A stretch of DNA of 64,000 bases from NCBI RefSeq assembly GCF_000158175.1, contig NZ_DS999411.1:1912929-1976928 (forward strand), in the 5' to 3' direction. The stretch's first letter is position 1. Each line of letters opens with the position of its first letter. The notes under the pieces were generated by a model. It was not told the origin of the DNA. It searched no databases and was given only the letters and a program-made list of their open reading frames with translations. Position numbers and translations under genes: made by a program. This document shows positions 1-64,000 of this stretch, piece after piece. The DNA is from Luminiphilus syltensis NOR5-1B (GTDB lineage: Bacteria > Pseudomonadota > Gammaproteobacteria > Pseudomonadales > Halieaceae).

Positions 1-74
1 CGGTACGAGCCCTTGAGTCGCTGCTGGTTCGTGCGCGGCGAAGTCTTAAACGTCACCTGGAGGTGGCGCCATGA
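1..74 (+). CDS. ECF-type RNA polymerase sigma factor, C-terminal end only (partial)
   Basis: In the third frame the first 74 bases read as an uninterrupted tail, VRALESLLVRARRSLKRHLE followed by VAP and a TGA stop. The pattern of a Leu/Glu helix followed by RAR-x(2)-L is what the end of sigma-70 region 4 looks like in ECF sigma factors, where the recognition helix is followed by an Arg-rich tail. The stop overlaps the ATG of the next gene as ATGA, so the two are translationally coupled. The next two genes look like an anti-sigma factor and a periplasmic sensor, which supports the call. Only 23 residues are visible, so the group of sigma factor cannot be given. Confidence 0.6.
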   Translation, partial: VRALESLLVRARRSLKRHLEVAP

Positions 75-505
75 ATGAAAAAAGAGTGAAAACCCTCATT
101 GCGGCCTATGGCGGTGACCCGATGCGTTGGCCTGAAGATGAGCGCGATCAGGCGCTCACGCTCTGTCATCGCAGCGCGACGCTGCAGCAGTTGATAAAGC
201 AACAACAGAAACTGGACGGGGCGCTGGACGACTCGCTTTTAACTAACGGCCTTTCGGTCGAGTCGATCCTGGAGATGACTACGCCACCCGCCCGGCCAGT
301 CGATGCCACAACATCTGAAAGTGACTTTTGGAATTGGCTGCTGCCGACGTCCGCATACCAATGGTGGAAGCCGGCCGTATTGGCATCCGCGCCCCTGTTA
401 CTGGGTATTGTCATTGGAGTGAATTACACCGAGGAGTCTACCGACTGGAGCGCACTCGATTCCATTGTATTCAGTCCGGTAGCGCTGGGAGAGAATTATG
501 AATAG
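71..505 (+). CDS. Putative membrane-anchored anti-sigma factor
   Basis: This 144-residue protein has a hydrophilic N-terminal part of about 95 residues and one transmembrane segment at about residues 98-119, followed by a short presumably periplasmic tail rich in acidic residues. It starts on the stop codon of the ECF sigma gene and overlaps the next gene by 8 bases. Size, single membrane pass and position between a sigma factor and a periplasmic sensor match the CnrY-type anti-sigma arrangement. I do not recognise a named family in the primary sequence, and no zinc-binding HxxxCxxC motif is present, so the function is inferred from context. It would hold the sigma factor at the inner membrane until released. 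Confidence 0.5.
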   Translation: MNEKRVKTLIAAYGGDPMRWPEDERDQALTLCHRSATLQQLIKQQQKLDGALDDSLLTNGLSVESILEMTTPPARPVDATTSESDFWNWLLPTSAYQWWKPAVLASAPLLLGIVIGVNYTEESTDWSALDSIVFSPVALGENYE

Positions 506-980
506 TCGATTTTGGCTGACGGCGGCCTTGCTGGTGTCGCTGTCTGTGAACCTGGTCGTGGCCGGTATTGTTATCGGGCGTGGTGTAGGTGGCAGCGAGC
601 GGCCACCCCCCCTGGAATGGGCGATCAAGCCCTTGGATGCGGAAATTCGCGAGCAACTACGACCCGTACTTCGGGCTCACATGAGCGATATGCGCACCCG
701 GCGGGCGTCGATGAGAGAGCGCAACGACACGCTTCTTGAAGTGATCAATACGGATCCTATGGATCCACAGGCGCTGGAGGCAGCGTTACTCGCCCTCCGG
801 CAGGAGACGGCACGCTATCAGGAACTGATGCACGGGATCGTGCAGGACGTCGTGAGCGACTTGCCCCGAGAGCAGCGTCAGCAGGTACTGGGGATGTTAT
901 TGCATCAACGTGGTGAACGCGGTGTAAAGCCACTGCGATCCGGCGCGGAGCCGTCGCGCTTTCCGCCGCCACCCAGATGA
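498..980 (+). CDS. Periplasmic sensor-like protein (heavy-metal resistance / CnrX-CpxP type)
   Basis: The 160-residue product has one N-terminal hydrophobic segment (about residues 6-27) that can be a signal anchor, then a long helical, Arg/Glu/Met-containing domain, and ends in a Pro-rich tail. The sequence around residues 50-130 (LRPVLRAHMSDMRTRRASM and a later LPREQRQQVLGMLL) resembles the helical-hairpin periplasmic proteins of the Metal_resist/Spy-CpxP fold, which includes CnrX. In CnrYXH systems such a protein sits next to the anti-sigma factor and senses metal or envelope stress. Here it overlaps the anti-sigma-like gene by 8 bases. Its stimulus cannot be read from the sequence: there is no His-rich metal site, only a few Met and His residues. 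Confidence 0.55.
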   Translation: MNSRFWLTAALLVSLSVNLVVAGIVIGRGVGGSERPPPLEWAIKPLDAEIREQLRPVLRAHMSDMRTRRASMRERNDTLLEVINTDPMDPQALEAALLALRQETARYQELMHGIVQDVVSDLPREQRQQVLGMLLHQRGERGVKPLRSGAEPSRFPPPPR

Positions 981-1010
981 GACGGTGCGAAAATTGCCGG
1001 ATCGCGGGCT

Positions 1011-1496
1011 TTACTGTTTGACGTTTGCTCGCACGATTCGCGCTTTTTGGCGCTCCCAATCCTTTGCTTTCTCGGTGTCGCGCTTGTCGTGCTGTTTTTT
1101 ACCCTGAGCTAATGCAATCTTCGCCTTCACCAGATGCCCCTTCCAGTAAAGCGCTGTGCACACACAGGTTTGGCCTTTGGCGGACACAGCAGCGTTAATC
1201 TGCGCCAGCTGTTTTTTATGCAGTAACAGTTTTCGTGTTCGCGTGGGGTCGCTGACGTAGTGGGTGGATATCGTATCCAACGGCGTGATTTGTGCACCCA
1301 GTAAATAGGCCTCGCCGTCTTTCATCAGTACATAAGAATCGGTCAGTTGGCACTTGCCGGCGCGAAGCGCCTTGACTTCCCAGCCAGCCAGTGAAACGCC
1401 CGCCTCAAAAGTGTCGAGGAGATGATAGTCGAACCGCGCCCGCTTGTTTTGGGCAATGGTGTTATCAAATTTTTTCGCTTTCTTTGCTTTGGCCAT
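1011..1496 (-). CDS. smpB: SsrA-binding protein SmpB
   Basis: SmpB binds tmRNA and carries it to stalled ribosomes for trans-translation. The 161-residue protein matches the family length and shows its landmarks: an N-terminal [13 protein letters not shown] stretch, the core [13 protein letters not shown], the segment [20 protein letters not shown], and a Lys/Arg-rich C-terminal tail ([20 protein letters not shown]) that inserts in the mRNA channel. ATG start. It is transcribed against the upstream sigma/anti-sigma genes and away from the transporter gene. The tmRNA gene ssrA, often near smpB, is not visible in this window. Confidence 0.96.
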
Positions 1497-1590
1497 CGCC
1501 AGATTATAGGCGGCTGAAGCGGGCTTGTCGGGGTCTCGCTTTATTTTTCTTGCTGCCCTCGAGTCCTGGGGTTAAGTAGTTGCTGGTTGA

Positions 1591-2961
1591 ATGGGTCCTC
1601 TCAGCGGTAGACTGGAAGCCTATTTACGCTCGGAGTTCGCCGTGCTCGATAACAATATTCCGAGACCCTGGCAGGGGCGCACAACGCTGGTTTTCGCGTT
1701 GGCCGCCGCCGCTGTGGGTATCGGTAACGTGTTTCGGTTTCCCGTGATGCTCGGCGAGTATGGTGGCGCCCCCTTCTTCATGGTGTATGTGGCCGCGTTG
1801 CTATTACTGTCGATGCCTATTCTGGTCGCTGAAGTGGTCATTGGCAGCCACGGGCGTGGATCGCCGATGAATGCCGCCCGCTGGTCCACGGATACAGCGG
1901 GTCGATCAGTGTTTTGGAGCTATCTCGGTCCTCTGCAAGCCACCGTGGGCCTACTTCTGGCAGCGGAGTTGGTCGTCATTATGGCCTGGATGGTAGACCG
2001 GGGTATGGCATTACAGTCGGGTGAACTTGCCGCAGCGAGCGCCAATGAGGTGGCCGATCGCTTCTTGTCCATGACGGAGGACAGCGGTCGACAGCTTGTC
2101 GCTATTTTGGCGGTTGTGGCTGCCGCCGGTGTGGCGGCCTCCCTGGGGCTTCGAATCGCCATGGTTTTGCTGGCGTGGCTGTCGTTGCCCACCATAGGCA
2201 TCGCTTTTGCCGGTCTTCTTGACTACACACTCACCTACGGCGATCTGGTTTTGGCCCAGGAGTTTCTGTTTGCCAGAAATTATGAGGCGCTGACGCCACC
2301 GGGCGTTATGGCGGCAGTTACCTGTGCAATGTACACCCTCGCTGCAGGTGTGGGTGTGGGGCTCTGCTTTGGCGCGCGAAGCCCCAGAAATCTGCCGATT
2401 TTGAGGTCAGTGGCGGCTGCTGTGGTACTGGATCTCGCCTTTGCCGTAACGCTCGCGATCATCGTCGTTCCCCTTTTGTTCGCGAATAATGTCGCACCCT
2501 CCGGTGGACTGCCACTACTGTTCGTGAGCATCTCCTATGCCTTCGCAAACCTTCCCCTGGGCGAGTTTTATGGGGGGCTATTCTTCGCGGCATTACTGAT
2601 CGCCTCATTCGCCGCACTGGTGGCGTTAATTGAGCCGGCCCTGCTTATATTGCGACGCAATGCCAGTCTCACTCGGCTGCGCGCCAGTGTCCTTGTCGCG
2701 GGTATCCTATTGATTACGGCCGCCGTCATTGCCTTTGTTGGCATCACGCTGATGACCAGACTCGATGACCTGATTGCCGGAGTACTGCTGCCACTGAGTT
2801 TACTGGGTATCGTGGCGTTTGTTGGCTGGCGAATACCCCGGCCGCTGGTTCGCGGTGAGCTTTTTCGTGAACCCTTCTGGTTGTTCATCATCTGGTGGGA
2901 GCTGCTGCGTCTGGTGGTGCCCTTTGCGCTGATCGGAGTCGTACTTTGGCATTGGCAATGA
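1591..2961 (+). CDS. Sodium-dependent transporter of the neurotransmitter:sodium symporter (SLC6) family
   Basis: The 456-residue protein is strongly hydrophobic with about 11-12 membrane segments. The first segment carries the NSS signature: a Trp followed by FALAAAAVGIGNVFRFPVML and YGGAPFFMVY, equivalent to the LeuT region where unwound helix TM1 binds Na+ and substrate. A Glu in a MPILVAEVVIGSHGRGS stretch follows, as in the family. Substrate (an amino acid or amine) cannot be predicted from this. The start at 1591 has no strong Shine-Dalgarno and a GTG at about 1642 is an alternative. It sits between smpB and ratA, which are neighbours in pseudomonads, so it is an insertion relative to that order. 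Confidence 0.85.
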   Translation: MGPLSGRLEAYLRSEFAVLDNNIPRPWQGRTTLVFALAAAAVGIGNVFRFPVMLGEYGGAPFFMVYVAALLLLSMPILVAEVVIGSHGRGSPMNAARWSTDTAGRSVFWSYLGPLQATVGLLLAAELVVIMAWMVDRGMALQSGELAAASANEVADRFLSMTEDSGRQLVAILAVVAAAGVAASLGLRIAMVLLAWLSLPTIGIAFAGLLDYTLTYGDLVLAQEFLFARNYEALTPPGVMAAVTCAMYTLAAGVGVGLCFGARSPRNLPILRSVAAAVVLDLAFAVTLAIIVVPLLFANNVAPSGGLPLLFVSISYAFANLPLGEFYGGLFFAALLIASFAALVALIEPALLILRRNASLTRLRASVLVAGILLITAAVIAFVGITLMTRLDDLIAGVLLPLSLLGIVAFVGWRIPRPLVRGELFREPFWLFIIWWELLRLVVPFALIGVVLWHWQ

Positions 2962-2993
2962 CCCCCGGTGCCGGTCTGGGTTAGCATTACACC

Positions 2994-3437
2994 ATGACAG
3001 TTATTGATCGCAGTGCATTGCTTCCCTACTCAAACCGAGAGCTCTTTGATCTGGTGGCGGATATAGAGAGTTACCCACGTTTCCTCAGTGGCTGCGCGCG
3101 AGCTGAAATCCTCGATACGTCGGGCGATACGGTAACCGCGCGACTGGGATTGTCCCGCGCCGGTATCAGCCATAGCTTTGTCACTCGTAACATTATGACG
3201 CCCCATGACCGTATCGACCTGACGCTTGTCGATGGACCTTTTGAGCGGTTTGCCGGTCAATGGGTGTTCAAGCGCCTGGCGGAAAACGCCAGCAAAGTCG
3301 TACTGACCCTGGATTTCCAGTTGCGCAGTGGGCTCATACATGCCGCTGCCGGCAAATTGTTCGACAGGGTCGCGCTGGATCTAGTAGACGCGGTGGTTCG
3401 GCGCGCAGGCCAGGTCTATGGGAAGAAGTTGGCGTGA
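2994..3437 (+). CDS. ratA: RatA-like START/SRPBCC-domain protein (ribosome association toxin / Coq10 family)
   Basis: The 147-residue protein fits the length of RatA (YfjG) and shows its N-terminal pattern: R-S-A-L-L-P-Y-S, a Leu-Val-Ala-Asp-Ile-Glu-x-Tyr-Pro-x-Phe-Leu segment, and the C-terminal FDRVALDLVDAVVRRAGQVYG helix. E. coli RatA blocks 70S assembly by binding the 50S subunit; related Coq10 proteins bind ubiquinone, and which role applies here cannot be told from sequence. It is followed by rnfH with a 4-base GTGA overlap, as in many gammaproteobacteria (ratA-rnfH pair). Confidence 0.9.
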   Translation: MTVIDRSALLPYSNRELFDLVADIESYPRFLSGCARAEILDTSGDTVTARLGLSRAGISHSFVTRNIMTPHDRIDLTLVDGPFERFAGQWVFKRLAENASKVVLTLDFQLRSGLIHAAAGKLFDRVALDLVDAVVRRAGQVYGKKLA

Positions 3438-3733
3438 CCGGTACGATTCGAGTTGAAGTCGCTTACGCACTTCCCGACAAGCAGCATATAGCGAGCGTAG
3501 AGGTGGAGGCGGGCACAACAGCACTTGAGGCGGCGATGCGTGCCGGTCTGGAATCCGTCTTCGAAGATCTCGTCATCGACGATTCGGTGAAACTTGGGAT
3601 ATTTGGCAAGGCGGTGCCACAGGATCATGTGATGCAGGCCGGTGAGCGCGTAGAGATCTATCGCCCGCTAAAAATTGACCCCAAAGAGGTGCGTAAAGCG
3701 CGGGCGGCCAAGGCAAAGGCCCAGCAGGGGTAG
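3434..3733 (+). CDS. rnfH: RnfH family protein (RatB-like antitoxin candidate)
   Basis: I place the start at a GTG that overlaps the ratA stop as GTGA, giving a 99-residue protein; a longer reading frame begins inside ratA but the extra residues are not family-like. The core (IRVEVAYALPDKQ, then LEAAMRAGL, KLGIFGKAVP and the C-terminal GERVEIYRPLKIDPKEVRKA) is characteristic of the UPF0125/RnfH beta-grasp family. It is the partner gene of ratA; its biochemical role is not established, and the antitoxin role suggested for RatB in E. coli is disputed. Converges on bamE 16 bases away. Confidence 0.92.
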   Translation: MTGTIRVEVAYALPDKQHIASVEVEAGTTALEAAMRAGLESVFEDLVIDDSVKLGIFGKAVPQDHVMQAGERVEIYRPLKIDPKEVRKARAAKAKAQQG

Positions 3734-3749
3734 AGCAGTAAATCCTCTT

Positions 3750-4172
3750 CTAGGAGGCTGCTGGGGTGTCCTCTGCGTCGGAATCGTCGTCCGCACCGGT
3801 ATCTGGGGTTGATTCCTGCGCCCAGTCCGGTAGCAACGTACCCTCGAGATTGACCAGGACCTCGTCCTCAAAAAAGACTGTTAACCGGTGTTGCTCCAGC
3901 GTATCGATGCCATTTCTCAGGGTGTAGCGGTAGTCCCATCGATTTTCATGGAAGGTATCTTCGATCAGGGGGGTTCCCATGATGAATCTCACCTGACGAG
4001 GGCTCATACCGGGCTTGAGTTGCTGCACCATTTCCTCGGTGATGACATTGCCCTGCTCGACGTCGATACGATAGACCCCGGGAAATCCGAAGTTGGAACC
4101 GCAGCCCGTCAGCAATAGAGCCATAGCGACGCCGCCGGCGCGAACTAATTGTATTGGGTGGATCAGAGGCAC
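3750..4172 (-). CDS. bamE: Outer membrane protein assembly factor BamE (lipoprotein)
   Basis: BamE is a small lipoprotein of the BAM complex that inserts beta-barrel proteins in the outer membrane. The protein has a lipobox (LLLTGC) and then the family core: VYRIDVEQGN, LKPGMSPRQVRFIMGTPL, and WDYRYTLR. I chose the GTG at 4170-4172 because a GGAAG Shine-Dalgarno lies 6 bases upstream and it gives a short signal peptide; an upstream TTG at 4217 and ATGs at 4208 and 4205 would add 12-15 residues. The acidic C-terminal tail (DDDSDAED) is longer than in E. coli. Divergent from fur, the usual arrangement in this group. Confidence 0.93.
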   Translation of the reverse strand: MPLIHPIQLVRAGGVAMALLLTGCGSNFGFPGVYRIDVEQGNVITEEMVQQLKPGMSPRQVRFIMGTPLIEDTFHENRWDYRYTLRNGIDTLEQHRLTVFFEDEVLVNLEGTLLPDWAQESTPDTGADDDSDAEDTPAAS

Positions 4173-4240
4173 ATCGAACTTCCAAGACCGAGTCGAGACT
4201 GGCATCATACCGGACAATTACCCCCAACGAGAAACGCGCC

Positions 4241-4663
4241 ATGCCCAATGAGAACGCTGACCTGCGCAAGGTCGGTCTTAAAGTGACGCTGCCCCGACTA
4301 AAAATCATGCAAATTCTCGACAGTGCGTCTGCGGCATCCGAACACCTCAGCGCGGAGGACGTCTACCAGCGACTGCGGGATGCGGGGGAGGATGTCGGCC
4401 TGGCAACGGTTTACCGGGTCCTGACCCAGTTCGAGAGTGCCGGTTTGGTGACACGACACAATTTTGAAACCGGACACTCGGTGTTTGAGATGGCCAGCGA
4501 TGATCATCACGATCACATGGTTGATGTGGACAGCAACGAGGTCATTGAGTTCTTCAATGAGGATATCGAGCGACTACAACACACCATTGCCGAGGAGCAG
4601 GGTTTCGAGATTATCGATCACTCGTTGGTGCTCTATGTGCGGAAAAAAGGAAGCTCAGGCTGA
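4241..4663 (+). CDS. fur: Ferric uptake regulator Fur
   Basis: Fe2+-dependent repressor of iron uptake genes. Start at ATG 4241 gives 140 residues, the family length; the frame is open further upstream but those residues overlap the bamE control region. Visible landmarks are the winged helix (RLKIMQILD, EDVYQRLRDAGEDVGLATVYRVLTQFESAGLV) and the metal-binding segment with the His cluster SDDHHDHMVDVDSNEVIEF. The two CxxC zinc motifs of the E. coli protein are not present here: the position after HDHMV reads DVDS, as in Pseudomonas-type Fur lacking structural cysteines. The 3' end overlaps the convergent recN by 9 bases. Confidence 0.95.
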   Translation: MPNENADLRKVGLKVTLPRLKIMQILDSASAASEHLSAEDVYQRLRDAGEDVGLATVYRVLTQFESAGLVTRHNFETGHSVFEMASDDHHDHMVDVDSNEVIEFFNEDIERLQHTIAEEQGFEIIDHSLVLYVRKKGSSG

Positions 4664-6310
4664 TTCCAGCATTTCCTGCGCATGAGCCACCGTACTTGCG
4701 GTGATCTTGACACCACCGAGCATTCGCGCGATCTCATCGATGCGTTCTCGATCGGTGATGACCTCAAGCTGCGTGCTGACCTCCGTTTTATTGCCGATTT
4801 TCCGCACACGCAAGTGATGGTGTCCCTTGGCCGCCACCTGCGGCAGGTGGGTGACGCAAAGCACCTGTACACGACCCGCAAGCCGGCATAACAGGTCGCC
4901 GACAATCTCGGCGACTCCGCCGCCGATACCCACGTCCACTTCATCAAAAATCATGGTTGGCGAGGTCGCGTTATCCGCCGCGACGACCTGAAGCGCCAGA
5001 CTGAGACGGGACAACTCGCCACCGGAGGCGACTTTGCTCAAGGGTGCCGGTGCACTGCCCGGATTAGTCGCCACCAGAAAGTCGATGTCTTCAATGCCCC
5101 GTGGGTCGTGTGCACCAACATCCAGCGGAGATAGTAAAAGCTCAATACTACAGCCACCCATCGCCAGGTCTTCGAGAACCGCCATGGTCCGATCGGCGAG
5201 CTCCTGTGCCGCTTCGTGACGGGCGCGGCTGAGCGCTGCACTGTCGGTCTTGTACCGACCGGAAAGTGCGAGGAGCTCGTCGCTCAAACGCTCCACTTCC
5301 TCTTCGTCACCGCCGAGACCACTGAGCTCGTGCTCCAGCTCTACATGCCTTTCGGCCAACTGCTCCGGGAGCACGCGATGTTTTCGCGCCATGTCGTAGA
5401 TGGCTTCGAGTCGGCTCTCGATTTCTCGAAGCCGTTCGGGCTCATAGTCGACACTTTCCGCATAGCGTGAGATCTCCTGATGCGCCTCCGAGAGCTGAAT
5501 ATCCGCCGAGTTGATGAGTTCACGAATATTGGTCACGGACTCCGAATCGTGGCGTTGATCGCCCATTTCTGCCAGAACACGACGCAGATGATCACCACTG
5601 GCCTCGCAGTTCTCGATCGCTGCCGAGGCACTTTCGAGCACAAAACCGACGTTGCCCAGCGCGCGCTGTTCCGCCTCGAGGGATTCAATCTCGTTACTGC
5701 CAAGGGCCAGTTCTTCAAGTTCGGCGACCTGATAGCGGAGTAAATCACGGCGTGCCGCGGCGGCATCGTTCTGGTTGCTCAGTGACTGTAGGCGCTCATT
5801 AAGCTGACGCCATTCGCGAGCGATCTCGGCAACCCTGAGCGACAGGTCCGTGACTCCGGCGAAGGCATCGAGCAGGGCCCGCTGGGTGGATTTGCGCAAC
5901 AGCGACTGGTGTGCGTGCTGACTGTGAATATCGACGAGCAACGCGCCCAGCTCAGCGGCTTGCGCCAGTGTTGCCGGCGAACCATTGATGTACACCCTTG
6001 AGCGGCCCTCCTGGCTGACCACGCGGCGCAGAATACAGTCATCATCCACTGCCTCCAGCTCCCTGGTGAGGAGCCACTGGAGGGCCTCAGGAGCGTCCTC
6101 GAGTGAAAAAGTAGCGGTGATTTCGGCGCGCTTGGACCCGGGGCGGATAGCCTTGGGGTCGGCGCGATCCCCGATGCACAAGCCCAGCGCATCGAGCATT
6201 ATCGACTTGCCCGCACCGGTTTCACCGGTGAGCACGGTCATACCCCCCTCCAGATCAATATCGAGTTGGTCGACGACGGTGTAGTTGGCGATGTGTAATT
6301 GCTTAAGCAC
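4655..6310 (-). CDS. recN: DNA repair protein RecN
   Basis: SMC-like ATPase acting early in double-strand break repair. A GTG start at 6308-6310 gives 551 residues (E. coli 553) beginning MLKQLHIANYTVVD; longer in-frame starts add non-homologous residues. The Walker A motif GETGAGKS is at residues 29-36, long coiled-coil segments rich in Glu/Arg/Leu fill the middle, and the C-terminal part has the ABC signature LSKVASGGELSRLSLALQ, Walker B (TMIFDEVDVGIGG) and a VLCVTHLPQVAA switch. No canonical LexA box with an 8-base spacer was found upstream (see rejected items). Divergent from hrcA. Confidence 0.95.
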   Translation of the reverse strand: MLKQLHIANYTVVDQLDIDLEGGMTVLTGETGAGKSIMLDALGLCIGDRADPKAIRPGSKRAEITATFSLEDAPEALQWLLTRELEAVDDDCILRRVVSQEGRSRVYINGSPATLAQAAELGALLVDIHSQHAHQSLLRKSTQRALLDAFAGVTDLSLRVAEIAREWRQLNERLQSLSNQNDAAAARRDLLRYQVAELEELALGSNEIESLEAEQRALGNVGFVLESASAAIENCEASGDHLRRVLAEMGDQRHDSESVTNIRELINSADIQLSEAHQEISRYAESVDYEPERLREIESRLEAIYDMARKHRVLPEQLAERHVELEHELSGLGGDEEEVERLSDELLALSGRYKTDSAALSRARHEAAQELADRTMAVLEDLAMGGCSIELLLSPLDVGAHDPRGIEDIDFLVATNPGSAPAPLSKVASGGELSRLSLALQVVAADNATSPTMIFDEVDVGIGGGVAEIVGDLLCRLAGRVQVLCVTHLPQVAAKGHHHLRVRKIGNKTEVSTQLEVITDRERIDEIARMLGGVKITASTVAHAQEMLESA

Positions 6311-6516
6311 GCTTAACCTGAGTGGGAGCAGACCCCCACTGTGCCCGAGTGATGTGGTGGCAATCAATCCCTGTGTGGCTGCTGACAGCCGATAAATGGA
6401 ATCCCGACAACTTTGTGAGAATCTATTGTTTCGTTGGTCGTGATGCCACATCCTTACCGGGTGATATTCAATCAATGGACGCGACGGCTCAGCTCCACGA
6501 GGCTAGACGGGCAACA

Positions 6517-7551
6517 ATGACCGAAAAAGCACTATCCACTCGATCCATCGACCTGTTGAAGACACTCGTGGAAATGCATATCCGCGACGGACAGCCTGTG
6601 GGCTCAAAAACGCTTCACGCTTCCAGTGGTCTGGCGGTGAGCCCGGCGACCATTCGCAATATTATGTCGGACCTTGAGGGACGCGGCTATTTGGAGTCCC
6701 CGCATACCTCATCGGGTCGCGTACCCACAGCCGCCGGCTATCGCTTCTTTGTGGACAGCCTGCTGCAGATACAGCCTCTCGATCCCCAGGCCATTATCGC
6801 TTTACGCGAAGAGCTCAACCCCAACCGATCGTCGGGAGAGCTGGTTCAGGCCGCATCGAGTGTGCTGGCGCAGATAACCACCCAGGCCGGCATCGTGACC
6901 GTGCCAAAGGCGGAAGCCAGGCAATTGCGCCAGGTCGAGTTTCTTCCTTTGTCGGATAACCGGGTGCTCGTGATTCTGGTGGTCAACGAGCGTGAGGTGC
7001 AGAACCGAATCATCCAGCTACCGAGAGCCCTGAGTGAGGACCAGCTCAAAGCGGCTGCTGATCTGGTGAATCAACGCTTTTCGGGTACCGATCTAGGCGA
7101 CGTCAAGAGTCATCTGGTTCGTGAGATGGAGGAAGCCCGTAGTCGCATTGATGAGGCCATGGCGGCGGCCATGCAGATGGCGCAGGAGGCGCTGGGTCCC
7201 GATAACGAAGACGACGGCTATGTGGTGGCCGGGGAGGGACATCTTCTGGATTCCGCCAGTCCCGAGAATTTTGCCAAGTTACGCGAGTTATTTGATGCCT
7301 TTGAGCGAAAGCGTGATCTGCTGGATCTGCTGGAGCGATCCTCGCAGGCTGAAGGGGTTCAGATTTTCATCGGCGAGGAAGCGGGTTTTGAGGTTTTTGG
7401 CGACTACAGCGTGATTACGGCCCCTTACGGACACGGGTCCCAGCCCCTGGGTGTTCTCGGGGTTATCGGGCCCACGCGCATGGCCTACGAACGCGTGATT
7501 CCAATGGTGGATGTTACTGCCCGCATGCTGACCGCTGCATTGTCCAAATGA
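6517..7551 (+). CDS. hrcA: Heat-inducible transcription repressor HrcA
   Basis: HrcA represses chaperone operons by binding CIRCE operators and is itself kept active by GroEL. I start at ATG 6517, giving 344 residues starting TEKALSTRSIDLLKTLVEMH; an ATG at 6475 is possible. Family landmarks: DGQPVGSKTLHASSGLAVSPATIRNIM (winged helix), LESPHTSSGRVPTAAGYRFFVD, and the C-terminal PYGHGSQPLGVLGVIGPTRMAYERVIPMVD. It lies directly upstream of grpE-dnaK-dnaJ, as in many bacteria, but no CIRCE sequence is visible near those genes; its operator may lie elsewhere (e.g. groESL, not in the window). Confidence 0.93.
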   Translation: MTEKALSTRSIDLLKTLVEMHIRDGQPVGSKTLHASSGLAVSPATIRNIMSDLEGRGYLESPHTSSGRVPTAAGYRFFVDSLLQIQPLDPQAIIALREELNPNRSSGELVQAASSVLAQITTQAGIVTVPKAEARQLRQVEFLPLSDNRVLVILVVNEREVQNRIIQLPRALSEDQLKAAADLVNQRFSGTDLGDVKSHLVREMEEARSRIDEAMAAAMQMAQEALGPDNEDDGYVVAGEGHLLDSASPENFAKLRELFDAFERKRDLLDLLERSSQAEGVQIFIGEEAGFEVFGDYSVITAPYGHGSQPLGVLGVIGPTRMAYERVIPMVDVTARMLTAALSK

Positions 7552-7576
7552 CCCCTGGGGGCCGTCGGGCCAGGGG
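7552..7576 (+). terminator. GC-rich hairpin after hrcA (weak terminator candidate)
   Basis: CCCCTGG and CCAGGGG form a perfect 7-bp stem with an 11-base loop starting right after the hrcA stop codon. There is no T tract after it, so it may be a Rho-dependent end, an mRNA-stabilising stem, or nothing. The rest of the 287-base gap up to grpE holds a heat-shock promoter and no other feature I can support. Confidence 0.35.
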
Positions 7577-7749
7577 AGCCGACCCCTGCGCGTGTCCTAT
7601 CCCCGATATCAACTCGACCGTCGATTAGAAACAAGCTTGGCTCTGGTCGTTTAAATCCGCCGCCGATACCCTGTTCTCGTCTCATTCCCGCGTTGTTGCG
7701 GGTCCCTGTAACCGCGTCTCGGGCTATGTCAAAACCGGTGCATTGGCCG

Positions 7750-7775
7750 CTTGAATTTCTGGCAGCCGTCCCCAT
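7750..7775 (+). promoter_or_regulatory. Sigma-32 (RpoH) heat-shock promoter of grpE-dnaK
   Basis: CTTGAAT at 7750-7756 and CCCCAT at 7770-7775 are separated by 13 bases. This matches the RpoH consensus CTTGAAA - 11 to 15 bases - CCCCATNT almost exactly. It lies 63 bases upstream of the grpE ATG. It places the chaperone genes under sigma-32 even though hrcA is adjacent. Confidence 0.85.
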
Positions 7776-7838
7776 GTTGCTCCTATGCGTTCAGGGTCGC
7801 TCACGAGACCCGACTACCCCCTATTGAGTGAGGCAATA

Positions 7839-8429
7839 ATGGCTGAAGAAAAGACCGAGAGCGTTCAACCCACCGATCCGCCCGAAGAGGTTCTGGAAAC
7901 CGGAGAGGCTGCGGCGGAATCCGACAACCCCACTAATGAGCCTGATGCCATCTCCGGTGAATCTGCCCCGGATGCGACTATCGAGCGGCTTGAGGCTGAG
8001 CTTGCAACGGCTCGGGAAGATGCATTGCGGGCCCAGGCAGACTCCATCAATGCCCGGCGCCGGGCGGAGCAAGAAGTCGAGAAAGCCCGGAAATTTGCCC
8101 TTGAGCGCTTTATTGGCGAATTACTGCCGGTAGTCGACAACCTCGAACGCGCACTTCAGGCCGCCGGCGGCGACGATCAGAACAGAGCCGTTGTTGAGGG
8201 CATTGAATTGACCCTTAAAAGCTTTACCGATGCGCTGTCTAAATCGGGTGTCGAGGCGCTTAATCCTGAGGGTGAGCCCTACGATCCCCAGACCGCCCAG
8301 GCAATGAGTATGGTGGAAAATGCCGATATGGAGCCGAATACGGTCGTGGCTGTTATGCAGAAGGGTTACCAGCTCAATGGCCGACTCCTGCGCCCTGCCA
8401 TGGTCATGGTCAGCAAGGCCGCCAGTTAA
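7839..8429 (+). CDS. grpE: Nucleotide exchange factor GrpE
   Basis: GrpE releases ADP from DnaK. ATG 7839 with a TGAGG Shine-Dalgarno 6 bases upstream gives 196 residues; an ORF start 54 bases earlier would lie too close to the sigma-32 start site. The first 55 residues are acidic and low in complexity, followed by a coiled coil (LEAELATAREDALRAQAD, then RRRAEQEVEKARKFALERF), the four-helix part (LLPVVDNLERAL) and the C-terminal beta domain with NPEGEPYDPQTAQAMSMVEN and VVAVMQKGYQLNGRLLRPAM, all typical. Followed 101 bases later by dnaK. Confidence 0.95.
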   Translation: MAEEKTESVQPTDPPEEVLETGEAAAESDNPTNEPDAISGESAPDATIERLEAELATAREDALRAQADSINARRRAEQEVEKARKFALERFIGELLPVVDNLERALQAAGGDDQNRAVVEGIELTLKSFTDALSKSGVEALNPEGEPYDPQTAQAMSMVENADMEPNTVVAVMQKGYQLNGRLLRPAMVMVSKAAS

Positions 8430-8445
8430 TTTCCACACAAAAAAC

Positions 8446-8513
8446 CTTGAATTAAGCGAACCCGGACCCACATACAAAGCAACCGGCAAATATCAGCGCG
8501 AAGCAGTGCTTCG
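8446..8513 (+). promoter_or_regulatory. Second sigma-32-like promoter and hairpin upstream of dnaK
   Basis: In the 101-base grpE-dnaK gap, CTTGAAT (8446-8452) and CCCACAT (8467-8473) are 14 bases apart, close to the RpoH consensus except for the A in the -10. Further down, CGAAGCA and TGCTTCG around one base (8499-8513) form an inverted repeat just ahead of the strong AAAGGAGAG ribosome binding site at about 8517-8525. The promoter would allow extra dnaK expression; the stem could modulate access to the start. Both are weaker than the grpE promoter. Confidence 0.45.
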
Positions 8514-8530
8514 GCGAAAGGAGAGAGCAA

Positions 8531-10468
8531 ATGGGTAAGATTATTGGTATTGACCTGGGCACGACCAATTCGTGTGTGTCTGTGCTTGATGGCGGGAAGC
8601 CGCGGGTCATTGAAAATTCAGAGGGTGGGCGTACCACTCCGTCTATCGTTGCTTACACTGACGATGGCGAGATTCTGGTTGGCCAGTCTGCCAAGCGGCA
8701 GGCGGTGACCAACCCGGAGAACACGTTGTTTGCGGTCAAGCGGCTGATAGGGCGCCGTTTTGAGGACGACGTGGTCCAGAAAGACATCAGCATGGTGCCC
8801 TACAAAATCATCAAGGCTGACAACGGCGATGCCTGGGTTAAGGTCAAAGACAACGCGATGTCACCTCCTCAGGTTTCTGCGGAAGTGCTCCGCAAGATGA
8901 AAAAAACCGCTGAGGAGTTCCTTGGCGAGACGGTCACGGAGGCGGTGATTACAGTTCCGGCTTATTTCAATGACTCCCAGCGGCAGGCTACCAAGGATGC
9001 CGGTAAGATCGCGGGCCTCGAGGTCAAGCGAATCATCAATGAACCTACTGCCGCGGCCCTGGCTTACGGCATGGACAAGGCAAGAGGTGATCACACCGTG
9101 GCGGTTTATGACCTCGGTGGTGGTACTTTTGATATCTCGATTATCGAAATTGCCGAAGTTGATGGCGAGCACCAGTTCGAGGTACTTGCAACCAACGGGG
9201 ATACTTTCCTGGGTGGTGAGGACTTTGACCTGCGCCTTATCGAGTATCTCGCGGAAGAGTTCAAGAAAGAAAACAGTATTGACCTGCACAATGACCCGCT
9301 CGCTTTACAGCGTCTGAAAGAGGCTGCTGAGAAAGCGAAGATCGAGCTGTCCAGTTCGCAGCAGACCGAGGTGAATCTCCCTTATATAACAGCGGACGCC
9401 ACCGGGCCCAAGCACCTGGTTGTGAAGCTGTCACGTTCGAAGCTCGAATCGCTGGTCGGAGAACTGGTCAAGCGGTCCCTCGAGCCAGTCAAGACTGCAC
9501 TGAAGGATTCCGGACTGTCGCCAAGCGAAATCGATGATGTGATTTTGGTGGGTGGCCAGACTCGGATGCCGATGGTGCAAAAGACGGTTGCTGACTACTT
9601 TGGTAAGGAGCCCCGAAAAGATGTGAACCCCGATGAGGCGGTCGCCATGGGTGCGTCGATCCAGGGTGCGGTATTGGCAGGCGATGTCAAAGATGTCTTA
9701 CTGCTGGATGTCACGCCGCTGACCCTGGGCATTGAGACCATGGGAGGGGTCGCTACGCCACTTATCGAGAAGAACACGACTATCCCGACCAAAAAGTCGC
9801 AGGTATTCTCGACGGCAGAAGACAATCAGACTGCGGTAACGATTCACGTTGTTCAGGGCGAGCGAAAGCAGGCGAGCGAGAATAAGTCGCTGGGACGTTT
9901 TGATCTGGCAGATCTTCCGCCGGCTCCGCGCGGTGTGCCACAGGTCGAGGTGACATTTGATCTCGATGCGAATGGCATACTCAATGTCTCCGCGCAGGAC
10001 AAGGCCACGGGCAAAGAGCAGTCGATTCGGATCACAGCCTCAGGTGGGTTGAGTGAAGAAGAGATCGAGAAGATGGTCTCTGATGCCGAGGCGAACGCTG
10101 AAGCCGACAAGAAGTTTGAGGCGCTGATCGTTGCTCGCAATGCCGCCGAGGGTATGGCCCACGCCGCGCGTAACACGCTTCAGGAAGCGGGCGAACATGC
10201 AACTGATGACGAACGTCAGGCTATCGAAGCTGCGATTGCCGAAGTCGACGAGGCTGTAAAGGGCGAGGACACCGAGGCGATGGAAGCGGCGACGGGCAAG
10301 TTGACCGAAGCCACTGGAGCGGTGGCGCAGAAGATGTACGCTGCTCAGCAGGCCTCTGGTGAAGGAGCTCAGGCGGGTGCTGGTGCTGATGCCGGCAGCA
10401 GCGAAAACGACGATTCTGATGTTGTCGATGCCGAGTTCGAAGAGGTCAAGGACGACGAAAAGAAGTAA
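8531..10468 (+). CDS. dnaK: Chaperone DnaK (Hsp70)
   Basis: 645 residues. All Hsp70 signatures are present: [18 protein letters not shown] at the start, [34 protein letters not shown], the linker [16 protein letters not shown], and the C-terminal acidic end EEVKDDEKK recognised by partners. ATP-dependent folding chaperone working with DnaJ and GrpE, whose genes flank it. A strong ribosome binding site (GGAGAG) lies 6-7 bases before the ATG. The Gly/Ala-rich region before the acidic tail is normal for proteobacterial DnaK. Confidence 0.98.
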
Positions 10469-10556
10469 TAGAGTGAGTGCGGCGAGTGCCTCTGATGGGG
10501 TGCTCGCCACGCCGTCCGGCTCGGTTTAACGGGCATGTAAGAACAACGGTTTTTGG

Positions 10557-10579
10557 ACGCGGGCTTTGAGAGCCCGCGT
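10557..10579 (+). terminator. Hairpin between dnaK and dnaJ (attenuating terminator candidate)
   Basis: ACGCGGGCT and AGCCCGCGT form a perfect 9-bp stem with a five-base loop, followed by AGTTGTTTT. The T tract is broken, so it is likely a partial terminator that lowers dnaJ relative to dnaK, or an mRNA processing/stability stem. It sits 32 bases before the dnaJ ATG. Confidence 0.6.
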
Positions 10580-10610
10580 AGTTGTTTTAGAAATAGCAGA
10601 CGAGTGCCAT

Positions 10611-13411
<2,801 letters not shown>

Positions 13412-13416
<5 letters not shown>

Positions 13417-13711
13417 CGATCCGCGTTCCCATGAAGACGCTCTGCGGGTTCGTCGCAGGGCTTGGCGGCGGATAGCGGCGGAGCTTCGTCGCGGCGTGCT
13501 ATTAGAACCTGATGGCTCTTTCGGTGCAGAGGCGCCGATAAACGATACTACCCTCAACCTGCTCGCACACTTACCGACCCGGCACCCGGATGGGTTTGTG
13601 GGTGACCACTTTTACTCGCGACTGAGCGACGCATATTTTATGCGGCCCGGGGGGTTGCTTGCGCAAGCGCTTTCGAGAAGGTGGATGCCCGATTGGCGCT
13701 GTGATTGTTGA
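13412..13711 (+). other. Coding-like stretch in frame 2, probable N-terminal part of the following deaminase
   Basis: Frame 2 is open from inside cnoX to a TGA at 13709-13711, and from about 13412 its residues look like a real protein: RRRAWRRIAAELRRG, LLEPDGSFGAEAPI, then YSRLSDAYFMR and LLAQAL. The last part resembles helix 1 of cytidine/cytosine deaminases, which normally runs straight into the EGGxPIGAV segment found in frame 3 a few codons later. There is no ATG, GTG or TTG between the cnoX stop and 13490; the only in-frame start is a GTG at 13301 well inside cnoX, or an ATT overlapping the cnoX stop. I do not recognise the residues before the helix. Confidence 0.45.
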
Positions 13712-14072
13712 CCGCGTCACTCGGGAAATCGTCGGGAAAGGGCACAATACACTCGTCCAGGAAAATTATCCGTACAACCATCGGGAAACGGCCGCTATCC
13801 GAGAAGCTGGCCACATTGACTTCAGTCGCTGTGTTTTGGTGACCACCCTGAGTCCCTGCGATATCTGTGCGCGCCTGATTATTATGCGCCAGTTCCCACA
13901 CCCCATCGTCGGTGATGTCACGAATGCCAAGGGGAATGAACAATTGCTGAGAGATCACGGTATTCAGGCCGATGTTCCCGACTACGCTGTCGGTATCGCC
14001 CTCTATCAGCATGAAAATCCAGACCTGGAACGTGAGGACTGGCTGGGTCTGGGTGCCCATCAATCTCAGTAG
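13659..14072 (+). CDS. Cytosine/nucleoside deaminase-family protein (N-terminus in another frame)
   Basis: Zinc-dependent deaminase of the CDA fold. The 137 residues carry GGCPIGAVIVD, the zinc/proton-shuttle motif HRE (position of the usual HAE/HGE), and LVTTLSPCDICARLIIM with the PCxxC cysteines. The arrangement and the later IVGDVTNAKGNEQLL segment resemble yeast-type cytosine deaminase more than TadA. The only start in frame is a TTG at 13659, which leaves out helix 1; that helix appears in frame 2 just upstream. Either the gene is frameshifted (one extra base or two missing near 13665-13680), or uses a recoding event, or there is a sequencing error. All catalytic residues are intact downstream. 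Confidence 0.65.
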   Translation: MRKRFREGGCPIGAVIVDRVTREIVGKGHNTLVQENYPYNHRETAAIREAGHIDFSRCVLVTTLSPCDICARLIIMRQFPHPIVGDVTNAKGNEQLLRDHGIQADVPDYAVGIALYQHENPDLEREDWLGLGAHQSQ

Positions 14073-14205
14073 AGGTCAGACCGACGGCCTCGCCGGCTTC
14101 AGGACATAGGGTTTGGTCGTCGGCGGATGGCTTCCAGAGCCATCATGATTGAGATACCGCGCAGGTATTGATCCCGCTAACCCCCAATGACGCCAAAAAA
14201 AGCCC

Positions 14206-14234
14206 TTGCAAACCCGGGTTACTTTGCCTACATT
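14206..14234 (+). promoter_or_regulatory. Possible sigma-70 promoter for the acyl-CoA dehydrogenase operon
   Basis: TTGCAA (14206-14211) and TACATT (14229-14234) are 17 bases apart, each matching four of six consensus positions. It lies 94 bases before the first dehydrogenase ATG in the 255-base gap 14073-14327, which holds nothing else I can support. Confidence 0.35.
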
Positions 14235-14327
14235 CCTTTGCGTAAGAAAACATACTCCATGTTCAAATTTAGCTGGCGGTGACAATCTCATGGCCTCTGG
14301 GGTGGGTACAACGACAACGAGGACGTT

Positions 14328-15506
14328 ATGGATATTGCATTCTCACCGGAAGATCTGGCGTTTCGCGAAGACGTTCGCCAGTTTCTCGATGATCAATTTA
14401 CTGACGAGTTACGCACTCGTCTGCAGAGCAAGGACTTTAAACCGGCAATGGTGGAGTGGCAGCAAAAGCTGTATCGCCGTGGCTGGGTGGCGCCCAACTG
14501 GCCTGAGGAGCATGGCGGAACCCACTGGACGCCGACGCAGAAGTATATTTTTGAGACCGAGCGCTCATTGCGTGGCATCCCGGATGTTGTTCCGTTTGGT
14601 CTGGTTATGGTGGCCAATGTGATCATTGGCTTTGGTACACAAGACCAGAAAGACTATTTTCTTCCGAGAATTCTCAAGAGTGAGGATTGGTGGTGTCAGG
14701 GGTATTCGGAACCAGGATCCGGCTCGGACCTGGCTAGCCTGAAGACGAAGGCGATTCGCGATGGTGACGATTTCATCATTAACGGCGCCAAGATCTGGAC
14801 GACATACGCCCAGTATGCCGATTGGATTTTTTGCCTGGTTCGAACCAGCAGCGCAGGAAAGAAGCAGGAGGGCATCACGTTCATCCTGGTCGATATGGCG
14901 AGCGAGGGCATTAAGGTAAACCCTATTCATTCGATTGATGACCATCACAGTTTGAACGAAGTCGAATTCAACGATGTTCGCGTGCCTGTCAACAACGTAA
15001 TCGGTGAGATTGACCAGGGCTGGACTGTGGCGAAGGCACTGCTCGCCCACGAGCGAACCGGAATCGCCGGTGTTGCGGATGTTAAACGCAATGTCCGTTT
15101 GATCCGAGAGGCGGCGACTCAAGAGGTCAACGGTGGTGTGTCTGTGATGCAGGACCCCGGCTTCCAGCAGCGCCTGTCGGATATCGAGGTCGAGCTTATG
15201 GCACTCGAATTTACCGAGTTACGAACGCTGGCGGCGATGGCAAAAGGCGGGTTCCCCGGTCCCGAATCCTCGCTTTTGAAAATCAAGGGTACCGAGCTGC
15301 AACAGGCGACGCAGGAATTGCGCATGGAGTTGGCTGGCTACTATCAAGGTGTGCTGCCGACCGATCTAGACCCCACGCTTCTCGGTCATGAGTTCGGATC
15401 AGAGGCCCGACGATCGTTCATGTACGGTCGAGCCGCCACCATTTATGGCGGCTCGAACGAGGTTCAGAAGAATATTATTGCCAAGTACGTGCTTGGTCTT
15501 GAATAA
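14328..15506 (+). CDS. Acyl-CoA dehydrogenase
   Basis: FAD-dependent dehydrogenase of 392 residues. Landmarks: N-terminal helical domain (MDIAFSPEDLAFREDVRQFL), WCQGYSEPGSGSDLASLKTKA in the middle beta domain (the CoA/FAD-contacting signature), FNDVRVPVNNVIGEIDQGW, and C-terminal YGGSNEVQKNIIAKYVLG. It resembles the longer-chain or steroid/isoprenoid-type dehydrogenases seen as pairs with a second subunit. The next gene, 21 bases downstream, is a second dehydrogenase, so the two may form a heteromeric enzyme. Substrate not readable from sequence. Confidence 0.9.
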   Translation: MDIAFSPEDLAFREDVRQFLDDQFTDELRTRLQSKDFKPAMVEWQQKLYRRGWVAPNWPEEHGGTHWTPTQKYIFETERSLRGIPDVVPFGLVMVANVIIGFGTQDQKDYFLPRILKSEDWWCQGYSEPGSGSDLASLKTKAIRDGDDFIINGAKIWTTYAQYADWIFCLVRTSSAGKKQEGITFILVDMASEGIKVNPIHSIDDHHSLNEVEFNDVRVPVNNVIGEIDQGWTVAKALLAHERTGIAGVADVKRNVRLIREAATQEVNGGVSVMQDPGFQQRLSDIEVELMALEFTELRTLAAMAKGGFPGPESSLLKIKGTELQQATQELRMELAGYYQGVLPTDLDPTLLGHEFGSEARRSFMYGRAATIYGGSNEVQKNIIAKYVLGLE

Positions 15507-15527
15507 AGGCATTGGAGTAGATACGCA

Positions 15528-16667
15528 ATGAACTTTGATTTTACAGAAGAACAGCAGATGATTCGCGACTCGATCGCGCGCTTTGTTCAGGATGACTATG
15601 ACTGGGACACCCGTAAGGCGATAGTGGCTTCAGAGGCGGGTATGGCTCCAGCGAATTGGCAGACATTTGCCGAGCTGGGATGGTTGTCAATTCCGTTCGC
15701 GGAGGCCGATGGTGGCTTTGGTGGCGGTATTGTGGATTCCGCCGTCATTATGGAAGAGTTGGGTAAGGGGCTTGTCGTCGAGCCTTACTTTCCAACGGTG
15801 ATCCTGTTCGGGGGACTTATCACCCGGGCAGGTTCGGAAGCGCAGCGGGCCGCCATGCTCAGCGCACTCATCGAGGGTCGGCTGCTGGGCGCTTTTGCTT
15901 ATCTGGAGCGACAGAGTCGTTTCGAGATCGGAGATTGCAGGACGGTTGCGTTACCCGATGGAGAAGGCTATCGACTCAGTGGTGAAAAAGTGGTCGTCTT
16001 TAACGGCGAACATGCAGAACAGATGGTGGTTCTGGCGCGAACGAGCGGTGAGCAGTGCGACCGGGAGGGTCTTTCCCTGTTCGTGGTAGACGCGTCGGCA
16101 GAGGGTATCTCTCGCTTCAACTACCCCTTAATGGATGCGCAGCGCGTTTCGAATATCACGTTTGACAACGTCCGTCTTGAAGCCCATACCCTGTTGGGTG
16201 ACCTCGGTAACGCTATGGATGTGGTTGATGCCGTGGTACGCGAGGCGACTATCCTGCTCGCCGCCGAGGCGGTGGGTATCATGGGCCTCCTGAACCAGAA
16301 AACCCTTGAGTACACCAAAACGCGTCAGCAATTCGGTGTTGCTATCGGCTCCTTCCAGGCGTTACAGCATCGTATGGTGGATACCATGATGGCTTATGAA
16401 CAGGCCAAATCACTGCTGTTTCGCGCGCTCTGCGAGCACCAGGAAGACCCTGAGCAGTCAGCTACCACGGTTCATGCTCTCAAGACGCTGATTGATCGAA
16501 ATAGCAAGCTCATCTACGGTGAAGCCATTCAGTTACACGGCGGGATGGGGCTGACCGATGAGCTTGATATTGGTCACTATGCCAAGCGGCTTATGATGAT
16601 TAACACCACATTTGGTGATGGAACGTTTCATCGCGCCCGTTACGCCGAGCAAGCGTATGCCGCGTGA
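15528..16667 (+). CDS. Acyl-CoA dehydrogenase, second of a pair
   Basis: 379 residues, starting MNFDFTEEQQMIRDSIARFV with a GGAG Shine-Dalgarno upstream. It keeps the general fold (LGWLSIPFAEADGGFGGG, MEELGKGLVVEPYFPTV, and the C-terminal TRQQFGVAIGSFQALQHRMVD and IQLHGGMGLTDELDIGHYAKRL). The middle EPGSGSDL-type signature of the first dehydrogenase is replaced by a divergent FAYLERQSRFE segment, as in the non-catalytic or divergent partner subunit of alpha2beta2 dehydrogenases. The stop overlaps the next start as GTGA. Confidence 0.88.
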   Translation: MNFDFTEEQQMIRDSIARFVQDDYDWDTRKAIVASEAGMAPANWQTFAELGWLSIPFAEADGGFGGGIVDSAVIMEELGKGLVVEPYFPTVILFGGLITRAGSEAQRAAMLSALIEGRLLGAFAYLERQSRFEIGDCRTVALPDGEGYRLSGEKVVVFNGEHAEQMVVLARTSGEQCDREGLSLFVVDASAEGISRFNYPLMDAQRVSNITFDNVRLEAHTLLGDLGNAMDVVDAVVREATILLAAEAVGIMGLLNQKTLEYTKTRQQFGVAIGSFQALQHRMVDTMMAYEQAKSLLFRALCEHQEDPEQSATTVHALKTLIDRNSKLIYGEAIQLHGGMGLTDELDIGHYAKRLMMINTTFGDGTFHRARYAEQAYAA

Positions 16668-17455
16668 AGCTGGCTGATAAGGTTTGCGTCGTCACGGGTG
16701 CCGGCAGTGGTATTGGCCGGGCAATCGCTGAACGTTTTCATGCAGAGGGCGCGATCGTCGCTGTTGTCGACCGTGATGAGCAATCCGCCAAAGCCTGTGC
16801 CACGGCTTTGGATGGAATGGCTTTTGCGGTTGATGTAAGGGATGAAGCCCAGATGGCCGCTATGGTTGCCGAGGTCGAGCGGATTTATGGCCATATCGAC
16901 CTGTTTTGCTCCAATGCCGGAATCCTGGCTACCGATGGCGAGCCCTGGTGGGCGACTTCAGCATCCAATGCGGTGTGGCAGGCAATGTGGGAAGTACACG
17001 TCATGGCGCATGTGTATGCTGCGCGGGCGTGTCTGCCACGAATGATCGAGCGAAAGCGGGGCTATTTTCTCAATGTTGCGTCTGCCGCGGGGTTGCTCAA
17101 TCAAATCGGCGATGCGGCTTACTCAACGACCAAGCATGCGGCGGTGGGCTGGGCTGAGGCGCTGGCGATCACCCATGGTGATGATGGCATCAAGGTGTCC
17201 TGCGTATGTCCCCAGGCGGTGGATACGGAAATGATTGCCGGTATCGACAATGGAGGCACCGCAGGGCTCGACGGTGTTCTTACCACCGAGGCTGTCGCAG
17301 CCGCGGTTGTGGAGGGTGTCGATCAGGAGACCTTTCTAATCCTGCCCCATCCACAGGTGAACGAGTATCGTGTCATGAAGGCTGAGAACTACGACCGCTG
17401 GATTGGTGGCATGAAGAAATTGCGTAGACTGTTCGGTAATCCTAAACTCTCCTGA
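16664..17455 (+). CDS. Short-chain dehydrogenase/reductase
   Basis: 263 residues from a GTG overlapping the preceding stop. Classical SDR: VVTGAGSGIGRAIAERF nucleotide-binding motif, LFCSNAGIL (NAG), a catalytic Ser-Ala-Ala region, and the YxxxK pair in AYSTTKHAAVGWAEAL. An Asp after beta-2 (VVDRDEQSAK) suggests NAD(H) preference. Translationally coupled to the acyl-CoA dehydrogenase pair, so it probably oxidises or reduces a hydroxyacyl/ketoacyl intermediate of the same route; the substrate is unknown. Confidence 0.88.
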   Translation: MKLADKVCVVTGAGSGIGRAIAERFHAEGAIVAVVDRDEQSAKACATALDGMAFAVDVRDEAQMAAMVAEVERIYGHIDLFCSNAGILATDGEPWWATSASNAVWQAMWEVHVMAHVYAARACLPRMIERKRGYFLNVASAAGLLNQIGDAAYSTTKHAAVGWAEALAITHGDDGIKVSCVCPQAVDTEMIAGIDNGGTAGLDGVLTTEAVAAAVVEGVDQETFLILPHPQVNEYRVMKAENYDRWIGGMKKLRRLFGNPKLS

Positions 17456-17476
17456 AATCACTTCAGGCTAATCTCC

Positions 17477-19210
17477 TTGGATAAACAAATCCGTCTGGCT
17501 CGAACCATTCTCAATGGTTTTGAGGCCTACTTCGCTGAGTTCGAAAATATCACTCTCGCCGCACGAACTCGTTTCGAGAATGGAGAGTGGGCTGCCACCC
17601 ACGAGGCATCGACGCGTCGCATCGATGTGTACAAGGAAAAAGTGCTGGATGTGCTTGGCTTTGTAAAGTACATCGCCGGTGATCGGCTTAACGATCGTTT
17701 GTTCTGGTCAGAAACGCGCGAGGTTTACGCGGGTCTGGTTCGAGGGATGACCAATTTTGAAATTGCAGAGACGTTTTATAATTCGGTCTACAACGCGATT
17801 TTTGGTCATCAGCATATTCGCGATGATTATGCCTTCGTTTTCTCGCCCCAGGGCGATATGCCACCGGTAGACGTATCCAAAGTCGTAAGACGCTATTCCC
17901 CCACCAAGAGCATGTCGGAAAACGTCAGGCGCTTGCTTGAGGACTATGCGCTGTCGCTGCCCTACGAGGATATGGAGCGCGACGTGCAACACATTTGCGA
18001 CGCTATCAGGAGTCAGCTGAGGGATCATTTTCCGCTCGATGCCGACACGCTGGAAGTGCAGCTGCTCGAGCATCACTTTTTTCGGAATAAGGCGGTCTAT
18101 ATCGTCGGCAGGATTGTTGCTGGTGGCAAACAAATGCCTTTTGTCATCCCCATGCTGCATAACGGTGATATCGAAAACCCCGCCGTTTATATCGATGCCG
18201 CCCTGTTTGGCCCTGACCTGGTAAGTATGTTGTTCAGCTTTACTCGAACTTATTTCATGGTGGATGCCTCAATACCTTCGCAGTACGTGCTCTTCCTGCA
18301 GCAGTTGATGCCCAAAAAGGCCATTTCTGAGATTTACAGCGCGATCGGCCACCACCGTCACGGCAAAACCTTTTATTACCGAAGCGCCTGCCGGCATATG
18401 CAGGCCACTACGGACTCTTTTGTGGTAGCCCCCGGTATTAAGGGGATGGTGATGACGGTCTTCACGCTTCAGTCCTACGAGTTTGTCTTCAAGATCATCA
18501 AGGATCGATTTACGCCTCCAAAGGAAGTGACGCACGAGTTGGTCCGGGAGAAATATCAGTTGGTGAAGCGTTGGGACCGAGCAGGTCGCATGGCTGACAC
18601 GCAGGAATTTACCAATCTGGTTTTTGAGCGGGCGCGGTTTTCTGATGAGCTGATGCAGGAGTTGCACGAAACCTGCCCCTCACAGATCGTCGAGCACGGT
18701 ACCGCATTAATTATCAAGCATTGCTACGTCGAGCGGCGGATGACGCCGTTGAACCTATATCTTCAGACAGCTAATGACGATGAGGTAGAGGCGGTCATGC
18801 TCGATTATGGAAAGTCGATTAAGGAGCTCGCTGCCGCCAATATTTTTCCGGGCGACATGTTGCTGAAAAATTTTGGCGTTACCCGACACGGACGCGTGGT
18901 GTTTTACGATTATGATGAGATCGAGCCCTTGCTGAAATGTAACTTTCGCCGAATTCCACCACCCCGGGACGACTATGAAGAGATGGCCAGTCAACCGTGG
19001 TATTCGGTGGGCCCATACGATATTTTTCCCGAAGAGTTCCGGTTATTTTTCTCGGGCAATCAACGTGCGCGCAAAGCATTTGATGCGCACCACAGCGACA
19101 TTTACGATGTCGAATTCTGGCACGGACTGCAGGAGCGCCTGCGCGCTGGCCATGTTGACGACTTTATCCCCTACCCGCAGCGGCTGCGTTTTTCACGAAG
19201 CGCGGCCTGA
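17477..19210 (+). CDS. aceK: Isocitrate dehydrogenase kinase/phosphatase AceK
   Basis: AceK phosphorylates isocitrate dehydrogenase to divert carbon into the glyoxylate shunt during growth on acetate or fatty acids. 577 residues (E. coli 578), TTG start. Typical stretches: FYNSVYNAIFGHQHIRDDYAF, RSACRHMQATTDSFVVAPG followed by KGMVMTVFTLQSYEFVFKII (ATP-binding region), LIIKHCYVERRMTPLNLYL, LKNFGVTRHGRVVFYDYDEI. The location after acyl-CoA dehydrogenases fits acetyl-CoA-generating metabolism; aceA and aceB are not adjacent as they are in E. coli. Confidence 0.96.
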   Translation: MDKQIRLARTILNGFEAYFAEFENITLAARTRFENGEWAATHEASTRRIDVYKEKVLDVLGFVKYIAGDRLNDRLFWSETREVYAGLVRGMTNFEIAETFYNSVYNAIFGHQHIRDDYAFVFSPQGDMPPVDVSKVVRRYSPTKSMSENVRRLLEDYALSLPYEDMERDVQHICDAIRSQLRDHFPLDADTLEVQLLEHHFFRNKAVYIVGRIVAGGKQMPFVIPMLHNGDIENPAVYIDAALFGPDLVSMLFSFTRTYFMVDASIPSQYVLFLQQLMPKKAISEIYSAIGHHRHGKTFYYRSACRHMQATTDSFVVAPGIKGMVMTVFTLQSYEFVFKIIKDRFTPPKEVTHELVREKYQLVKRWDRAGRMADTQEFTNLVFERARFSDELMQELHETCPSQIVEHGTALIIKHCYVERRMTPLNLYLQTANDDEVEAVMLDYGKSIKELAAANIFPGDMLLKNFGVTRHGRVVFYDYDEIEPLLKCNFRRIPPPRDDYEEMASQPWYSVGPYDIFPEEFRLFFSGNQRARKAFDAHHSDIYDVEFWHGLQERLRAGHVDDFIPYPQRLRFSRSAA

Positions 19211-19221
19211 GTGAATAGTTT

Positions 19222-19929
19222 ATGGCATCGATTTATCTTATAAGGCACGGACAGGCATCGTTTGGTAGCGATATTTACGATCAGCTATCGCCGCTTGGAC
19301 AGCGTCAGGCGGATTTGGTGGGTCAGTATTTTCAGCAGGTGGGGATTCGCTTCGATTACGCCATTGCGGGAGATCTATCCCGCCAGCAGGAGACGGGGCG
19401 CCGCGTCCTCGCCAGTCAGGCCGAGCCCCCCTCGCTGAATACAGATCCTCGGTTTGACGAGGTCGACAACGATTCTCAGGTCAGAATTCTGCTTCCGGAG
19501 CTTGTGAAGCGAGATGACGCGTTGCGGAAGTTGGTTGATAGTGGCTTTGAGAGCAGTAAGGAGTATCAGAAGGTAATTAAAGCAACCTTTACTGCCTGGA
19601 TTCTTGAGGGGCATCGCTATTCGGGGTTGCAGCATTGGTCCGAATACCGTGATGGTGTATCAGCGGCGTTGGAGGGGGTGATGCAGGCTGCAGGCGGTGG
19701 TACCAACAGTGCTGTTTTCACGTCGGGCGGGACCATCGCTACGGCGGTAGGCCTCGTATTAAAAGCCTCGGCAGAGCGTTTCTATGATTTTTATGAGCCC
19801 GTCTTCAACTGCTCTATCACTCGGCTTATCTTCAGCGGCTCGCGGGTGTCTTTATCCAACTTCAATGATGTGGCGCATCTGTCGCTACTGAGTGCACAGT
19901 TATCTGAGGATCTGGTGACCTACCGGTGA
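19222..19929 (+). CDS. Histidine phosphatase superfamily protein (phosphoglycerate mutase-like)
   Basis: 235 residues with the RHG motif at the very N-terminus (IYLIRHGQASFGSDIYDQLS, catalytic His about residue 9), LGQRQADLVGQYF, a Glu/Asp position in FDEVDNDS, and a second conserved His region replaced by VFTSGGTIATAV, which keeps the Ser-Gly-Gly but lacks the usual GH. That loss suggests altered catalysis or substrate. Sits 11 bases after aceK and overlaps the next, also a histidine phosphatase. Physiological substrate unknown. Confidence 0.8.
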   Translation: MASIYLIRHGQASFGSDIYDQLSPLGQRQADLVGQYFQQVGIRFDYAIAGDLSRQQETGRRVLASQAEPPSLNTDPRFDEVDNDSQVRILLPELVKRDDALRKLVDSGFESSKEYQKVIKATFTAWILEGHRYSGLQHWSEYRDGVSAALEGVMQAAGGGTNSAVFTSGGTIATAVGLVLKASAERFYDFYEPVFNCSITRLIFSGSRVSLSNFNDVAHLSLLSAQLSEDLVTYR

Positions 19930-20477
19930 CCGATATTTGGCTTGTACGGCACGGCGAGGCCGCCGCATTATGGGATCAATCCGAGGACCCGGGATTAAGT
20001 ACAGTGGGCCAGCAGCAGGCGGAAGGAGCTGCTAACCGGCTGTTAAAAATACTACCCACGGATGTCGATCTGGTGACCAGCCCGATGGCTCGGGCAAGGG
20101 AAACCGCTGTTCCGCTCGCCCGGCAACTGGGAAGTCGGGTTGTCGTTGACGGGGATTTCTCCGAAGTAAGGGCGCCGGTCGCCCTGGAGCAGCGAAAAAA
20201 CTGGTTGCGCCAGTTCATGCGTGAGTCCTGGCCAGAGCAGGAGGAGCAGCATTGGCTTTGGCGGAAATCAATGATCAATAACCTCTTGTCGCGCAAGAAG
20301 CCCTCAGTCGTTTTCACCCATTTTCTGGTGATCAACACCGTGCTGGGTTTCGTCCAGGGTGTTGATAAAGTGCTTGTTGCCTGGCCCGCCAACGCGTCGT
20401 TTCATCGCTTTCGGATTGAGGGTAATCAGCTGTTACTGATTGAGATGGGAGAGCAGATGGAATCGGTAGTGCTTTAG
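19926..20477 (+). CDS. Histidine phosphatase (SixA-like)
   Basis: 183 residues from a GTG that overlaps the upstream stop. The RHGE motif is at residues 8-11 (IWLVRHGEAA), followed by LSTVGQQQAEGAANRL, a TSPMARARETA segment, and a FTHFLVINTVLG stretch where the second catalytic His lies. SixA-type enzymes dephosphorylate phospho-histidine; this one is slightly longer and its substrate cannot be stated. Second of two different histidine phosphatases in tandem. Its 3' end overlaps the convergent tesB by 4 bases. Confidence 0.8.
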   Translation: MTDIWLVRHGEAAALWDQSEDPGLSTVGQQQAEGAANRLLKILPTDVDLVTSPMARARETAVPLARQLGSRVVVDGDFSEVRAPVALEQRKNWLRQFMRESWPEQEEQHWLWRKSMINNLLSRKKPSVVFTHFLVINTVLGFVQGVDKVLVAWPANASFHRFRIEGNQLLLIEMGEQMESVVL

Positions 20478-21346
20478 CGGGGCTGACCGAGTCGCATCAG
20501 ACCCTCCTGTGCTGTTGATGCCAATAGTTTTCCTCGACGGGACCAAAGCTCTCCCCGACTAAATCCCCGGGCGTTGTCAGACCAGGGTGACTCACTGGTG
20601 TAGAGCACAAAATCGTTCAAATCCGGTGGGTTGTGAAACCAGATGGCGTGGTCAAGACTCGCCGCATTGAATTTGCCATCGAACAGGTCACCCTCGTGCG
20701 CAACGAATGCTGCCGAAAGCAGGGTGTAATCCGATAACATCGCGAGGGCAGCCTGCTGAAGCTGAATGTTTTCAGTGGGCATGCGGCCCCGGATGCGAAA
20801 CCACGATGCCTTGTGCGCCCCCCCGGTCTGAGTGGCTCCCTTACTCGCTGTTCGAAGTTCGATGTGAAAGAGGTCGAGCAGGCGGTACCGTTGGTTGAGC
20901 GTGAGGCCCTCTTTATCGATAGGATTCAGGACCTCGCAGTGTTCTGGGTCGAGTATCTCAGGCATGGCTTCTTGATGGCTCAGACCTTCTTCCCTGATAT
21001 GAAAGCTGATGGCGGCGCTGAAAATCGCCTTACCGTTTTGTGAGGCAATCACCTGACGAGTTGAAAAAGAGCGACCATCGCGCAAGATTTCGACGTCAAA
21101 TTTAATGGGTAACTGCGGATCCCCTCCGCGCAGAAAGTAGGCGTGCATGGAGTGCGCGACGAGTGTATCCGGGACACTCAAGTAGCCGGCCAGAAGCGAT
21201 TGCGCCAAAACCTGGCCGCCAAATACCCGTCCCTCAGCCTGGGGACTATCGCCAAAGAGTTGACCGTGGTCGCGAGGCCGCGGTGACATTTGACGCATCA
21301 TTCGAAGAAAGGGGTTCTGTATTTCGACGGATTCCACGGCTATCAA
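20474..21346 (-). CDS. tesB: Acyl-CoA thioesterase II (TesB family)
   Basis: 290 residues, double hot-dog fold. N-terminal half contains GRVFGGQVLAQSLLAGYLSV and SMHAYFLRGGDPQLPIKFDV, the C-terminal half ASLDHAIWFHNPPDLNDFVL (catalytic Asp) and GFSRGELWSRRGKLLASTAQEG, all TesB hallmarks. It cleaves acyl-CoA to free acid and CoA, typically to release chains that block beta-oxidation. A TTG start overlaps the stop of the double-TetR gene (TTGA); a GTG 9 bases further in is an alternative. Likely co-transcribed with, and controlled by, that regulator. Confidence 0.93.
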   Translation of the reverse strand: MIAVESVEIQNPFLRMMRQMSPRPRDHGQLFGDSPQAEGRVFGGQVLAQSLLAGYLSVPDTLVAHSMHAYFLRGGDPQLPIKFDVEILRDGRSFSTRQVIASQNGKAIFSAAISFHIREEGLSHQEAMPEILDPEHCEVLNPIDKEGLTLNQRYRLLDLFHIELRTASKGATQTGGAHKASWFRIRGRMPTENIQLQQAALAMLSDYTLLSAAFVAHEGDLFDGKFNAASLDHAIWFHNPPDLNDFVLYTSESPWSDNARGFSRGELWSRRGKLLASTAQEGLMRLGQPR

Positions 21347-22617
21347 ACAGACTTCAGACCGAAATAGAAGACATCGAAATAGTCAACTGCCGTTGAGTCC
21401 AGATCGTCGACCTTTCGCCATAGGTCGATGTCCATTGATGCGTTTATAGCGCCCATCATCAGGTTTTTGACCACCGTGGTGCCAATGGGTCGTAACAGTC
21501 CTTCGGCGACACCCTGATCAATAAAGCTGGCCAGATAATCATTCAGGCGCTCGGTTCGAGCCAGCACCTTGCGTCGTTTCATGGGAGATAGCGCGGTAAT
21601 AGTGTTGTAGCGGATAAGGGGTCCGAGTTCTGAGTTTTGAACATTAAAAATTCGTCGGCAGGCTTGGTCGAGTTTCTCGGGTCCGTTGAGCGACTGCGCA
21701 TCGATTTCAGAATGAATAGCCTCTAACTGATCCATTGAATAGTCGTAGCATTGTGTGAGTAATGATTCCTTGTTGGCGAAGTGATAATAAAAGGCGCCCT
21801 TCGAGACCTGCAGGTTTTCAGCGATTTCGTCCAAAGAAGTGCCATTGAAGCCCTTCGTATTGAAAAAGCGTGTTCCCGCTTTGAAAAAGGCCTCCTGCTT
21901 GATTCTATTCTGCGCTTCACGATCAAACCCTCGTGCCGATACAGGGGTTCCTTGCATGAAAGGATGCATGGCGGGGTTGTAGTCACATTCCGCTGAGAAT
22001 AAGCCGCGGGTAAAGAGGTCGCGCATGGCGCCACCCGCTCTGGCGGCGTCGGCTGGTTTCATCTCGTAGAGCCAGTAAAAAGACCAGTCCAGGGCGCCGA
22101 TAAGAGCTCTTGCGGTCGTGGTGGAATGGCTCTGGCGGATAGTTCCTGATGTCATGCCCTCGCGGAGATAACCCCTGACGCGAAGAAATATATCGAGATA
22201 GCGCTTCTCGAGGAATTCCTTGTGTCCAGCCTTTAGCGAGGCGATCTCTAGCGGTGCTGCAAAATAGTCGCCTCTACCAGCCAGGGCATCCAGAATGGTA
22301 TCGAAATGCCGTTGCATAAAGCCCAGAATGCGCTCTAGCGGGTCATTGGTCTCGAGCTCAACCTGATCCAATGTCTGATGCGCATTGGCAATCGAGGCCT
22401 CGTAGCATTGGAAGATCAGGTCTTCCTTGGTTTTAACGTAGTAGTAGAGGCTGGTTTTGGTCAGCCCCAACTTCGAGGCGACATCGGCTAGCGTCGTCGC
22501 TCGTGCGCCTCGGGTATTGAAGAGCTTTGCAGCCCGCGACAATATGGCATGACGCTTAGCCTCGTGTTGAATGCCGCGATTGAAGGGAGATTCGCTGCTG
22601 CTGGGTTGTCCTGCCAA
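21343..22617 (-). CDS. Tandem TetR-family regulator (two complete TetR units in one protein)
   Basis: 424 residues, twice the length of a usual TetR protein. The first unit has its helix-turn-helix at about residues 41-60 (TTLADVASKLGLTKTSLYYY) and a ligand domain to about 215. A second, clearly related unit begins near residue 235, with helix-turn-helix at 260-280 (TSLDEIAENLQVSKGAFYYH) and its own C-terminal domain. Start is a TTG; no ATG is near. It forms an operon with tesB and is divergent from an enoyl-CoA hydratase gene, so it likely senses an acyl-CoA. A perfect 14-bp palindrome lies 25 bases upstream and is a likely operator. Confidence 0.88.
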   Translation of the reverse strand: MAGQPSSSESPFNRGIQHEAKRHAILSRAAKLFNTRGARATTLADVASKLGLTKTSLYYYVKTKEDLIFQCYEASIANAHQTLDQVELETNDPLERILGFMQRHFDTILDALAGRGDYFAAPLEIASLKAGHKEFLEKRYLDIFLRVRGYLREGMTSGTIRQSHSTTTARALIGALDWSFYWLYEMKPADAARAGGAMRDLFTRGLFSAECDYNPAMHPFMQGTPVSARGFDREAQNRIKQEAFFKAGTRFFNTKGFNGTSLDEIAENLQVSKGAFYYHFANKESLLTQCYDYSMDQLEAIHSEIDAQSLNGPEKLDQACRRIFNVQNSELGPLIRYNTITALSPMKRRKVLARTERLNDYLASFIDQGVAEGLLRPIGTTVVKNLMMGAINASMDIDLWRKVDDLDSTAVDYFDVFYFGLKSV

Positions 22618-22642
22618 TGATCCGCCGCCTGTGTGACCGGTG

Positions 22643-22656
22643 CATAGAATTCTATG
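22643..22656. promoter_or_regulatory. Perfect palindrome, candidate operator of the double TetR regulator
   Basis: CATAGAATTCTATG is its own reverse complement. It is the clearest inverted repeat in the 190-base divergent region between the TetR gene (start 22617) and the enoyl-CoA hydratase gene (start 22808). TetR proteins bind such short palindromes. No second copy is seen in the gap. Confidence 0.55.
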
Positions 22657-22807
22657 AGTTCGAAGATTTGAACCTTAGGTATTTTATTTGTCGCTGTCTA
22701 TAGTGGCCGTCAGTATCGATAGCTGTCGCGTTGTTACAGGAATTTTGAAATCCCTTGTTTTAGGTGTGCGAAAATCACGCGCTTCTGATGCCGTTGACGA
22801 GACTCGT

Positions 22808-23560
22808 ATGACCAAGACCGTGATTTTTGAACAAAACGCTGGGGTCGCTAGTATTATTCTCAATAATACCGAGAAACATAATTCGCTCGGTCAGGTTGAA
22901 ATTTCGGCGATTGAGACTGCACTTAACACCTTGCCAGACGATATTCGAGTGGTTGTGCTCGTAAGCGGGGGAGGTCCCACCTTTTGCGGCGGGGCCTCTC
23001 TGAAGGAGCTCTCCTCCGGCGAACTGAGTGGTGATCGTTTTCAGGCGATGACTAACCATTTCGCACACCTACCCATCCCGACGGTGGCGATCATTAATGG
23101 CAATGTCTTTGGCGGCGGATTTGAACTGGCGGTCAGCTGCGATTTTCGTATCTGCGCCAGCGATATCACCGCTCGTATTCCCGCGGCTGAACTCGGTCTC
23201 TGCTATCCCATCGATGGTATTCGGCGGATTACTGCCCGGCTAGGCATTAATACGGCACGACGGCTGCTGGTCGGTGCCGAGCAGTTCGGTGCGGATGATA
23301 TGAAGGCCCTCGGAATGGTGAGTGAGGTCGCAGAACCCGCGGCGGTTGTCGATACGGGTATGCAAATCGCAGAACGGCTTAGCGGCTTGGCACCGCTCTC
23401 AGTGAGGGCAATGCTTGAGATTATCCGCCAAACTGAAGAGGATCGATTTGATCCGGCCAGAGCCGCGGAACTTGCAGATATATGTTCAGGTTCCAATGAT
23501 CTCAAGGAGGGGTTAGCTGCAAAGCGCGAGCGTCGTACTGCAGAGTTCCATGGTCACTAA
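22808..23560 (+). CDS. Enoyl-CoA hydratase/isomerase family protein
   Basis: ATG 22808 gives 250 residues; the frame is open 120 bases upstream but those residues are not family-like. Crotonase fold: LNNTEKHNSLGQVEISAIE, VVVLVSGGGPTFCGGASLKEL (first oxyanion-hole region), and INGNVFGGGFELAVSCDFRIC (second oxyanion hole). The catalytic Glu pair of E. coli FadB-type hydratases is only partly recognisable: IPAAELGLCYPIDGIRR carries one Glu. Likely a CoA-substrate hydratase, isomerase or hydrolase in the lipid block, regulated by the divergent double TetR protein. Confidence 0.87.
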   Translation: MTKTVIFEQNAGVASIILNNTEKHNSLGQVEISAIETALNTLPDDIRVVVLVSGGGPTFCGGASLKELSSGELSGDRFQAMTNHFAHLPIPTVAIINGNVFGGGFELAVSCDFRICASDITARIPAAELGLCYPIDGIRRITARLGINTARRLLVGAEQFGADDMKALGMVSEVAEPAAVVDTGMQIAERLSGLAPLSVRAMLEIIRQTEEDRFDPARAAELADICSGSNDLKEGLAAKRERRTAEFHGH

Positions 23561-23580
23561 GAAGCGTTCAGCGTTACCGG

Positions 23581-26500
23581 TTAACTATCGGCAGGCGCGT
23601 TAAGTCGCTGCCACTCCCGAAGCGCTGTTTTACTGCGATCTTTAACCGAAATGATCTTCTCCAATTCTTCCTCTGTGAGGGGTGCACGACCCCTCGTACT
23701 CGATTTCTCGAGTTCATCAGTCAGTTTGGCAAGCGCTGTTGCACCTATATTGAGGCTCATTGACTTCAGTGCATGAGCTCGCTTTCTGAGGCTTTCAAGA
23801 TCTTCGCTTCGGACTAACTCCCAAAGGGATTCGACCTCGTTATCCGCCTGGTTTTCGAACGCGTTTAGTAGCCTCTCAAGGAGTCCCGCGCCGGACTGTG
23901 GATTAAGCTTCACAATCGAATTCAGAGTTTCTTCTTTAACAAGCGCAGCATTTTCTGGACTAATGCTGATAGTGGTAGACGCTAGGGCCTGTTTTTCAAG
24001 CGGTTCTTCATTGTTAGAGCAGGCAGGTGCCAGTTTTCGGATGGCCTTCTCAATTTGGGGTGCTGTACAGGGCTTCATTAGGAAGTCATCCATCCCTGCT
24101 TCAAGGGCACGTTCGCGCTCATTAGCAACAGAGCCTGCCGTCAGTGCAATAATAACGCTGGGGTGGCGGCCTTCTGCAACTTCGAATCGACGAATTTCTC
24201 TCGTGGCGTCAAATCCATCCATGATGGGCATTTGACAATCCATGAGGACCAGGTCGAAATGATGTTCTGAAAAAAGGGCGACACCACGCTCGCCATTCTC
24301 TGCAATCGTTGTATCGAAACCCAGGCTTGCCAATATCTCAGCTGCAAGCATCTGATTGACGACGTTGTCCTCGACCACCAGCACTTTGCCACTTAAGTCA
24401 CCTGGTTTGTCATCTGTCGGCTCAACCAGTGGTACTCCAGAGCAGGCGTCCACCAGACCTGCGGTTGTAATGGGTTTGTGCATGCAAGACCATTGGCTTG
24501 TAGATCGGCGTTGTCCCAGGCTATGTATTCCCGTCATGAGCACCTTTTGAGCACTGCTTTTACTCGATTCGATATCGTAGATCACCGACTGATCGAGTTT
24601 TTCGTCAACTAGAATGGCGTTGCTGACGACTAGTGAATCAACCTCTTCTGGACTTACTCTCAAGCATTCAATACCCACCCTGATTCCCAACGAGGTAATT
24701 GACTGAGCAAGTAGATCGTCGTCCGTAATCACTCCGACACGAAAATCGAAACTGATGGGCTGTATCTCTACTGGCATCAATGGCAGTTCGACTTCCACAA
24801 GAGTGCCCGTGCCGTCGCCAGACTCAAGAATGTCCAATTTGCCGCCCAATAGGGTTGCGAAATTGCGGCAAATGGTAAGACCAAGACCAGTGCCGCCATA
24901 TTTTCGGGTGGTGCTGGCATCTGCCTGAGTGAATTTCTCAAATATCCTATCTCTGACCTCCTCGTGGATGCCGATACCCGTATCCTGAACCGCAATAGAA
25001 ATGGTGTCGTCGATAGTGCGCTGCACACGAACCGTGATATGACCTCTGTCAGTAAATTTGATGGCATTACCGAGCAGGTTGGTCACAATCTGCCGGATTT
25101 TCTGCGAATCGCCGCGATAGCGGTTGGCAATGCCTGCCTCTGGCAAATGATAAATCGCCAGCCCTTTCTTCTGCGCCGGCTCGCCCTGCAGATAGCAGAC
25201 CTCATCAATCAATTCGATCAAGTCGAAGTCAGTTTCTTCCACTTCCATGCGATCCGCCTCGATTTTGGCGAGATCGAGAATTTCATTAATCAGATGCAGA
25301 AGCGTTTTTCCACTGTTCAATGCCGCTTTTGTAAAGCGACGCTGTTGCGGCGTGATGTCGGTCTTGATGAGCAATTCGTTCATGCCAATCATGCCGTGCA
25401 GCGGTGTGCGAATCTCATGGCTCATTACTGCCAGAAATTCCGATTTTGCACGGTTGGCTTCCTCCGCCTCGCGAGTGGCGAGTTCAAGGTCGAGCGTCCT
25501 CTCCTGTACTCGCTGTGTGAGCTCTCGCTCTCGCGCCTCGGCTTGGGCCAAATTCACGCGCGACCGCCACATCAGCAACGCGATAAGTGCCAGTGCGGAA
25601 AGCACGTAGGCAATGTATGCCAATTGACTCAACCACCAGGGCGGGCTCACCGCGATGGGTATCTGTAGACCCTCCCAATTCCAGTTGCCAAAACTACTCT
25701 TGGCAGCAACCTCCAGCATGTAATCGCCGGGCGGCAACGTAGTCAGGCTCACGGTTCGCTCATTGCCTTTATAAATCCACTCCTCTTCCAGTCCATTAAT
25801 TCGATACGCGTACTGTATCTCTTCGGGAGCAATGTATTCAGCCGCGAAAAACTCGATCGAAGCGATCTTGTCTTCGTGTGACAGATTTAGTGAAAAGTTG
25901 GTATCTGTGGCGCTGAAAGGAATTTGGGCTTCCATCACTTTGATTGAGGAAATACCAACCTTTATGGGTGGTGGCTCTTTTACACCTGAGACATTCGCGA
26001 GAATATGAACACCGCGAGTGCTACCAAAATATATTCTATTGGGATTCTTGCTAAAGGAAGCTCCCATGTTGAATTCGGTTCTGCGTAAACCTAGCTGAGT
26101 GCTGAAGTGCTGATATTCGAAATTGCTTGGGTCGAATCGAGTTAATCCTAGGTTATGTGATAACCAGATCAGTTTTTTTTCATCGTAGTGTATGCCAAGA
26201 ATAGATAGGCTCGGTAGCTGGAGCTGACGTGACAAGCTTTGTGCAGATTCAATGTTTCCCAGGTTATCGCGCTTAACGTGGATAAGACCGTGGGTATATG
26301 TGCCTACCCAGAGTTCATTATCTTGGCCATGAGCCAGCTCCCAAACCAGCACATCGCTAACATTGGATCCTTCAGAGCTACTAAGGTATTGAGAAAGGCC
26401 TAGAGGCTTCAATTTTTTTAACTGGGGATCAAGATGCATGATTCCATTTTGGGTGCCAACTAAAACTCCACCATCAAAATCTTCAAGTAGTGCAAAAGCA

Positions 26501-27972
26501 CTGTCGTTTTCTGATCCAGTCGTGCCCGATCGGATAGTACGGATGACTCTGCCGTCTTCTGATACTACGCTCAAACCGCCGCCCCACGTGGCAACCACTA
26601 TCTCTCCTGAGGGAGTGCTGGTAATGGCAGTAATCCCACGAGAATGCAGTGCGAAGTTGGAGTCGGGATCATAGTCAATTGGATAAACGGCATCCTCGCG
26701 GATTTCGTATTTAAATAGGCCTCCCTCAAAGGTTCCGATCCAAAGATTATTTTCGTCCGCATTAAGAGCCATGATCGTGTCGTCGACCAGCGCCTGGTGC
26801 GTCCCACTATTGATCGATGAAAAGCTCGAAGATCCTGGTTTTCTAAAGTTCACCCCAGCTTCAGTACCTATCCAGAGCGTTCCATCTTGTGTTTCGACTA
26901 TGGCGTTAACTTCGTCGCTTGAAAGATCAGAGTTGGATTGATTGATGGTTTGGAGAACACTCTCTCGCCCTTGGACGAGACCTCGATGCGTCCCAATCCA
27001 GAATGTTCCATCGCTGGATTTGTTAATACTATATATCGGGTCGTCAGGTATCCCATCATTGAACTCCGTATAAATCGAGAAGGTTCTTCCACCATCCTCA
27101 CTTATCGCGACGCCCTCGGCGGTACCAACCCAGATTCTTCCATCTTCATAAAAAGTCGTATAAACGACATCAGACGGTAATTGAAGGTAAGTCTTGTCCG
27201 CTGTGATTTGACGCTGTTGTTTAGTGCCTATGTCATATACGAAAACCCCAGCATTCTGAGTTGCAAGCCATATCTCATTTTCATGAATCTCGGCAGAGTA
27301 TGGATAACTATCAGAGACGGACGCGTCGGCTATAATGGGCTCGGCAATTATCTCCGTGCCATTTATTTCAAGTTTATAAACGCCTTTATCTGCTAAAAGC
27401 GCATAAGCTGAATCTTCACTTGAGTTGATGATATCGATAACACGATCTTCATCGTCAAATAAGTCCAATGGAAGTGGAAAAGAGAACATCTTCTCAACTT
27501 CCGGCAGGAAAACACCGATCGCCCCCTGCATTCCTAGCCAAATTCTATTCCTACCGTCGATAGACATAGAAAAAATTGATAAGTCAGCAGTTTCGAGTAC
27601 GGCAGGGGTGTTGAAGGATCTGTTTGCAAGATCGAAAGATTGAAGAGATGTAGATTTGGCGACCCAAACAATCCCTTCCGTGGTCTCTACAATCCCACGA
27701 AATTGTCCCGGGGCAAGATTCCCTGCATTGTTAGCCGCGCTATATTGCTCGACTCTCTTACCGTCGTATCGATTTAGGCCTTCCTGTGTTGCGAACCAGA
27801 GCGAGCCAGATCTGTCCTGAAGTATACTGGTGACTACACTTTGGCTGAGACCTGCGGAAACAGGAGATTCCCAAAAAATGAGGTCAGTTGTGGCTAAGCT
27901 AGCTTCGGCTTGGTGGGGACCTAGCTGGCTAATTAGTCCTACCGCTAGAATCCAGTTCGATATGCGCAACAT
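23581..27972 (-). CDS. Hybrid sensor histidine kinase with periplasmic beta-propeller (Reg_prop-Y_Y_Y-HisKA-HATPase-REC-REC-HPt)
   Basis: I start at ATG 27972 (1463 residues), which yields a signal peptide ([15 protein letters not shown] to about residue 24); a TTG 51 bases upstream is possible. In order: about 14 two-component-regulator propeller repeats (residues ~45-715; many copies of a LWIGT-x-GV/GL-like motif), a Y_Y_Y domain (~715-780), one transmembrane segment (~785-805), a coiled coil, HisKA with phospho-His 852 ([12 protein letters not shown]), HATPase (NLLGNAIKF and GGTGLGLTI), a divergent receiver (~1095-1185), a receiver with phospho-Asp 1245 ([11 protein letters not shown]), and an HPt domain with His 1400 (RAHALKSM). 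This is a BarA/ArcB-style phosphorelay with a large periplasmic ligand sensor. The sensor part is visibly more AT-rich than the kinase part. No DNA-binding output is attached, so the HPt must pass phosphate on; the nearest receiver is the REC-GGDEF-EAL protein three genes away. Confidence 0.9.
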
Positions 27973-28083
27973 TTTTGGTCTGGCCAGTGATGAATATTTC
28001 GGCTGTGATTGTCGGTAGTGCAATAAATACCAGCAACTTGAGTGACGAGATTATCATCATATTGCGCCTTAGGTGATTCATGC

Positions 28084-28122
28084 ACACACAAAAAAGGAGG
28101 CTTTGCCCCCTTTTTTGTGTGT
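28084..28122 (-). terminator. Rho-independent terminator of the repeat-peptide gene
   Basis: An 18-base arm at 28084-28101 pairs with 28105-28122 (one mismatch, loop of three). The arm contains a run of A and the opposite arm a run of T around a GC block, so it can terminate in both directions. It begins 20 bases after the TAA of the peptide gene and separates it from the kinase gene, so the peptide is probably made from its own strong, discrete mRNA. Confidence 0.85.
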
Positions 28123-28141
28123 TGGTTTGATAATGCAGTTA

Positions 28142-28606
28142 TTAACGTAAGCCTTGGCCCACTCGGATGCCCCAGCGGTGCCGCACCTGATCTGCGTCTG
28201 CCCTGATTCCCCAACGATGTCGCGCTTGATCGGCGTCTGCTCTAATTCCCCAGCGATGGCGTGCTTGGTCGGCGTCTGCTCTGATTCCCCAACGATGACG
28301 AACCTGATCAGCGTCAGCACTTTCTTCATTGCTGGCTACAGGAGCATCGGTAGCAGAGGTATTGGATTCTGCCCACTTTAGCGTGGCACGGTTGCTGCTC
28401 GCTTGTGCATCGGTATTTGCTGAGGAAACAGCGCGCCCCTCTGCCCACTTGAACGTGGCGTAGTTACTTTTTCCGGCGATGCTACCCGCCACATTCTGAA
28501 CGGCAGTCATACCACCGCGAAGTTGGTCTTCGGCAACCGTTGTTGACGCTGCGATGGCGAAACAGGCCGCGATCGATGTGGTGCTTACGATTTTCTTAAT
28601 GCCCAT
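28142..28606 (-). CDS. Secreted repeat-peptide precursor (candidate signalling peptide; unknown family)
   Basis: 154 residues, ATG with a GAGG Shine-Dalgarno 8 bases upstream. Residues 1-25 form a signal peptide (KK, then hydrophobic VSTTSIAACFAIAA, cleavage likely after TVA); C15 in IAAC could alternatively be a lipobox but the hydrophobic stretch before it is short. After a Ser/Thr/Ala-rich pro-region with two W-centred units (ATFKWAE at 50-56 and ATLKWAE at 74-80), residues 97-148 are four exact tandem 13-residue repeats of ADADQ(V/A)RHRWGIR, and the protein ends VGQGLR. All repeats end in Arg. I do not recognise the family. The overall plan resembles fungal pheromone precursors with repeated copies and acidic-Ala spacers. 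It lies between a subtilase gene and a sensor-kinase gene on the same strand. Function is inferred, not shown. Confidence 0.8.
   Translation of the reverse strand: MGIKKIVSTTSIAACFAIAASTTVAEDQLRGGMTAVQNVAGSIAGKSNYATFKWAEGRAVSSANTDAQASSNRATLKWAESNTSATDAPVASNEESADADQVRHRWGIRADADQARHRWGIRADADQARHRWGIRADADQVRHRWGIRVGQGLR
28163..28318 (-). repeat. Four tandem 39-bp units encoding the 13-residue peptide repeat
   Basis: Units at 28280-28318, 28241-28279, 28202-28240 and 28163-28201 (in order of translation) each encode 13 residues, and the peptide differs only at position 6 (V, A, A, V). At DNA level 11 of 13 codons vary among copies, ten of them by synonymous changes only; the Arg at position 7 uses CGT, CGC, CGA and CGG in the four copies. 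Only the GAC (Asp2) and TGG (Trp10) codons are invariant. Such divergence with a fixed peptide implies an old array under selection for its amino acids. Confidence 0.95.
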
Positions 28607-28717
28607 GACTGTTACCTCGTTAACTGCGTTGTCTCTTGGAAAAAGGTGCGCGGTGCTGCGCTTTCCTTGATGTCATGACTGACTCTAGAGACGACTGGAG
28701 GTAAGTCGAAGCATATC

Positions 28718-28737
28718 CATTACCCAAATGGGTTATG
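28718..28737. promoter_or_regulatory. Imperfect 20-bp palindrome upstream of the peptide gene
   Basis: Two 10-base arms centred between 28727 and 28728 (cattacccaa and atgggttatg) pair at 8 of 10 positions. It sits in the 173-base gap between the subtilase gene and the peptide gene, about 110 bases before the peptide ATG. No T tract follows on the minus strand, so it is more likely an operator than a terminator. I found no convincing -35/-10 pair in this gap. Confidence 0.4.
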
Positions 28738-28779
28738 TGATCAACTAAGGTTAATGTCGGTTGGAAATGGGGTTGACGG

Positions 28780-30729
28780 TTAATCCGAGGTGCTTAGTGA
28801 CTCTATTTTGGCGCGTTCGGACTCGTATTTTTGGAGCCATTCGATGTTCAGGGGCCCAAGCCTGTCAGCGCTGAGGTGGCCGTCGAGGCGCTCCAGGTGC
28901 TCCTTTACCCCCCAGTGCACCGTTTGGCTGGCACCCTCTGCTGGCTCATCCCTAAGCCGCTGCTGCAGCCCCGGCAATGTTGGCGCGCCATTTGAATCCA
29001 CTTCGGCGGGGCCTAGTAACTGTTCTGTGCCGAGCACAGCAGCATCGATATTCATACCCAGATTTGCGCAGCCTTTCTCCCCCAATGTGATTGCCCGGCT
29101 GGCACTGGCATGGCCTGAGCCTTGAACAAATGGGCTGTACCTGAGGGTTCCGTCCGGGTTAATGGCGGGCTCAGCGCTGCTTGTCAGCATGCATTTGATG
29201 TCGTCATTGCTCAATGAGGGGTCAAGTTGCAGCAGCAGAGCGGCTATACCCGAAACAACCGCCGCCGCCTGGGACGTGCCAGTGGCAACGTATAAACCAG
29301 ATCTGAGCTGGTAATTGGGGTTGTCCCTGACGAGAGTGGAGCCGGGGGGAACGATGCCAGTCATATGACCACCGGGCACGACGATATCTGGCTTGGCGTG
29401 CCCCGTAGGTGTGGGGCCTCTAGATGAAAAGTCGGGGATATAGTCGTCGCTACGATCGACAGGTGTCCACGAGTCGGTCGTGGCGCCTACGGTAATCACG
29501 TAGGGGTTGTTTCCAGGGGAGCCAACACTTGACCACGCCGGGCCCTCATTCCCCGCCGCGGTAACCACGACAATGCCCGCCTGCCAGGCTTTGAGAACCG
29601 CTTGATTAATCGGATCTCGCCAGTACTCAAACCGGGGAGCTGCCGCCAGTGATAGATTCATCACGCGGATGTCGTATTGTTCGCGGTGCGCAATGACCCA
29701 GGCGATGCCGCGAATAATATCCAGAAAGTCACCACTGCCATCGGCATCGAAGACTTTGACGGGGACGATCCTGGCGTCGGGTGCGACGCCGAGATAGCTG
29801 TGGTGTTTGGAGCGGGGTGCCGCTCCACTATTAAGGAGAATGCTGGCGATATGTGTACCGTGACCACTTTGATCGAGGAGTGCAGCGCTTTCTTTGTTTT
29901 CAATGGCATCGAAGCGTGCAATCACGCGGTCTTTTCCAGCGGTATCCTCTGCCAGCGGAGGCACCTCCCAGAATCCGGAATCCACGACGGCGATGGTCAC
30001 TCCTTTTCCTGTGACGCCCTCTGCATGCAGGAGATCGGCTCCGACGACTCGCGTGTAGTAATACTCGTGGTCATTGTCGGGATACGCTGGAATCAATGTG
30101 GCGGAGCAGCCATCGGCACTGGCGATAATCGAGTAATCATTCTGGGAAGAGGCTACAACCGACTCACCGAAAATCAGCGATAAGGTGCTGGCGCCGGGAG
30201 GCAGCGAGATACGGTCGGTTGAAAGATGGGCAGGCCCCTGCGGTCGCTGACGCGCTGTCAGGATATCTTGCGCGTTCAGCCGGGCGCTCTCCAGTGCGCC
30301 GATGCGATCGGGCCAATCGAGCGCTATCGATTTCAGGCCCTTTGCTGTGTCGGAGAAATTAAATAGCTGCCAGCGTACCTCCCGGTCACTCATTTCGAGT
30401 TGAAGGGACCCATCGAGGACGCAGTCGCGTTCTTCCGGTACTTCGACCGGATTAAAGTCCTCCACGACACGATCGACGCCAGGAGATAACTTCAGGGTTT
30501 TGAGCATGGATCGAGGTAGATTGCCACCCACGCCAGATACGATCGGGAGCGAGTGGGTGACATTGCCTCCAAGGGATTCCAGTGTGGTGGCAAGCCCGCT
30601 GAGGTCCCCGCCCTGAAGCAATACCTGAAGTTCCTCGCCGTCGGCAGACGCTGTTCCGCCGGTCCCTGAGGCGGGCAGGGGCGGGGAGCCCAGTATCAGC
30701 AGCGCCACCAGTAAGCGAGCACCGTTCAC
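28780..30729 (-). CDS. Secreted S8-family (subtilisin-like) serine protease
   Basis: 649 residues from a GTG overlapping the upstream stop. An N-terminal signal peptide (to about residue 21, LLVALLILGSPPLPASG) is followed by a pro-region of roughly 200 residues with an I9-like stretch, and the protease domain with catalytic Asp250 (VTIAVVDSG), His290 (SGHGTHIASILL), oxyanion Asn394 (AAGNEG) and Ser486 (GTSQAAAVVSG). A C-terminal extension of about 120 residues (rich in Glu/Leu, containing HWGVKEH) has no recognisable domain. All catalytic residues are present, so it should be active in the periplasm or outside. It is in one operon with the REC-GGDEF-EAL gene and immediately upstream of the repeat-peptide gene, whose repeats all end in Arg; processing of that precursor is a possible role. 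Confidence 0.93.
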   Translation of the reverse strand: MNGARLLVALLILGSPPLPASGTGGTASADGEELQVLLQGGDLSGLATTLESLGGNVTHSLPIVSGVGGNLPRSMLKTLKLSPGVDRVVEDFNPVEVPEERDCVLDGSLQLEMSDREVRWQLFNFSDTAKGLKSIALDWPDRIGALESARLNAQDILTARQRPQGPAHLSTDRISLPPGASTLSLIFGESVVASSQNDYSIIASADGCSATLIPAYPDNDHEYYYTRVVGADLLHAEGVTGKGVTIAVVDSGFWEVPPLAEDTAGKDRVIARFDAIENKESAALLDQSGHGTHIASILLNSGAAPRSKHHSYLGVAPDARIVPVKVFDADGSGDFLDIIRGIAWVIAHREQYDIRVMNLSLAAAPRFEYWRDPINQAVLKAWQAGIVVVTAAGNEGPAWSSVGSPGNNPYVITVGATTDSWTPVDRSDDYIPDFSSRGPTPTGHAKPDIVVPGGHMTGIVPPGSTLVRDNPNYQLRSGLYVATGTSQAAAVVSGIAALLLQLDPSLSNDDIKCMLTSSAEPAINPDGTLRYSPFVQGSGHASASRAITLGEKGCANLGMNIDAAVLGTEQLLGPAEVDSNGAPTLPGLQQRLRDEPAEGASQTVHWGVKEHLERLDGHLSADRLGPLNIEWLQKYESERAKIESLSTSD

Positions 30730-32546
30730 GAGGCTTGAGTTGAGGATCCTGAATCAGTAATTAGCGGGAGATAGTTCTGCTCCGAGGCGGCCATTAAATC
30801 TCCGACCGGCATCGGTCGACCCAGCAGAAACCCCTGCAGGATTTGACAGCCATGGTCGGCGAGGAAAAGGGCCTGCTCTTTCGTTTCAACGCCCTCCGCC
30901 ACGACGGTGAGATCGAGCGCGTGGCAGAGCCCGAGTATTGCTCGCACAATCCCATCGCCGTCGGGTGTGCCAATGTCATTAATAAAACTTCGATCAATCT
31001 TGAGTGTATCGATGGGGAAGTGACGGAGATAGCTCAACGAGGAGTAGCCGGTACCAAAGTCGTCAATGGCGAGTTTGAAGCCCAAAGCCTTCAATTGGCG
31101 AAGTTTATCGAGATTGTGCTCGGCATCGGTCATTACGACGCCCTCGGTTAACTCAAGTTCCACCGTATAGTTCAGATCCAGCTGTTTGATGATCTGCGTG
31201 AGGTGCGAGACGAAGTTGGATTGTCCGAATTGGATGGGAGATAGGTTGATACTCACCGATACACTGCGGGGAAAATTACTACCTGATTTTCGAGCGTCGG
31301 CATCGACTTCGCGCAAAATCCAGTCACCGAGCGGTCGAATGAGCCCGGTACGCTCGGCAACGCCGATAAATTGATCGGGGGGGATGGCGCCCAGTGTAGG
31401 GTGTTGCCAGCGTATAAGCGCCTCCACACCGCACATCTCGCCGGTTCGGGTGTCGATCTGTGGTTGGTACATCATGCGCAGACCGCCGGTATCGAGGGCG
31501 TCACGCAGGTCTTCTTCAAGCTGAAGCTGCAACTCGGCGTCGTCTTCAAGGGATTCGTCATAGACGCGCAAGCGGGCACGGCCGTCGGCTTTGGCGGCAT
31601 ACATGGCGGCATCCGCGTGGCGAAGCAAAAGCTCTGGGGTCTGTCCATGAAGGGGCGCCATAGCGGCTCCGATACTGGGTGTCAGTACCAGGGCATGCCC
31701 CTGAATCTCCACGGGATCATTCAGCGATTCCATGATCGCATTACCAATATCGGCAAGATGCTCAATACTCGCGGGATTGCGCACCACCACGGTAAATTCA
31801 TCACCGCCAGGACGCGCCAGTTCAAAGGCGAGTGAATCAGGATCGGCGGTGACCGCGGCGCCCGGATAGTCGCTGATAATGGTCGCTATCTGTGTCAGAG
31901 CGTCCTGAATTCTCACTGCCATATTCCTGAGCAGGTCGTCACCGCGCTCGTGCCCAATCGAGTCATTGATCCGCTTGAAGTGATCGACGTCGATCACAAT
32001 GAGCCCTGTCAGGCTCTCGCGCTTGTGACCGTCGATCAGATTCCGTCGCAACTGCTCATTGAAACTGCGTCGATTGGGCAGGTCGGTAAGGTGATCAAAG
32101 TAGGCGAGGTAGCGCAGCCGGTCTTCCTGCGCCTTGAGCTCATTGAACGCTTCTGCGGCACGCAGCATGTACCGAATATCCCGGCTAAGCAGTGACCAGT
32201 TAATAGGCTTGGTTTTGTACTGTGTGGCGCCAGCATTGAAGCCGCGATCAATGGAGTCTGCGTCCTCGGCACCGGTTGCAATCAGTACCGGCACGTTCAT
32301 ACCTTGCGGCAGGGCGCGTATCTCGGCGCAGACCTCCAACCCGGTTTTGCCGGGCATTTCGACATCGAGGAATACCAGATCCGGCAACTCTGACTGGAAT
32401 GCCTCAAGTGCCTGGATGCCGTCCTCAGCGTCTATAACATCCATCCCCGCCGCTTCGAGACACTCTCGCGCCAGAACGCGGACCATCAGGTCATCGTCGC
32501 AGACCAGAATCTTCGAGGCTTTTCTGTTCGGAGTCGTCGCTTGCAC
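30726..32546 (-). CDS. Response regulator with GGDEF and EAL domains (c-di-GMP turnover)
   Basis: 606 residues, GTG start. Receiver domain residues 10-130 with phospho-Asp61 (LVFLDVEMPG) and a conserved Lys in YKTKPIN; GGDEF domain about 145-325 with intact GGDEF at 247-251; EAL domain about 340-590 with EAL at 375-377, LELTEGVVM and the DDFGTGYSSLSYL loop. No RxxD inhibitory site is visible before GGDEF. Both synthesis and breakdown of c-di-GMP are possible. It is the first gene of the minus-strand cluster, overlapping the subtilase gene by four bases (GTGA), and has no DNA-binding domain. The hybrid kinase downstream has an HPt domain that could phosphorylate Asp61. Confidence 0.93.
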   Translation of the reverse strand: MQATTPNRKASKILVCDDDLMVRVLARECLEAAGMDVIDAEDGIQALEAFQSELPDLVFLDVEMPGKTGLEVCAEIRALPQGMNVPVLIATGAEDADSIDRGFNAGATQYKTKPINWSLLSRDIRYMLRAAEAFNELKAQEDRLRYLAYFDHLTDLPNRRSFNEQLRRNLIDGHKRESLTGLIVIDVDHFKRINDSIGHERGDDLLRNMAVRIQDALTQIATIISDYPGAAVTADPDSLAFELARPGGDEFTVVVRNPASIEHLADIGNAIMESLNDPVEIQGHALVLTPSIGAAMAPLHGQTPELLLRHADAAMYAAKADGRARLRVYDESLEDDAELQLQLEEDLRDALDTGGLRMMYQPQIDTRTGEMCGVEALIRWQHPTLGAIPPDQFIGVAERTGLIRPLGDWILREVDADARKSGSNFPRSVSVSINLSPIQFGQSNFVSHLTQIIKQLDLNYTVELELTEGVVMTDAEHNLDKLRQLKALGFKLAIDDFGTGYSSLSYLRHFPIDTLKIDRSFINDIGTPDGDGIVRAILGLCHALDLTVVAEGVETKEQALFLADHGCQILQGFLLGRPMPVGDLMAASEQNYLPLITDSGSSTQAS

Positions 32547-32703
32547 GCAGGTTTCAGGCCGAGGTTTTGGTCAGGCTATCACGAACAGCGTGCGCGCTCC
32601 TAGCACGTCGGGCCAGGTGATCTCCCTGCCTGTGGGGCGCCGTACGACATCGAGCGGGTTTGTGCTAAAATAACCGGACTTCTGTTGGTTTCCCGCCCCG
32701 CTT

Positions 32704-33777
32704 ATGTCCATTGCTGAAGACAATCTCGTCCGCATCCGCGAGCAGGTGCAGGGTCATCTCGATCGCACCACACAGGCGCGACTTGCCCCTGCTGCTGAAC
32801 AACAGCTAATCGATCAAATCAAAACGCGTTTGAAGAAGGAAAACGCGGTCATCGTCGCGCACTATTATACGTCCCCGGAAGTTCAGGCCCTGGCCGAAAG
32901 CAGCGGTGGATGCGTTTCCGATTCTCTCGAGATGGCCCGCTTCGGGCGTGACCATAGTGCCGAAACGCTGGTGGTTGCCGGTGTTCGTTTCATGGGCGAG
33001 ACCGCAAAGATCCTGACTCCGGATAAGCGGGTGTTGATGCCTACCCTGGAGGCTACGTGTTCGCTTGATCTCGGGTGCCCGGCAGACGAGTTTGTCGAGT
33101 TCTGTGACGCCCATCCTGATCGCGAGGTGGTGGTTTATGCCAATACCTCGGCGGCTGTGAAGGCTCGAGCTGATTGGGTCGTGACCTCCAGTATTGCTCT
33201 CGATGTGGTCGAGCATCTGTCGGATCAGGGTAAGAAGATTATTTGGGCCCCCGACCGTCATTTAGGGTCCTACGTCCAGCGTGAGACGGGTGCCGATATG
33301 CTGATGTGGGATGGCGCCTGCATTGTTCATGAGGAATTCAAGGCGCGCGGAATACTCGATTTGAAGCAGGTTCACCCGGACGCAGCGGTCCTGGTGCATC
33401 CCGAATCGCCCGCATCGGTGATCGATCTCGCGGATCATGTGGGCTCAACCACACAAATCATCAAGGCCGCTCAATCGCTTCCGAATAAAACCCTCATTGT
33501 CGCCACCGACCATGGCATTTTCTATCAGCTGCAGAAATCGGCGCCGGACAAGCAGTTTATTATCGCGCCAACGGCCGGGCAGGGGGCCACCTGCCGTAGC
33601 TGCGCCAATTGCCCCTGGATGGCCATGAATGAGCTTGAGTCACTCGCCCGTGTTTTTGATCGCGATGACAACGAAGTCATTGTCGACGCCGAGCTTGGTG
33701 TGGCGGCGATGAAACCGCTCAACCGCATGCTGGCTTTTGCCCAGGAGTTGCGCAAGGGTGTAGTCGGACGCGCTTAA
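32704..33777 (+). CDS. nadA: Quinolinate synthase NadA
   Basis: Condenses iminoaspartate with dihydroxyacetone phosphate to quinolinate in NAD synthesis. 357 residues, family landmarks: [17 protein letters not shown], the iron-sulfur cysteines in [18 protein letters not shown] and [15 protein letters not shown], and [16 protein letters not shown]. Divergent from the REC-GGDEF-EAL gene, with 157 bases between; a TAAAAT-like -10 lies about 40 bases before the start. Converges on bepA. Confidence 0.96.
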
Positions 33778-33789
33778 TGGCGATGCCAG

Positions 33790-35283
33790 TCAGCTCTTCT
33801 CGATTTCGTTCAGAATGGCCTGCACCTGCTCCAGCCGCTCGTTGATCTTCGCTGACCGGGTGAAATTGTCTTTCGAAAGCTTGAGAGCGTAGGTCAGCTG
33901 TTGTTTGGCCTGGTTGAAGCTGCCATTGAGAATAAAGTACTCGGCACGCGACCGATGCAGGCCCACAATATTCCCCGCCAAACCCTGGACTTCGGCCAAT
34001 AAGTACCAAAGTCCTGGATCGGTGGGCTTACGGCGTGACTGCTCGACAAGAACCTGCTCGGCCACATGGGAATCTCCGGCCTGCTGAAGCGCGTGGGCGT
34101 AAGCCATTGTCAGGGGGTGGTTCCCGGGAGAAAGCTTCAATCGCTGATTGAGCTTTTCAGTCGCCTTGCGCGGATTGCCCCTGGCCAGCTCTATTTCGGC
34201 ATCTGCAATCACATATTCGATACGATCAGGATCACCCGACCATATACCGTCGAGTGCAAGCGCCGCCTCGTCGGCGCGACCGGCATCAGTCAGAGCCAGC
34301 GCCAACCCGTAAATATTGGCTTCTCGAGATACTTGTTTGCCCTCTAACTCATCGTTAAACATCGCTACCGCCTCCGCGGGAGTCCGAGCGAAGTGGTTTT
34401 TCACGCGCGCGCGCATCAGTTGAAAATCCAGACTGACCGGACGAATGGTTCGTGGGTGTTGCAAGGCGCGTGCACGGGTATCAGCGATGCGCTTCTCCGA
34501 CAACGGGTGGGTGCGGAGAAACTCAGGGACTCGATTTCCCGAGCTATAGCGGCTCGCGGAAAACATGCGCTCAAACATTTGTGGTGCGGCATACGGATCC
34601 ATACCGGCGGCAGTCAGGGTCTGCATACCAATACGATCGGCCTCCGCCTCGTTGGCCCGGCTGTAGCGCAGTTGGCTGTTCTGAATCGCTGCCTGGGTAG
34701 TGCTGAGCGCGGCCATGCCGGCGTCGCCACCGACAGTAGCGGCCAAGACCAAACCGGCGATGAGGCCCGCAATATTGAGCGGCTGCTGTTTCTGCCCAAG
34801 CTCCACTCGCCGGGAAAAGTGCCGCTGGCTCAAGTGCGCGATTTCATGGGCAATAACCGTGGCGAACTCATCTTCGGTCTGGGCGTACTCAAAAAGTCCG
34901 TTGTGTACGCCAATGACCCCGCCGGGTACCGCGAAGGCGTTGATAGTCGGGTTATCGACAATCACCAGATCAATACGGCGATCCTGGAGCTCGCTGTGGT
35001 TAACCAGCTCGAAAACCAGGTTTTCAAGGTAGCTATAAAGTAACGGATCGTCGATGGTAGGTGCCTGGCGACGAAACACCTTTAGCCAGGTGCGCCCTAT
35101 CTCGTACTCAAAGTCAGCCGAAAACAGACTGGTACTCGACTCACCAAGGTTTGGGATCTTGAGTTTGCTGTTATCCCGGTCTTGTGACCTCGCATCAGTC
35201 CCGACCGCGAGGCTGATGGCGAATACGGACATCAGCGCTACGCCGCGAATAAGCATCGAGAATCTGCGTGGATTGTGTACCAT
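33790..35283 (-). CDS. bepA: Periplasmic beta-barrel assembly-enhancing protease (BepA/YfgC family, M48)
   Basis: ATG 35281-35283 gives 497 residues (E. coli 487) with a signal peptide (RRFSMLIRGVALMSVFAIS); an ATG 27 bases further in is an alternative, and the longer frame upstream is not coding. M48 zinc site HEIAH in ATVIAHEIAHLSQRHF, third ligand in NEAEADRIGMQTL, then a C-terminal TPR part (VIADAEIELARGNPRKAT, HALQQAGDSHVAEQVL). BepA acts as chaperone and protease on LptD/BamA assembly. Divergent from the TusA-like/perM pair, which parallels the bepA-perM neighbourhood in enterobacteria. Confidence 0.93.
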   Translation of the reverse strand: MVHNPRRFSMLIRGVALMSVFAISLAVGTDARSQDRDNSKLKIPNLGESSTSLFSADFEYEIGRTWLKVFRRQAPTIDDPLLYSYLENLVFELVNHSELQDRRIDLVIVDNPTINAFAVPGGVIGVHNGLFEYAQTEDEFATVIAHEIAHLSQRHFSRRVELGQKQQPLNIAGLIAGLVLAATVGGDAGMAALSTTQAAIQNSQLRYSRANEAEADRIGMQTLTAAGMDPYAAPQMFERMFSASRYSSGNRVPEFLRTHPLSEKRIADTRARALQHPRTIRPVSLDFQLMRARVKNHFARTPAEAVAMFNDELEGKQVSREANIYGLALALTDAGRADEAALALDGIWSGDPDRIEYVIADAEIELARGNPRKATEKLNQRLKLSPGNHPLTMAYAHALQQAGDSHVAEQVLVEQSRRKPTDPGLWYLLAEVQGLAGNIVGLHRSRAEYFILNGSFNQAKQQLTYALKLSKDNFTRSAKINERLEQVQAILNEIEKS

Positions 35284-35431
35284 GTGGGGCACTTTAACGC
35301 ATGTAAAGCACGAATCGTCGACCAGGAGCGTTGATAATGGTGCGAGCACGCTGAAAGGATTAAAGCCACGGTGGTTCCCCCTCAGGTGGAGTGGGACGAC
35401 CCGGTAAGCATAAGTCAACGACGGGGTAGTA

Positions 35432-35692
35432 ATGTCAGAGACAGCAGATCCAACCGCAGATGCGGTCACGGTGGATGCCCGAGACCAGCGATGTCCAATG
35501 CCTTTGTTGCTGGCAAAGCGTGCGCTGATGGGGCTCGATCCCGGTGCCGTGCTCGTGGTACTCGCCACCGATCCGGGCTCGTCCCGTGACTTTGCTGCCT
35601 TCGCGGCAATCGCGGGTCATCAGGTAGAAACGAATTATTGGTCCGAGGGCGTACTCAGGCATCTAATTACCAAGGGCCCGTTAAATGTTTGA
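35432..35692 (+). CDS. TusA-family sulfurtransferase-like protein
   Basis: 86 residues with the single-domain TusA fold: VDARDQRCPMPLLLAKRAL carries the conserved Cys-Pro-x-Pro, followed by a DPGSSRDFAAFAAIAGHQV segment. TusA-like proteins pass persulfide sulfur to tRNA thiolation, molybdenum cofactor or other acceptors; which one applies here is not shown. Overlaps the next gene (a PerM-type permease) by 8 bases and so is co-translated. Divergent from bepA. Confidence 0.87.
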   Translation: MSETADPTADAVTVDARDQRCPMPLLLAKRALMGLDPGAVLVVLATDPGSSRDFAAFAAIAGHQVETNYWSEGVLRHLITKGPLNV

Positions 35693-36758
35693 AGTTTTTC
35701 AGAAGTGGTACCACCGCTACTTCTCCGAGGAAGAGTCGGTCGTCCTGCTGATTATTCTCGTGTCAGCATTGGTGGTTCTGATCACTATCGGTGATGTCCT
35801 GACGCCCGTTTTGGTGGCGTTGGTGCTGGCCTATCTCATGCAGGGTGTGGCGAACCAGCTCGCCGCACGCGGGGTGCCTCAAAGTCTGGGCGTTTGGATT
35901 GCGTTGCTCTTGTTCATGGGTGTGTTCTTCGGTTCGAGTTTCGGACTCGTGCCGCTTATCTGGCAGCAGCTGGCCAGTCTGCTCCGCGAGTCGCCCGAAA
36001 TGATTGAGCAAGTCTCGAATCTTCTCAATGGCCTTGCGGCGGAATACCCGCAATTAATCAGCCAGCAACAAGTGGAGGAGTTACTCGGCGGTATTCAGCG
36101 CGAGTTGGCGCAATTCGGACAGGTTGTTCTTGCGCGCAGCCTCAGCCGTATCCCGGGATTGCTCGCGCTACTGGTCTATATGGTCCTGATCCCCATGCTG
36201 GTTTTCTTTTTCTTAAAAGACCAGCAAAAGATTTTTGCCTGGTTTAGCAGTTTTCTGCCCGAGCGGAGACCGCTGTTGCAGCGTATCTGGCAGGAAATGG
36301 ACCAACAGGTGTCCAATTATGTTCGCGGAAAAGTGATCGAAATTATCATTGTGGGTAGTACGAGCTATCTTGCATTCACTATCATGGGACTCAACTACGC
36401 AGCATTGTTGGGCTTGCTGGTGGGGTTGTCGGTGATCATTCCCTATATCGGTGCGACTCTGGTCACCGTCCCTGTGGTCATGGTCGCTTATTTCCAGTGG
36501 GGCGTCGGGTCGGAACTTTACGCCATCACCGCTGCCTATCTGGTAATACAGTTGCTGGATGGTAACGTGCTGGTGCCCCTGCTGTTCTCGGAGGCGGTTA
36601 ATCTGCACCCGGTGGCTATCATCATTGCGGTGTTGTTCTTTGGCGGTATTTGGGGGCTTTGGGGTGTGTTTTTTGCAATCCCTCTGGCAACACTGGTCAA
36701 CGCCGTTCTGTGCGCCTGGCCTGCTCGACTGGACTCACCACCCAATCCCGCGTCCTGA
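35685..36758 (+). CDS. AI-2E family/PerM-like transporter
   Basis: 357 residues, about 7-8 membrane segments in the order usual for the family: an N-terminal pair (SVVLLIILVSALVVLITIG), a PVLVALVLAYLMQGVANQL stretch with conserved Pro, a long soluble loop, and a C-terminal set (IIVGSTSYLAFTIMGLNYAA, VGLSVIIPYIGATLVTVPVV, LDGNVLVPLLFSEAVNLHPV and GGIWGLWGVFFAIPLATLV). Proteins of this family have been reported as autoinducer exporters or ion antiporters; function here is not determinable. Located as perM is beside bepA in related genomes. Confidence 0.9.
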   Translation: MFEVFQKWYHRYFSEEESVVLLIILVSALVVLITIGDVLTPVLVALVLAYLMQGVANQLAARGVPQSLGVWIALLLFMGVFFGSSFGLVPLIWQQLASLLRESPEMIEQVSNLLNGLAAEYPQLISQQQVEELLGGIQRELAQFGQVVLARSLSRIPGLLALLVYMVLIPMLVFFFLKDQQKIFAWFSSFLPERRPLLQRIWQEMDQQVSNYVRGKVIEIIIVGSTSYLAFTIMGLNYAALLGLLVGLSVIIPYIGATLVTVPVVMVAYFQWGVGSELYAITAAYLVIQLLDGNVLVPLLFSEAVNLHPVAIIIAVLFFGGIWGLWGVFFAIPLATLVNAVLCAWPARLDSPPNPAS

Positions 36759-36802
36759 CCCACTCCTACGGAGTGCAGCCCATATTTTTGAGGAGAAACG
36801 TT

Positions 36803-39649
36803 GTGGCACGTTTATTTGTAGTGATCGGTATTGTTTTGGCACTGGTTGCCTGCTCGGGTCTAGGTCCCTCGACCACAGAATCCTATCTTAGCCCCACAAA
36901 GAGTGTCTCTGATTCTTACCAATACCGTTATCTGACCCTCGACAACAGCCTTGAGGTATTGCTCATTTCCGATCCGGATGCCATCAAAGGAGCGGCATCG
37001 CTCAATGTAATGGTAGGCAGTGGCGAAAATCCCATGGATCGCGGTGGGCTCGCCCATTTTCTTGAGCACATGCTCTTCCAGGGCACGGAAAAATATCCCG
37101 ACGCGGGCGAGTATTCTGAATTTATCGGTGCCAACGGCGGCGCGCAAAACGCCTATACCAGCTCGGAGCACACCAACTACTACTTTGACGTAAAGGCCGA
37201 GGTGCTGGATGAAGCCCTCGACCGTTTTTCACAGTTTTTTATCGCGCCCTTGCTCGATCCAAAGTACGTCGACCTCGAGAAGAACGCGGTCGAGGCTGAA
37301 TATCAGATGGGTTTGAATTCAGATGGCCGCCGATGGTGGGACGTGCTTCGTGAGATTGCCAATACCGGACACCCTTACAGCCGATTCGGTGTTGGTAACC
37401 TCGAAAGCCTTGCGGACCGGCCGGGACAGAATATCAGGGATGACCTTCGGGCATTTTACGAGGAGTACTACGATGCGTCGCAAATGAAGCTTGTGGTGCT
37501 CGGGCCGCAGGATCTCGATACATTACAGGCGATGGTGCAGCCAAAATTCAATGCGGTTCCCGATCGCGATTCGGTGATCGAGGATATTGCCGCACCGATT
37601 TTCGACCCTGAAGTACTGCCAACCCTTGTGGTTTCCCAGCCCACTGCAACCAGTCGCTCGCTGGAAATTCTGTTCCCCATGCCCAGCGATTATCGGGATG
37701 CCTACGATTCCAAGCCCCTGGCGTATCTTGGTAGCTTGCTCGGTGATGAGGGCCCCGGCAGTTTGCTGTCCTATTTCAAGAGTGCCGATCTCGCCGAGTC
37801 CGTTGGCGCCGGGGCTGGAATTAAGTGGCGGGGTGGCTCGATGTTTTATGTCAGCGTCGGGCTTACCGAAAAGGGAGTCGAGGAGTGGCAGACCATTGTC
37901 AGCAGCGTGTTTGCCTATATCGACCTGATCAACGCGGCGGGACCTGAGGCCTGGCGTTTTGAGCAGCAGCGGCAGCTGGCGGAAAGTCGTTTTCGCTTCC
38001 GCGAGGACATGCCCGCAAGCCAGTATGTGACCGGGCTCTCGGAGGCCATGCACTACTACGCGGCAGAAGATGTGCTGTCGGGACCGGTTTTACTCGAGAC
38101 CTACCAGCCCGAGTTGATCGAGCAGGCCCTGTCTTATCTCAACCCCGACAATATGGTGGCATGGCTTAGCGCCCCAGGGGTTGAGACCGACCAGACCTCA
38201 GAGTTTTACGGTGTTGATTACGCGGTGAGTCCGTTGACGGCCGATACGTTCCTTGCCCAGCCGGCATTGGCCGCCAGTCAACTGCAATTGCCAGCCGAAA
38301 ACCCCTTTATTGCCAGCGATTTTTCCCTGGTTGAGTTGGATCCAGATTATGTCGACAAGCCCGTCCAGCTGGTGGAAGAGGATCGTACCGATCTTTGGTT
38401 TATGCAGGACGACGAGTTTGCAAAACCCAAAGGGATGATGACGGCAAAATTTGAGGGTGGCCACATTCGTGCAACACCGAAGGATGCGGCGGTGGTGAGT
38501 CTTTATGCGGCGCTCGTCAACGACGCCACCAATGAGCTGGCCTATCCGGCAGGCGTGGCCGGGCTCGGCTTTTCGATCAGTAGCAGTGCCACCGGTATCC
38601 GTGTCCAGTTGAACGGCTATAACGAGAAGCAGAAGTTGTTACTCGATGAGCTGCTTCCCTATCTTCAACAAACAGAGTTTGCCCAACAGCGCTTTGACGC
38701 CCTTAAAACTGAAGCTATCCGCAGCCTGCGCAACGTGGTGACATCGGCGCCGTACAGTCAAACCCTCAACGATGCACGCCGGCTGATGCTGTCGGGTCAG
38801 TTCAGCGAGGCCGATCGTATCGAGGCGATGGAGACGGTGACTTTGGACGACGTGGTCAATTTCGCCAGGGAATTCTGGGCGACCACATCGGTGACTGCAC
38901 TGGTCTACGGTAACTACACGACCTCCGATGCCGAGGCCTTTGCGAATACCCTCTCTGGTCTCATAGGTAGTGACGATCCCGTCGCACCGCGAGACACGCA
39001 GGTGACCCGCATCAGGCCGGGTGAGCATCTTCGCTACGTACGGGAGCTGGAGCATAACGACGCGGTGGTGTTCTGGTACACGCAGGGCCCGGCCGCGACG
39101 TTCGAGGATCGTGCGAAAACCTCACTCGCCACCTTTACCACAGAGCGCGCGTTTTTCGATTCCCTGCGCACAGAACAGCAGCTGGGTTACGTGGTGGCCA
39201 GCTTCAACTGGGTCCAGCGCGGAGTGCCCGGTTCGGGCATGTTAGTGCAGTCACCCAGTCATTCGGCCACTGCGGTTGTTCAGGCGATGTCCGAATTTCG
39301 CCGGCAACACGCTGAAAACCTGACCGAGGAGGAATTCCTCGAATACCGCGACGGTCTGGTTGTGCAGCTGCTGGAGCCTCCAAAAAATCTCTACGAGAAA
39401 GGCGGACGCCTGTGGGCAGAGCTCGACCTGGGCGAGCTGGATTTTGATACCCAGAAGCAGATTGCTGATCTGGTCGTGAATGTCGAGTACGACGAGTTGC
39501 TCGATTATTACCGCGAGCATTTCCTGGATAACGCCGCATGGATTCAGGTGATTGCGCCCGGTAAGCGGGGCGAGCTGCCGTCGGAGCCATCGGCGACGCG
39601 AATCGACGATGCCATCAGTTTTCGCAGTGTCCGACAGGGTGGCACCTGA
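36803..39649 (+). CDS. M16 pitrilysin/insulinase-like zinc protease, lipoprotein
   Basis: A GTG at 36803 with a GAGGAG Shine-Dalgarno 7 bases upstream gives 948 residues; the longer frame upstream overlaps the permease gene and is not coding. The start has a signal peptide with lipobox LALVACSG, so it is membrane-anchored. The inverted zinc motif HFLEH (GGLAHFLEHMLFQGT) and the downstream Glu (LEKNAVEAEYQ) are intact; middle and C-terminal M16 half-domains follow. Size and layout match PtrA-type protease III, which degrades peptides in the periplasm; orientation may put it on the outer or inner membrane. Ends at a strong terminator. Confidence 0.9.
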   Translation: MARLFVVIGIVLALVACSGLGPSTTESYLSPTKSVSDSYQYRYLTLDNSLEVLLISDPDAIKGAASLNVMVGSGENPMDRGGLAHFLEHMLFQGTEKYPDAGEYSEFIGANGGAQNAYTSSEHTNYYFDVKAEVLDEALDRFSQFFIAPLLDPKYVDLEKNAVEAEYQMGLNSDGRRWWDVLREIANTGHPYSRFGVGNLESLADRPGQNIRDDLRAFYEEYYDASQMKLVVLGPQDLDTLQAMVQPKFNAVPDRDSVIEDIAAPIFDPEVLPTLVVSQPTATSRSLEILFPMPSDYRDAYDSKPLAYLGSLLGDEGPGSLLSYFKSADLAESVGAGAGIKWRGGSMFYVSVGLTEKGVEEWQTIVSSVFAYIDLINAAGPEAWRFEQQRQLAESRFRFREDMPASQYVTGLSEAMHYYAAEDVLSGPVLLETYQPELIEQALSYLNPDNMVAWLSAPGVETDQTSEFYGVDYAVSPLTADTFLAQPALAASQLQLPAENPFIASDFSLVELDPDYVDKPVQLVEEDRTDLWFMQDDEFAKPKGMMTAKFEGGHIRATPKDAAVVSLYAALVNDATNELAYPAGVAGLGFSISSSATGIRVQLNGYNEKQKLLLDELLPYLQQTEFAQQRFDALKTEAIRSLRNVVTSAPYSQTLNDARRLMLSGQFSEADRIEAMETVTLDDVVNFAREFWATTSVTALVYGNYTTSDAEAFANTLSGLIGSDDPVAPRDTQVTRIRPGEHLRYVRELEHNDAVVFWYTQGPAATFEDRAKTSLATFTTERAFFDSLRTEQQLGYVVASFNWVQRGVPGSGMLVQSPSHSATAVVQAMSEFRRQHAENLTEEEFLEYRDGLVVQLLEPPKNLYEKGGRLWAELDLGELDFDTQKQIADLVVNVEYDELLDYYREHFLDNAAWIQVIAPGKRGELPSEPSATRIDDAISFRSVRQGGT

Positions 39650-39684
39650 GGTCAGCTCCAACGCTGTGCTCTATTGCTCTAAGA

Positions 39685-39713
39685 ACCCGGCCTCAACGCC
39701 GGGTTTTTATTTT
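39685..39713 (+). terminator. Rho-independent terminator after the M16 protease gene
   Basis: ACCCGGC (39685-39691) and GCCGGGT (39698-39704) pair perfectly over a six-base loop and run into TTTTATTTT. It isolates the M16 gene from aceE. Confidence 0.92.
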
Positions 39714-39786
39714 CCATTCCAAAATAGAACTATGTGACATTTTTCTGCAGAATCCGATAAGTTCTCAGTGAATTGTTGATTTTAAA

Positions 39787-39801
39787 GTTCTAAATTAGAA
39801 C
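39787..39801. promoter_or_regulatory. Perfect palindrome upstream of aceE, candidate operator
   Basis: GTTCTAA-A-TTAGAAC is a perfect inverted repeat with a single central base, 33 bases before the aceE start. Additional half sites AGTTCT (39760-39765) and TAGAAC (39725-39730) lie upstream. A weak -35/-10 pair (TTGTTG at 39774-39779 and TAGAAC at 39796-39801, spacer about 16) overlaps it, so binding here would block initiation. The sequence differs from the PdhR box ATTGGT-ATGACC-AAT of E. coli. Confidence 0.55.
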
Positions 39802-39833
39802 CCGAATAGGTGGGTTTGGACTAGGAGAGCGAC

Positions 39834-42494
39834 GTGGCTGAGCAGCAACCAATAGACCCAACAGAGCAGCAGGAGTGGCTGGAAGCACTCGATTCAGTGG
39901 TGCGCTACCAGGGGGCAAATGCGGCGGGATCATTGATTCGGTCGGTTTACGAGCACGCGCAGACCGAGGGGATTCCATTACCCCAGTCAATCACCACGCC
40001 TTTCCGCAATACCATTGCCCCTGAAAATGAGCGCACCATGCCCGGCGACCTTTTCATGGAGCGCCGGATTCGGTCGCTGGTGCGTTGGAATGCCCTCGCT
40101 ATGGTGATGCGCGCCAATGACAATGAAGAAGGACTGGGCGGCCATATCTCCTCCTTCTCTTCCAGCGCTACGTTGTATGACATCGGCATGAATCACTTCT
40201 TCCGAGGTACTGCCAACGGTCATCCAGGCGATCTTGTTTTCTACCAGGGTCACAGTGCGCCGGGCATGTACGCACGTTCCTATCTTGAAGGCGTGATTTC
40301 CGAGACCCAGTTGGAGAACTTTCGCCGGGAAGTGGACGGTAACGGGTTGTCATCCTACCCGCATCCCTGGTTGATGCCCGATTACTGGCAGTTCCCTACG
40401 GTATCCATGGGTTTGGGACCCATACAGGCGATTTATCAGGCCCACGTAATGAAGTATCAGTCCTCCCGTGGCCTCGTGGACCATCGCGACAGAAAAGTGT
40501 GGTGCTTCATGGGAGATGGCGAGTCTGATGAGCCCGAGTCACTCGGCGCCATCGCGCTCGCGGGCCGCGAAAAGCTGGGTAATCTGCATTTTGTCGTTAA
40601 TTGCAACCTCCAGAGACTCGACGGCCCGGTTCGCGGCAATGGGAAGATCATTCAGGAGCTTGAGGGTGTCTTCCGGGGTGCTGGCTGGAACGTCATCAAG
40701 GTTATTTGGGGTCGCAAGTGGGATCCACTCATTGAGCGGGATCATTCCGGAAAGCTGCAGCAGCGTATGGACGAGGTCTGCGACGGTGAGCTGCAGAACT
40801 GCAAGTTCAACGGCGGTGCCTACACCCGCGAAAAATTCTTCGGCAAATACCCCGAGACCCTGGAGCTGGTCAAGGATCTCAGCGACGACGACATCATGTA
40901 CCTCAACCGCGGCGGGCACGACCCCTATAAGGTGTACGCGGCCTACGCAGCAGCCTGCGAAGAGACTGAGCGCCCCACCGCTATATTGGCCATGACGGTG
41001 AAGGGGTACGGCACCAGCGAAGCCGGTGAGGCGAACAATGAAACCCACTCGCTAAAGAAGCTCGATGTCGACAGTCTCAAGGCATTCCGGGACCGGTTTG
41101 GCGTGCCCATCAGTGACAAAGACCTGCAGGATGTTCCTTTCTACCGGCCGCCTGAAGACAGCCCGGAGATGCGCTACATGCGTGAACGGCGCGCACAGTT
41201 GGGCGGTCAGCTTCCCAAACGTCGCGCCAACACCTCGGTCTCGGTATCCGTACCGGGGAGGGGTACCTACGCGAGCCAGATGAAAGGTAGTGGCAAGCGT
41301 GAAATCTCCACCACCATGTCGTTTGTGCGGATTCTCTCTTCACTGATCAAAGACAAAGAAGTGGGCAACAGCGTGGTACCTATTGTGCCCGATGAAGCCC
41401 GGACCTTCGGTATGGAGGGCATGTTCCGCCAGTTGGGTATCTACTCCTCGGCGGGCCAGAACTACACGCCCCACGATGCTGGCGGGATCATGTATTACAA
41501 AGAGGATGTAAAGGGCCAGATTCTCGAGGAAGGAATCAACGAGTCGGGCGCTTTTTCGGCGTGGTTAGCGGCGGCGACATCCTACAGCGTTTCGGATTAC
41601 CCCATGATTCCGTTCTATATCTTCTATTCGATGTTCGGATTCCAGCGTATTGGCGATCTCGCATGGGCGGCGGGGGACAGTCAGGCCAGGGGCTTCCTGA
41701 TCGGCGCAACATCGGGCCGTACCACGTTAAATGGCGAGGGTTTGCAGCACCAGGATGGGCACAGTCATTTGATGGCCACAACGATTCCCAACTGCATCAG
41801 CTACGACCCGACTTATTCCTACGAATTGGCGGTCATTATTCAGGATGGTGTCAGGCGGATGTTTGGCGAGGGTGAGAATTGCTTCTATTACATCACCACC
41901 ATGAACGAAAACTACGTTCATCCTGACATGCCAGAGGGCGTTGAGGACGGCATCGTCAAAGGTATTTATCGTCTGCGTGGGTCCGAGGCCAAGCATGACA
42001 ACCGTGTCCAACTCATGGGTGCGGGATCCATCCTGCGCGAGGTCGAAGCTGCCGCTGCTATTCTCGAAGAGCGCTTCGACGTGGCTGCTGACGTCTGGAG
42101 CATGACCAGCATCAACGAACTGGCGCGTGACGGCAAAGCTTGTCAGCGCTGGAACCTATTGAATCCGACAGAATCTGCGAAGGTCCCTTATCTGACGCAG
42201 CAGTTGGCGGAGTGCGAGGGGCCCTTTGTGGCTGCCACGGATTATATCCGCGCACACACCGACCAGATTCGTGAATTCATCCCGGGTAGTTTCTCTGTAC
42301 TTGGTACCGATGGCTTTGGTCGCAGCGATACCCGTCGCAAGCTGCGACAGCACTTTGAAGTCAGTCGCGAGTATGTCGTTCTGGCGGCACTGAAATCTCT
42401 CGCGGATGCTGGCCAAATCGACGTTAAGGTCGTGGCCGATGCGATCAAGACGCTCGGTATCGATGCCCAAAAGCCCAACCCGGCCACCGCCTGA
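39834..42494 (+). CDS. aceE: Pyruvate dehydrogenase E1 component (homodimeric type) AceE
   Basis: Thiamine-diphosphate enzyme that decarboxylates pyruvate and acetylates the E2 lipoyl group. GTG start behind an AGGAG site; 886 residues (E. coli 887). Landmarks: SFSSSATLYDIGMNHFFRG, VWCFMGDGESDEPESLGAI (TPP/Mg site GDG..N), FYRPPEDSPEMRYM, and SYDPTYSYELAVIIQDGVR. Forms an operon with aceF 21 bases downstream. No lpd (E3) gene is visible in the window. Confidence 0.97.
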   Translation: MAEQQPIDPTEQQEWLEALDSVVRYQGANAAGSLIRSVYEHAQTEGIPLPQSITTPFRNTIAPENERTMPGDLFMERRIRSLVRWNALAMVMRANDNEEGLGGHISSFSSSATLYDIGMNHFFRGTANGHPGDLVFYQGHSAPGMYARSYLEGVISETQLENFRREVDGNGLSSYPHPWLMPDYWQFPTVSMGLGPIQAIYQAHVMKYQSSRGLVDHRDRKVWCFMGDGESDEPESLGAIALAGREKLGNLHFVVNCNLQRLDGPVRGNGKIIQELEGVFRGAGWNVIKVIWGRKWDPLIERDHSGKLQQRMDEVCDGELQNCKFNGGAYTREKFFGKYPETLELVKDLSDDDIMYLNRGGHDPYKVYAAYAAACEETERPTAILAMTVKGYGTSEAGEANNETHSLKKLDVDSLKAFRDRFGVPISDKDLQDVPFYRPPEDSPEMRYMRERRAQLGGQLPKRRANTSVSVSVPGRGTYASQMKGSGKREISTTMSFVRILSSLIKDKEVGNSVVPIVPDEARTFGMEGMFRQLGIYSSAGQNYTPHDAGGIMYYKEDVKGQILEEGINESGAFSAWLAAATSYSVSDYPMIPFYIFYSMFGFQRIGDLAWAAGDSQARGFLIGATSGRTTLNGEGLQHQDGHSHLMATTIPNCISYDPTYSYELAVIIQDGVRRMFGEGENCFYYITTMNENYVHPDMPEGVEDGIVKGIYRLRGSEAKHDNRVQLMGAGSILREVEAAAAILEERFDVAADVWSMTSINELARDGKACQRWNLLNPTESAKVPYLTQQLAECEGPFVAATDYIRAHTDQIREFIPGSFSVLGTDGFGRSDTRRKLRQHFEVSREYVVLAALKSLADAGQIDVKVVADAIKTLGIDAQKPNPATA

Positions 42495-42515
42495 TTTCGC
42501 GAGAGGAGACTGATC

Positions 42516-44204
42516 GTGTCGAAAACAAATATTACGGTTCCTGATATTGGCGGCGCCGAGGGCGCCGAAGTGGTCGAGGTCCTGGTCGCCGTCGGTGACG
42601 CAATCGAGCAGGAGCAGAGCCTCATCGTGCTCGAATCCGACAAGGCATCGATGGAAATTCCCTCAAGCCATAGTGGTACGGTTGTTGAGCTGAAAGTCGC
42701 CGTGGGTGATGCGCTGTCGGAGGGCGATATTATCCTGGTGGCCGATACCGGCGAGTCGGCAAGTGCCGCCGAGCCTTCCGAAGCGGACACCGAAGCGGAC
42801 ACCGAGGCAGCCCCCAGCGACAACGAATCTGCGCCAGAGACAGCGTCAAAAGATGCGGAGGAGGACGCGGCGGAGGAAGGTGCAGATGACGCCCCCGCAG
42901 AGGATCAAGAGCGTCTTGTGCCAGTCCCGGACATTGGTACTGACGACGATGTTGAGCTGATTGAAATCGTTGTTGCTGAGGGTGATGCCGTGGAGGAGGG
43001 CGATTCCCTCGTCGTACTCGAATCAGATAAAGCGTCGATGGAAGTGCCCGCACCTGAGGCCGGTGTGGTTACCGAGATCCTTGTGAAGTCCGGCGAGCAG
43101 GTGCGTCAGGGAACCGACATTGTCAGGTTGCGGGTAAAGGCCGCGAGTCCAGCGACCCCTGAGCCGAAGCCCGGGTCTCCGGAAGAGCCTGCAAAACCAG
43201 ACGATACGGCGGTCGAATCTACACCGCCAGCGGCGAGTCAGTCGGCCGCCGAGCCAGCCGCCGAGCCAGCTGCCGGGCCGGCTACTGCAGACTCCTCCAC
43301 GGGTGATTTGGCCTATGCCGGTCCGGCCGTGCGCAAGCTGGCCCGGGAGTTTGGTATTGACCTTGGCAACGTCGAGGGGTCTGGCCCGAAGTCACGTATT
43401 CTCAAAGAGGATCTGCATCAGTTTGTCAGCGGCTCACTGAAGAAGGAGCCGGGTGGTCCCGCGGGTGCAGGCATACCCCAGGTGCCCGGGACCGACTTCG
43501 CCAAGTTTGGTGAGGTCGACGCCCAGCCTCGAAGCCGTCTGGATAAACTGACCGCAGCCAACATGCAGCGCGCCTGGTTGAACGTGCCGCATGTTACGCA
43601 ATTTGATGATGCAGACATTACCGATCTGGAGACCTTCAGGAAATCACTCAAGGCAGAGGCTGAGCAGCGAGGCACACGGATCACGCCGATACCCTTTCTA
43701 TTGAAAGCCTGCGCGGCCGCGCTGAACGCTCACCCAAAGCTTAAGAGTTCGCTTGCTGATGGTGGCGACACATTGGTCCACAGGGCGTATTGCCATATTG
43801 GTATGGCGGTCGATACTCCGGCGGGTCTGGTAGTGCCGGTAGTGCGTGATGTGGATAAAAAATCGCTCTGGGAGTTGGCAGAGGAGGTTATTGAGTTGGC
43901 GACTCTGGCTCGGGACAAGAAGCTGAGGCCCGATCAGATGCAGGGTGGCGTTTTCAGTGTCAGCAGTCTGGGTAACATTGGTGGAAAGGGCTTTACGCCT
44001 ATCGTTAACACGCCGGAAGTGGCCATCCTGGGTGTCAGCCGAGCGTCCGAGCAGCCGGTCTGGGATGGCGCCCAGTTTGTGCCGCGCACGCTGCTGCCGT
44101 TATCACTGTCCTACGACCACAGGGTGGTTAACGGAGGTGACGCCGGTCGCTTCTTGACCGATCTAGTGGGGTTGCTCGGCGACCTGCGGCGTATTCTTCT
44201 CTGA
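42516..44204 (+). CDS. aceF: Dihydrolipoamide acetyltransferase (E2) AceF with two lipoyl domains
   Basis: 562 residues, GTG start. Two lipoyl domains with lipoylated Lys43 and Lys172 (both in ESDKASME), each followed by an Ala/Glu/Pro-rich linker; a peripheral subunit-binding domain near residues 265-305 (AYAGPAVRKLAREFGIDLGN); and the catalytic domain to the C-terminus with LSYDHRVVNGGDAGRFL. E. coli AceF has three lipoyl domains, pseudomonads two; two here. The linker between residues ~210 and 255 contains an EPAAEPAAGPA repeat. Converges on ppc within 8 bases. Confidence 0.96.
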   Translation: MSKTNITVPDIGGAEGAEVVEVLVAVGDAIEQEQSLIVLESDKASMEIPSSHSGTVVELKVAVGDALSEGDIILVADTGESASAAEPSEADTEADTEAAPSDNESAPETASKDAEEDAAEEGADDAPAEDQERLVPVPDIGTDDDVELIEIVVAEGDAVEEGDSLVVLESDKASMEVPAPEAGVVTEILVKSGEQVRQGTDIVRLRVKAASPATPEPKPGSPEEPAKPDDTAVESTPPAASQSAAEPAAEPAAGPATADSSTGDLAYAGPAVRKLAREFGIDLGNVEGSGPKSRILKEDLHQFVSGSLKKEPGGPAGAGIPQVPGTDFAKFGEVDAQPRSRLDKLTAANMQRAWLNVPHVTQFDDADITDLETFRKSLKAEAEQRGTRITPIPFLLKACAAALNAHPKLKSSLADGGDTLVHRAYCHIGMAVDTPAGLVVPVVRDVDKKSLWELAEEVIELATLARDKKLRPDQMQGGVFSVSSLGNIGGKGFTPIVNTPEVAILGVSRASEQPVWDGAQFVPRTLLPLSLSYDHRVVNGGDAGRFLTDLVGLLGDLRRILL

Positions 44205-44212
44205 TCGAGCCG

Positions 44213-46825
44213 TCAGCCGGTGTTGCGCATCCCCGCTGCAACGCCGGCAATCGTCACCATGAGTGCCTGCTCGACGGCCGGGTCATGGGTTTCGCGCACC
44301 CGGCGCAATAACTCGGCCTGTAACAGGTTCAGTGGATAGGCGTATACATTGCGCAGGTTGATCGACTCCATTCCCCACGGTTCGTGCTCAAGCAGTGTCT
44401 CCTGCTCGAGTAGCCCAAGCAGCGTAGAGCAATCCTCGTTGAGTGCTTGTCGCAGGGCGTTGCCAATCGGCTTTAACTCATCGACTACCAGCATCTGGTC
44501 ATACAGCTCGGAGATACTGAGATCGGCTTTGGCAAACACCATTTCCAGCATGGACAGGCGGGCCGCAAAAAACGGCCACTGTGTCGCCATTGTTCTTAGC
44601 GTGGCAAGGTGGCCTTTATCGATGGCAGATTGGAGCGCCGATCCCGCGCCAAGCCAGGCGGGTAGCATCAATCGATTTTGCGACCAGGCGAAAATCCAGG
44701 GAATCGCACGCAGACTCTCGATTCCGCCATCGGAGCGACGCCGTGACGGCCTAGATCCCAGCGGGAGGCTGGCCAGTTCCTGTTCGGGCGTTGCCTGTCG
44801 AAAATAGGAGACGAAGTTTGGCTCTTCGCGGACCCAGTGACGATAGGCCGCACAGGAGTCTTCTCCCAGTCGGTCCATTAACCGCCTCCACTCGGGTTCA
44901 GGCGCCGGTGGTGGTTGCAGGTTGGCGCGGAGAACGGCGCTCGCGTATTGGCCGAAGGTATTAATGGCCAATGATTTCACTCCCAGTTTGGTGCGGATCA
45001 TTTCGCCCTGTTCGGTCACCCGTAAGCCATTCTGCAGGGAGTGCGGCGGTTGAGAAAGTAGCGCCTGCTGTGCCGGCGCTCCACCGCGGCCAATGGTGCC
45101 GCCGCGACCGTGGAACAGGGTTAACCCCACACGGTGCTGTTCGCAGACCTTGAGCAACGCCTCCTGTGCCCGGTATTGAGCCCAGCCGGCCGCCAGCATT
45201 CCGGCGTCCTTCGCACTGTCCGAATAGCCGATCATAACGACCAGCTCTGCACCGGTACGTCTGAGATAGTCATCGTCCTCGAGAAGTTCGCCGATGACTC
45301 TCGGTGCGTTATCAAGATCCGCGAGGGTTTCAAAAAGGGGCGCTACGGGCATATCAATCGGACAACCCGTCGCCTTGAGCAGTAACTGCACGGCGAGGAT
45401 GTCCGAAGGCTCGGATGCCATCGAAATCACATAGCTGCCCAGCGCTTCTCGGGGGGTTGACGCAATGGTTTCAAAAGTACGCAGGACTTCGCTGGCAACG
45501 GCGCCCGGATGCCATTCTCTCGGGATCAGCGGCCGTCGATTGAGTAATTCCGCGCGCAAAAATTCGCAGCGCCTCCGCTCGTCCCAGTCGGCATAGTCGC
45601 CAATATCGAGCGCGCGGGTCAGTTCTGACAGTGCCTGCGTGTGTTGGCTGCTCTCCTGGCGAATGTCCAGTTTTATCAGATGCGGGCCGAAGCAGCTCGC
45701 TCTGCGAATGGTGTCGAGCAGGGTGCCGTCTGCGATGCACTGCATGCCGCACTCGTTAAGCGATGCGTAGCAAGCCAGCAGTGGGTCTTCAAGGGTCGAT
45801 TGGGTCAGGGCAGTCGGTGCAGGTGTATTGTTTGCAATGGCGTCATCGAGCGCATCCAGTTGGGAGCGCAGTGTGTCTCGCAGTGGTCTGAGCAGGGCAC
45901 GGTAGGGTTCCCGCGCATGACCGGTCTCGCGCTGAAGCTGCGCTGAGCAGGAGGTCATCGACAACTCCTCTACCAGTGCCGATACCGACTGTAAAAACAG
46001 GTCGCAGGCCTGCCACTGGGCGAGGAGCAATACTTCCTCGGTGACGCTTGCGGTCACGTTGGGGTTGCCGTCCCGATCTCCGCCAATCCAGCTCGAAATC
46101 TGTATCGGGCTCCATTGCGCTGTGGGTGCGGGTAAGCCATGCACACCACAGGTATGGTCGACATCGCGAAGAAAGGCGGGGACGGCGTCCCAAAGCGAAT
46201 TTTCGATGACGGCAAAGCCCCATCGAGCCTCATCGACTGGCGTTGGTCGATCGGTACGAAATTCATGGGTGTGCCAGATTTGAGTCACCAGCTCGGCGAT
46301 CCGACGCCGGACTCCCGCCTCTTCATCCTCGCTGGTGGGTGGATCAAGTTGTCGCAGGCATCGCGTTATCTCACGGTGCTTGTGTATCAGTGTCCGCCGC
46401 GTGATTTCAGTGGGGTGGGCCGTCAGAACGAGGTCGATCGAGAGTGCCTCAAGGGCCGCGGTGATTTCCTCGCTGGTGCGGGTGTCGCGTAAATCGGTAA
46501 TCGCTTTATCCAGTGTCGCGCGCGCCGAGAAATGCAGCTTCGTCGCGGAAGAAACCGAGTGGTATTGATCAGCAATATTGGCAAGGTTCAGGAATTGATT
46601 GAAGGCGCTGGCGATGCTGAGAATGGTGTTGTCGTCCAGTGTTTGCAGTAGCGAGTAAAGTTCGTCGAGGGTGTCGCTCGCCATTGAATCTTTGCTGCAC
46701 AGTCTTATTTTTTCAACCGTTTGAAATAGGTCCTCGCCCTCGCTTTCCCGGACGATATTGCCCAGTGTTTCGCCCAGGAAACGCACATTGGCGCGCAATT
46801 GACGGTTGTCTATTGCGTTGCTCAT
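44213..46825 (-). CDS. ppc: Phosphoenolpyruvate carboxylase
   Basis: Anaplerotic conversion of PEP and bicarbonate to oxaloacetate. 870 residues (E. coli 883). Catalytic stretches: VLTAHPTEITRRT (His near residue 136), MIGYSDSAKDAGMLAAGWA, LTLFHGRGGTIGRGGAPAQQ, a FAWSQNRLMLPAWLG segment, and the conserved C-terminus ending MRNTG. It starts inside the stop codon of hexR (ATGA), so ppc is the second gene of a hexR-ppc operon; that pairing is not the usual one for hexR. Confidence 0.96.
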   Translation of the reverse strand: MSNAIDNRQLRANVRFLGETLGNIVRESEGEDLFQTVEKIRLCSKDSMASDTLDELYSLLQTLDDNTILSIASAFNQFLNLANIADQYHSVSSATKLHFSARATLDKAITDLRDTRTSEEITAALEALSIDLVLTAHPTEITRRTLIHKHREITRCLRQLDPPTSEDEEAGVRRRIAELVTQIWHTHEFRTDRPTPVDEARWGFAVIENSLWDAVPAFLRDVDHTCGVHGLPAPTAQWSPIQISSWIGGDRDGNPNVTASVTEEVLLLAQWQACDLFLQSVSALVEELSMTSCSAQLQRETGHAREPYRALLRPLRDTLRSQLDALDDAIANNTPAPTALTQSTLEDPLLACYASLNECGMQCIADGTLLDTIRRASCFGPHLIKLDIRQESSQHTQALSELTRALDIGDYADWDERRRCEFLRAELLNRRPLIPREWHPGAVASEVLRTFETIASTPREALGSYVISMASEPSDILAVQLLLKATGCPIDMPVAPLFETLADLDNAPRVIGELLEDDDYLRRTGAELVVMIGYSDSAKDAGMLAAGWAQYRAQEALLKVCEQHRVGLTLFHGRGGTIGRGGAPAQQALLSQPPHSLQNGLRVTEQGEMIRTKLGVKSLAINTFGQYASAVLRANLQPPPAPEPEWRRLMDRLGEDSCAAYRHWVREEPNFVSYFRQATPEQELASLPLGSRPSRRRSDGGIESLRAIPWIFAWSQNRLMLPAWLGAGSALQSAIDKGHLATLRTMATQWPFFAARLSMLEMVFAKADLSISELYDQMLVVDELKPIGNALRQALNEDCSTLLGLLEQETLLEHEPWGMESINLRNVYAYPLNLLQAELLRRVRETHDPAVEQALMVTIAGVAAGMRNTG

Positions 46826-47697
46826 TCGGTGGACTCCGCATAGCCTGGCTTGAGACGGGTGGCTTTAAGGCTGTCCTTGATTCGTGCGAGATGCGGCAAA
46901 AAGCGCTCGCCACGACGCAGTGTGACTCCCGTCGCCAGGACGTCTATGACCGCCAGCTGAACCAGTCGTGATGTCATCGGCAGATACTCTTCCGTATTTT
47001 CGCCAATGGTGAGCGTGATGGCGCAATCACTTTCCTGCGCCAGCGGTGACTGCGGAGCGGTGAGCGATACCACCGTCGCTTCGGTCTGTCGCGCCAGCTC
47101 CGCGACCTCGACCAGCGCACGGGTTCGCCCCGTATGCGAGATGATGAAGAAGACGTCTCCCACGCTACCCGCCGCAGCCAGCATTCTCTGCATCAGAGGG
47201 TCCTGATGATTGGTCACGGGTACGTTGAAACGAAAAAACTTGTGCTCGGCGTCCTTGGTGACGGCCGCGGAGGTGCCCAGACCAAAAAAATGAATGCGCC
47301 TGGCCTGAGCGAGAAAATCCACAGCCCGTGCGATATCACCGGTTGGTAGCTGTTCCTTTGCGGCGACCAGCGCACTGATGGCGTTGTCAAATAGCTTCCC
47401 GGGGTAGGTATCGATGTCATCACTAAACTCGACAGCGCGACTGATGTAGCGGACTCCTGAGACCATTGATGTTGCCAGTCGCAGTTTGAAATCCGGAAAG
47501 CCGCTGGCACCAAACCGCTTGCAGAATCTATTGACGCTGGGTTCACTGACGCCGGCCCGGCTCGCCAGTGAAGCGATACTCATCCGGGTGGCAGCGTCGG
47601 GGTCGGACAGAATCGCTTGGGCAACCTTGACTTCGGACTTGTTCAGGCCCGGCAGGGACTGATTGATGTCTTCGAGCAGATTGATGTCATATGCCAT
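46822..47697 (-). CDS. hexR: HexR-type transcriptional regulator (RpiR family, SIS domain)
   Basis: ATG 47695-47697 gives 291 residues; the frame is open for 138 bases upstream but the family starts at MAYDINLLEDI. N-terminal helix-turn-helix of the RpiR type (MSIASLASRAGVSEPSVNRFC KRFG region, residues 35-65) and a C-terminal SIS sugar-phosphate domain (IHFFGLGTSAAVTKDAEHKF, ISHTGRTRALVEVAELA). HexR controls the Entner-Doudoroff and gap genes and is relieved by KDPG. Divergent from gap, upstream of ppc, and the ED operon lies a few kb away, which all fit. A HexR-type operator is visible upstream of edd. Confidence 0.93.
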   Translation of the reverse strand: MAYDINLLEDINQSLPGLNKSEVKVAQAILSDPDAATRMSIASLASRAGVSEPSVNRFCKRFGASGFPDFKLRLATSMVSGVRYISRAVEFSDDIDTYPGKLFDNAISALVAAKEQLPTGDIARAVDFLAQARRIHFFGLGTSAAVTKDAEHKFFRFNVPVTNHQDPLMQRMLAAAGSVGDVFFIISHTGRTRALVEVAELARQTEATVVSLTAPQSPLAQESDCAITLTIGENTEEYLPMTSRLVQLAVIDVLATGVTLRRGERFLPHLARIKDSLKATRLKPGYAESTE

Positions 47698-47731
47698 AGA
47701 TGATTGTCCGTCACTGTTTTTAGGATTTTTC

Positions 47732-47746
47732 TGTAAAAATACTACG
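47732..47746. promoter_or_regulatory. Degenerate HexR-type site upstream of hexR
   Basis: TGTAAAAATACTACG fits the TGTARTTWWATTACA pattern at 11 of 15 positions. It lies about 35 bases upstream of the hexR start. Weak; could allow autoregulation. Confidence 0.35.
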
Positions 47747-47788
47747 CGAATCGGTGACTTACCGTCTTTAACGCCGATTGTTTGCCAA

Positions 47789-47813
47789 TTTACCACGAAG
47801 AATACGTAATAAA
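47789..47813. promoter_or_regulatory. Palindrome TTTACCACG-N7-CGTAATAAA upstream of gap
   Basis: The arms pair at 7 of 9 positions with a seven-base spacer, and the same motif with the same spacer occurs 13 bases upstream of edd (54610-54632), there perfect. The copy here ends 12 bases before a perfect -35 box of the gap promoter, a position typical of an activator site. A further half site, GGTAATAAA, lies at 47858-47866. Confidence 0.55.
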
Positions 47814-47825
47814 AACAACATAATA

Positions 47826-47854
47826 TTGACAGCATCGGGGTGTATGGTCACTAT
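47826..47854 (+). promoter_or_regulatory. Sigma-70 promoter of gap
   Basis: TTGACA (47826-47831) is a perfect -35; CACTAT (47849-47854) at 17 bases spacing is a weak -10. Such a weak -10 usually depends on an activator, consistent with the palindrome just upstream. It lies about 75 bases before the gap ATG. Confidence 0.55.
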
Positions 47855-47929
47855 CGTGGTAATAAAACGTTTAAAGCGCTGATGCTCAATGAGCGCCGGT
47901 GTTATTGGGAAGCAGAGAAGGGAGTTTTC

Positions 47930-48934
47930 ATGATCAGGGTTGCCATCAACGGTTTTGGTCGTATCGGCCGTAACGTGCTCAGGGCGAGATTTGAGCGGCC
48001 CGAGATGGCGGCGGCTATTAAGGTCGTCGCCATCAATGATTTGGGACCGCCCGAGATGAATGCCCACCTGCTTCAGTTCGATACGACGCACGGGCGCTTC
48101 CATCATGAGGTGTCATACAGCGATAACCAGATTCACATCGACGATGAGGACATTGTGGTCTTTGCTGAGCGTGATCCCGCAAAGCTACCCTGGGGCGATC
48201 TGGGGATCGATGTCGTATTTGAGTGCACGGGACATTTCAATTCGCGTTCTGCGGCAGTCGCGCACCTGGAAGCCGGTGCCCAAAAAGTATTGTTGTCTGC
48301 GCCGGGCAAAGACGTTGATGCGACGGTGGTTTATGGCATCAATCATGACGCGCTGACGGGCAGCGAACAGATTGTCTCCAATGCCTCCTGCACCACTAAT
48401 TGCCTGGCTCCGTTGGTCAAGCCACTGCACGATGCCGTGGGTCTGGAGACGGGATTGATGACGACGATTCATGCCTACACCAACGACCAGAATCTGATTG
48501 ATGTGTATCACGCGGATCCCTATCGCGCCCGCTCGGCAACAAGCAGCATAATTCCCACCAAAACCGGCGCAGCGGCCGCTATCGCGTTGGTACTTCCTGA
48601 ACTGGCGGGGCGACTCGATGGTATGGCGGTTCGAGTTCCGACCATTAACGTGTCACTGGTCGATCTCACGTTCAGTGCGTCTCGGGAAACATCACTTGAA
48701 GAAATTAACGCCATTATGAAAGCAGCGGCCGATGAAGATGGGCACGGCGTGCTGAAGTACAACGCGCAGCCGCTGGTCTCTGTGGACTTCAATCACAACC
48801 CGGCTTCGAGTAATTTTGATGCCAATCACACCCGCGTTAATGGCCGATTGGTCAAGGTATTGGCCTGGTACGACAACGAGTGGGGCTTTTCAAACCGAAT
48901 GCTGGACACCGCGCTGGTATTGGTGGGCCAATAA
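47930..48934 (+). CDS. gap: Glyceraldehyde-3-phosphate dehydrogenase
   Basis: ATG 47930 behind a GGGAG site gives 334 residues. NAD-binding motif [14 protein letters not shown], active-site Cys in [49 protein letters not shown] and C-terminal [19 protein letters not shown]. The sequence is of the Gap type that occurs with Entner-Doudoroff genes in pseudomonads rather than erythrose-4-phosphate dehydrogenase, to which it also has some resemblance. Divergent from hexR. Confidence 0.95.
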
Positions 48935-48938
48935 TTGG

Positions 48939-48959
48939 AGGGCTCTGACAGATAGCCCT
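48939..48959. terminator. Small hairpin between convergent gap and pgl
   Basis: AGGGCT and AGCCCT form a 6-bp stem with a nine-base loop in the 57-base gap. No T tract follows. Low-confidence terminator for the convergent transcripts. Confidence 0.35.
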
Positions 48960-48991
48960 GGTTGATCCCCGGGGCAGCAGCAAAATCGCAA

Positions 48992-49681
48992 TCAGTTTTT
49001 TGGCGCCCAGTAGATTGAAAAGGGCGTTGGGCCAGCCACGAAATTAACCACGGGCGCGGCGAGCGGGTCGTTATCGATCACAGCCTGCTCGAGTATCTGG
49101 CGTTTATCACTACCGGCGATATGTATAAACCCATGGCGAGTATTCTGGATACGCGCTTTGGACAGGCTTATCCGCGCGTGGGGCGCGGTTTTCGGGTGAA
49201 CCATCAGTGCGGGAGCCGCCGTGCTGACGCCTTCGTTCAATTCGTCGGCACAGGGGAAGAGCGACGCCGTATGACCATCATTACCCATACCTAATATGAC
49301 GATATCGAAGGCAGGGCATTCGCCCATTACGGAGTTCACGCGGTCGAGATTTTTTACCGGGTCGGGAAAGTCGGCGCTGAGCGAGAAAAAGTTGGCCTCT
49401 TTGGCGGCGCCCGCGAGTAGCTCGCGCCGGACCATCGCCTCGTTGCTGTCTTTGTGATCCAGGGCCACCCAGCGCTCATCGGCGAGCATTATCGAGATCG
49501 ATGACCAGGGCAAAGGCAGCGCCGACAATTCATGAAAAAAACCGATGGGCGTGCTGCCGCCAGACACGACCAGGCGGGCGATGCCATTGGCACTTACCGC
49601 ATCAGTAAGAATGTTGGCGACCTGCTCGGCCAGCGCCGAATCGAGCTCTGCCGTGGTTTCGAAGTGGTGCCACTCAGACAT
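48992..49681 (-). CDS. pgl: 6-phosphogluconolactonase
   Basis: 229 residues of the NagB/DevB fold: LVVSGGSTPIGFFHELS, IMLADERWVALDHKDSNEAMVR, FDIVILGMGNDGHTASLFP and HARISLSKARI are the typical stretches. Hydrolyses 6-phosphogluconolactone produced by Zwf, the previous gene of the operon, which it overlaps by 8 bases. Last gene of edd-glk-eda-zwf-pgl. Confidence 0.95.
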   Translation of the reverse strand: MSEWHHFETTAELDSALAEQVANILTDAVSANGIARLVVSGGSTPIGFFHELSALPLPWSSISIMLADERWVALDHKDSNEAMVRRELLAGAAKEANFFSLSADFPDPVKNLDRVNSVMGECPAFDIVILGMGNDGHTASLFPCADELNEGVSTAAPALMVHPKTAPHARISLSKARIQNTRHGFIHIAGSDKRQILEQAVIDNDPLAAPVVNFVAGPTPFSIYWAPKN

Positions 49682-51122
49682 GCCAGCTTCTACCGTCTTT
49701 TTCGATCAGAATTTCTGCTTTAGCGGGACCCCAGGAGCCGGCGTGATAGGACTTGGCATCAACACTCTGCGCTTCGCTTGCCTTAATCAGGCCGTCAACC
49801 CAGCGCCAGGATTCCTCGATCTCTTCACGACCGACAAACAGCGACTGATCGCCATTGATGGCATCAAGAAACAGGCGTTCGTAGGCGTCGGGAATACGTT
49901 CCGACTCGTCGCCATCGCGAAAATCAAAGTTGAGCGTGTGGGTTTGCAGTGCCAGTTTGTCTTTGAGGCTCTGCCGTTTCGAGACCATGGCCATCTCAAT
50001 GCCCTCGTCAGGCTGCAGACGGATGATTAATGCATTCGGAAAATTCCGCCCTCTGCCAAAAATATTATGGGGTAGTTCTTTGTAGTGAATAATGATCTCG
50101 GTGACCTTTTCGGCCATGCGTTTGCCGGTGCGCAGGTAGAAGGGCACCCCAGCCCATCGCCAGTTATCAATATGGGCCTTGATGGCGACGAAAGTTTCGG
50201 TGTTCGATGTGCTGGCCTTGCAGCCGGGCTCCTCCAGATAGCCGGGCACTGCATTGCCAACACTCCAACCCCGGCTGTATTGGCCCCGGACCAGGTGTTC
50301 GTCTACCGTGCTGGCGTCTATGGTGCGTAGCGCTTTCACGATTTTCACTTTCTCATCACGAATACTCTCGGCATCCAGTGAGTTGGGTGGCTCCATGGCG
50401 ACCAGGCAGAGGAGTTGCATCAGGTGGTTCTGTACCATGTCGCGCATCTGTCCGACGTTGTCGTAATAAGACCAGCGACCTTCGATACCCACCGTTTCAG
50501 CGACGGTTATTTGCACGTGATCGATGCAGGAATGGTCCCACTGGGAGTTGATGAAGCGGTTGGCAAAGCGCAGCACCAGCAGGTTTTGTACGGTCTCTTT
50601 GCCGAGGTAATGATCGATTCGATAGATTGATGACTCATCGAAGTGCTTGGCCAGGGTGTTATTGACGTGTCGGGATGTCTCCAGGGATTCGCCAATCGGC
50701 TTCTCCAGAACGATTCGACAGTCTCCGGTCAGGCAATTGGCCTCATCGAGGTTTGAACAAATTGGCGCAAACAGGCTGGGGGGCGTGGCCAGATAAAACA
50801 GGCTGATCCGTGCGTCATCGAGCCAGTCTTTCAGTGCCGAGTACTGATCGATAACACTGAAATCCGCGGCAATATAAGCGAAGTGTTCGCTGTAGCGCTG
50901 CCACTCATCATCGTCGGGGGCGTACTCGCCCATGCGGGAGGTGAACCGCTCCCGCAGCACCTCAAGAAAAGCCTCTTTACTCACTTCGTCGCGGGCAATG
51001 GCGGCAATACGAAGGTCTTCCGGCAGTAGCCCCGCCTTTAACAGTTGGAACAGGGCGGGAAACAGCTTGCGCGCCGAGAGATCGCCGGAGGCGCCAAATA
51101 TAACGAGGTCGACAGGTTGCAT
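49674..51122 (-). CDS. zwf: Glucose-6-phosphate 1-dehydrogenase
   Basis: ATG 51120-51122 gives 482 residues; a longer reading frame extends upstream into eda but is not family-like. NADP-binding VIFGASGDLSARKLFPALF, the substrate-binding RIDHYLGKETVQNLLVLRF with catalytic Lys/His, and FYLRTGKRMAEKVTEIIIHY. First enzyme of the route glucose-6-phosphate to 6-phosphogluconate. It lies 11 bases after eda and overlaps pgl. Confidence 0.96.
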   Translation of the reverse strand: MQPVDLVIFGASGDLSARKLFPALFQLLKAGLLPEDLRIAAIARDEVSKEAFLEVLRERFTSRMGEYAPDDDEWQRYSEHFAYIAADFSVIDQYSALKDWLDDARISLFYLATPPSLFAPICSNLDEANCLTGDCRIVLEKPIGESLETSRHVNNTLAKHFDESSIYRIDHYLGKETVQNLLVLRFANRFINSQWDHSCIDHVQITVAETVGIEGRWSYYDNVGQMRDMVQNHLMQLLCLVAMEPPNSLDAESIRDEKVKIVKALRTIDASTVDEHLVRGQYSRGWSVGNAVPGYLEEPGCKASTSNTETFVAIKAHIDNWRWAGVPFYLRTGKRMAEKVTEIIIHYKELPHNIFGRGRNFPNALIIRLQPDEGIEMAMVSKRQSLKDKLALQTHTLNFDFRDGDESERIPDAYERLFLDAINGDQSLFVGREEIEESWRWVDGLIKASEAQSVDAKSYHAGSWGPAKAEILIEKDGRSWHV

Positions 51123-51133
51123 AACAAAAATCC

Positions 51134-51793
51134 TCAGACGATTTGCTGACTTGTTATAGCATTGGCTGTGATGACTGCTTCGCCAGCCAGCTTGGAGACC
51201 TCGGCCCACTGACCCGCTCTGACGGCGCTACTTGGGAGCACCCAGGAGCCGCCCACCGCTGCAACATTATCGAGGGCGAGGTATTCAGAGAGATTACTCA
51301 GGCCGATCCCGCCGGTAGGCAGGAAAAGCGTGTCGGCGAAAGGCCCCTGAAATGACTTGATTGCGGCAGCGCCTCCCGAAGATTCGGCAGGAAAAAACTT
51401 GATGACGGGAAAACCCGCGTCTCGCGCAGCCATGACCTCGCTGGCCGTCACTGCACCGGGGAGCAGGGGCACGCCACTTTCTCTGCTGGCTTTGAATAGT
51501 GCGGCCGAGGAACCCGGTGAAACGATAAAGCGCGCACCGGCCTCGCAGGCGGCAGTGAACTGCTCACGATTACACACCGTACCCGCACCGACGTCAGCGT
51601 CAGGAAGGGCTGCGCTGATCGCTTTAATCGCATCGAGCGCGCAGTCAGTACGCAAGGTGATTTCAAGTGTCGTCAGCCCGCCGGCCACCAGCGCTTCGGC
51701 CATGGGTACGGCGTGATCGAGGTGTTCAATCACCATTACGGGCACAACGGGTGCACGAGAGACGAATTCATAGTCAGACAGCGGTAGGGGCAT
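51134..51793 (-). CDS. eda: KDPG aldolase (2-dehydro-3-deoxy-phosphogluconate aldolase)
   Basis: From ATG 51791-51793, 219 residues; a TTG at 51805 overlapping the glk stop (TTGA) would add four. Class I aldolase with Schiff-base Lys in GFPVIKFFPAESSGGAAAIKS, ALVAGGLTTLEITLRTDCAL, GAGTVCNREQFTAACEAGA and FLPTGGIGLSNLSEYL. Cleaves KDPG to pyruvate and glyceraldehyde-3-phosphate. KDPG is also the HexR effector. Confidence 0.95.
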   Translation of the reverse strand: MPLPLSDYEFVSRAPVVPVMVIEHLDHAVPMAEALVAGGLTTLEITLRTDCALDAIKAISAALPDADVGAGTVCNREQFTAACEAGARFIVSPGSSAALFKASRESGVPLLPGAVTASEVMAARDAGFPVIKFFPAESSGGAAAIKSFQGPFADTLFLPTGGIGLSNLSEYLALDNVAAVGGSWVLPSSAVRAGQWAEVSKLAGEAVITANAITSQQIV

Positions 51794-51801
51794 AGGTAAA
51801 C

Positions 51802-52779
51802 TCAATCGGTAAGTGACAGCGCTGCACCCAGCAGGCCGATATTGGGGCGAGTGATTAAAAAAGTGGGAATTGTGGACAGGTAGTCTGCGAGGCGACCCTT
51901 CATGAGAAAGCGTGCCCTGAATTCACTCTGACGCAGCAGGTCGACGTATCGCGGCGCAATTCCACCGGCGATAAAAACGCCACCCAGCGCGCCAAACGAC
52001 AGGGCGAAGTTTCCGGCACTGGAGCCGAGCAGGGTGAAAAACGTCCGCAGGGTTTGAGCACAGATGGGATCGCTGTTTTGCTGCGCGGCGCTGCCAATGT
52101 TCCCTGCGCTGGTCTTCTGGGCGGCGACGCCATGGATGTCGCACAGCGCCCGGTACAGGTTGACGATACCATCGCCACACAGCAGTCGCTCTATGGATAC
52201 TCGGCCAAACTGCGCCCGCAATCGTTTGAAGATTTCAATTTCGACATCGGTGACCGGAGCGAAATCGACATGCCCCCCCTCGCCGTGAACCACGCTTGGG
52301 CGTCCATCGAGGCCGGGCACCAATGCGGCTACCCCCAGGCCGGTACCGGGCCCCAGTGCGACTTGTGTTGCGCCGGGTTGTTGATGCCCTTCACCGATCT
52401 GTTCGAGATCCTCAGCGGAGAGTGCGGGTAGTGCGCGGGCGACTGCGGCAAAGTCATTAATGACGCGAACCCGCGGCGCGCCGGTGCACGCTTCCACCAT
52501 GCCGATGCTGAAGCGCCAGGGGCTGTTGGTAAAGCTGATGGTGTCCCCATGGGGCGGGCCTGCAACGGCGAGACACACTGAGGCGGGTGGTCCCTCGACA
52601 TGGTCTAATCGTTCCGCATCGGCCATAAGTTGGTGCAGGACGCCTGTGAAGGTCGGGAAGTCAGCGACGCGGTAGCTGGCAATGTCGGTGGCTTGGTTGG
52701 GATCGTCGAAAAAAAGTCCGAAGCGTGCGTTGGTGCCGCCGATATCGCCGACCAGATGCCATTGGGTGGCCTCACTCAT
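51802..52779 (-). CDS. glk: Glucokinase
   Basis: 325 residues of the Glk (bacterial ROK-distant, E. coli-type) family: LVGDIGGTNARFGLFFDDP (phosphate-1), SVCLAVAGPPHGDTISFTNSPW, FAAVARALPALSAED, and GGVFIAGGIAPRYVDLLRQ. Phosphorylates glucose to glucose-6-phosphate, feeding zwf. Lies 15 bases after edd and 4-9 bases from eda, inside the operon. Confidence 0.95.
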   Translation of the reverse strand: MSEATQWHLVGDIGGTNARFGLFFDDPNQATDIASYRVADFPTFTGVLHQLMADAERLDHVEGPPASVCLAVAGPPHGDTISFTNSPWRFSIGMVEACTGAPRVRVINDFAAVARALPALSAEDLEQIGEGHQQPGATQVALGPGTGLGVAALVPGLDGRPSVVHGEGGHVDFAPVTDVEIEIFKRLRAQFGRVSIERLLCGDGIVNLYRALCDIHGVAAQKTSAGNIGSAAQQNSDPICAQTLRTFFTLLGSSAGNFALSFGALGGVFIAGGIAPRYVDLLRQSEFRARFLMKGRLADYLSTIPTFLITRPNIGLLGAALSLTD

Positions 52780-52794
52780 CGTCAGTCACTCCGG

Positions 52795-54597
52795 TCAGAA
52801 TAAAAAGGATGCGCCGCTCTCCGCATCACTGACCTGGGCGCGACTGTTTCCGAACAAATGCCTACCCACGGTACGTGATTGCTCCGGCTGGCCCGCGGCC
52901 ACTCTTGCGCTCAGATTCGCGTCATCAACTTCCAAAGTCAAATCGCCCGTGTGGGCGTCGAGGGTAATGATGTCGCCGTTGTGGACTTTGCCAATCGGCC
53001 CATCGCTTACCGCTTCGGGCGTAAGGTGAATTGCAGCGGGTACCTTGCCCGAGGCACCACTCATACGCCCGTCGGTGACCAGCGCCACCTGAAATCCGCG
53101 ATCCTGAAGTACGCCGAGCATTGGCGTCAGTTTATGCAGCTCGGGCATGCCGTTCGCCGCGGGCCCCTGAAAGCGAACCACGACCACGCAGTCGCGATCC
53201 AACTCGCCCGCCTCGAACAGTGCCTTGAGGTCGTTTTGGTCGTCGATCACAACAGCGGGTGCGCGGACGCGCCAATGTTCCGGGTTCACCGCGGAAATCT
53301 TAATCACACTGCGGCCCAGGTTGCCTTCGAGCAGGCGCACCCCGCCCTCAGGGGCGAAGGGGTTGTCGATGTCCGAGATGATGTTGGCGTCAAGGCTTTT
53401 GGTAATACCTTTGTTCCATTCGATCTGCGCCGAATCCAGACCCGGCTCCGCGACAAAGTCGGCGAAATGTTCGCCCAGGCAGGTTTTTGCATCGGGGTGC
53501 ATGAGTCCGGCATTGAGCAGGGTTGTGAAGAGAAGCGGTGTGCCCCCTGCCGCATGGAAGTGATTGACGTCGGCGTTGCCATTGGGATAGATGCGCGCCA
53601 GCAACGGTGTCACCCTGGACACGGCGTCAAAGTCCGACCAGTTCATTCGGTAGCCCGCGGCCCTGGCGATCGCAATCAGGTGTATGCAGTGGTTGGTTGA
53701 CCCGCCCGAGGCGAGGAGCGCGACCAGCGCATTCACCAGGGCGCGCGCATCAACGATATGTGCCATTGGACGATAATCCCGACCCAGGGCTGTAATGCGT
53801 GTCACCTGCTGTGCAGCGAACTCGGTCAGTTTGTCGCGAAGTTCGGTGCCCGGATTGACGAAAGAGCTTCCGGGCAGTTGCAGGCCCATCGCCTCGACCA
53901 TCATTTGATTGGTGTTTGCGGTACCGTAAAAAGTACAGGTGCCGGGAGAGTGATAAGACGCACTTTCTGCCTCCAGCAACTCGTCGCGGCCAATTTTCCC
54001 CTCGGCGAATAATTGACGAATCCGGGCTTTCTCCTTGTTCGGAAGGCCGCTGGGCATGGGGCCCGCTGGAATCATCATTACGGGCAGATGCCCGAACTGC
54101 AGTGCACCGATGAGCAGGCCGGGAACAATTTTGTCACAAATGCCCAGCATGACGACCGCGTCGAACATCTGGTGGGACAGCGATACCGCCGTCGCCTGGG
54201 CAATCACATCGCGACTGAACAGGCTCAATTCCATACCGTCCTGGCCCTGGGTAACACCGTCGCACATGGCCGGTACGCCGCCCGCGACCTGCGCTGTTGA
54301 GCCCACCTGTTTTACTGCAGCTTTGATCAGGTCGGGGTAGGGGGCGTAGGGCTGGTGGGCGGACAGCATGTCGTTATAGGCGGTCACAATGCCCACATTG
54401 GCCGCTTCCATCATTTTGATGGTGGCCTTGTCATCGCTGCTGCAGGCGGCGAACCCGTGGGCAAGGTTGCCGCAGCTGAGCTGTTTCCTGTCCACGGGAT
54501 TGGCGCCCATCTGGTCAATCATCCCCAGATAATCGTCACGCAGATCGCTGCTGCGGCGTTCAATGTCTCGTGTTACGGCTTCGATAGTGGGATGCAT
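52795..54597 (-). CDS. edd: 6-phosphogluconate dehydratase
   Basis: 600 residues of the IlvD/Edd family: SAHQPYAPYPDLIKAA, VPAMCDGVTQGQDGMELSLFSRDVI, ICDKIVPGLLIGALQFGHLP, CTFYGTANTNQMMVEAMGLQLPG and TDGRMSGASGKVPAAIHLTPE. The cysteines of the iron-sulfur cluster (in MCDGVTQG, GICDK and GTCTFYG) are all present. First committed enzyme of the Entner-Doudoroff path, first gene of its operon. A HexR site and a -10 box lie upstream. Confidence 0.96.
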   Translation of the reverse strand: MHPTIEAVTRDIERRSSDLRDDYLGMIDQMGANPVDRKQLSCGNLAHGFAACSSDDKATIKMMEAANVGIVTAYNDMLSAHQPYAPYPDLIKAAVKQVGSTAQVAGGVPAMCDGVTQGQDGMELSLFSRDVIAQATAVSLSHQMFDAVVMLGICDKIVPGLLIGALQFGHLPVMMIPAGPMPSGLPNKEKARIRQLFAEGKIGRDELLEAESASYHSPGTCTFYGTANTNQMMVEAMGLQLPGSSFVNPGTELRDKLTEFAAQQVTRITALGRDYRPMAHIVDARALVNALVALLASGGSTNHCIHLIAIARAAGYRMNWSDFDAVSRVTPLLARIYPNGNADVNHFHAAGGTPLLFTTLLNAGLMHPDAKTCLGEHFADFVAEPGLDSAQIEWNKGITKSLDANIISDIDNPFAPEGGVRLLEGNLGRSVIKISAVNPEHWRVRAPAVVIDDQNDLKALFEAGELDRDCVVVVRFQGPAANGMPELHKLTPMLGVLQDRGFQVALVTDGRMSGASGKVPAAIHLTPEAVSDGPIGKVHNGDIITLDAHTGDLTLEVDDANLSARVAAGQPEQSRTVGRHLFGNSRAQVSDAESGASFLF

Positions 54598-54609
54598 GAT
54601 GTGGCCCCG

Positions 54610-54632
54610 TTATTACGATTTATTCGTAATAA
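54610..54632. promoter_or_regulatory. Perfect palindrome TTATTACGA-N5-TCGTAATAA upstream of edd
   Basis: Nine-base arms with a five-base spacer pair perfectly; it starts 13 bases upstream of the edd ATG. The same motif (as 8-base arms with N7 spacer) is at the gap promoter (47789-47813). Downstream of the likely transcription start, so it would act as a repressor site at edd. Confidence 0.6.
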
Positions 54633-54673
54633 AAGCATAAAATAAGTGAGTTAGACAGTGCTTTGCCAATATA

Positions 54674-54693
54674 TGTAGTTTTATTACATTATA
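54674..54693 (-). promoter_or_regulatory. edd promoter -10 with overlapping HexR-type operator
   Basis: On the minus strand TATAAT occupies 54693-54688 and the 15-bp TGTAATAAAACTACA runs from 54688 to 54674. Read on the plus strand it is TGTAGTTTTATTACA, an exact match to the TGTARTTWWATTACA pattern described for HexR. It covers roughly -7 to +8, where bound HexR would block initiation. The -35 is poorly conserved. Confidence 0.8.
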
Positions 54694-54822
54694 TGCAGAC
54701 GTCGAATACTTTAAGTACTGTCCATTGGCATCTTGTCGTCAGCGTTTGGTGATCTGTGCCCCGTGGTAGACTCTCTCTGCAATCATATTCCCCCATAACA
54801 ACGCGAGGCGAAAGGGACGGCA

Positions 54823-56016
54823 ATGATCATCAAACCTCGAGTACGCGGTTTTCTCTGCACCACGACCCACCCTGTGGGCTGTGCTGAAAATGTGCGCCGG
54901 CAAATCGAATACGTTCAGTCCAAAGGGACCATTGCGGGTGGTCCAAAGCGGGTTCTGGTGCTCGGTGCGTCGACGGGTTACGGCCTGGCGTCGCGTATTA
55001 CCGCCGCCTTCGGCTGTAAGGCCAGTACCGTGGGTGTATTTTTTGAAAAAGAAGGCACTGAAAAGAAGCCTGGCACGGCAGGTTGGTATAACTCGGCGGC
55101 CTTTCACGCCGCCGCTGGTCAGGCGGGCCTTTATGCGAAAAGCATTAACGGTGATGCCTTTAGTCGTGAGGTCAAAGCGCAGGTGATCGATCTTATCAAG
55201 CGCGATCTCGAGCAGGTAGATCTGGTGGTTTATAGCCTCGCGGCGCCTCGACGAACACATCCCGATACCGGTGAAGTATTCACCTCGACCCTTAAGCCGA
55301 TCGGTTCCGCCACTACCCAAAAAGGCGTGAATACCGATAAGGGGACGATACAGGAGTATCACCTTGAGCCCGCCAGTAAGGAAGAGATCGACAACACCGT
55401 TGCGGTAATGGGTGGGGAAGACTGGCAGATGTGGATTGACGCGCTGGACGAGGCGGGGGTTCTGGCCGATGGCGCCAGGACCACCGCCTATACCTATATT
55501 GGTGAGAAGATCACCTGGGACATTTATTGGCACGGCACTATCGGTGCGGCGAAGCAGGATCTCGACAAGCGTGTGATAGACATTCGCGAGCGGCTGGCAG
55601 CACGGGGTGGTGATGCGCGGGTCTCGGTGCTGAAGGCCGTGGTGACCCAGGCCAGTGCCGCGATACCGGCGATGCCCATTTACCTGGCTATTCTGTTTAA
55701 GGTGATGAAAGCCCGAGGCATTCATGAGGGATGTATCGAGCAGGTCGATCGGCTATTCCGTGATTCGCTTTACGGCGACGCTTCGGGTCCTGATGCTGAG
55801 GGCCGACTGCGGGCCGATGATCTTGAGCTGGATCCGGCGGTGCAGGCTGAAGTGGGGGGCCTGTGGTCGCAGATTGACAGCGACAATCTCCATGAGCTCT
55901 CCGATTTTGAGGGCTACCGACAGGAGTTTCTTCAGCTGTTCGGGTTCGAGGTCGATGGCGTGGATTACGAGGCTGATGTGGACCCCGTGGTCCCAATCCC
56001 GAAACTGGTTTCCTGA
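54823..56016 (+). CDS. fabV: Enoyl-ACP reductase FabV
   Basis: Trans-2-enoyl-ACP/CoA reductase of the FabV/TER type. 397 residues, typical length, starting [23 protein letters not shown]-binding [33 protein letters not shown], and the catalytic Tyr-(8)-Lys of FabV, in [14 protein letters not shown] preceded by [12 protein letters not shown]. FabV enzymes confer natural triclosan resistance. Divergent from edd; the next gene starts directly on its stop codon. Confidence 0.96.
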
Positions 56017-56844
56017 ATGCAGCCCTACGGAGAAGTGGTCCAGCTGACACCGCTGGTGCGTCGGATCGTAGCGCCAAACCCAGGGCCAATGACCGGCCCC
56101 GGCACCAATACCTATCTTGTGGGTAGCAGAGACGTGGCGGTTATCGATCCTGGCCCCGCGATCCCCGAGCATATCGCAGCGATCGAAGCGGCCGTGGGCG
56201 ATCACCTGCGCTGGATTGTGTGCACGCACACCCACCCCGACCACTCCCCGGGCGCGGCGGTACTCGCCAAGCATACCGGGGCGGCACTGGTGGGCTCGCT
56301 GACCGAAGATGATCAGCATCAGGATCTGACCTTTCACCCGGATTGGGCAATCGACCACGACAGCACGATTGAAGCCGAGGATTGGTCGCTGACGGCGATT
56401 CACACCCCGGGGCATGTCGACAACCATTTTTGCTACCTGCTTGATCAGGAGGGGATTGTCTTCGCTGGCGATCACATCATGAATGGGTCCACGGTGGTCA
56501 TCGTACCCCCCGGCGGTGACATGAAAGCCTACATTCAGTCGCTGGAGCGACTGCTGGATTACGATGTACGCCGGATCGCTCCAGGCCATGGAGAATTAAT
56601 CGAGGACTGCCGTGCCGAGGTGGCCAAGCTGGTTCGGCATCGGCTGATGCGCGAAGCAAAGGTGTTTGCGGCGCTCGACGGATTGAGTCCCTGTTCCGTC
56701 GATGACCTGGTTCCTGTCGTCTACGACGATACCGACCCCTCGCTCTACCAATGGGCAGCGCTGTCGCTGCGCGCACACCTCATCAAGCTCGAAAAGGACG
56801 GCCGTGCCCTTGATAAAGCCGGTGTCTGGCACGCGCTGGTCTGA
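56017..56844 (+). CDS. Metallo-beta-lactamase-fold hydrolase (LACTB2-like)
   Basis: 275 residues starting immediately after the fabV TGA. Zinc motif HTHPDHSPGA with the THxHxDH plan, HTPGHVDNHFCYLL, FAGDHIMNGSTVVI and the C-terminal LERLLDYDVRRIAPGHGELI, plus a small winged-helix-like tail. N-terminal NPGPMTGPGTNTYLVG is typical of LACTB2-type endoribonuclease/hydrolase proteins. Substrate unknown. Tight coupling to fabV suggests joint expression. Confidence 0.88.
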   Translation: MQPYGEVVQLTPLVRRIVAPNPGPMTGPGTNTYLVGSRDVAVIDPGPAIPEHIAAIEAAVGDHLRWIVCTHTHPDHSPGAAVLAKHTGAALVGSLTEDDQHQDLTFHPDWAIDHDSTIEAEDWSLTAIHTPGHVDNHFCYLLDQEGIVFAGDHIMNGSTVVIVPPGGDMKAYIQSLERLLDYDVRRIAPGHGELIEDCRAEVAKLVRHRLMREAKVFAALDGLSPCSVDDLVPVVYDDTDPSLYQWAALSLRAHLIKLEKDGRALDKAGVWHALV

Positions 56845-56985
56845 ATGAAAGGCGTCGTCTGGCGGCCCTCGTAATGGTAGTATTTCTTTAGTTTTCGCGG
56901 GATTAGATCGGTGCGTTCAGTCGTTATCTAAGACGGGCAGCGCTGTGGTCCAGCCACACCTTCCCAAATCGAGCGGAGTTTTAGT

Positions 56986-58728
56986 ATGCGGAAAATCGGC
57001 GAGATCCTGATCGATGCGGGCAAGGTATCGGAGCGGGATATTGAGCGCGCCCTGCTTGCCCAGCGCGAAATGGGCGACAGGATAGGCCAGGTTCTGGTCA
57101 AGCTCGGCCTGGTATCCGAGCTCGATATGGCACAGGCCCTGTCCGAACAGCTTGAGATCCCGTTGCTGCTCGCCGGTGATTACCCCGAGGCGCCAGTGGA
57201 GCTCGCGGATGTATCCCCCGACTTTCTGATCAGCAATCAGGTCGTGCCCGTGTCCGCCGCAGAGCATGCCCTGGTTTTTGCCGCCACCGCACCCCAGGAT
57301 CCGTTTATCAAGAAGGCGCTGGCGATGGCCACGGGTAAGTCGATCGAGGTGGTGTTTGGGCTGGAAACCGATATTGCCAAAGCGCTCGAGGCGCGCCTGG
57401 CTGAGAACGACGACGGTGAAGAAGACGAGTTTGGGGACCGATTTGCCGGGCAGAGCGACGACGAATTCATCGAGCACCTGAAGGATCTGGCCAGCGAGGC
57501 CCCTGTAATCCGGCTGGTTAATCAGTTAATACACCGAGCGGTCGATCTGTCCGCCTCAGACATCCATATCGAACCCTTCGATGAGGGTCTGCAGCTGCGC
57601 TACCGGGTGGATGGTGTGCTTCAGGACCAGCCCGATGCGCCCCAGGCCGATCTCGCTCCGGCGATCGCATCGCGTATAAAGCTCCTGTCGGGGATGAATA
57701 TTGCCGAACGTCGTTTACCCCAGGACGGACGCATCATGACGCGGGTCAAGGGCCATGAACTCGATCTTCGTGTTTCCACGATTCCCACGGTTCACGGCGA
57801 AAGTATTGTCATGCGCGTACTCGATCGCGAAAGCATTCGCTTGAGTCTCAGCGACATGGGTTTTTCCGAGGATACGCTGGAGCGCTACCGATCGTTGCTC
57901 GCGCGTCCCCACGGCGTGTTGCTGGTGACCGGACCGACCGGTTCGGGTAAGACCACCACGCTGTACGCCTCATTGGCCTCCCTCGACGCCGAAACGGTAA
58001 AAATCATCACGGTTGAGGATCCCGTGGAGTACCAGCTTCAGGGCGTTAACCAGATTCAGGTGCAATCGCAAATCGAGCTGACCTTTGCCCGGGCGTTGCG
58101 GGCCATTTTGCGCCAGGATCCGGACATCATCATGATCGGTGAGATGCGCGATACCGAGACCGCGCAAATTGGCGTCCAGTCAGCGCTTACAGGTCACCTG
58201 GTGTTATCAACATTGCATACCAACACAGCGTCGGGTGCCATAACCCGCCTCGAGGATATGGGCGTTGAGCGCTACCTGATCACGTCGTCGGTGAATGGAG
58301 TGCTGGCGCAGCGCCTGGTGCGAACCTTGTGTTCAAGCTGTAAAGAGCCGGTTGCGCTTACCGATACCGCCATCCAGCAATACGGGCTTCGCCGCTTCCT
58401 CAAAGAAGGGCAGCGCGAGGTGTTCCAGGCACAGGGTTGCGGCCACTGTGGGCACACCGGGTATATCGGGCGGACGTCGATCCATGAACTGTTCCTGCTC
58501 GACGAAGAAATGCACCGGGTGATCATGACCGGTGCGGATGCAACCACGCTGCACAGCGCGGCCCGCAAGCAGGGCATGATTACGCTGTATGAGGATGGTT
58601 TGCGCAAAGTGGTTGCGGGCCAGACCTCCCTCGAGGAAGTCATGCGGGTCACACAAGACCAGAGTGCCGACGAGGAAATGCCCGCGCTCACCGCGGTGGA
58701 TCGCAGCCACGAGACGGCGCTGGCCTGA
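56986..58728 (+). CDS. gspE: Type II secretion ATPase GspE
   Basis: 580 residues. N-terminal GspE_N/MshE_N-like domain (1-150) ending in an acidic linker, then the ATPase core with Walker A GPTGSGKT at 316-323, an Asp box (VKIITVEDPVEYQLQGVNQI), Walker B (DPDIIMIGEMRDTETA), His box (GHLVLSTLHTNTASGA) and the tetracysteine zinc region CSSC..CGHC. Powers assembly of the pseudopilus for protein export through the outer membrane. A GGAG site precedes the ATG. First gene of the gspE-F-G-H-I-J-K-L-M operon; gspC and gspD are not in view. Confidence 0.96.
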   Translation: MRKIGEILIDAGKVSERDIERALLAQREMGDRIGQVLVKLGLVSELDMAQALSEQLEIPLLLAGDYPEAPVELADVSPDFLISNQVVPVSAAEHALVFAATAPQDPFIKKALAMATGKSIEVVFGLETDIAKALEARLAENDDGEEDEFGDRFAGQSDDEFIEHLKDLASEAPVIRLVNQLIHRAVDLSASDIHIEPFDEGLQLRYRVDGVLQDQPDAPQADLAPAIASRIKLLSGMNIAERRLPQDGRIMTRVKGHELDLRVSTIPTVHGESIVMRVLDRESIRLSLSDMGFSEDTLERYRSLLARPHGVLLVTGPTGSGKTTTLYASLASLDAETVKIITVEDPVEYQLQGVNQIQVQSQIELTFARALRAILRQDPDIIMIGEMRDTETAQIGVQSALTGHLVLSTLHTNTASGAITRLEDMGVERYLITSSVNGVLAQRLVRTLCSSCKEPVALTDTAIQQYGLRRFLKEGQREVFQAQGCGHCGHTGYIGRTSIHELFLLDEEMHRVIMTGADATTLHSAARKQGMITLYEDGLRKVVAGQTSLEEVMRVTQDQSADEEMPALTAVDRSHETALA

Positions 58729-59921
58729 TGCCCGCGTTTTCCTACAGGGCGGTTGGCCGCGACGGTAAATCGGTTCAGGGGACTATCGAAGCCGATGCCC
58801 TCGATGCCGCATCTCGCGCTCTGCGTGCGAAGGGGCTCACGCCCCTTAACGTTGAAAGCGGGGCCCGCATTGTTGACAGCGAGCGTCCGCCCAGCCGCCA
58901 GGAAATCCTGTCGATGACTTCAGAGCTGTCGACGCTGCTTCGCGCGGGACTCTCCCTCGATCGCGCGCTCAAGGTCCTTATCGACATGGACGGTCAGCCG
59001 AGAATGCGTGCGGTAATCAGCGAGGTCTTGAAGTCGGTGAAGGGCGGCAAGGCCTTATCTATTGCGTTGCAGCCCTTCGAGGCGTCCTTTGGCACTTTTT
59101 ATCTCAGTATGGTGCGTGCCGGTGAGGCGAGTGGTCAGCTGTCTTCGGTGCTTGATCGTCTGGTCGAGCATCTGGAAAGCGCCAAAACTACCCGGGACTC
59201 GGTGATTTCTGCGCTGATCTATCCGGCGATACTGTTGGTCGTGGCGGTTATTTCTATTGTTGTCATGCTGGGCTTCGTGGTACCGCAGTTTGAGACTTTA
59301 TTTGCCGACATGGGTGACGCGCTACCCCCCATGACCAAAGCGGTGGTGGGCGCGGCTGAATTTATCAAGGCCTGGGGTTTCGCGCTGCTGATCGTTATCG
59401 CTATTGCCGGTGTGTTGTTCCAGCGCTGGGCGAAAAGTCCGGAAGGGAAAGCGGCGCTGGATCGTCGACTGCTGAGTCTGCCCGTGGCGGGGGGTATCGC
59501 CTTTGAGTACGAGATGGCCAAGTTTGCGCGCACGGTCGGGACATTGCTGGGTAACGGCGTGTCCCTATTGAAGGCTATTCAGATCGCTATCGATACCGTG
59601 GGCAGTGTGCCGTTGAAGGAGGCCCTGCAGGTGCTGCCACCGGCGGTAAAATCGGGTAGGCGCATGTCGGTAGCGCTTGAGGAGACCGAGATGTTCACTC
59701 CTATGGTGATTCAGATGACTCGAGTGGGCGAGGAGTCGGGCAGTCTCGATGGCATGATGCTGGAGTTGGCCAAAGTTTTCGAAGAGCATGTCGCTTCGGG
59801 CATCAAGCGCTTGCTGACATTGCTCGAGCCCGTGCTGATCCTGACCATGGGTTTCATTATTGCGCTCATCATTATCTCGATTCTGATGGGTATTCTTTCT
59901 GTCAACGACCTCGCGCTGTGA
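58728..59921 (+). CDS. gspF: Type II secretion inner membrane platform protein GspF
   Basis: 397 residues with the GspF/PilC plan: N-terminal PAFSYRAVGRDGKSVQGTIE, two repeated cytoplasmic domains (LSTLLRAGLSLDRALKVLID and FARTVGTLLGNGVSLLKAIQ) and membrane segments near 170-190, 215-235 and 370-395. Starts on the last base of the gspE stop (TGATG). Confidence 0.95.
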   Translation: MPAFSYRAVGRDGKSVQGTIEADALDAASRALRAKGLTPLNVESGARIVDSERPPSRQEILSMTSELSTLLRAGLSLDRALKVLIDMDGQPRMRAVISEVLKSVKGGKALSIALQPFEASFGTFYLSMVRAGEASGQLSSVLDRLVEHLESAKTTRDSVISALIYPAILLVVAVISIVVMLGFVVPQFETLFADMGDALPPMTKAVVGAAEFIKAWGFALLIVIAIAGVLFQRWAKSPEGKAALDRRLLSLPVAGGIAFEYEMAKFARTVGTLLGNGVSLLKAIQIAIDTVGSVPLKEALQVLPPAVKSGRRMSVALEETEMFTPMVIQMTRVGEESGSLDGMMLELAKVFEEHVASGIKRLLTLLEPVLILTMGFIIALIIISILMGILSVNDLAL

Positions 59922-59961
59922 TCGGGCGGGTTACCACACAATGGATTACGGGAGTAAAACG

Positions 59962-60399
59962 ATGATGGCATTGACCACGAGACAGCGACGGCACAGTAGA
60001 GGGTTTACGCTGATGGAGCTGCTGGTGGTGCTGGCGATTCTCGGGCTGCTGGTCAGTCTTGTGGGACCACAGGTGCTCAATCAACTGGGTGGCGCCAAAA
60101 CCAAAACCGCCAAAATACAAATAAAGGATCTCGAGCAGGCCCTTGAAATGTACAAGCTGGACGTGGGGCGTTACCCCTCCACCGAGAATGGGCTGAGCAG
60201 CCTGGTCAGCAAGCCCGGGGACGCCACCGGTTGGAATGGCCCTTATCTTAAGGGCGGCAAGGTTCCGCTCGATCCCTGGAACCGCGAGTACACCTACAAA
60301 TACCCGGGTCAAAAGGCGGAGATCGATATCTTCAGCTATGGCCAGAATGGTGTGCCCGGTGGCGACGGTGAAGATGCCGACGTCAATAACTGGGATTAG
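59962..60399 (+). CDS. gspG: Type II secretion major pseudopilin GspG
   Basis: ATG 59962 behind a GGGAG site gives 145 residues; an ATG 21 bases earlier is possible. Prepilin site RG-FTLMELLVVLAILGLLVSL with Glu at position 5 of the mature protein, then the conserved VGPQVLNQLGGAKTKTAKIQ, LEMYKLDVGRYPSTENGLSS and DPWNREYTYKYPG. The C-terminal DGEDADVNNWD carries the calcium-binding aspartates. All typical of GspG. Confidence 0.96.
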   Translation: MMALTTRQRRHSRGFTLMELLVVLAILGLLVSLVGPQVLNQLGGAKTKTAKIQIKDLEQALEMYKLDVGRYPSTENGLSSLVSKPGDATGWNGPYLKGGKVPLDPWNREYTYKYPGQKAEIDIFSYGQNGVPGGDGEDADVNNWD

Positions 60400-60430
60400 G
60401 CGCTGAGCCTGGTTGCAACTGGATTGCCTG

Positions 60431-60922
60431 ATGCACTTTTCACCCCCACAAAGCGCGTTAACCCGCCGGCCTCAAGGCGGTCCTGACGGGTTCACCCTCA
60501 TCGAGGTGGTGGCCGCAATCACTATTGTCGGTCTTGTGATGGCGGTGGCCGTGCCCCAGTCGATCAAGTTTTACGAGTCGATGCAGTTCAGGAGTTCGGT
60601 GCGCGAGACGATTACGCTGCTCAAATCGGCTCGTCACGCGGCTATTGCACAGGGCGTTGCCCAGGATGTGGTTGTGGAGCCCAACGCCAAAACCGTGCGC
60701 TTCGGGAAGCGGACCGCTCAGTTTGAACGCGAGGTCCAGCTGAGCGTGAATTCGGCGGCAGAGCTGAATACCGATGCCGCGGGGGTGATCCGTTTTTACC
60801 CCGATGGCGGCGCCAGTGGCGGCGGTGTGGATATTCGAAGAGAAAACGGCGTCGTGATATCGATTGCCGTTGACTGGCTGATTGGTCGAGTGCGATTGGT
60901 GAGTGCCGATGCCGCGGCGTGA
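60431..60922 (+). CDS. gspH: Type II secretion minor pseudopilin GspH
   Basis: ATG 60431, 163 residues (a TTG 18 bases earlier is possible). A Pro/Arg-rich leader precedes G-FTLIEVVAAITIVGLVMAVA with Glu5. The remainder is a low-similarity beta domain, as in GspH. The start is uncertain because no Shine-Dalgarno is clear. The 3' end overlaps gspI by 20 bases. Confidence 0.85.
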   Translation: MHFSPPQSALTRRPQGGPDGFTLIEVVAAITIVGLVMAVAVPQSIKFYESMQFRSSVRETITLLKSARHAAIAQGVAQDVVVEPNAKTVRFGKRTAQFEREVQLSVNSAAELNTDAAGVIRFYPDGGASGGGVDIRRENGVVISIAVDWLIGRVRLVSADAAA

Positions 60923-61301
60923 GCGTGGATTCTCTCTCCTCGAGATGATGGTGGCGATTGCCATCCTCGGCATCGCGCTGGGCGGGCTTTACGAAGCGGC
61001 CGGTGGCGCCACGCGCAACGTCCGTGCCGATGAGCGCTATGCTTATGCGGTGGAACTGGCGCGATCGGTGCTCGCCGAGCACGGACAGATTCCTGTGGAG
61101 GGTGTAGACAAGGCGGGTGAGACCGAGGGCGGGTTCCTCTGGCAGGTGGCCTCCCGGCCCGCTTCGATCGATCGCGGTGGGCTTCGCGAGGGCACGTTGC
61201 AGGAGATTGAAGTGACGGTGGCCTGGGCCGATGGCTATCGCGACCGCCGGGTGCGCCTGCAATCGGTGGTCGAGGGTTATGTGCCCCGAGGGCGGTTCTG
61301 A
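60903..61301 (+). CDS. gspI: Type II secretion minor pseudopilin GspI
   Basis: About 130 residues from GTG 60903 or ATG 60909. Prepilin motif RG-FSLLEMMVAIAILGIALGGL with Glu5 at the N-terminus, then ATRNVRADERYAYAVELARS and a VTVAWADGYRDRRVRLQS stretch, as in GspI. Its TGA shares bases with the next ATG. Confidence 0.88.
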   Translation: MPMPRRERGFSLLEMMVAIAILGIALGGLYEAAGGATRNVRADERYAYAVELARSVLAEHGQIPVEGVDKAGETEGGFLWQVASRPASIDRGGLREGTLQEIEVTVAWADGYRDRRVRLQSVVEGYVPRGRF

Positions 61302-61930
61302 TGCATCGTGCTAAAGGTTCCCTGGGCGCTGGCATACAGCAAGGATTTACGCTCGTCGAGGTGGTCGTGGCGCTGGCGGTGTTGTCGCTGGTCATGCTGA
61401 CCACGGTGACGGGGTTTCGCACACTGGGTAATACCGCCGGTACGCTGAATACCATGACCGATCGTATCGACGAGATGCGCAGTGTCAGCTCCTTTCTGCG
61501 CGATGCCATGGAAAATTCGGTGGTGGGCGGTGAGAGCGGTGGCAGCAGTGGGCTCACGGTAGGCGGGTATCAAACCCAAACCCCGGTTGCTTTTTTCCGC
61601 GTTCGTGACGAAGCGGTGGAGTGGCGCTCAAAGGTGCTTTTTGGCGAGGCCTATGGCGGCAGCTACTTTTTACGGCTGGCGCAAAAGGATGATGAGTTGG
61701 TGTTGCAATGGCAGGAACCCGAGGGGAATTTGGAACCCGACGACTGGTCAGAATCCCCCTCACGCACGGTATTGAGCGGAGTCGATACCTTCGAGATTGC
61801 ACATCGGTCACAGCCCGAGGCGGATTGGCTGGTTAATGAACCTACCGACGAGGCTCCCAGTATGGTGCGGCTGGTGATCGCGGCCGGTGGTAAGTTCTGG
61901 CCCGACCTGATTATGCGGGTTCAGCGATGA
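61301..61930 (+). CDS. gspJ: Type II secretion minor pseudopilin GspJ
   Basis: 209 residues starting on the gspI stop (TGATG). Prepilin motif QQG-FTLVEVVVALAVLSLVMLT with Glu5, then a longer beta-rich domain ending in VRLVIAAGGKFWPDLIMRVQ, the position and size of GspJ. ATGA overlap with gspK. Confidence 0.88.
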   Translation: MHRAKGSLGAGIQQGFTLVEVVVALAVLSLVMLTTVTGFRTLGNTAGTLNTMTDRIDEMRSVSSFLRDAMENSVVGGESGGSSGLTVGGYQTQTPVAFFRVRDEAVEWRSKVLFGEAYGGSYFLRLAQKDDELVLQWQEPEGNLEPDDWSESPSRTVLSGVDTFEIAHRSQPEADWLVNEPTDEAPSMVRLVIAAGGKFWPDLIMRVQR

Positions 61931-62730
61931 GAGGCAGTGTTTCTTCAACCCAGCGCGGTGTCGCACTCGCGGTCGTTGTCTGGTTTATCGCGGGAATGTC
62001 GCTTTTGGTAGCCGGTATTGTTGCTGAGGCGCGTGTCGATTCACGGATGGCGCAATTGCATTATTTTCGGGCACAGGCCACTGCCGCCGGTGATGGCGCC
62101 ATCAGTCTGGCGCTGGCGGACCGGTTCGCCAATGAGCGTTCAGGTCAGGAGAGTGGATCGCGCATCAGCCGACAGCGGATTGGCGACTACTCGGTTGAGG
62201 TGCGATTGCTGCCGGCCACTTTTCTGGTCAATGTGAGCAAGGCGAAGTTGCGTGACCTGGAGCAGCTGTTCAGCGGCGTTTCGCTGCCGGAAACCGCGCC
62301 GTCGCCGAGGGCGCTGGCCACCGCCGTGGTACGCTATCGCGATGGCGCAAGCGGTCGTGGTGCCCACTCACTTTTTGGTTTGGAGGATCTGTTGCGGGTT
62401 CCCGGTGTCGATCGCGGCGTTTACGACGCGGTGCGTGATTTTATTGTTGTCGACGACTTGCTGGGTAGCTCCGGAGGTGCCCAGACAGTCGGTGGCGACG
62501 TCATGGCCGACCTCGAAGCCGCGCTGTCTGGTGAGGGCCGTTTGCTTGACGAGCCCGGCGGTCAGCCGGCAACGGGCGCGCTGAGGATTGATGCGGTGGT
62601 CACCGTGGGCGATCAGCAGTGGCTGCGTCGTCGGTGGGTCACTCCTGACCAGTCCAGCTATTCGGTCCTGCCCTGGACCGTCCGCCGCAGCGAAGCCGCC
62701 ATTCCATTGGCCGGGCGGAGGCAGAGCTAA
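61927..62730 (+). CDS. gspK: Type II secretion minor pseudopilin GspK
   Basis: 267 residues from an ATG overlapping the gspJ stop. N-terminal QRG-VALAVVVWFIAGMSLLVAG without the Glu5 of other pseudopilins, as is normal for GspK, the tip subunit. The middle part (LLPATFLVNVSKAKLRDLEQ and the helix-turn-helix-like SLFGLEDLLRVPGVDRGVYD) fits the family. It is shorter than the usual 300-330. Confidence 0.87.
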   Translation: MRGSVSSTQRGVALAVVVWFIAGMSLLVAGIVAEARVDSRMAQLHYFRAQATAAGDGAISLALADRFANERSGQESGSRISRQRIGDYSVEVRLLPATFLVNVSKAKLRDLEQLFSGVSLPETAPSPRALATAVVRYRDGASGRGAHSLFGLEDLLRVPGVDRGVYDAVRDFIVVDDLLGSSGGAQTVGGDVMADLEAALSGEGRLLDEPGGQPATGALRIDAVVTVGDQQWLRRRWVTPDQSSYSVLPWTVRRSEAAIPLAGRRQS

Positions 62731-63737
62731 TGGCGACGAACCAATTCATGTTGTTCGGTCATGACGTCCGTGATTACGGGCGCCTGTGGCTGGCCGCCTG
62801 GCAGGATCTGTTGTTCGGCGACGATTCGCCCATACGGCGCTATCTCGACGGCCGGGTCACCCTGGAAACCGACGCCGGGGAAGAAACCTGGCAGGCCGGT
62901 CGGAAAGTGGATGTTGAAGCGGTCCCCCAGCGCGCCATCCCGCTGCCGGATTCCCTGATATTGCATCGAACACTCAGTCTGCCTTCGTCGGCAATTGCCG
63001 ATATTGCCTCTGCCGTCGCGCTGGAGGTGTCGGCCAGTTCACCGTTTGCGGTGGACGATACCGCCTACGGTTGGCGAGCGTCCCAGGACGAGCAGGGCAC
63101 ACTGTGCGTCGATCTGGTCATTGTCTCCCGGGGTGCGGTCATGAGTTTCCTGAGCCATACCCGGGATATTCATGACCCTTCGGTGCGGGAGATCTGGGCG
63201 CCGGTGGCCGACAGCTGGGTGGTGGTTGCCGGGTTCGGCGAAGACCAGCGTGAAATCGCCTACCGTGCGCGCCTGGTGAAATCGGGGCTGATGCTGTTGG
63301 CCGCCGCCCTGTTGATCGTGGCCATCGTCGCGATATCGGCGGTATTTAGCGGCTGGAAGTTGTCGCGTTTGGAGGCCGCCCAAACCGAGACCCTGCAGGA
63401 GGCCAGGGCCGCGATGGAGCTGCGCGACAGGCTTGCTGAAACCAACGCGGTCGTTTCTCAGCTCAATGCCTTGGTTGGGGCATTCCCCAACCCACACGGC
63501 GAACTGCTTAGACTCACCGAGCATGTTCCCGACACGGCCTATATCAGTCAGTTCACGCAAAATGGCCGAGAAATACGCCTTCGCGGTCGAGGCGCTGACG
63601 GCGCGGCACTCATGCAGTCGCTGATCGAGCTGCCCGCCTACGCCTCTGTCACCGCGCCACAGGCGATTCGTTCCATGGGCAACACGGGAGTGGAGCAGTT
63701 TTATCTGGATATCGAGCTTTCGGAGGGGACGCCATGA
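62730..63737 (+). CDS. gspL: Type II secretion protein GspL
   Basis: 335 residues starting on the gspK stop (TAATG). An N-terminal cytoplasmic actin-like domain of about 180 residues, a transmembrane helix near 185-207 (MLLAAALLIVAIVAISAVF), then a coiled coil and ferredoxin-like periplasmic end. It anchors GspE to the inner membrane through the cytoplasmic part. Shorter than typical GspL (380-400). Sequence similarity is low and the call rests on order and topology. Confidence 0.75.
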   Translation: MATNQFMLFGHDVRDYGRLWLAAWQDLLFGDDSPIRRYLDGRVTLETDAGEETWQAGRKVDVEAVPQRAIPLPDSLILHRTLSLPSSAIADIASAVALEVSASSPFAVDDTAYGWRASQDEQGTLCVDLVIVSRGAVMSFLSHTRDIHDPSVREIWAPVADSWVVVAGFGEDQREIAYRARLVKSGLMLLAAALLIVAIVAISAVFSGWKLSRLEAAQTETLQEARAAMELRDRLAETNAVVSQLNALVGAFPNPHGELLRLTEHVPDTAYISQFTQNGREIRLRGRGADGAALMQSLIELPAYASVTAPQAIRSMGNTGVEQFYLDIELSEGTP

Positions 63738-64000
63738 AAGCCTGGCTGCGTAACCACCGTCGCTCTGCACTGTTCGTAGGGGCAACCCTGGTGCTTCCCC
63801 TCTATCTGTTTTTTTCGCTGGTAGGTTCGCTGGTTTCCGTGGGCGGTGATTATCGGGATCAAATCGATGCCATTGAACCCCGGCTGGCGCGCATGCGCGG
63901 GCTCATCGAGTTCGAGTCGGCACTGCAGGCCGAACTGGACTCGGTGGGTGGCCAGGTCGCTGATCAGATCTACCCCTCGGGTAGCGGGTCGGAGACGGTG
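63734..64000 (+). CDS. gspM: Type II secretion protein GspM, N-terminal part (cut by window end)
   Basis: An ATG at 63734 overlaps the gspL stop (ATGA) and an open frame of 89 codons runs to the window end. The start is KAWLRNHRRSALFVG, then one transmembrane segment near residues 13-34 and a coiled-coil-forming region (a Leu/Glu-rich stretch with ARMRGLIEFESAL). That is the layout of GspM/PilO-like proteins, which pair with GspL. Its position after gspL in the operon supports this. Confidence 0.75.
   Translation, partial: MKAWLRNHRRSALFVGATLVLPLYLFFSLVGSLVSVGGDYRDQIDAIEPRLARMRGLIEFESALQAELDSVGGQVADQIYPSGSGSETV

Follow-up and report, generated by a model that had tools for sequence, protein, structure and literature searches.

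What do four neighbouring genes on one strand have in common when one of them encodes a small secreted protein made of near-identical repeats? The question arises from a 64,000-nucleotide stretch of the Luminiphilus syltensis NOR5-1B genome, the whole of which is called the window below. To our knowledge, multi-copy peptide precursors are characteristic of signalling in fungi and animals, and Gram-negative bacteria have few known peptide signals. A preliminary description of this DNA had proposed a peptide-pheromone circuit, and the four minus-strand open reading frames (ORFs) on which it rested were all found where it had placed them. They encode a REC-GGDEF-EAL response regulator, the proposed c-di-GMP output (30726-32546), a secreted S8 subtilase, the proposed processing protease (28780-30729), whose ORF overlaps the previous one by 4 bases, a secreted 154-residue repeat precursor with a signal peptide judged by eye (28142-28606), and a hybrid histidine kinase, the proposed sensor (23581-27972). 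The kinase ORF starts with ATG, and a TTG upstream at 28023 is also possible. The Pfam matches were Response_reg, GGDEF and EAL in the first protein, S8 in the second, and Reg_prop, Y_Y_Y, HisKA, HATPase, REC and HPt in the kinase.

We recovered the same neighbourhood in relatives, where repeat homologues were found by tblastn, and this check suggested by the preliminary description gave a strongly positive result. The subtilase gene lay upstream of the repeat gene in all 33 Halieaceae-type loci, the propeller kinase less than 1 kb downstream of it in 26 of the 28 loci with enough sequence, and the REC-GGDEF-EAL gene no more than 300 bases from the S8 gene in all 32 loci with sequence there (G005, whose repeat gene is split between two contigs, is left out of these counts). 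Across 390 genomes of the order, the repeat gene and the protease co-occurred in the same 16, and 2 further genomes had a protease bearing a fused Trp-repeat array. The protease was present in 31 of the 117 relatives searched, 4 of them contig-cut at the site. The 27 uncut relatives comprised 20 with the repeat gene (its array gapped in G040 and frameshifted in G002), 4 with a non-tandem small secreted protein in its place, 2 with a fused array (G062 and G064, within Halieaceae) and 1 (G057) with neither. G057 lacked the kinase as well and kept the protease and the EAL protein. In four Luminiphilus genomes, the protease and a sensor were accompanied by a small secreted protein that has two W motifs and lacks a tandem array. 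Two arrangements named earlier as arguing against a circuit were thus not observed: every repeat-gene homologue in the loci examined had the subtilase or the kinase near it, and the kinase and protease did not occur without the repeat gene in most relatives.

Members of the repeat family are secreted and carry between 4 and 13 copies of a 13-residue unit that nearly always ends in W-x-x-R/K; in L111 the W stands one place later and the unit ends in W-R-R. The window protein, which matched neither Pfam (E 0.001) nor NCBIfam (E 0.1), carries four units ADADQ[AV]RHRWGIR (residues 97-148; 28163-28318, minus strand). Its unit also has internal Arg residues, at which a protease specific for Arg alone would cut too. 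Upstream of the array lie two degenerate W motifs on the same strand, TFKWAEG (28436-28456), whose W54 is invariant in the family alignment of 17 rows, and TLKWAES (28364-28384), whose W78 is conserved to at least 90% there. The protein thus combines an export signal, as judged by eye, with tandem near-identical units, as in multi-copy pheromone precursors.

The four window units differ at many codons and in protein by A/V alone (pS 0.833, pN 0.022, from a count whose search rule required W..R and so fixed unit positions 10 and 13). Since the copies have diverged in codons with the protein almost unchanged, they do not result from recent slippage, and this high silent divergence ruled out chance or recent slippage as the origin of the repeats. 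Pooled over 28 repeat genes, phased by W spacing alone, pS was 0.517 and pN 0.019 in the unit core; this count includes the K-ending arrays, G227 and G365, takes G071 and L106 as one and leaves out L111 with its shifted W. At unit positions 7-9, 11 and 12, all copies were identical in 23-26 of the 28 genes, yet species differed. Purifying selection on these sequences thus keeps the copies alike around a species-specific unit. Moreover, 22 of 24 complete precursors stop exactly at the R of a unit. The pheromone reading of the preliminary description stands to this extent, that the neighbourhood is conserved and that unit selection and a precursor end at the unit boundary are consistent with cleavage after a basic residue.

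The claim of intact catalytic residues was borne out for the protease, whose Asp, His and Ser (DSG, HG[TS]H and G[TS]SQ) were invariant in 18 aligned subtilases, window included. A WGVK motif lies near the subtilase C-terminus, and its W605 and G606 were invariant in the 18 rows. Two known types were rejected for this S8 protein, the cyanobactin-type RiPP protease (48.5 bits against the PatA NCBIfam cut-off of 421.05) and the type VII secretion mycosin (132.8 bits against the TIGR03921 cut-off of 278.75). Between the repeat gene and the kinase lies a terminator-like hairpin of 17 bp whose 3' arm is rich in T (28085-28121, minus strand; -26 kcal/mol, z -8.2), a feature that the preliminary description did not report. 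It separates the two genes, and the four genes are therefore probably not expressed evenly from a single transcript. This hairpin was absent from the output of a simple terminator scan, and a promoter and terminator scan gave a result at chance level. Terminator-like hairpins were present 3' of 17 of 27 repeat genes, a count made without a shuffled control.

The kinase sensor resembles the solved sensor structures 4a2l and 3v9f, which we take to be Bacteroides proteins, and it is the sole Y_Y_Y match at E 0.001 in the L. syltensis NOR5-1B genome. Its phospho-His, REC Asp and HPt His were conserved in all covering rows (21, 19 and 19 of 24, respectively). Across relatives, the REC-GGDEF-EAL protein kept its REC Asp and EAL Glu in 23/23 rows and GGDEF in 22/23, with one GGSEF. 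Co-variation of repeat and propeller had been proposed as a check. After NadA correction, peptide distance correlated with sensor distance (r 0.47, p 0.0007; 16 taxa, those of 26 with all rows, taken from the same ORF) and not with kinase-domain distance (r 0.007, NadA-corrected, same 16 taxa). The S8 and REC-GGDEF-EAL distances tracked peptide distance no worse than sensor distance did, and the peptide/sensor correlation was lost with S8 controlled (p 0.25, 16 taxa).

Arrays fused to this subtilase family also occur in another family of the order and in other phyla, a form absent from the preliminary description. When three fused proteins were scanned with Pfam and NCBIfam, their Trp-repeat tails were not matched by any model. 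Eighteen fused arrays were measured, from 14 of 17 loci (L108, L115 and L180 gave none under the rule), and a conserved WVx[QN]E C-terminus followed 11 of them. In AF2 models built on shallow alignments (4 and 9 rows), the precursor reached a mean pLDDT of 43.8 with zero residues at 70 or more, and a fused protein was weak overall (mean 51.9), its array and tail without confident structure; Foldseek returned subtilase-family structures for the fused model among the 50 matches listed. As the array forms the C-terminal tail of the subtilase in related bacteria, the Halieaceae repeat gene is best read as a precursor split off from the protease, the direction of the split being suggested by this distribution.

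Propellers also lie near fused arrays. In 15 non-Halieaceae genomes, chosen from the 26 closest loci with their neighbourhoods already known, 10 had propeller proteins near the fused-array subtilase, against 0.18 expected. Sixteen genomes had been searched, L111 being set aside as Halieaceae-type; the other closest loci left out were three with a propeller (L103, L106 and L113), five with none whose contig ends less than 1 kb from the protease (L098, L099, L110, L112 and L114), and L094 and L117, also with none, each the second locus of its genome (those of L097 and L116, respectively). In 8 of the 10 propeller loci the sensor or a neighbour carried GGDEF or EAL, and some propeller sensors had GGDEF or GGDEF-EAL in the same protein. 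Over 80 named subtilase loci, the Trp-repeat tail did not predict a propeller neighbour (11/45 with the tail versus 6/35 without, p 0.58, Fisher), L090 (G468) being scanned without its upstream genes. Examined post hoc, the six propeller loci without a tail were split arrays (L106, L111 and L113), degenerate arrays missed by the detector (L101 and L103) and a contig-end cut (L121). When the 80 loci were divided at a tblastn E of 2e-89, a boundary drawn after the loci were known, a propeller was present in 14 of the 26 closest versus 3 of the 54 others. In Acidobacteriota, Actinobacteria and Chloroflexota, many subtilases bear a Trp-repeat tail with no propeller nearby, which the preliminary description had not noticed either.

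We consider the chances about even that the whole module is a peptide-signalling system, in which the subtilase would free species-specific peptides, the propeller would sense them and c-di-GMP would be set in response. The repeat gene would yield an exported, unfolded precursor of 13-residue units, and the neighbouring subtilase would cut each unit after its terminal R/K, so that one precursor would supply a species-specific Trp peptide in several copies, its core being about QxxYKWGIR (RHRWGIR in the window). Either this peptide or the array itself would bind the propeller that the neighbouring hybrid kinase exposes in the periplasm; the kinase would then relay phosphate, via its own REC and HPt domains, to the REC-GGDEF-EAL receiver, thereby changing c-di-GMP. 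A peptide of this kind might also pass from cell to cell. Several results speak against this reading: over the 80 loci the Trp-repeat tail did not predict a propeller, four Luminiphilus genomes have no tandem array, the sensor correlation did not survive control for S8, the window unit has internal Arg residues, the W of L111 is shifted, G057 keeps the protease and EAL protein by themselves, and the AF2 alignments were shallow and the fused model weak. A broader version, possible and more doubtful, is that the protease and its precursor began as a single self-liberating protein, split in Halieaceae, where they would form a Gram-negative multi-copy pheromone system with species-specific types, a propeller receptor and a c-di-GMP output. 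Related modules extend to further Gammaproteobacteria and to at least one acidobacterium, and fused arrays are present in Chloroflexota as well.

Three other readings have to be weighed against peptide signalling. The repeat protein could act in the periplasm without being cleaved, as a modulator binding directly to the propeller in the way DbfQ binds DbfS, with the protease removing or adjusting it and not liberating peptides. The position of a small secreted protein gene directly upstream of the sensor gene, the non-tandem version in Luminiphilus and the precedent of DbfQ in Vibrio cholerae (PMC12714742) all agree with such a role, but a processed array accounts better for the 4-13 near-identical, selected copies, for precursors ending on a unit boundary, for the lack of a confident fold and for the protease-fused arrays; we hold the modulator role to be rather unlikely. 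We also find it unlikely that the Trp repeats serve the protease family as a structural, anchoring or substrate-related tail (for surface or matrix binding), and that the sensor and c-di-GMP genes sit beside the protease to regulate it, with no ligand and receptor involved. The tailed subtilases of Acidobacteriota, Actinobacteria and Chloroflexota in propeller-free neighbourhoods would be expected from this, and so would the conserved terminus behind 11 of 18 fused arrays. However, the predicted tail has no confident fold, most Halieaceae arrays are exported as proteins of their own, core residues change between species in all copies at once, and G057 lost the repeat gene and sensor while keeping the protease. 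Finally, the repeats could be a decoy or inhibitor substrate, a cheap array that reports or buffers protease activity for a propeller system monitoring envelope proteolysis. Separate expression, which the hairpin 3' of the repeat gene would permit, and the resemblance of the subtilase WGVK motif to the unit suit this idea, which leaves unexplained why cores are species-specific and identical within each gene, and we regard it as improbable.

Under the peptide-signalling reading, the conserved gene set looks like an undescribed system, judging from its sequences; we found no description of the combination in open-licence PMC literature (preprints outside), among the matches listed. If true, it would give propeller sensors of a class otherwise associated with glycans a peptide ligand, tie extracellular proteolysis to c-di-GMP, and name an apparently unnamed repeat tail on subtilases of several phyla. 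Bacteroides-type hybrid two-component sensors have glycan ligands and a C-terminal AraC-type HTH output domain. The propeller hybrid sensors 4a2l and 3v9f likewise join Reg_prop, Y_Y_Y, HisKA, HATPase and REC in one protein, whereas Pfam matched no AraC-type domain in the window kinase, which has HPt instead and a separate REC-GGDEF-EAL partner. Cyanobactin precursors are multi-core and cut by the subtilisin-like PatA/PatG; here a multi-core precursor also accompanies a subtilisin-like protease, but without a modification enzyme among the four genes. In Myxococcus, itself Gram-negative, the secreted subtilisin-like protease PopC makes the intercellular C-signal, a single larger product without a tandem precursor, unlike the one considered here. 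Yeast alpha-factor type precursors are processed by the subtilisin-like Kex2, and share with the present system an exported multi-copy precursor, a basic unit end, a protease of the subtilisin family and copies held alike. The yeast receptor is a GPCR, whereas a propeller kinase and c-di-GMP are the proposed receptor and output here, where protease and precursor genes are linked or fused and are known from sequence. DbfQ of V. cholerae is a small periplasmic protein that binds a sensory domain (PMC12714742). The DbfQRS system resembles ours in that the gene of a small exported protein neighbours that of a sensor kinase (here in 26/28 loci, export judged by eye) and in its biofilm and c-di-GMP output (c-di-GMP being the proposed output here), and differs from it in that its abstract describes neither a protease nor tandem units (PMC12714742).

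The four adjacent minus-strand genes reported in the preliminary description were confirmed, and this claim is now strong: a REC-GGDEF-EAL gene (30726-32546), an S8 subtilase gene (28780-30729), the repeat gene (28142-28606) and a propeller hybrid kinase gene (23581-27972). The repeat gene product has 154 residues. Its N-terminus looks by eye like an export signal; further on come two degenerate W motifs, TFKWAEG and TLKWAES, and four units ADADQ[AV]RHRWGIR, whose copies differ in most codons, the A/V exchange being the only protein change. The kinase is the sole match to Y_Y_Y, a Pfam domain of propeller sensors, at E 0.001 in this genome of 3.26 Mb. A WGVK-like motif stands near the C-terminus of the protease; its WG is invariant in the family alignment and resembles the repeat core, and this tail is missing in four Luminiphilus genomes with a non-tandem small protein. 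Three further short tandem arrays (12-base) occur in the window at 10879-10915, 42778-42805 and 43245-43279.

The same neighbourhood, which the preliminary description proposed to seek in relatives, was recovered in a set of 33 loci, comprising 29 repeat precursors (one gapped, one frameshifted) and four non-tandem ones, with the genome G005 left out, its gene being split. The subtilase was directly upstream of the small-protein gene in 33/33 loci and the EAL protein gene adjoined the protease gene in 32/32. The propeller kinase started at most 1 kb downstream in 26 of the 28 loci with enough sequence, the exceptions being G061, with its sensor match on another contig, and G399, with a gap of about 1.4 kb. 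Sixteen loci, all from other Halieaceae-type genomes, encoded a second propeller protein 3' of the kinase, and many carried an additional GGDEF-EAL gene. One protein with two TetR_N stretches (21343-22617 in the window) is present near the cluster in relatives too.

Among 117 relatives, the repeat family was present in 20 (protein search, E 0.01), the subtilase in 31 and the sensor in 26 (both E 1e-30). All 20 repeat-family genomes carried the subtilase and 19 had a sensor match; in the twentieth, G071, a truncated sensor ORF adjoins the repeat gene. The protease was found without a repeat match in 11 relatives. The contig ends inside the protease gene or at most 170 bases after it in G007, G010, G052 and G065; a small secreted protein with two W motifs is encoded in G031, G046, G049 and G054 (108, 105, 112 and at least 92 residues, respectively); and fused arrays, in which Trp repeats form the C-terminal tail of the subtilase itself, occur in G062 and G064. 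Searches of G057 (96% complete) recovered no repeat gene and no sensor, either at this locus or in the rest of the genome; the locus keeps the protease and GGDEF-EAL genes, and the gene normally 3' of the kinase now adjoins the protease. The sensor gene of G028 reaches the contig end, and the other 85 relatives had no repeat gene, subtilase or sensor at the thresholds used. Two Halieaceae fused arrays (L180, 6691-9675; L181, 3062-4948) consist, one of at least 50 copies of GNYWNA, the other of SYFFND repeats, F replacing W.

In an order sample of 390 genomes, the repeat profile matched 16. The protease profile (E 1e-60) matched exactly these and two genomes of another family, in which the protease ends in Trp-repeat arrays (DADNAGYIWNM, SPENAGFIWNL) reaching the contig end. 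A class-wide sample of 369 genomes yielded the protease in three besides the window genome. In two of them it adjoins a propeller-GGDEF(-EAL) gene; in the last, scanned on the downstream side, the contig ends 52 bases after the protease. Contigs were broken at or just before arrays in G005, G007, G010, G065, G072, G288, G415 and G468. Since assemblies often break at or just before arrays, short-read genomes are expected to under-report the repeat gene family.

Units of 28 distinct repeat genes were compared, phased by W spacing alone, so that the constancy of W is partly due to its setting the phase. All copies within a gene were identical at position 7 in 25 genes, 8 in 26, 9 in 25, 11 in 25 and 12 in 23, and the consensus changed between species at positions 8 (Y/S/H/N/F/M), 11 (G/I/V/S/A) and 12 (I/L/V/M/R). 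For these five positions, pooled silent divergence between copies (pS) was 0.517 and amino-acid-changing divergence (pN) 0.019, pN reaching 0.194 at positions 1-4; these values replace those of an earlier count on 27 genes (core pN 0.028, pS 0.503), whose rule had W and R fixed in advance. Cores differ within the genus Luminiphilus (RHRWGIR, GSRWVIR, ASRWIIR, ASRWVMR), as would be expected of peptide types. Units ended in R in 26 genes and in K in two (G227, G365), and this last residue was uniform across copies in 23; the layout of L111 was exceptional, with W one place later and units ending W-R-R. Of the 24 complete precursors, 22 have the unit's R as their very last residue, and short tails follow it in those of the window and G005. 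Such endings put the boundary between units just behind the basic residue and hint that no cut would be required for the last copy.

Named genomes were also scanned with the protease alignment. Among the best 80 of 447 loci, C-terminal hexapeptide arrays (e.g., GYLWTD, SMLWAD, GTSWNE, GYTWSN) were found in Gammaproteobacteria (Alteromonas, Chromatiaceae, Woeseiaceae, Steroidobacter and others), Acidobacteriota and Anaerolineales. Eighteen fused arrays had pS of 0.19-0.97 and pN of 0.00-0.22. Propeller sensors lay near the fused-array protease in 10 of 15 non-Halieaceae genomes, chosen after their loci had been seen, against 0.18 expected from Y_Y_Y matches per genome. GGDEF or EAL was on the sensor or a neighbour in eight of these 10, none being seen in L093 and L104. 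Among the sensor forms near fused arrays were propeller-GGDEF (L092, L115, L163, L181), propeller-GGDEF-EAL (L091) and hybrid kinases with a REC-GGDEF-EAL gene alongside. A conserved WVx[QN]E motif ends 11 of 18 array-bearing proteases, one of the 18 being cut by a contig end. By eye, DGYLWTD of the arrays resembles the Reg_prop blade motif DGTLWIGT of the window sensor, a possible strand mimic.

Over the best 80 of 447 loci there was no overall association between Trp tail and propeller neighbour (11/45 vs 6/35, p 0.58), since W tails occur without a propeller on many subtilases of Acidobacteriota, Actinobacteria and Chloroflexota. The tail may thus have an older or second role, and Trp repeats as a structural tail are a live rival to a processed peptide. 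Such W-tailed subtilases include L120, L138, L147, L154, L161 and others, with repeats SVIWGN, IVWGTT, ASRWG, TYWDQ and GSTWT. With a correction for NadA, peptide distance tracks the distances of the sensor, the protease and the EAL protein alike, the sensor term not being independent of the protease term, and the whole gene block may simply evolve together. An uncleaved modulator like DbfQ is also a live rival. AF2 gave the window precursor a mean pLDDT of 43.8 and drew its array as a low-confidence helix, that of a fused protein (pLDDT about 20) being drawn as neither strand nor helix; because the alignments were shallow, this lends weak support to an unfolded precursor.

A processed array is the simplest account of how the genes are linked and fused, of copies that are alike within a gene but change between species, and of the unit boundary: the peptide array would be processed and then read by the propeller, this reading being wired to c-di-GMP. 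The preliminary model, in which an exported precursor would be cleaved and sensed and the signal relayed to the GGDEF/EAL protein, is as a whole partly supported. No description of the combination of repeat precursor, subtilase, propeller kinase and c-di-GMP was found among the literature titles and abstract openings listed by our searches, and the window sensor matches solved propeller sensors in sequence.
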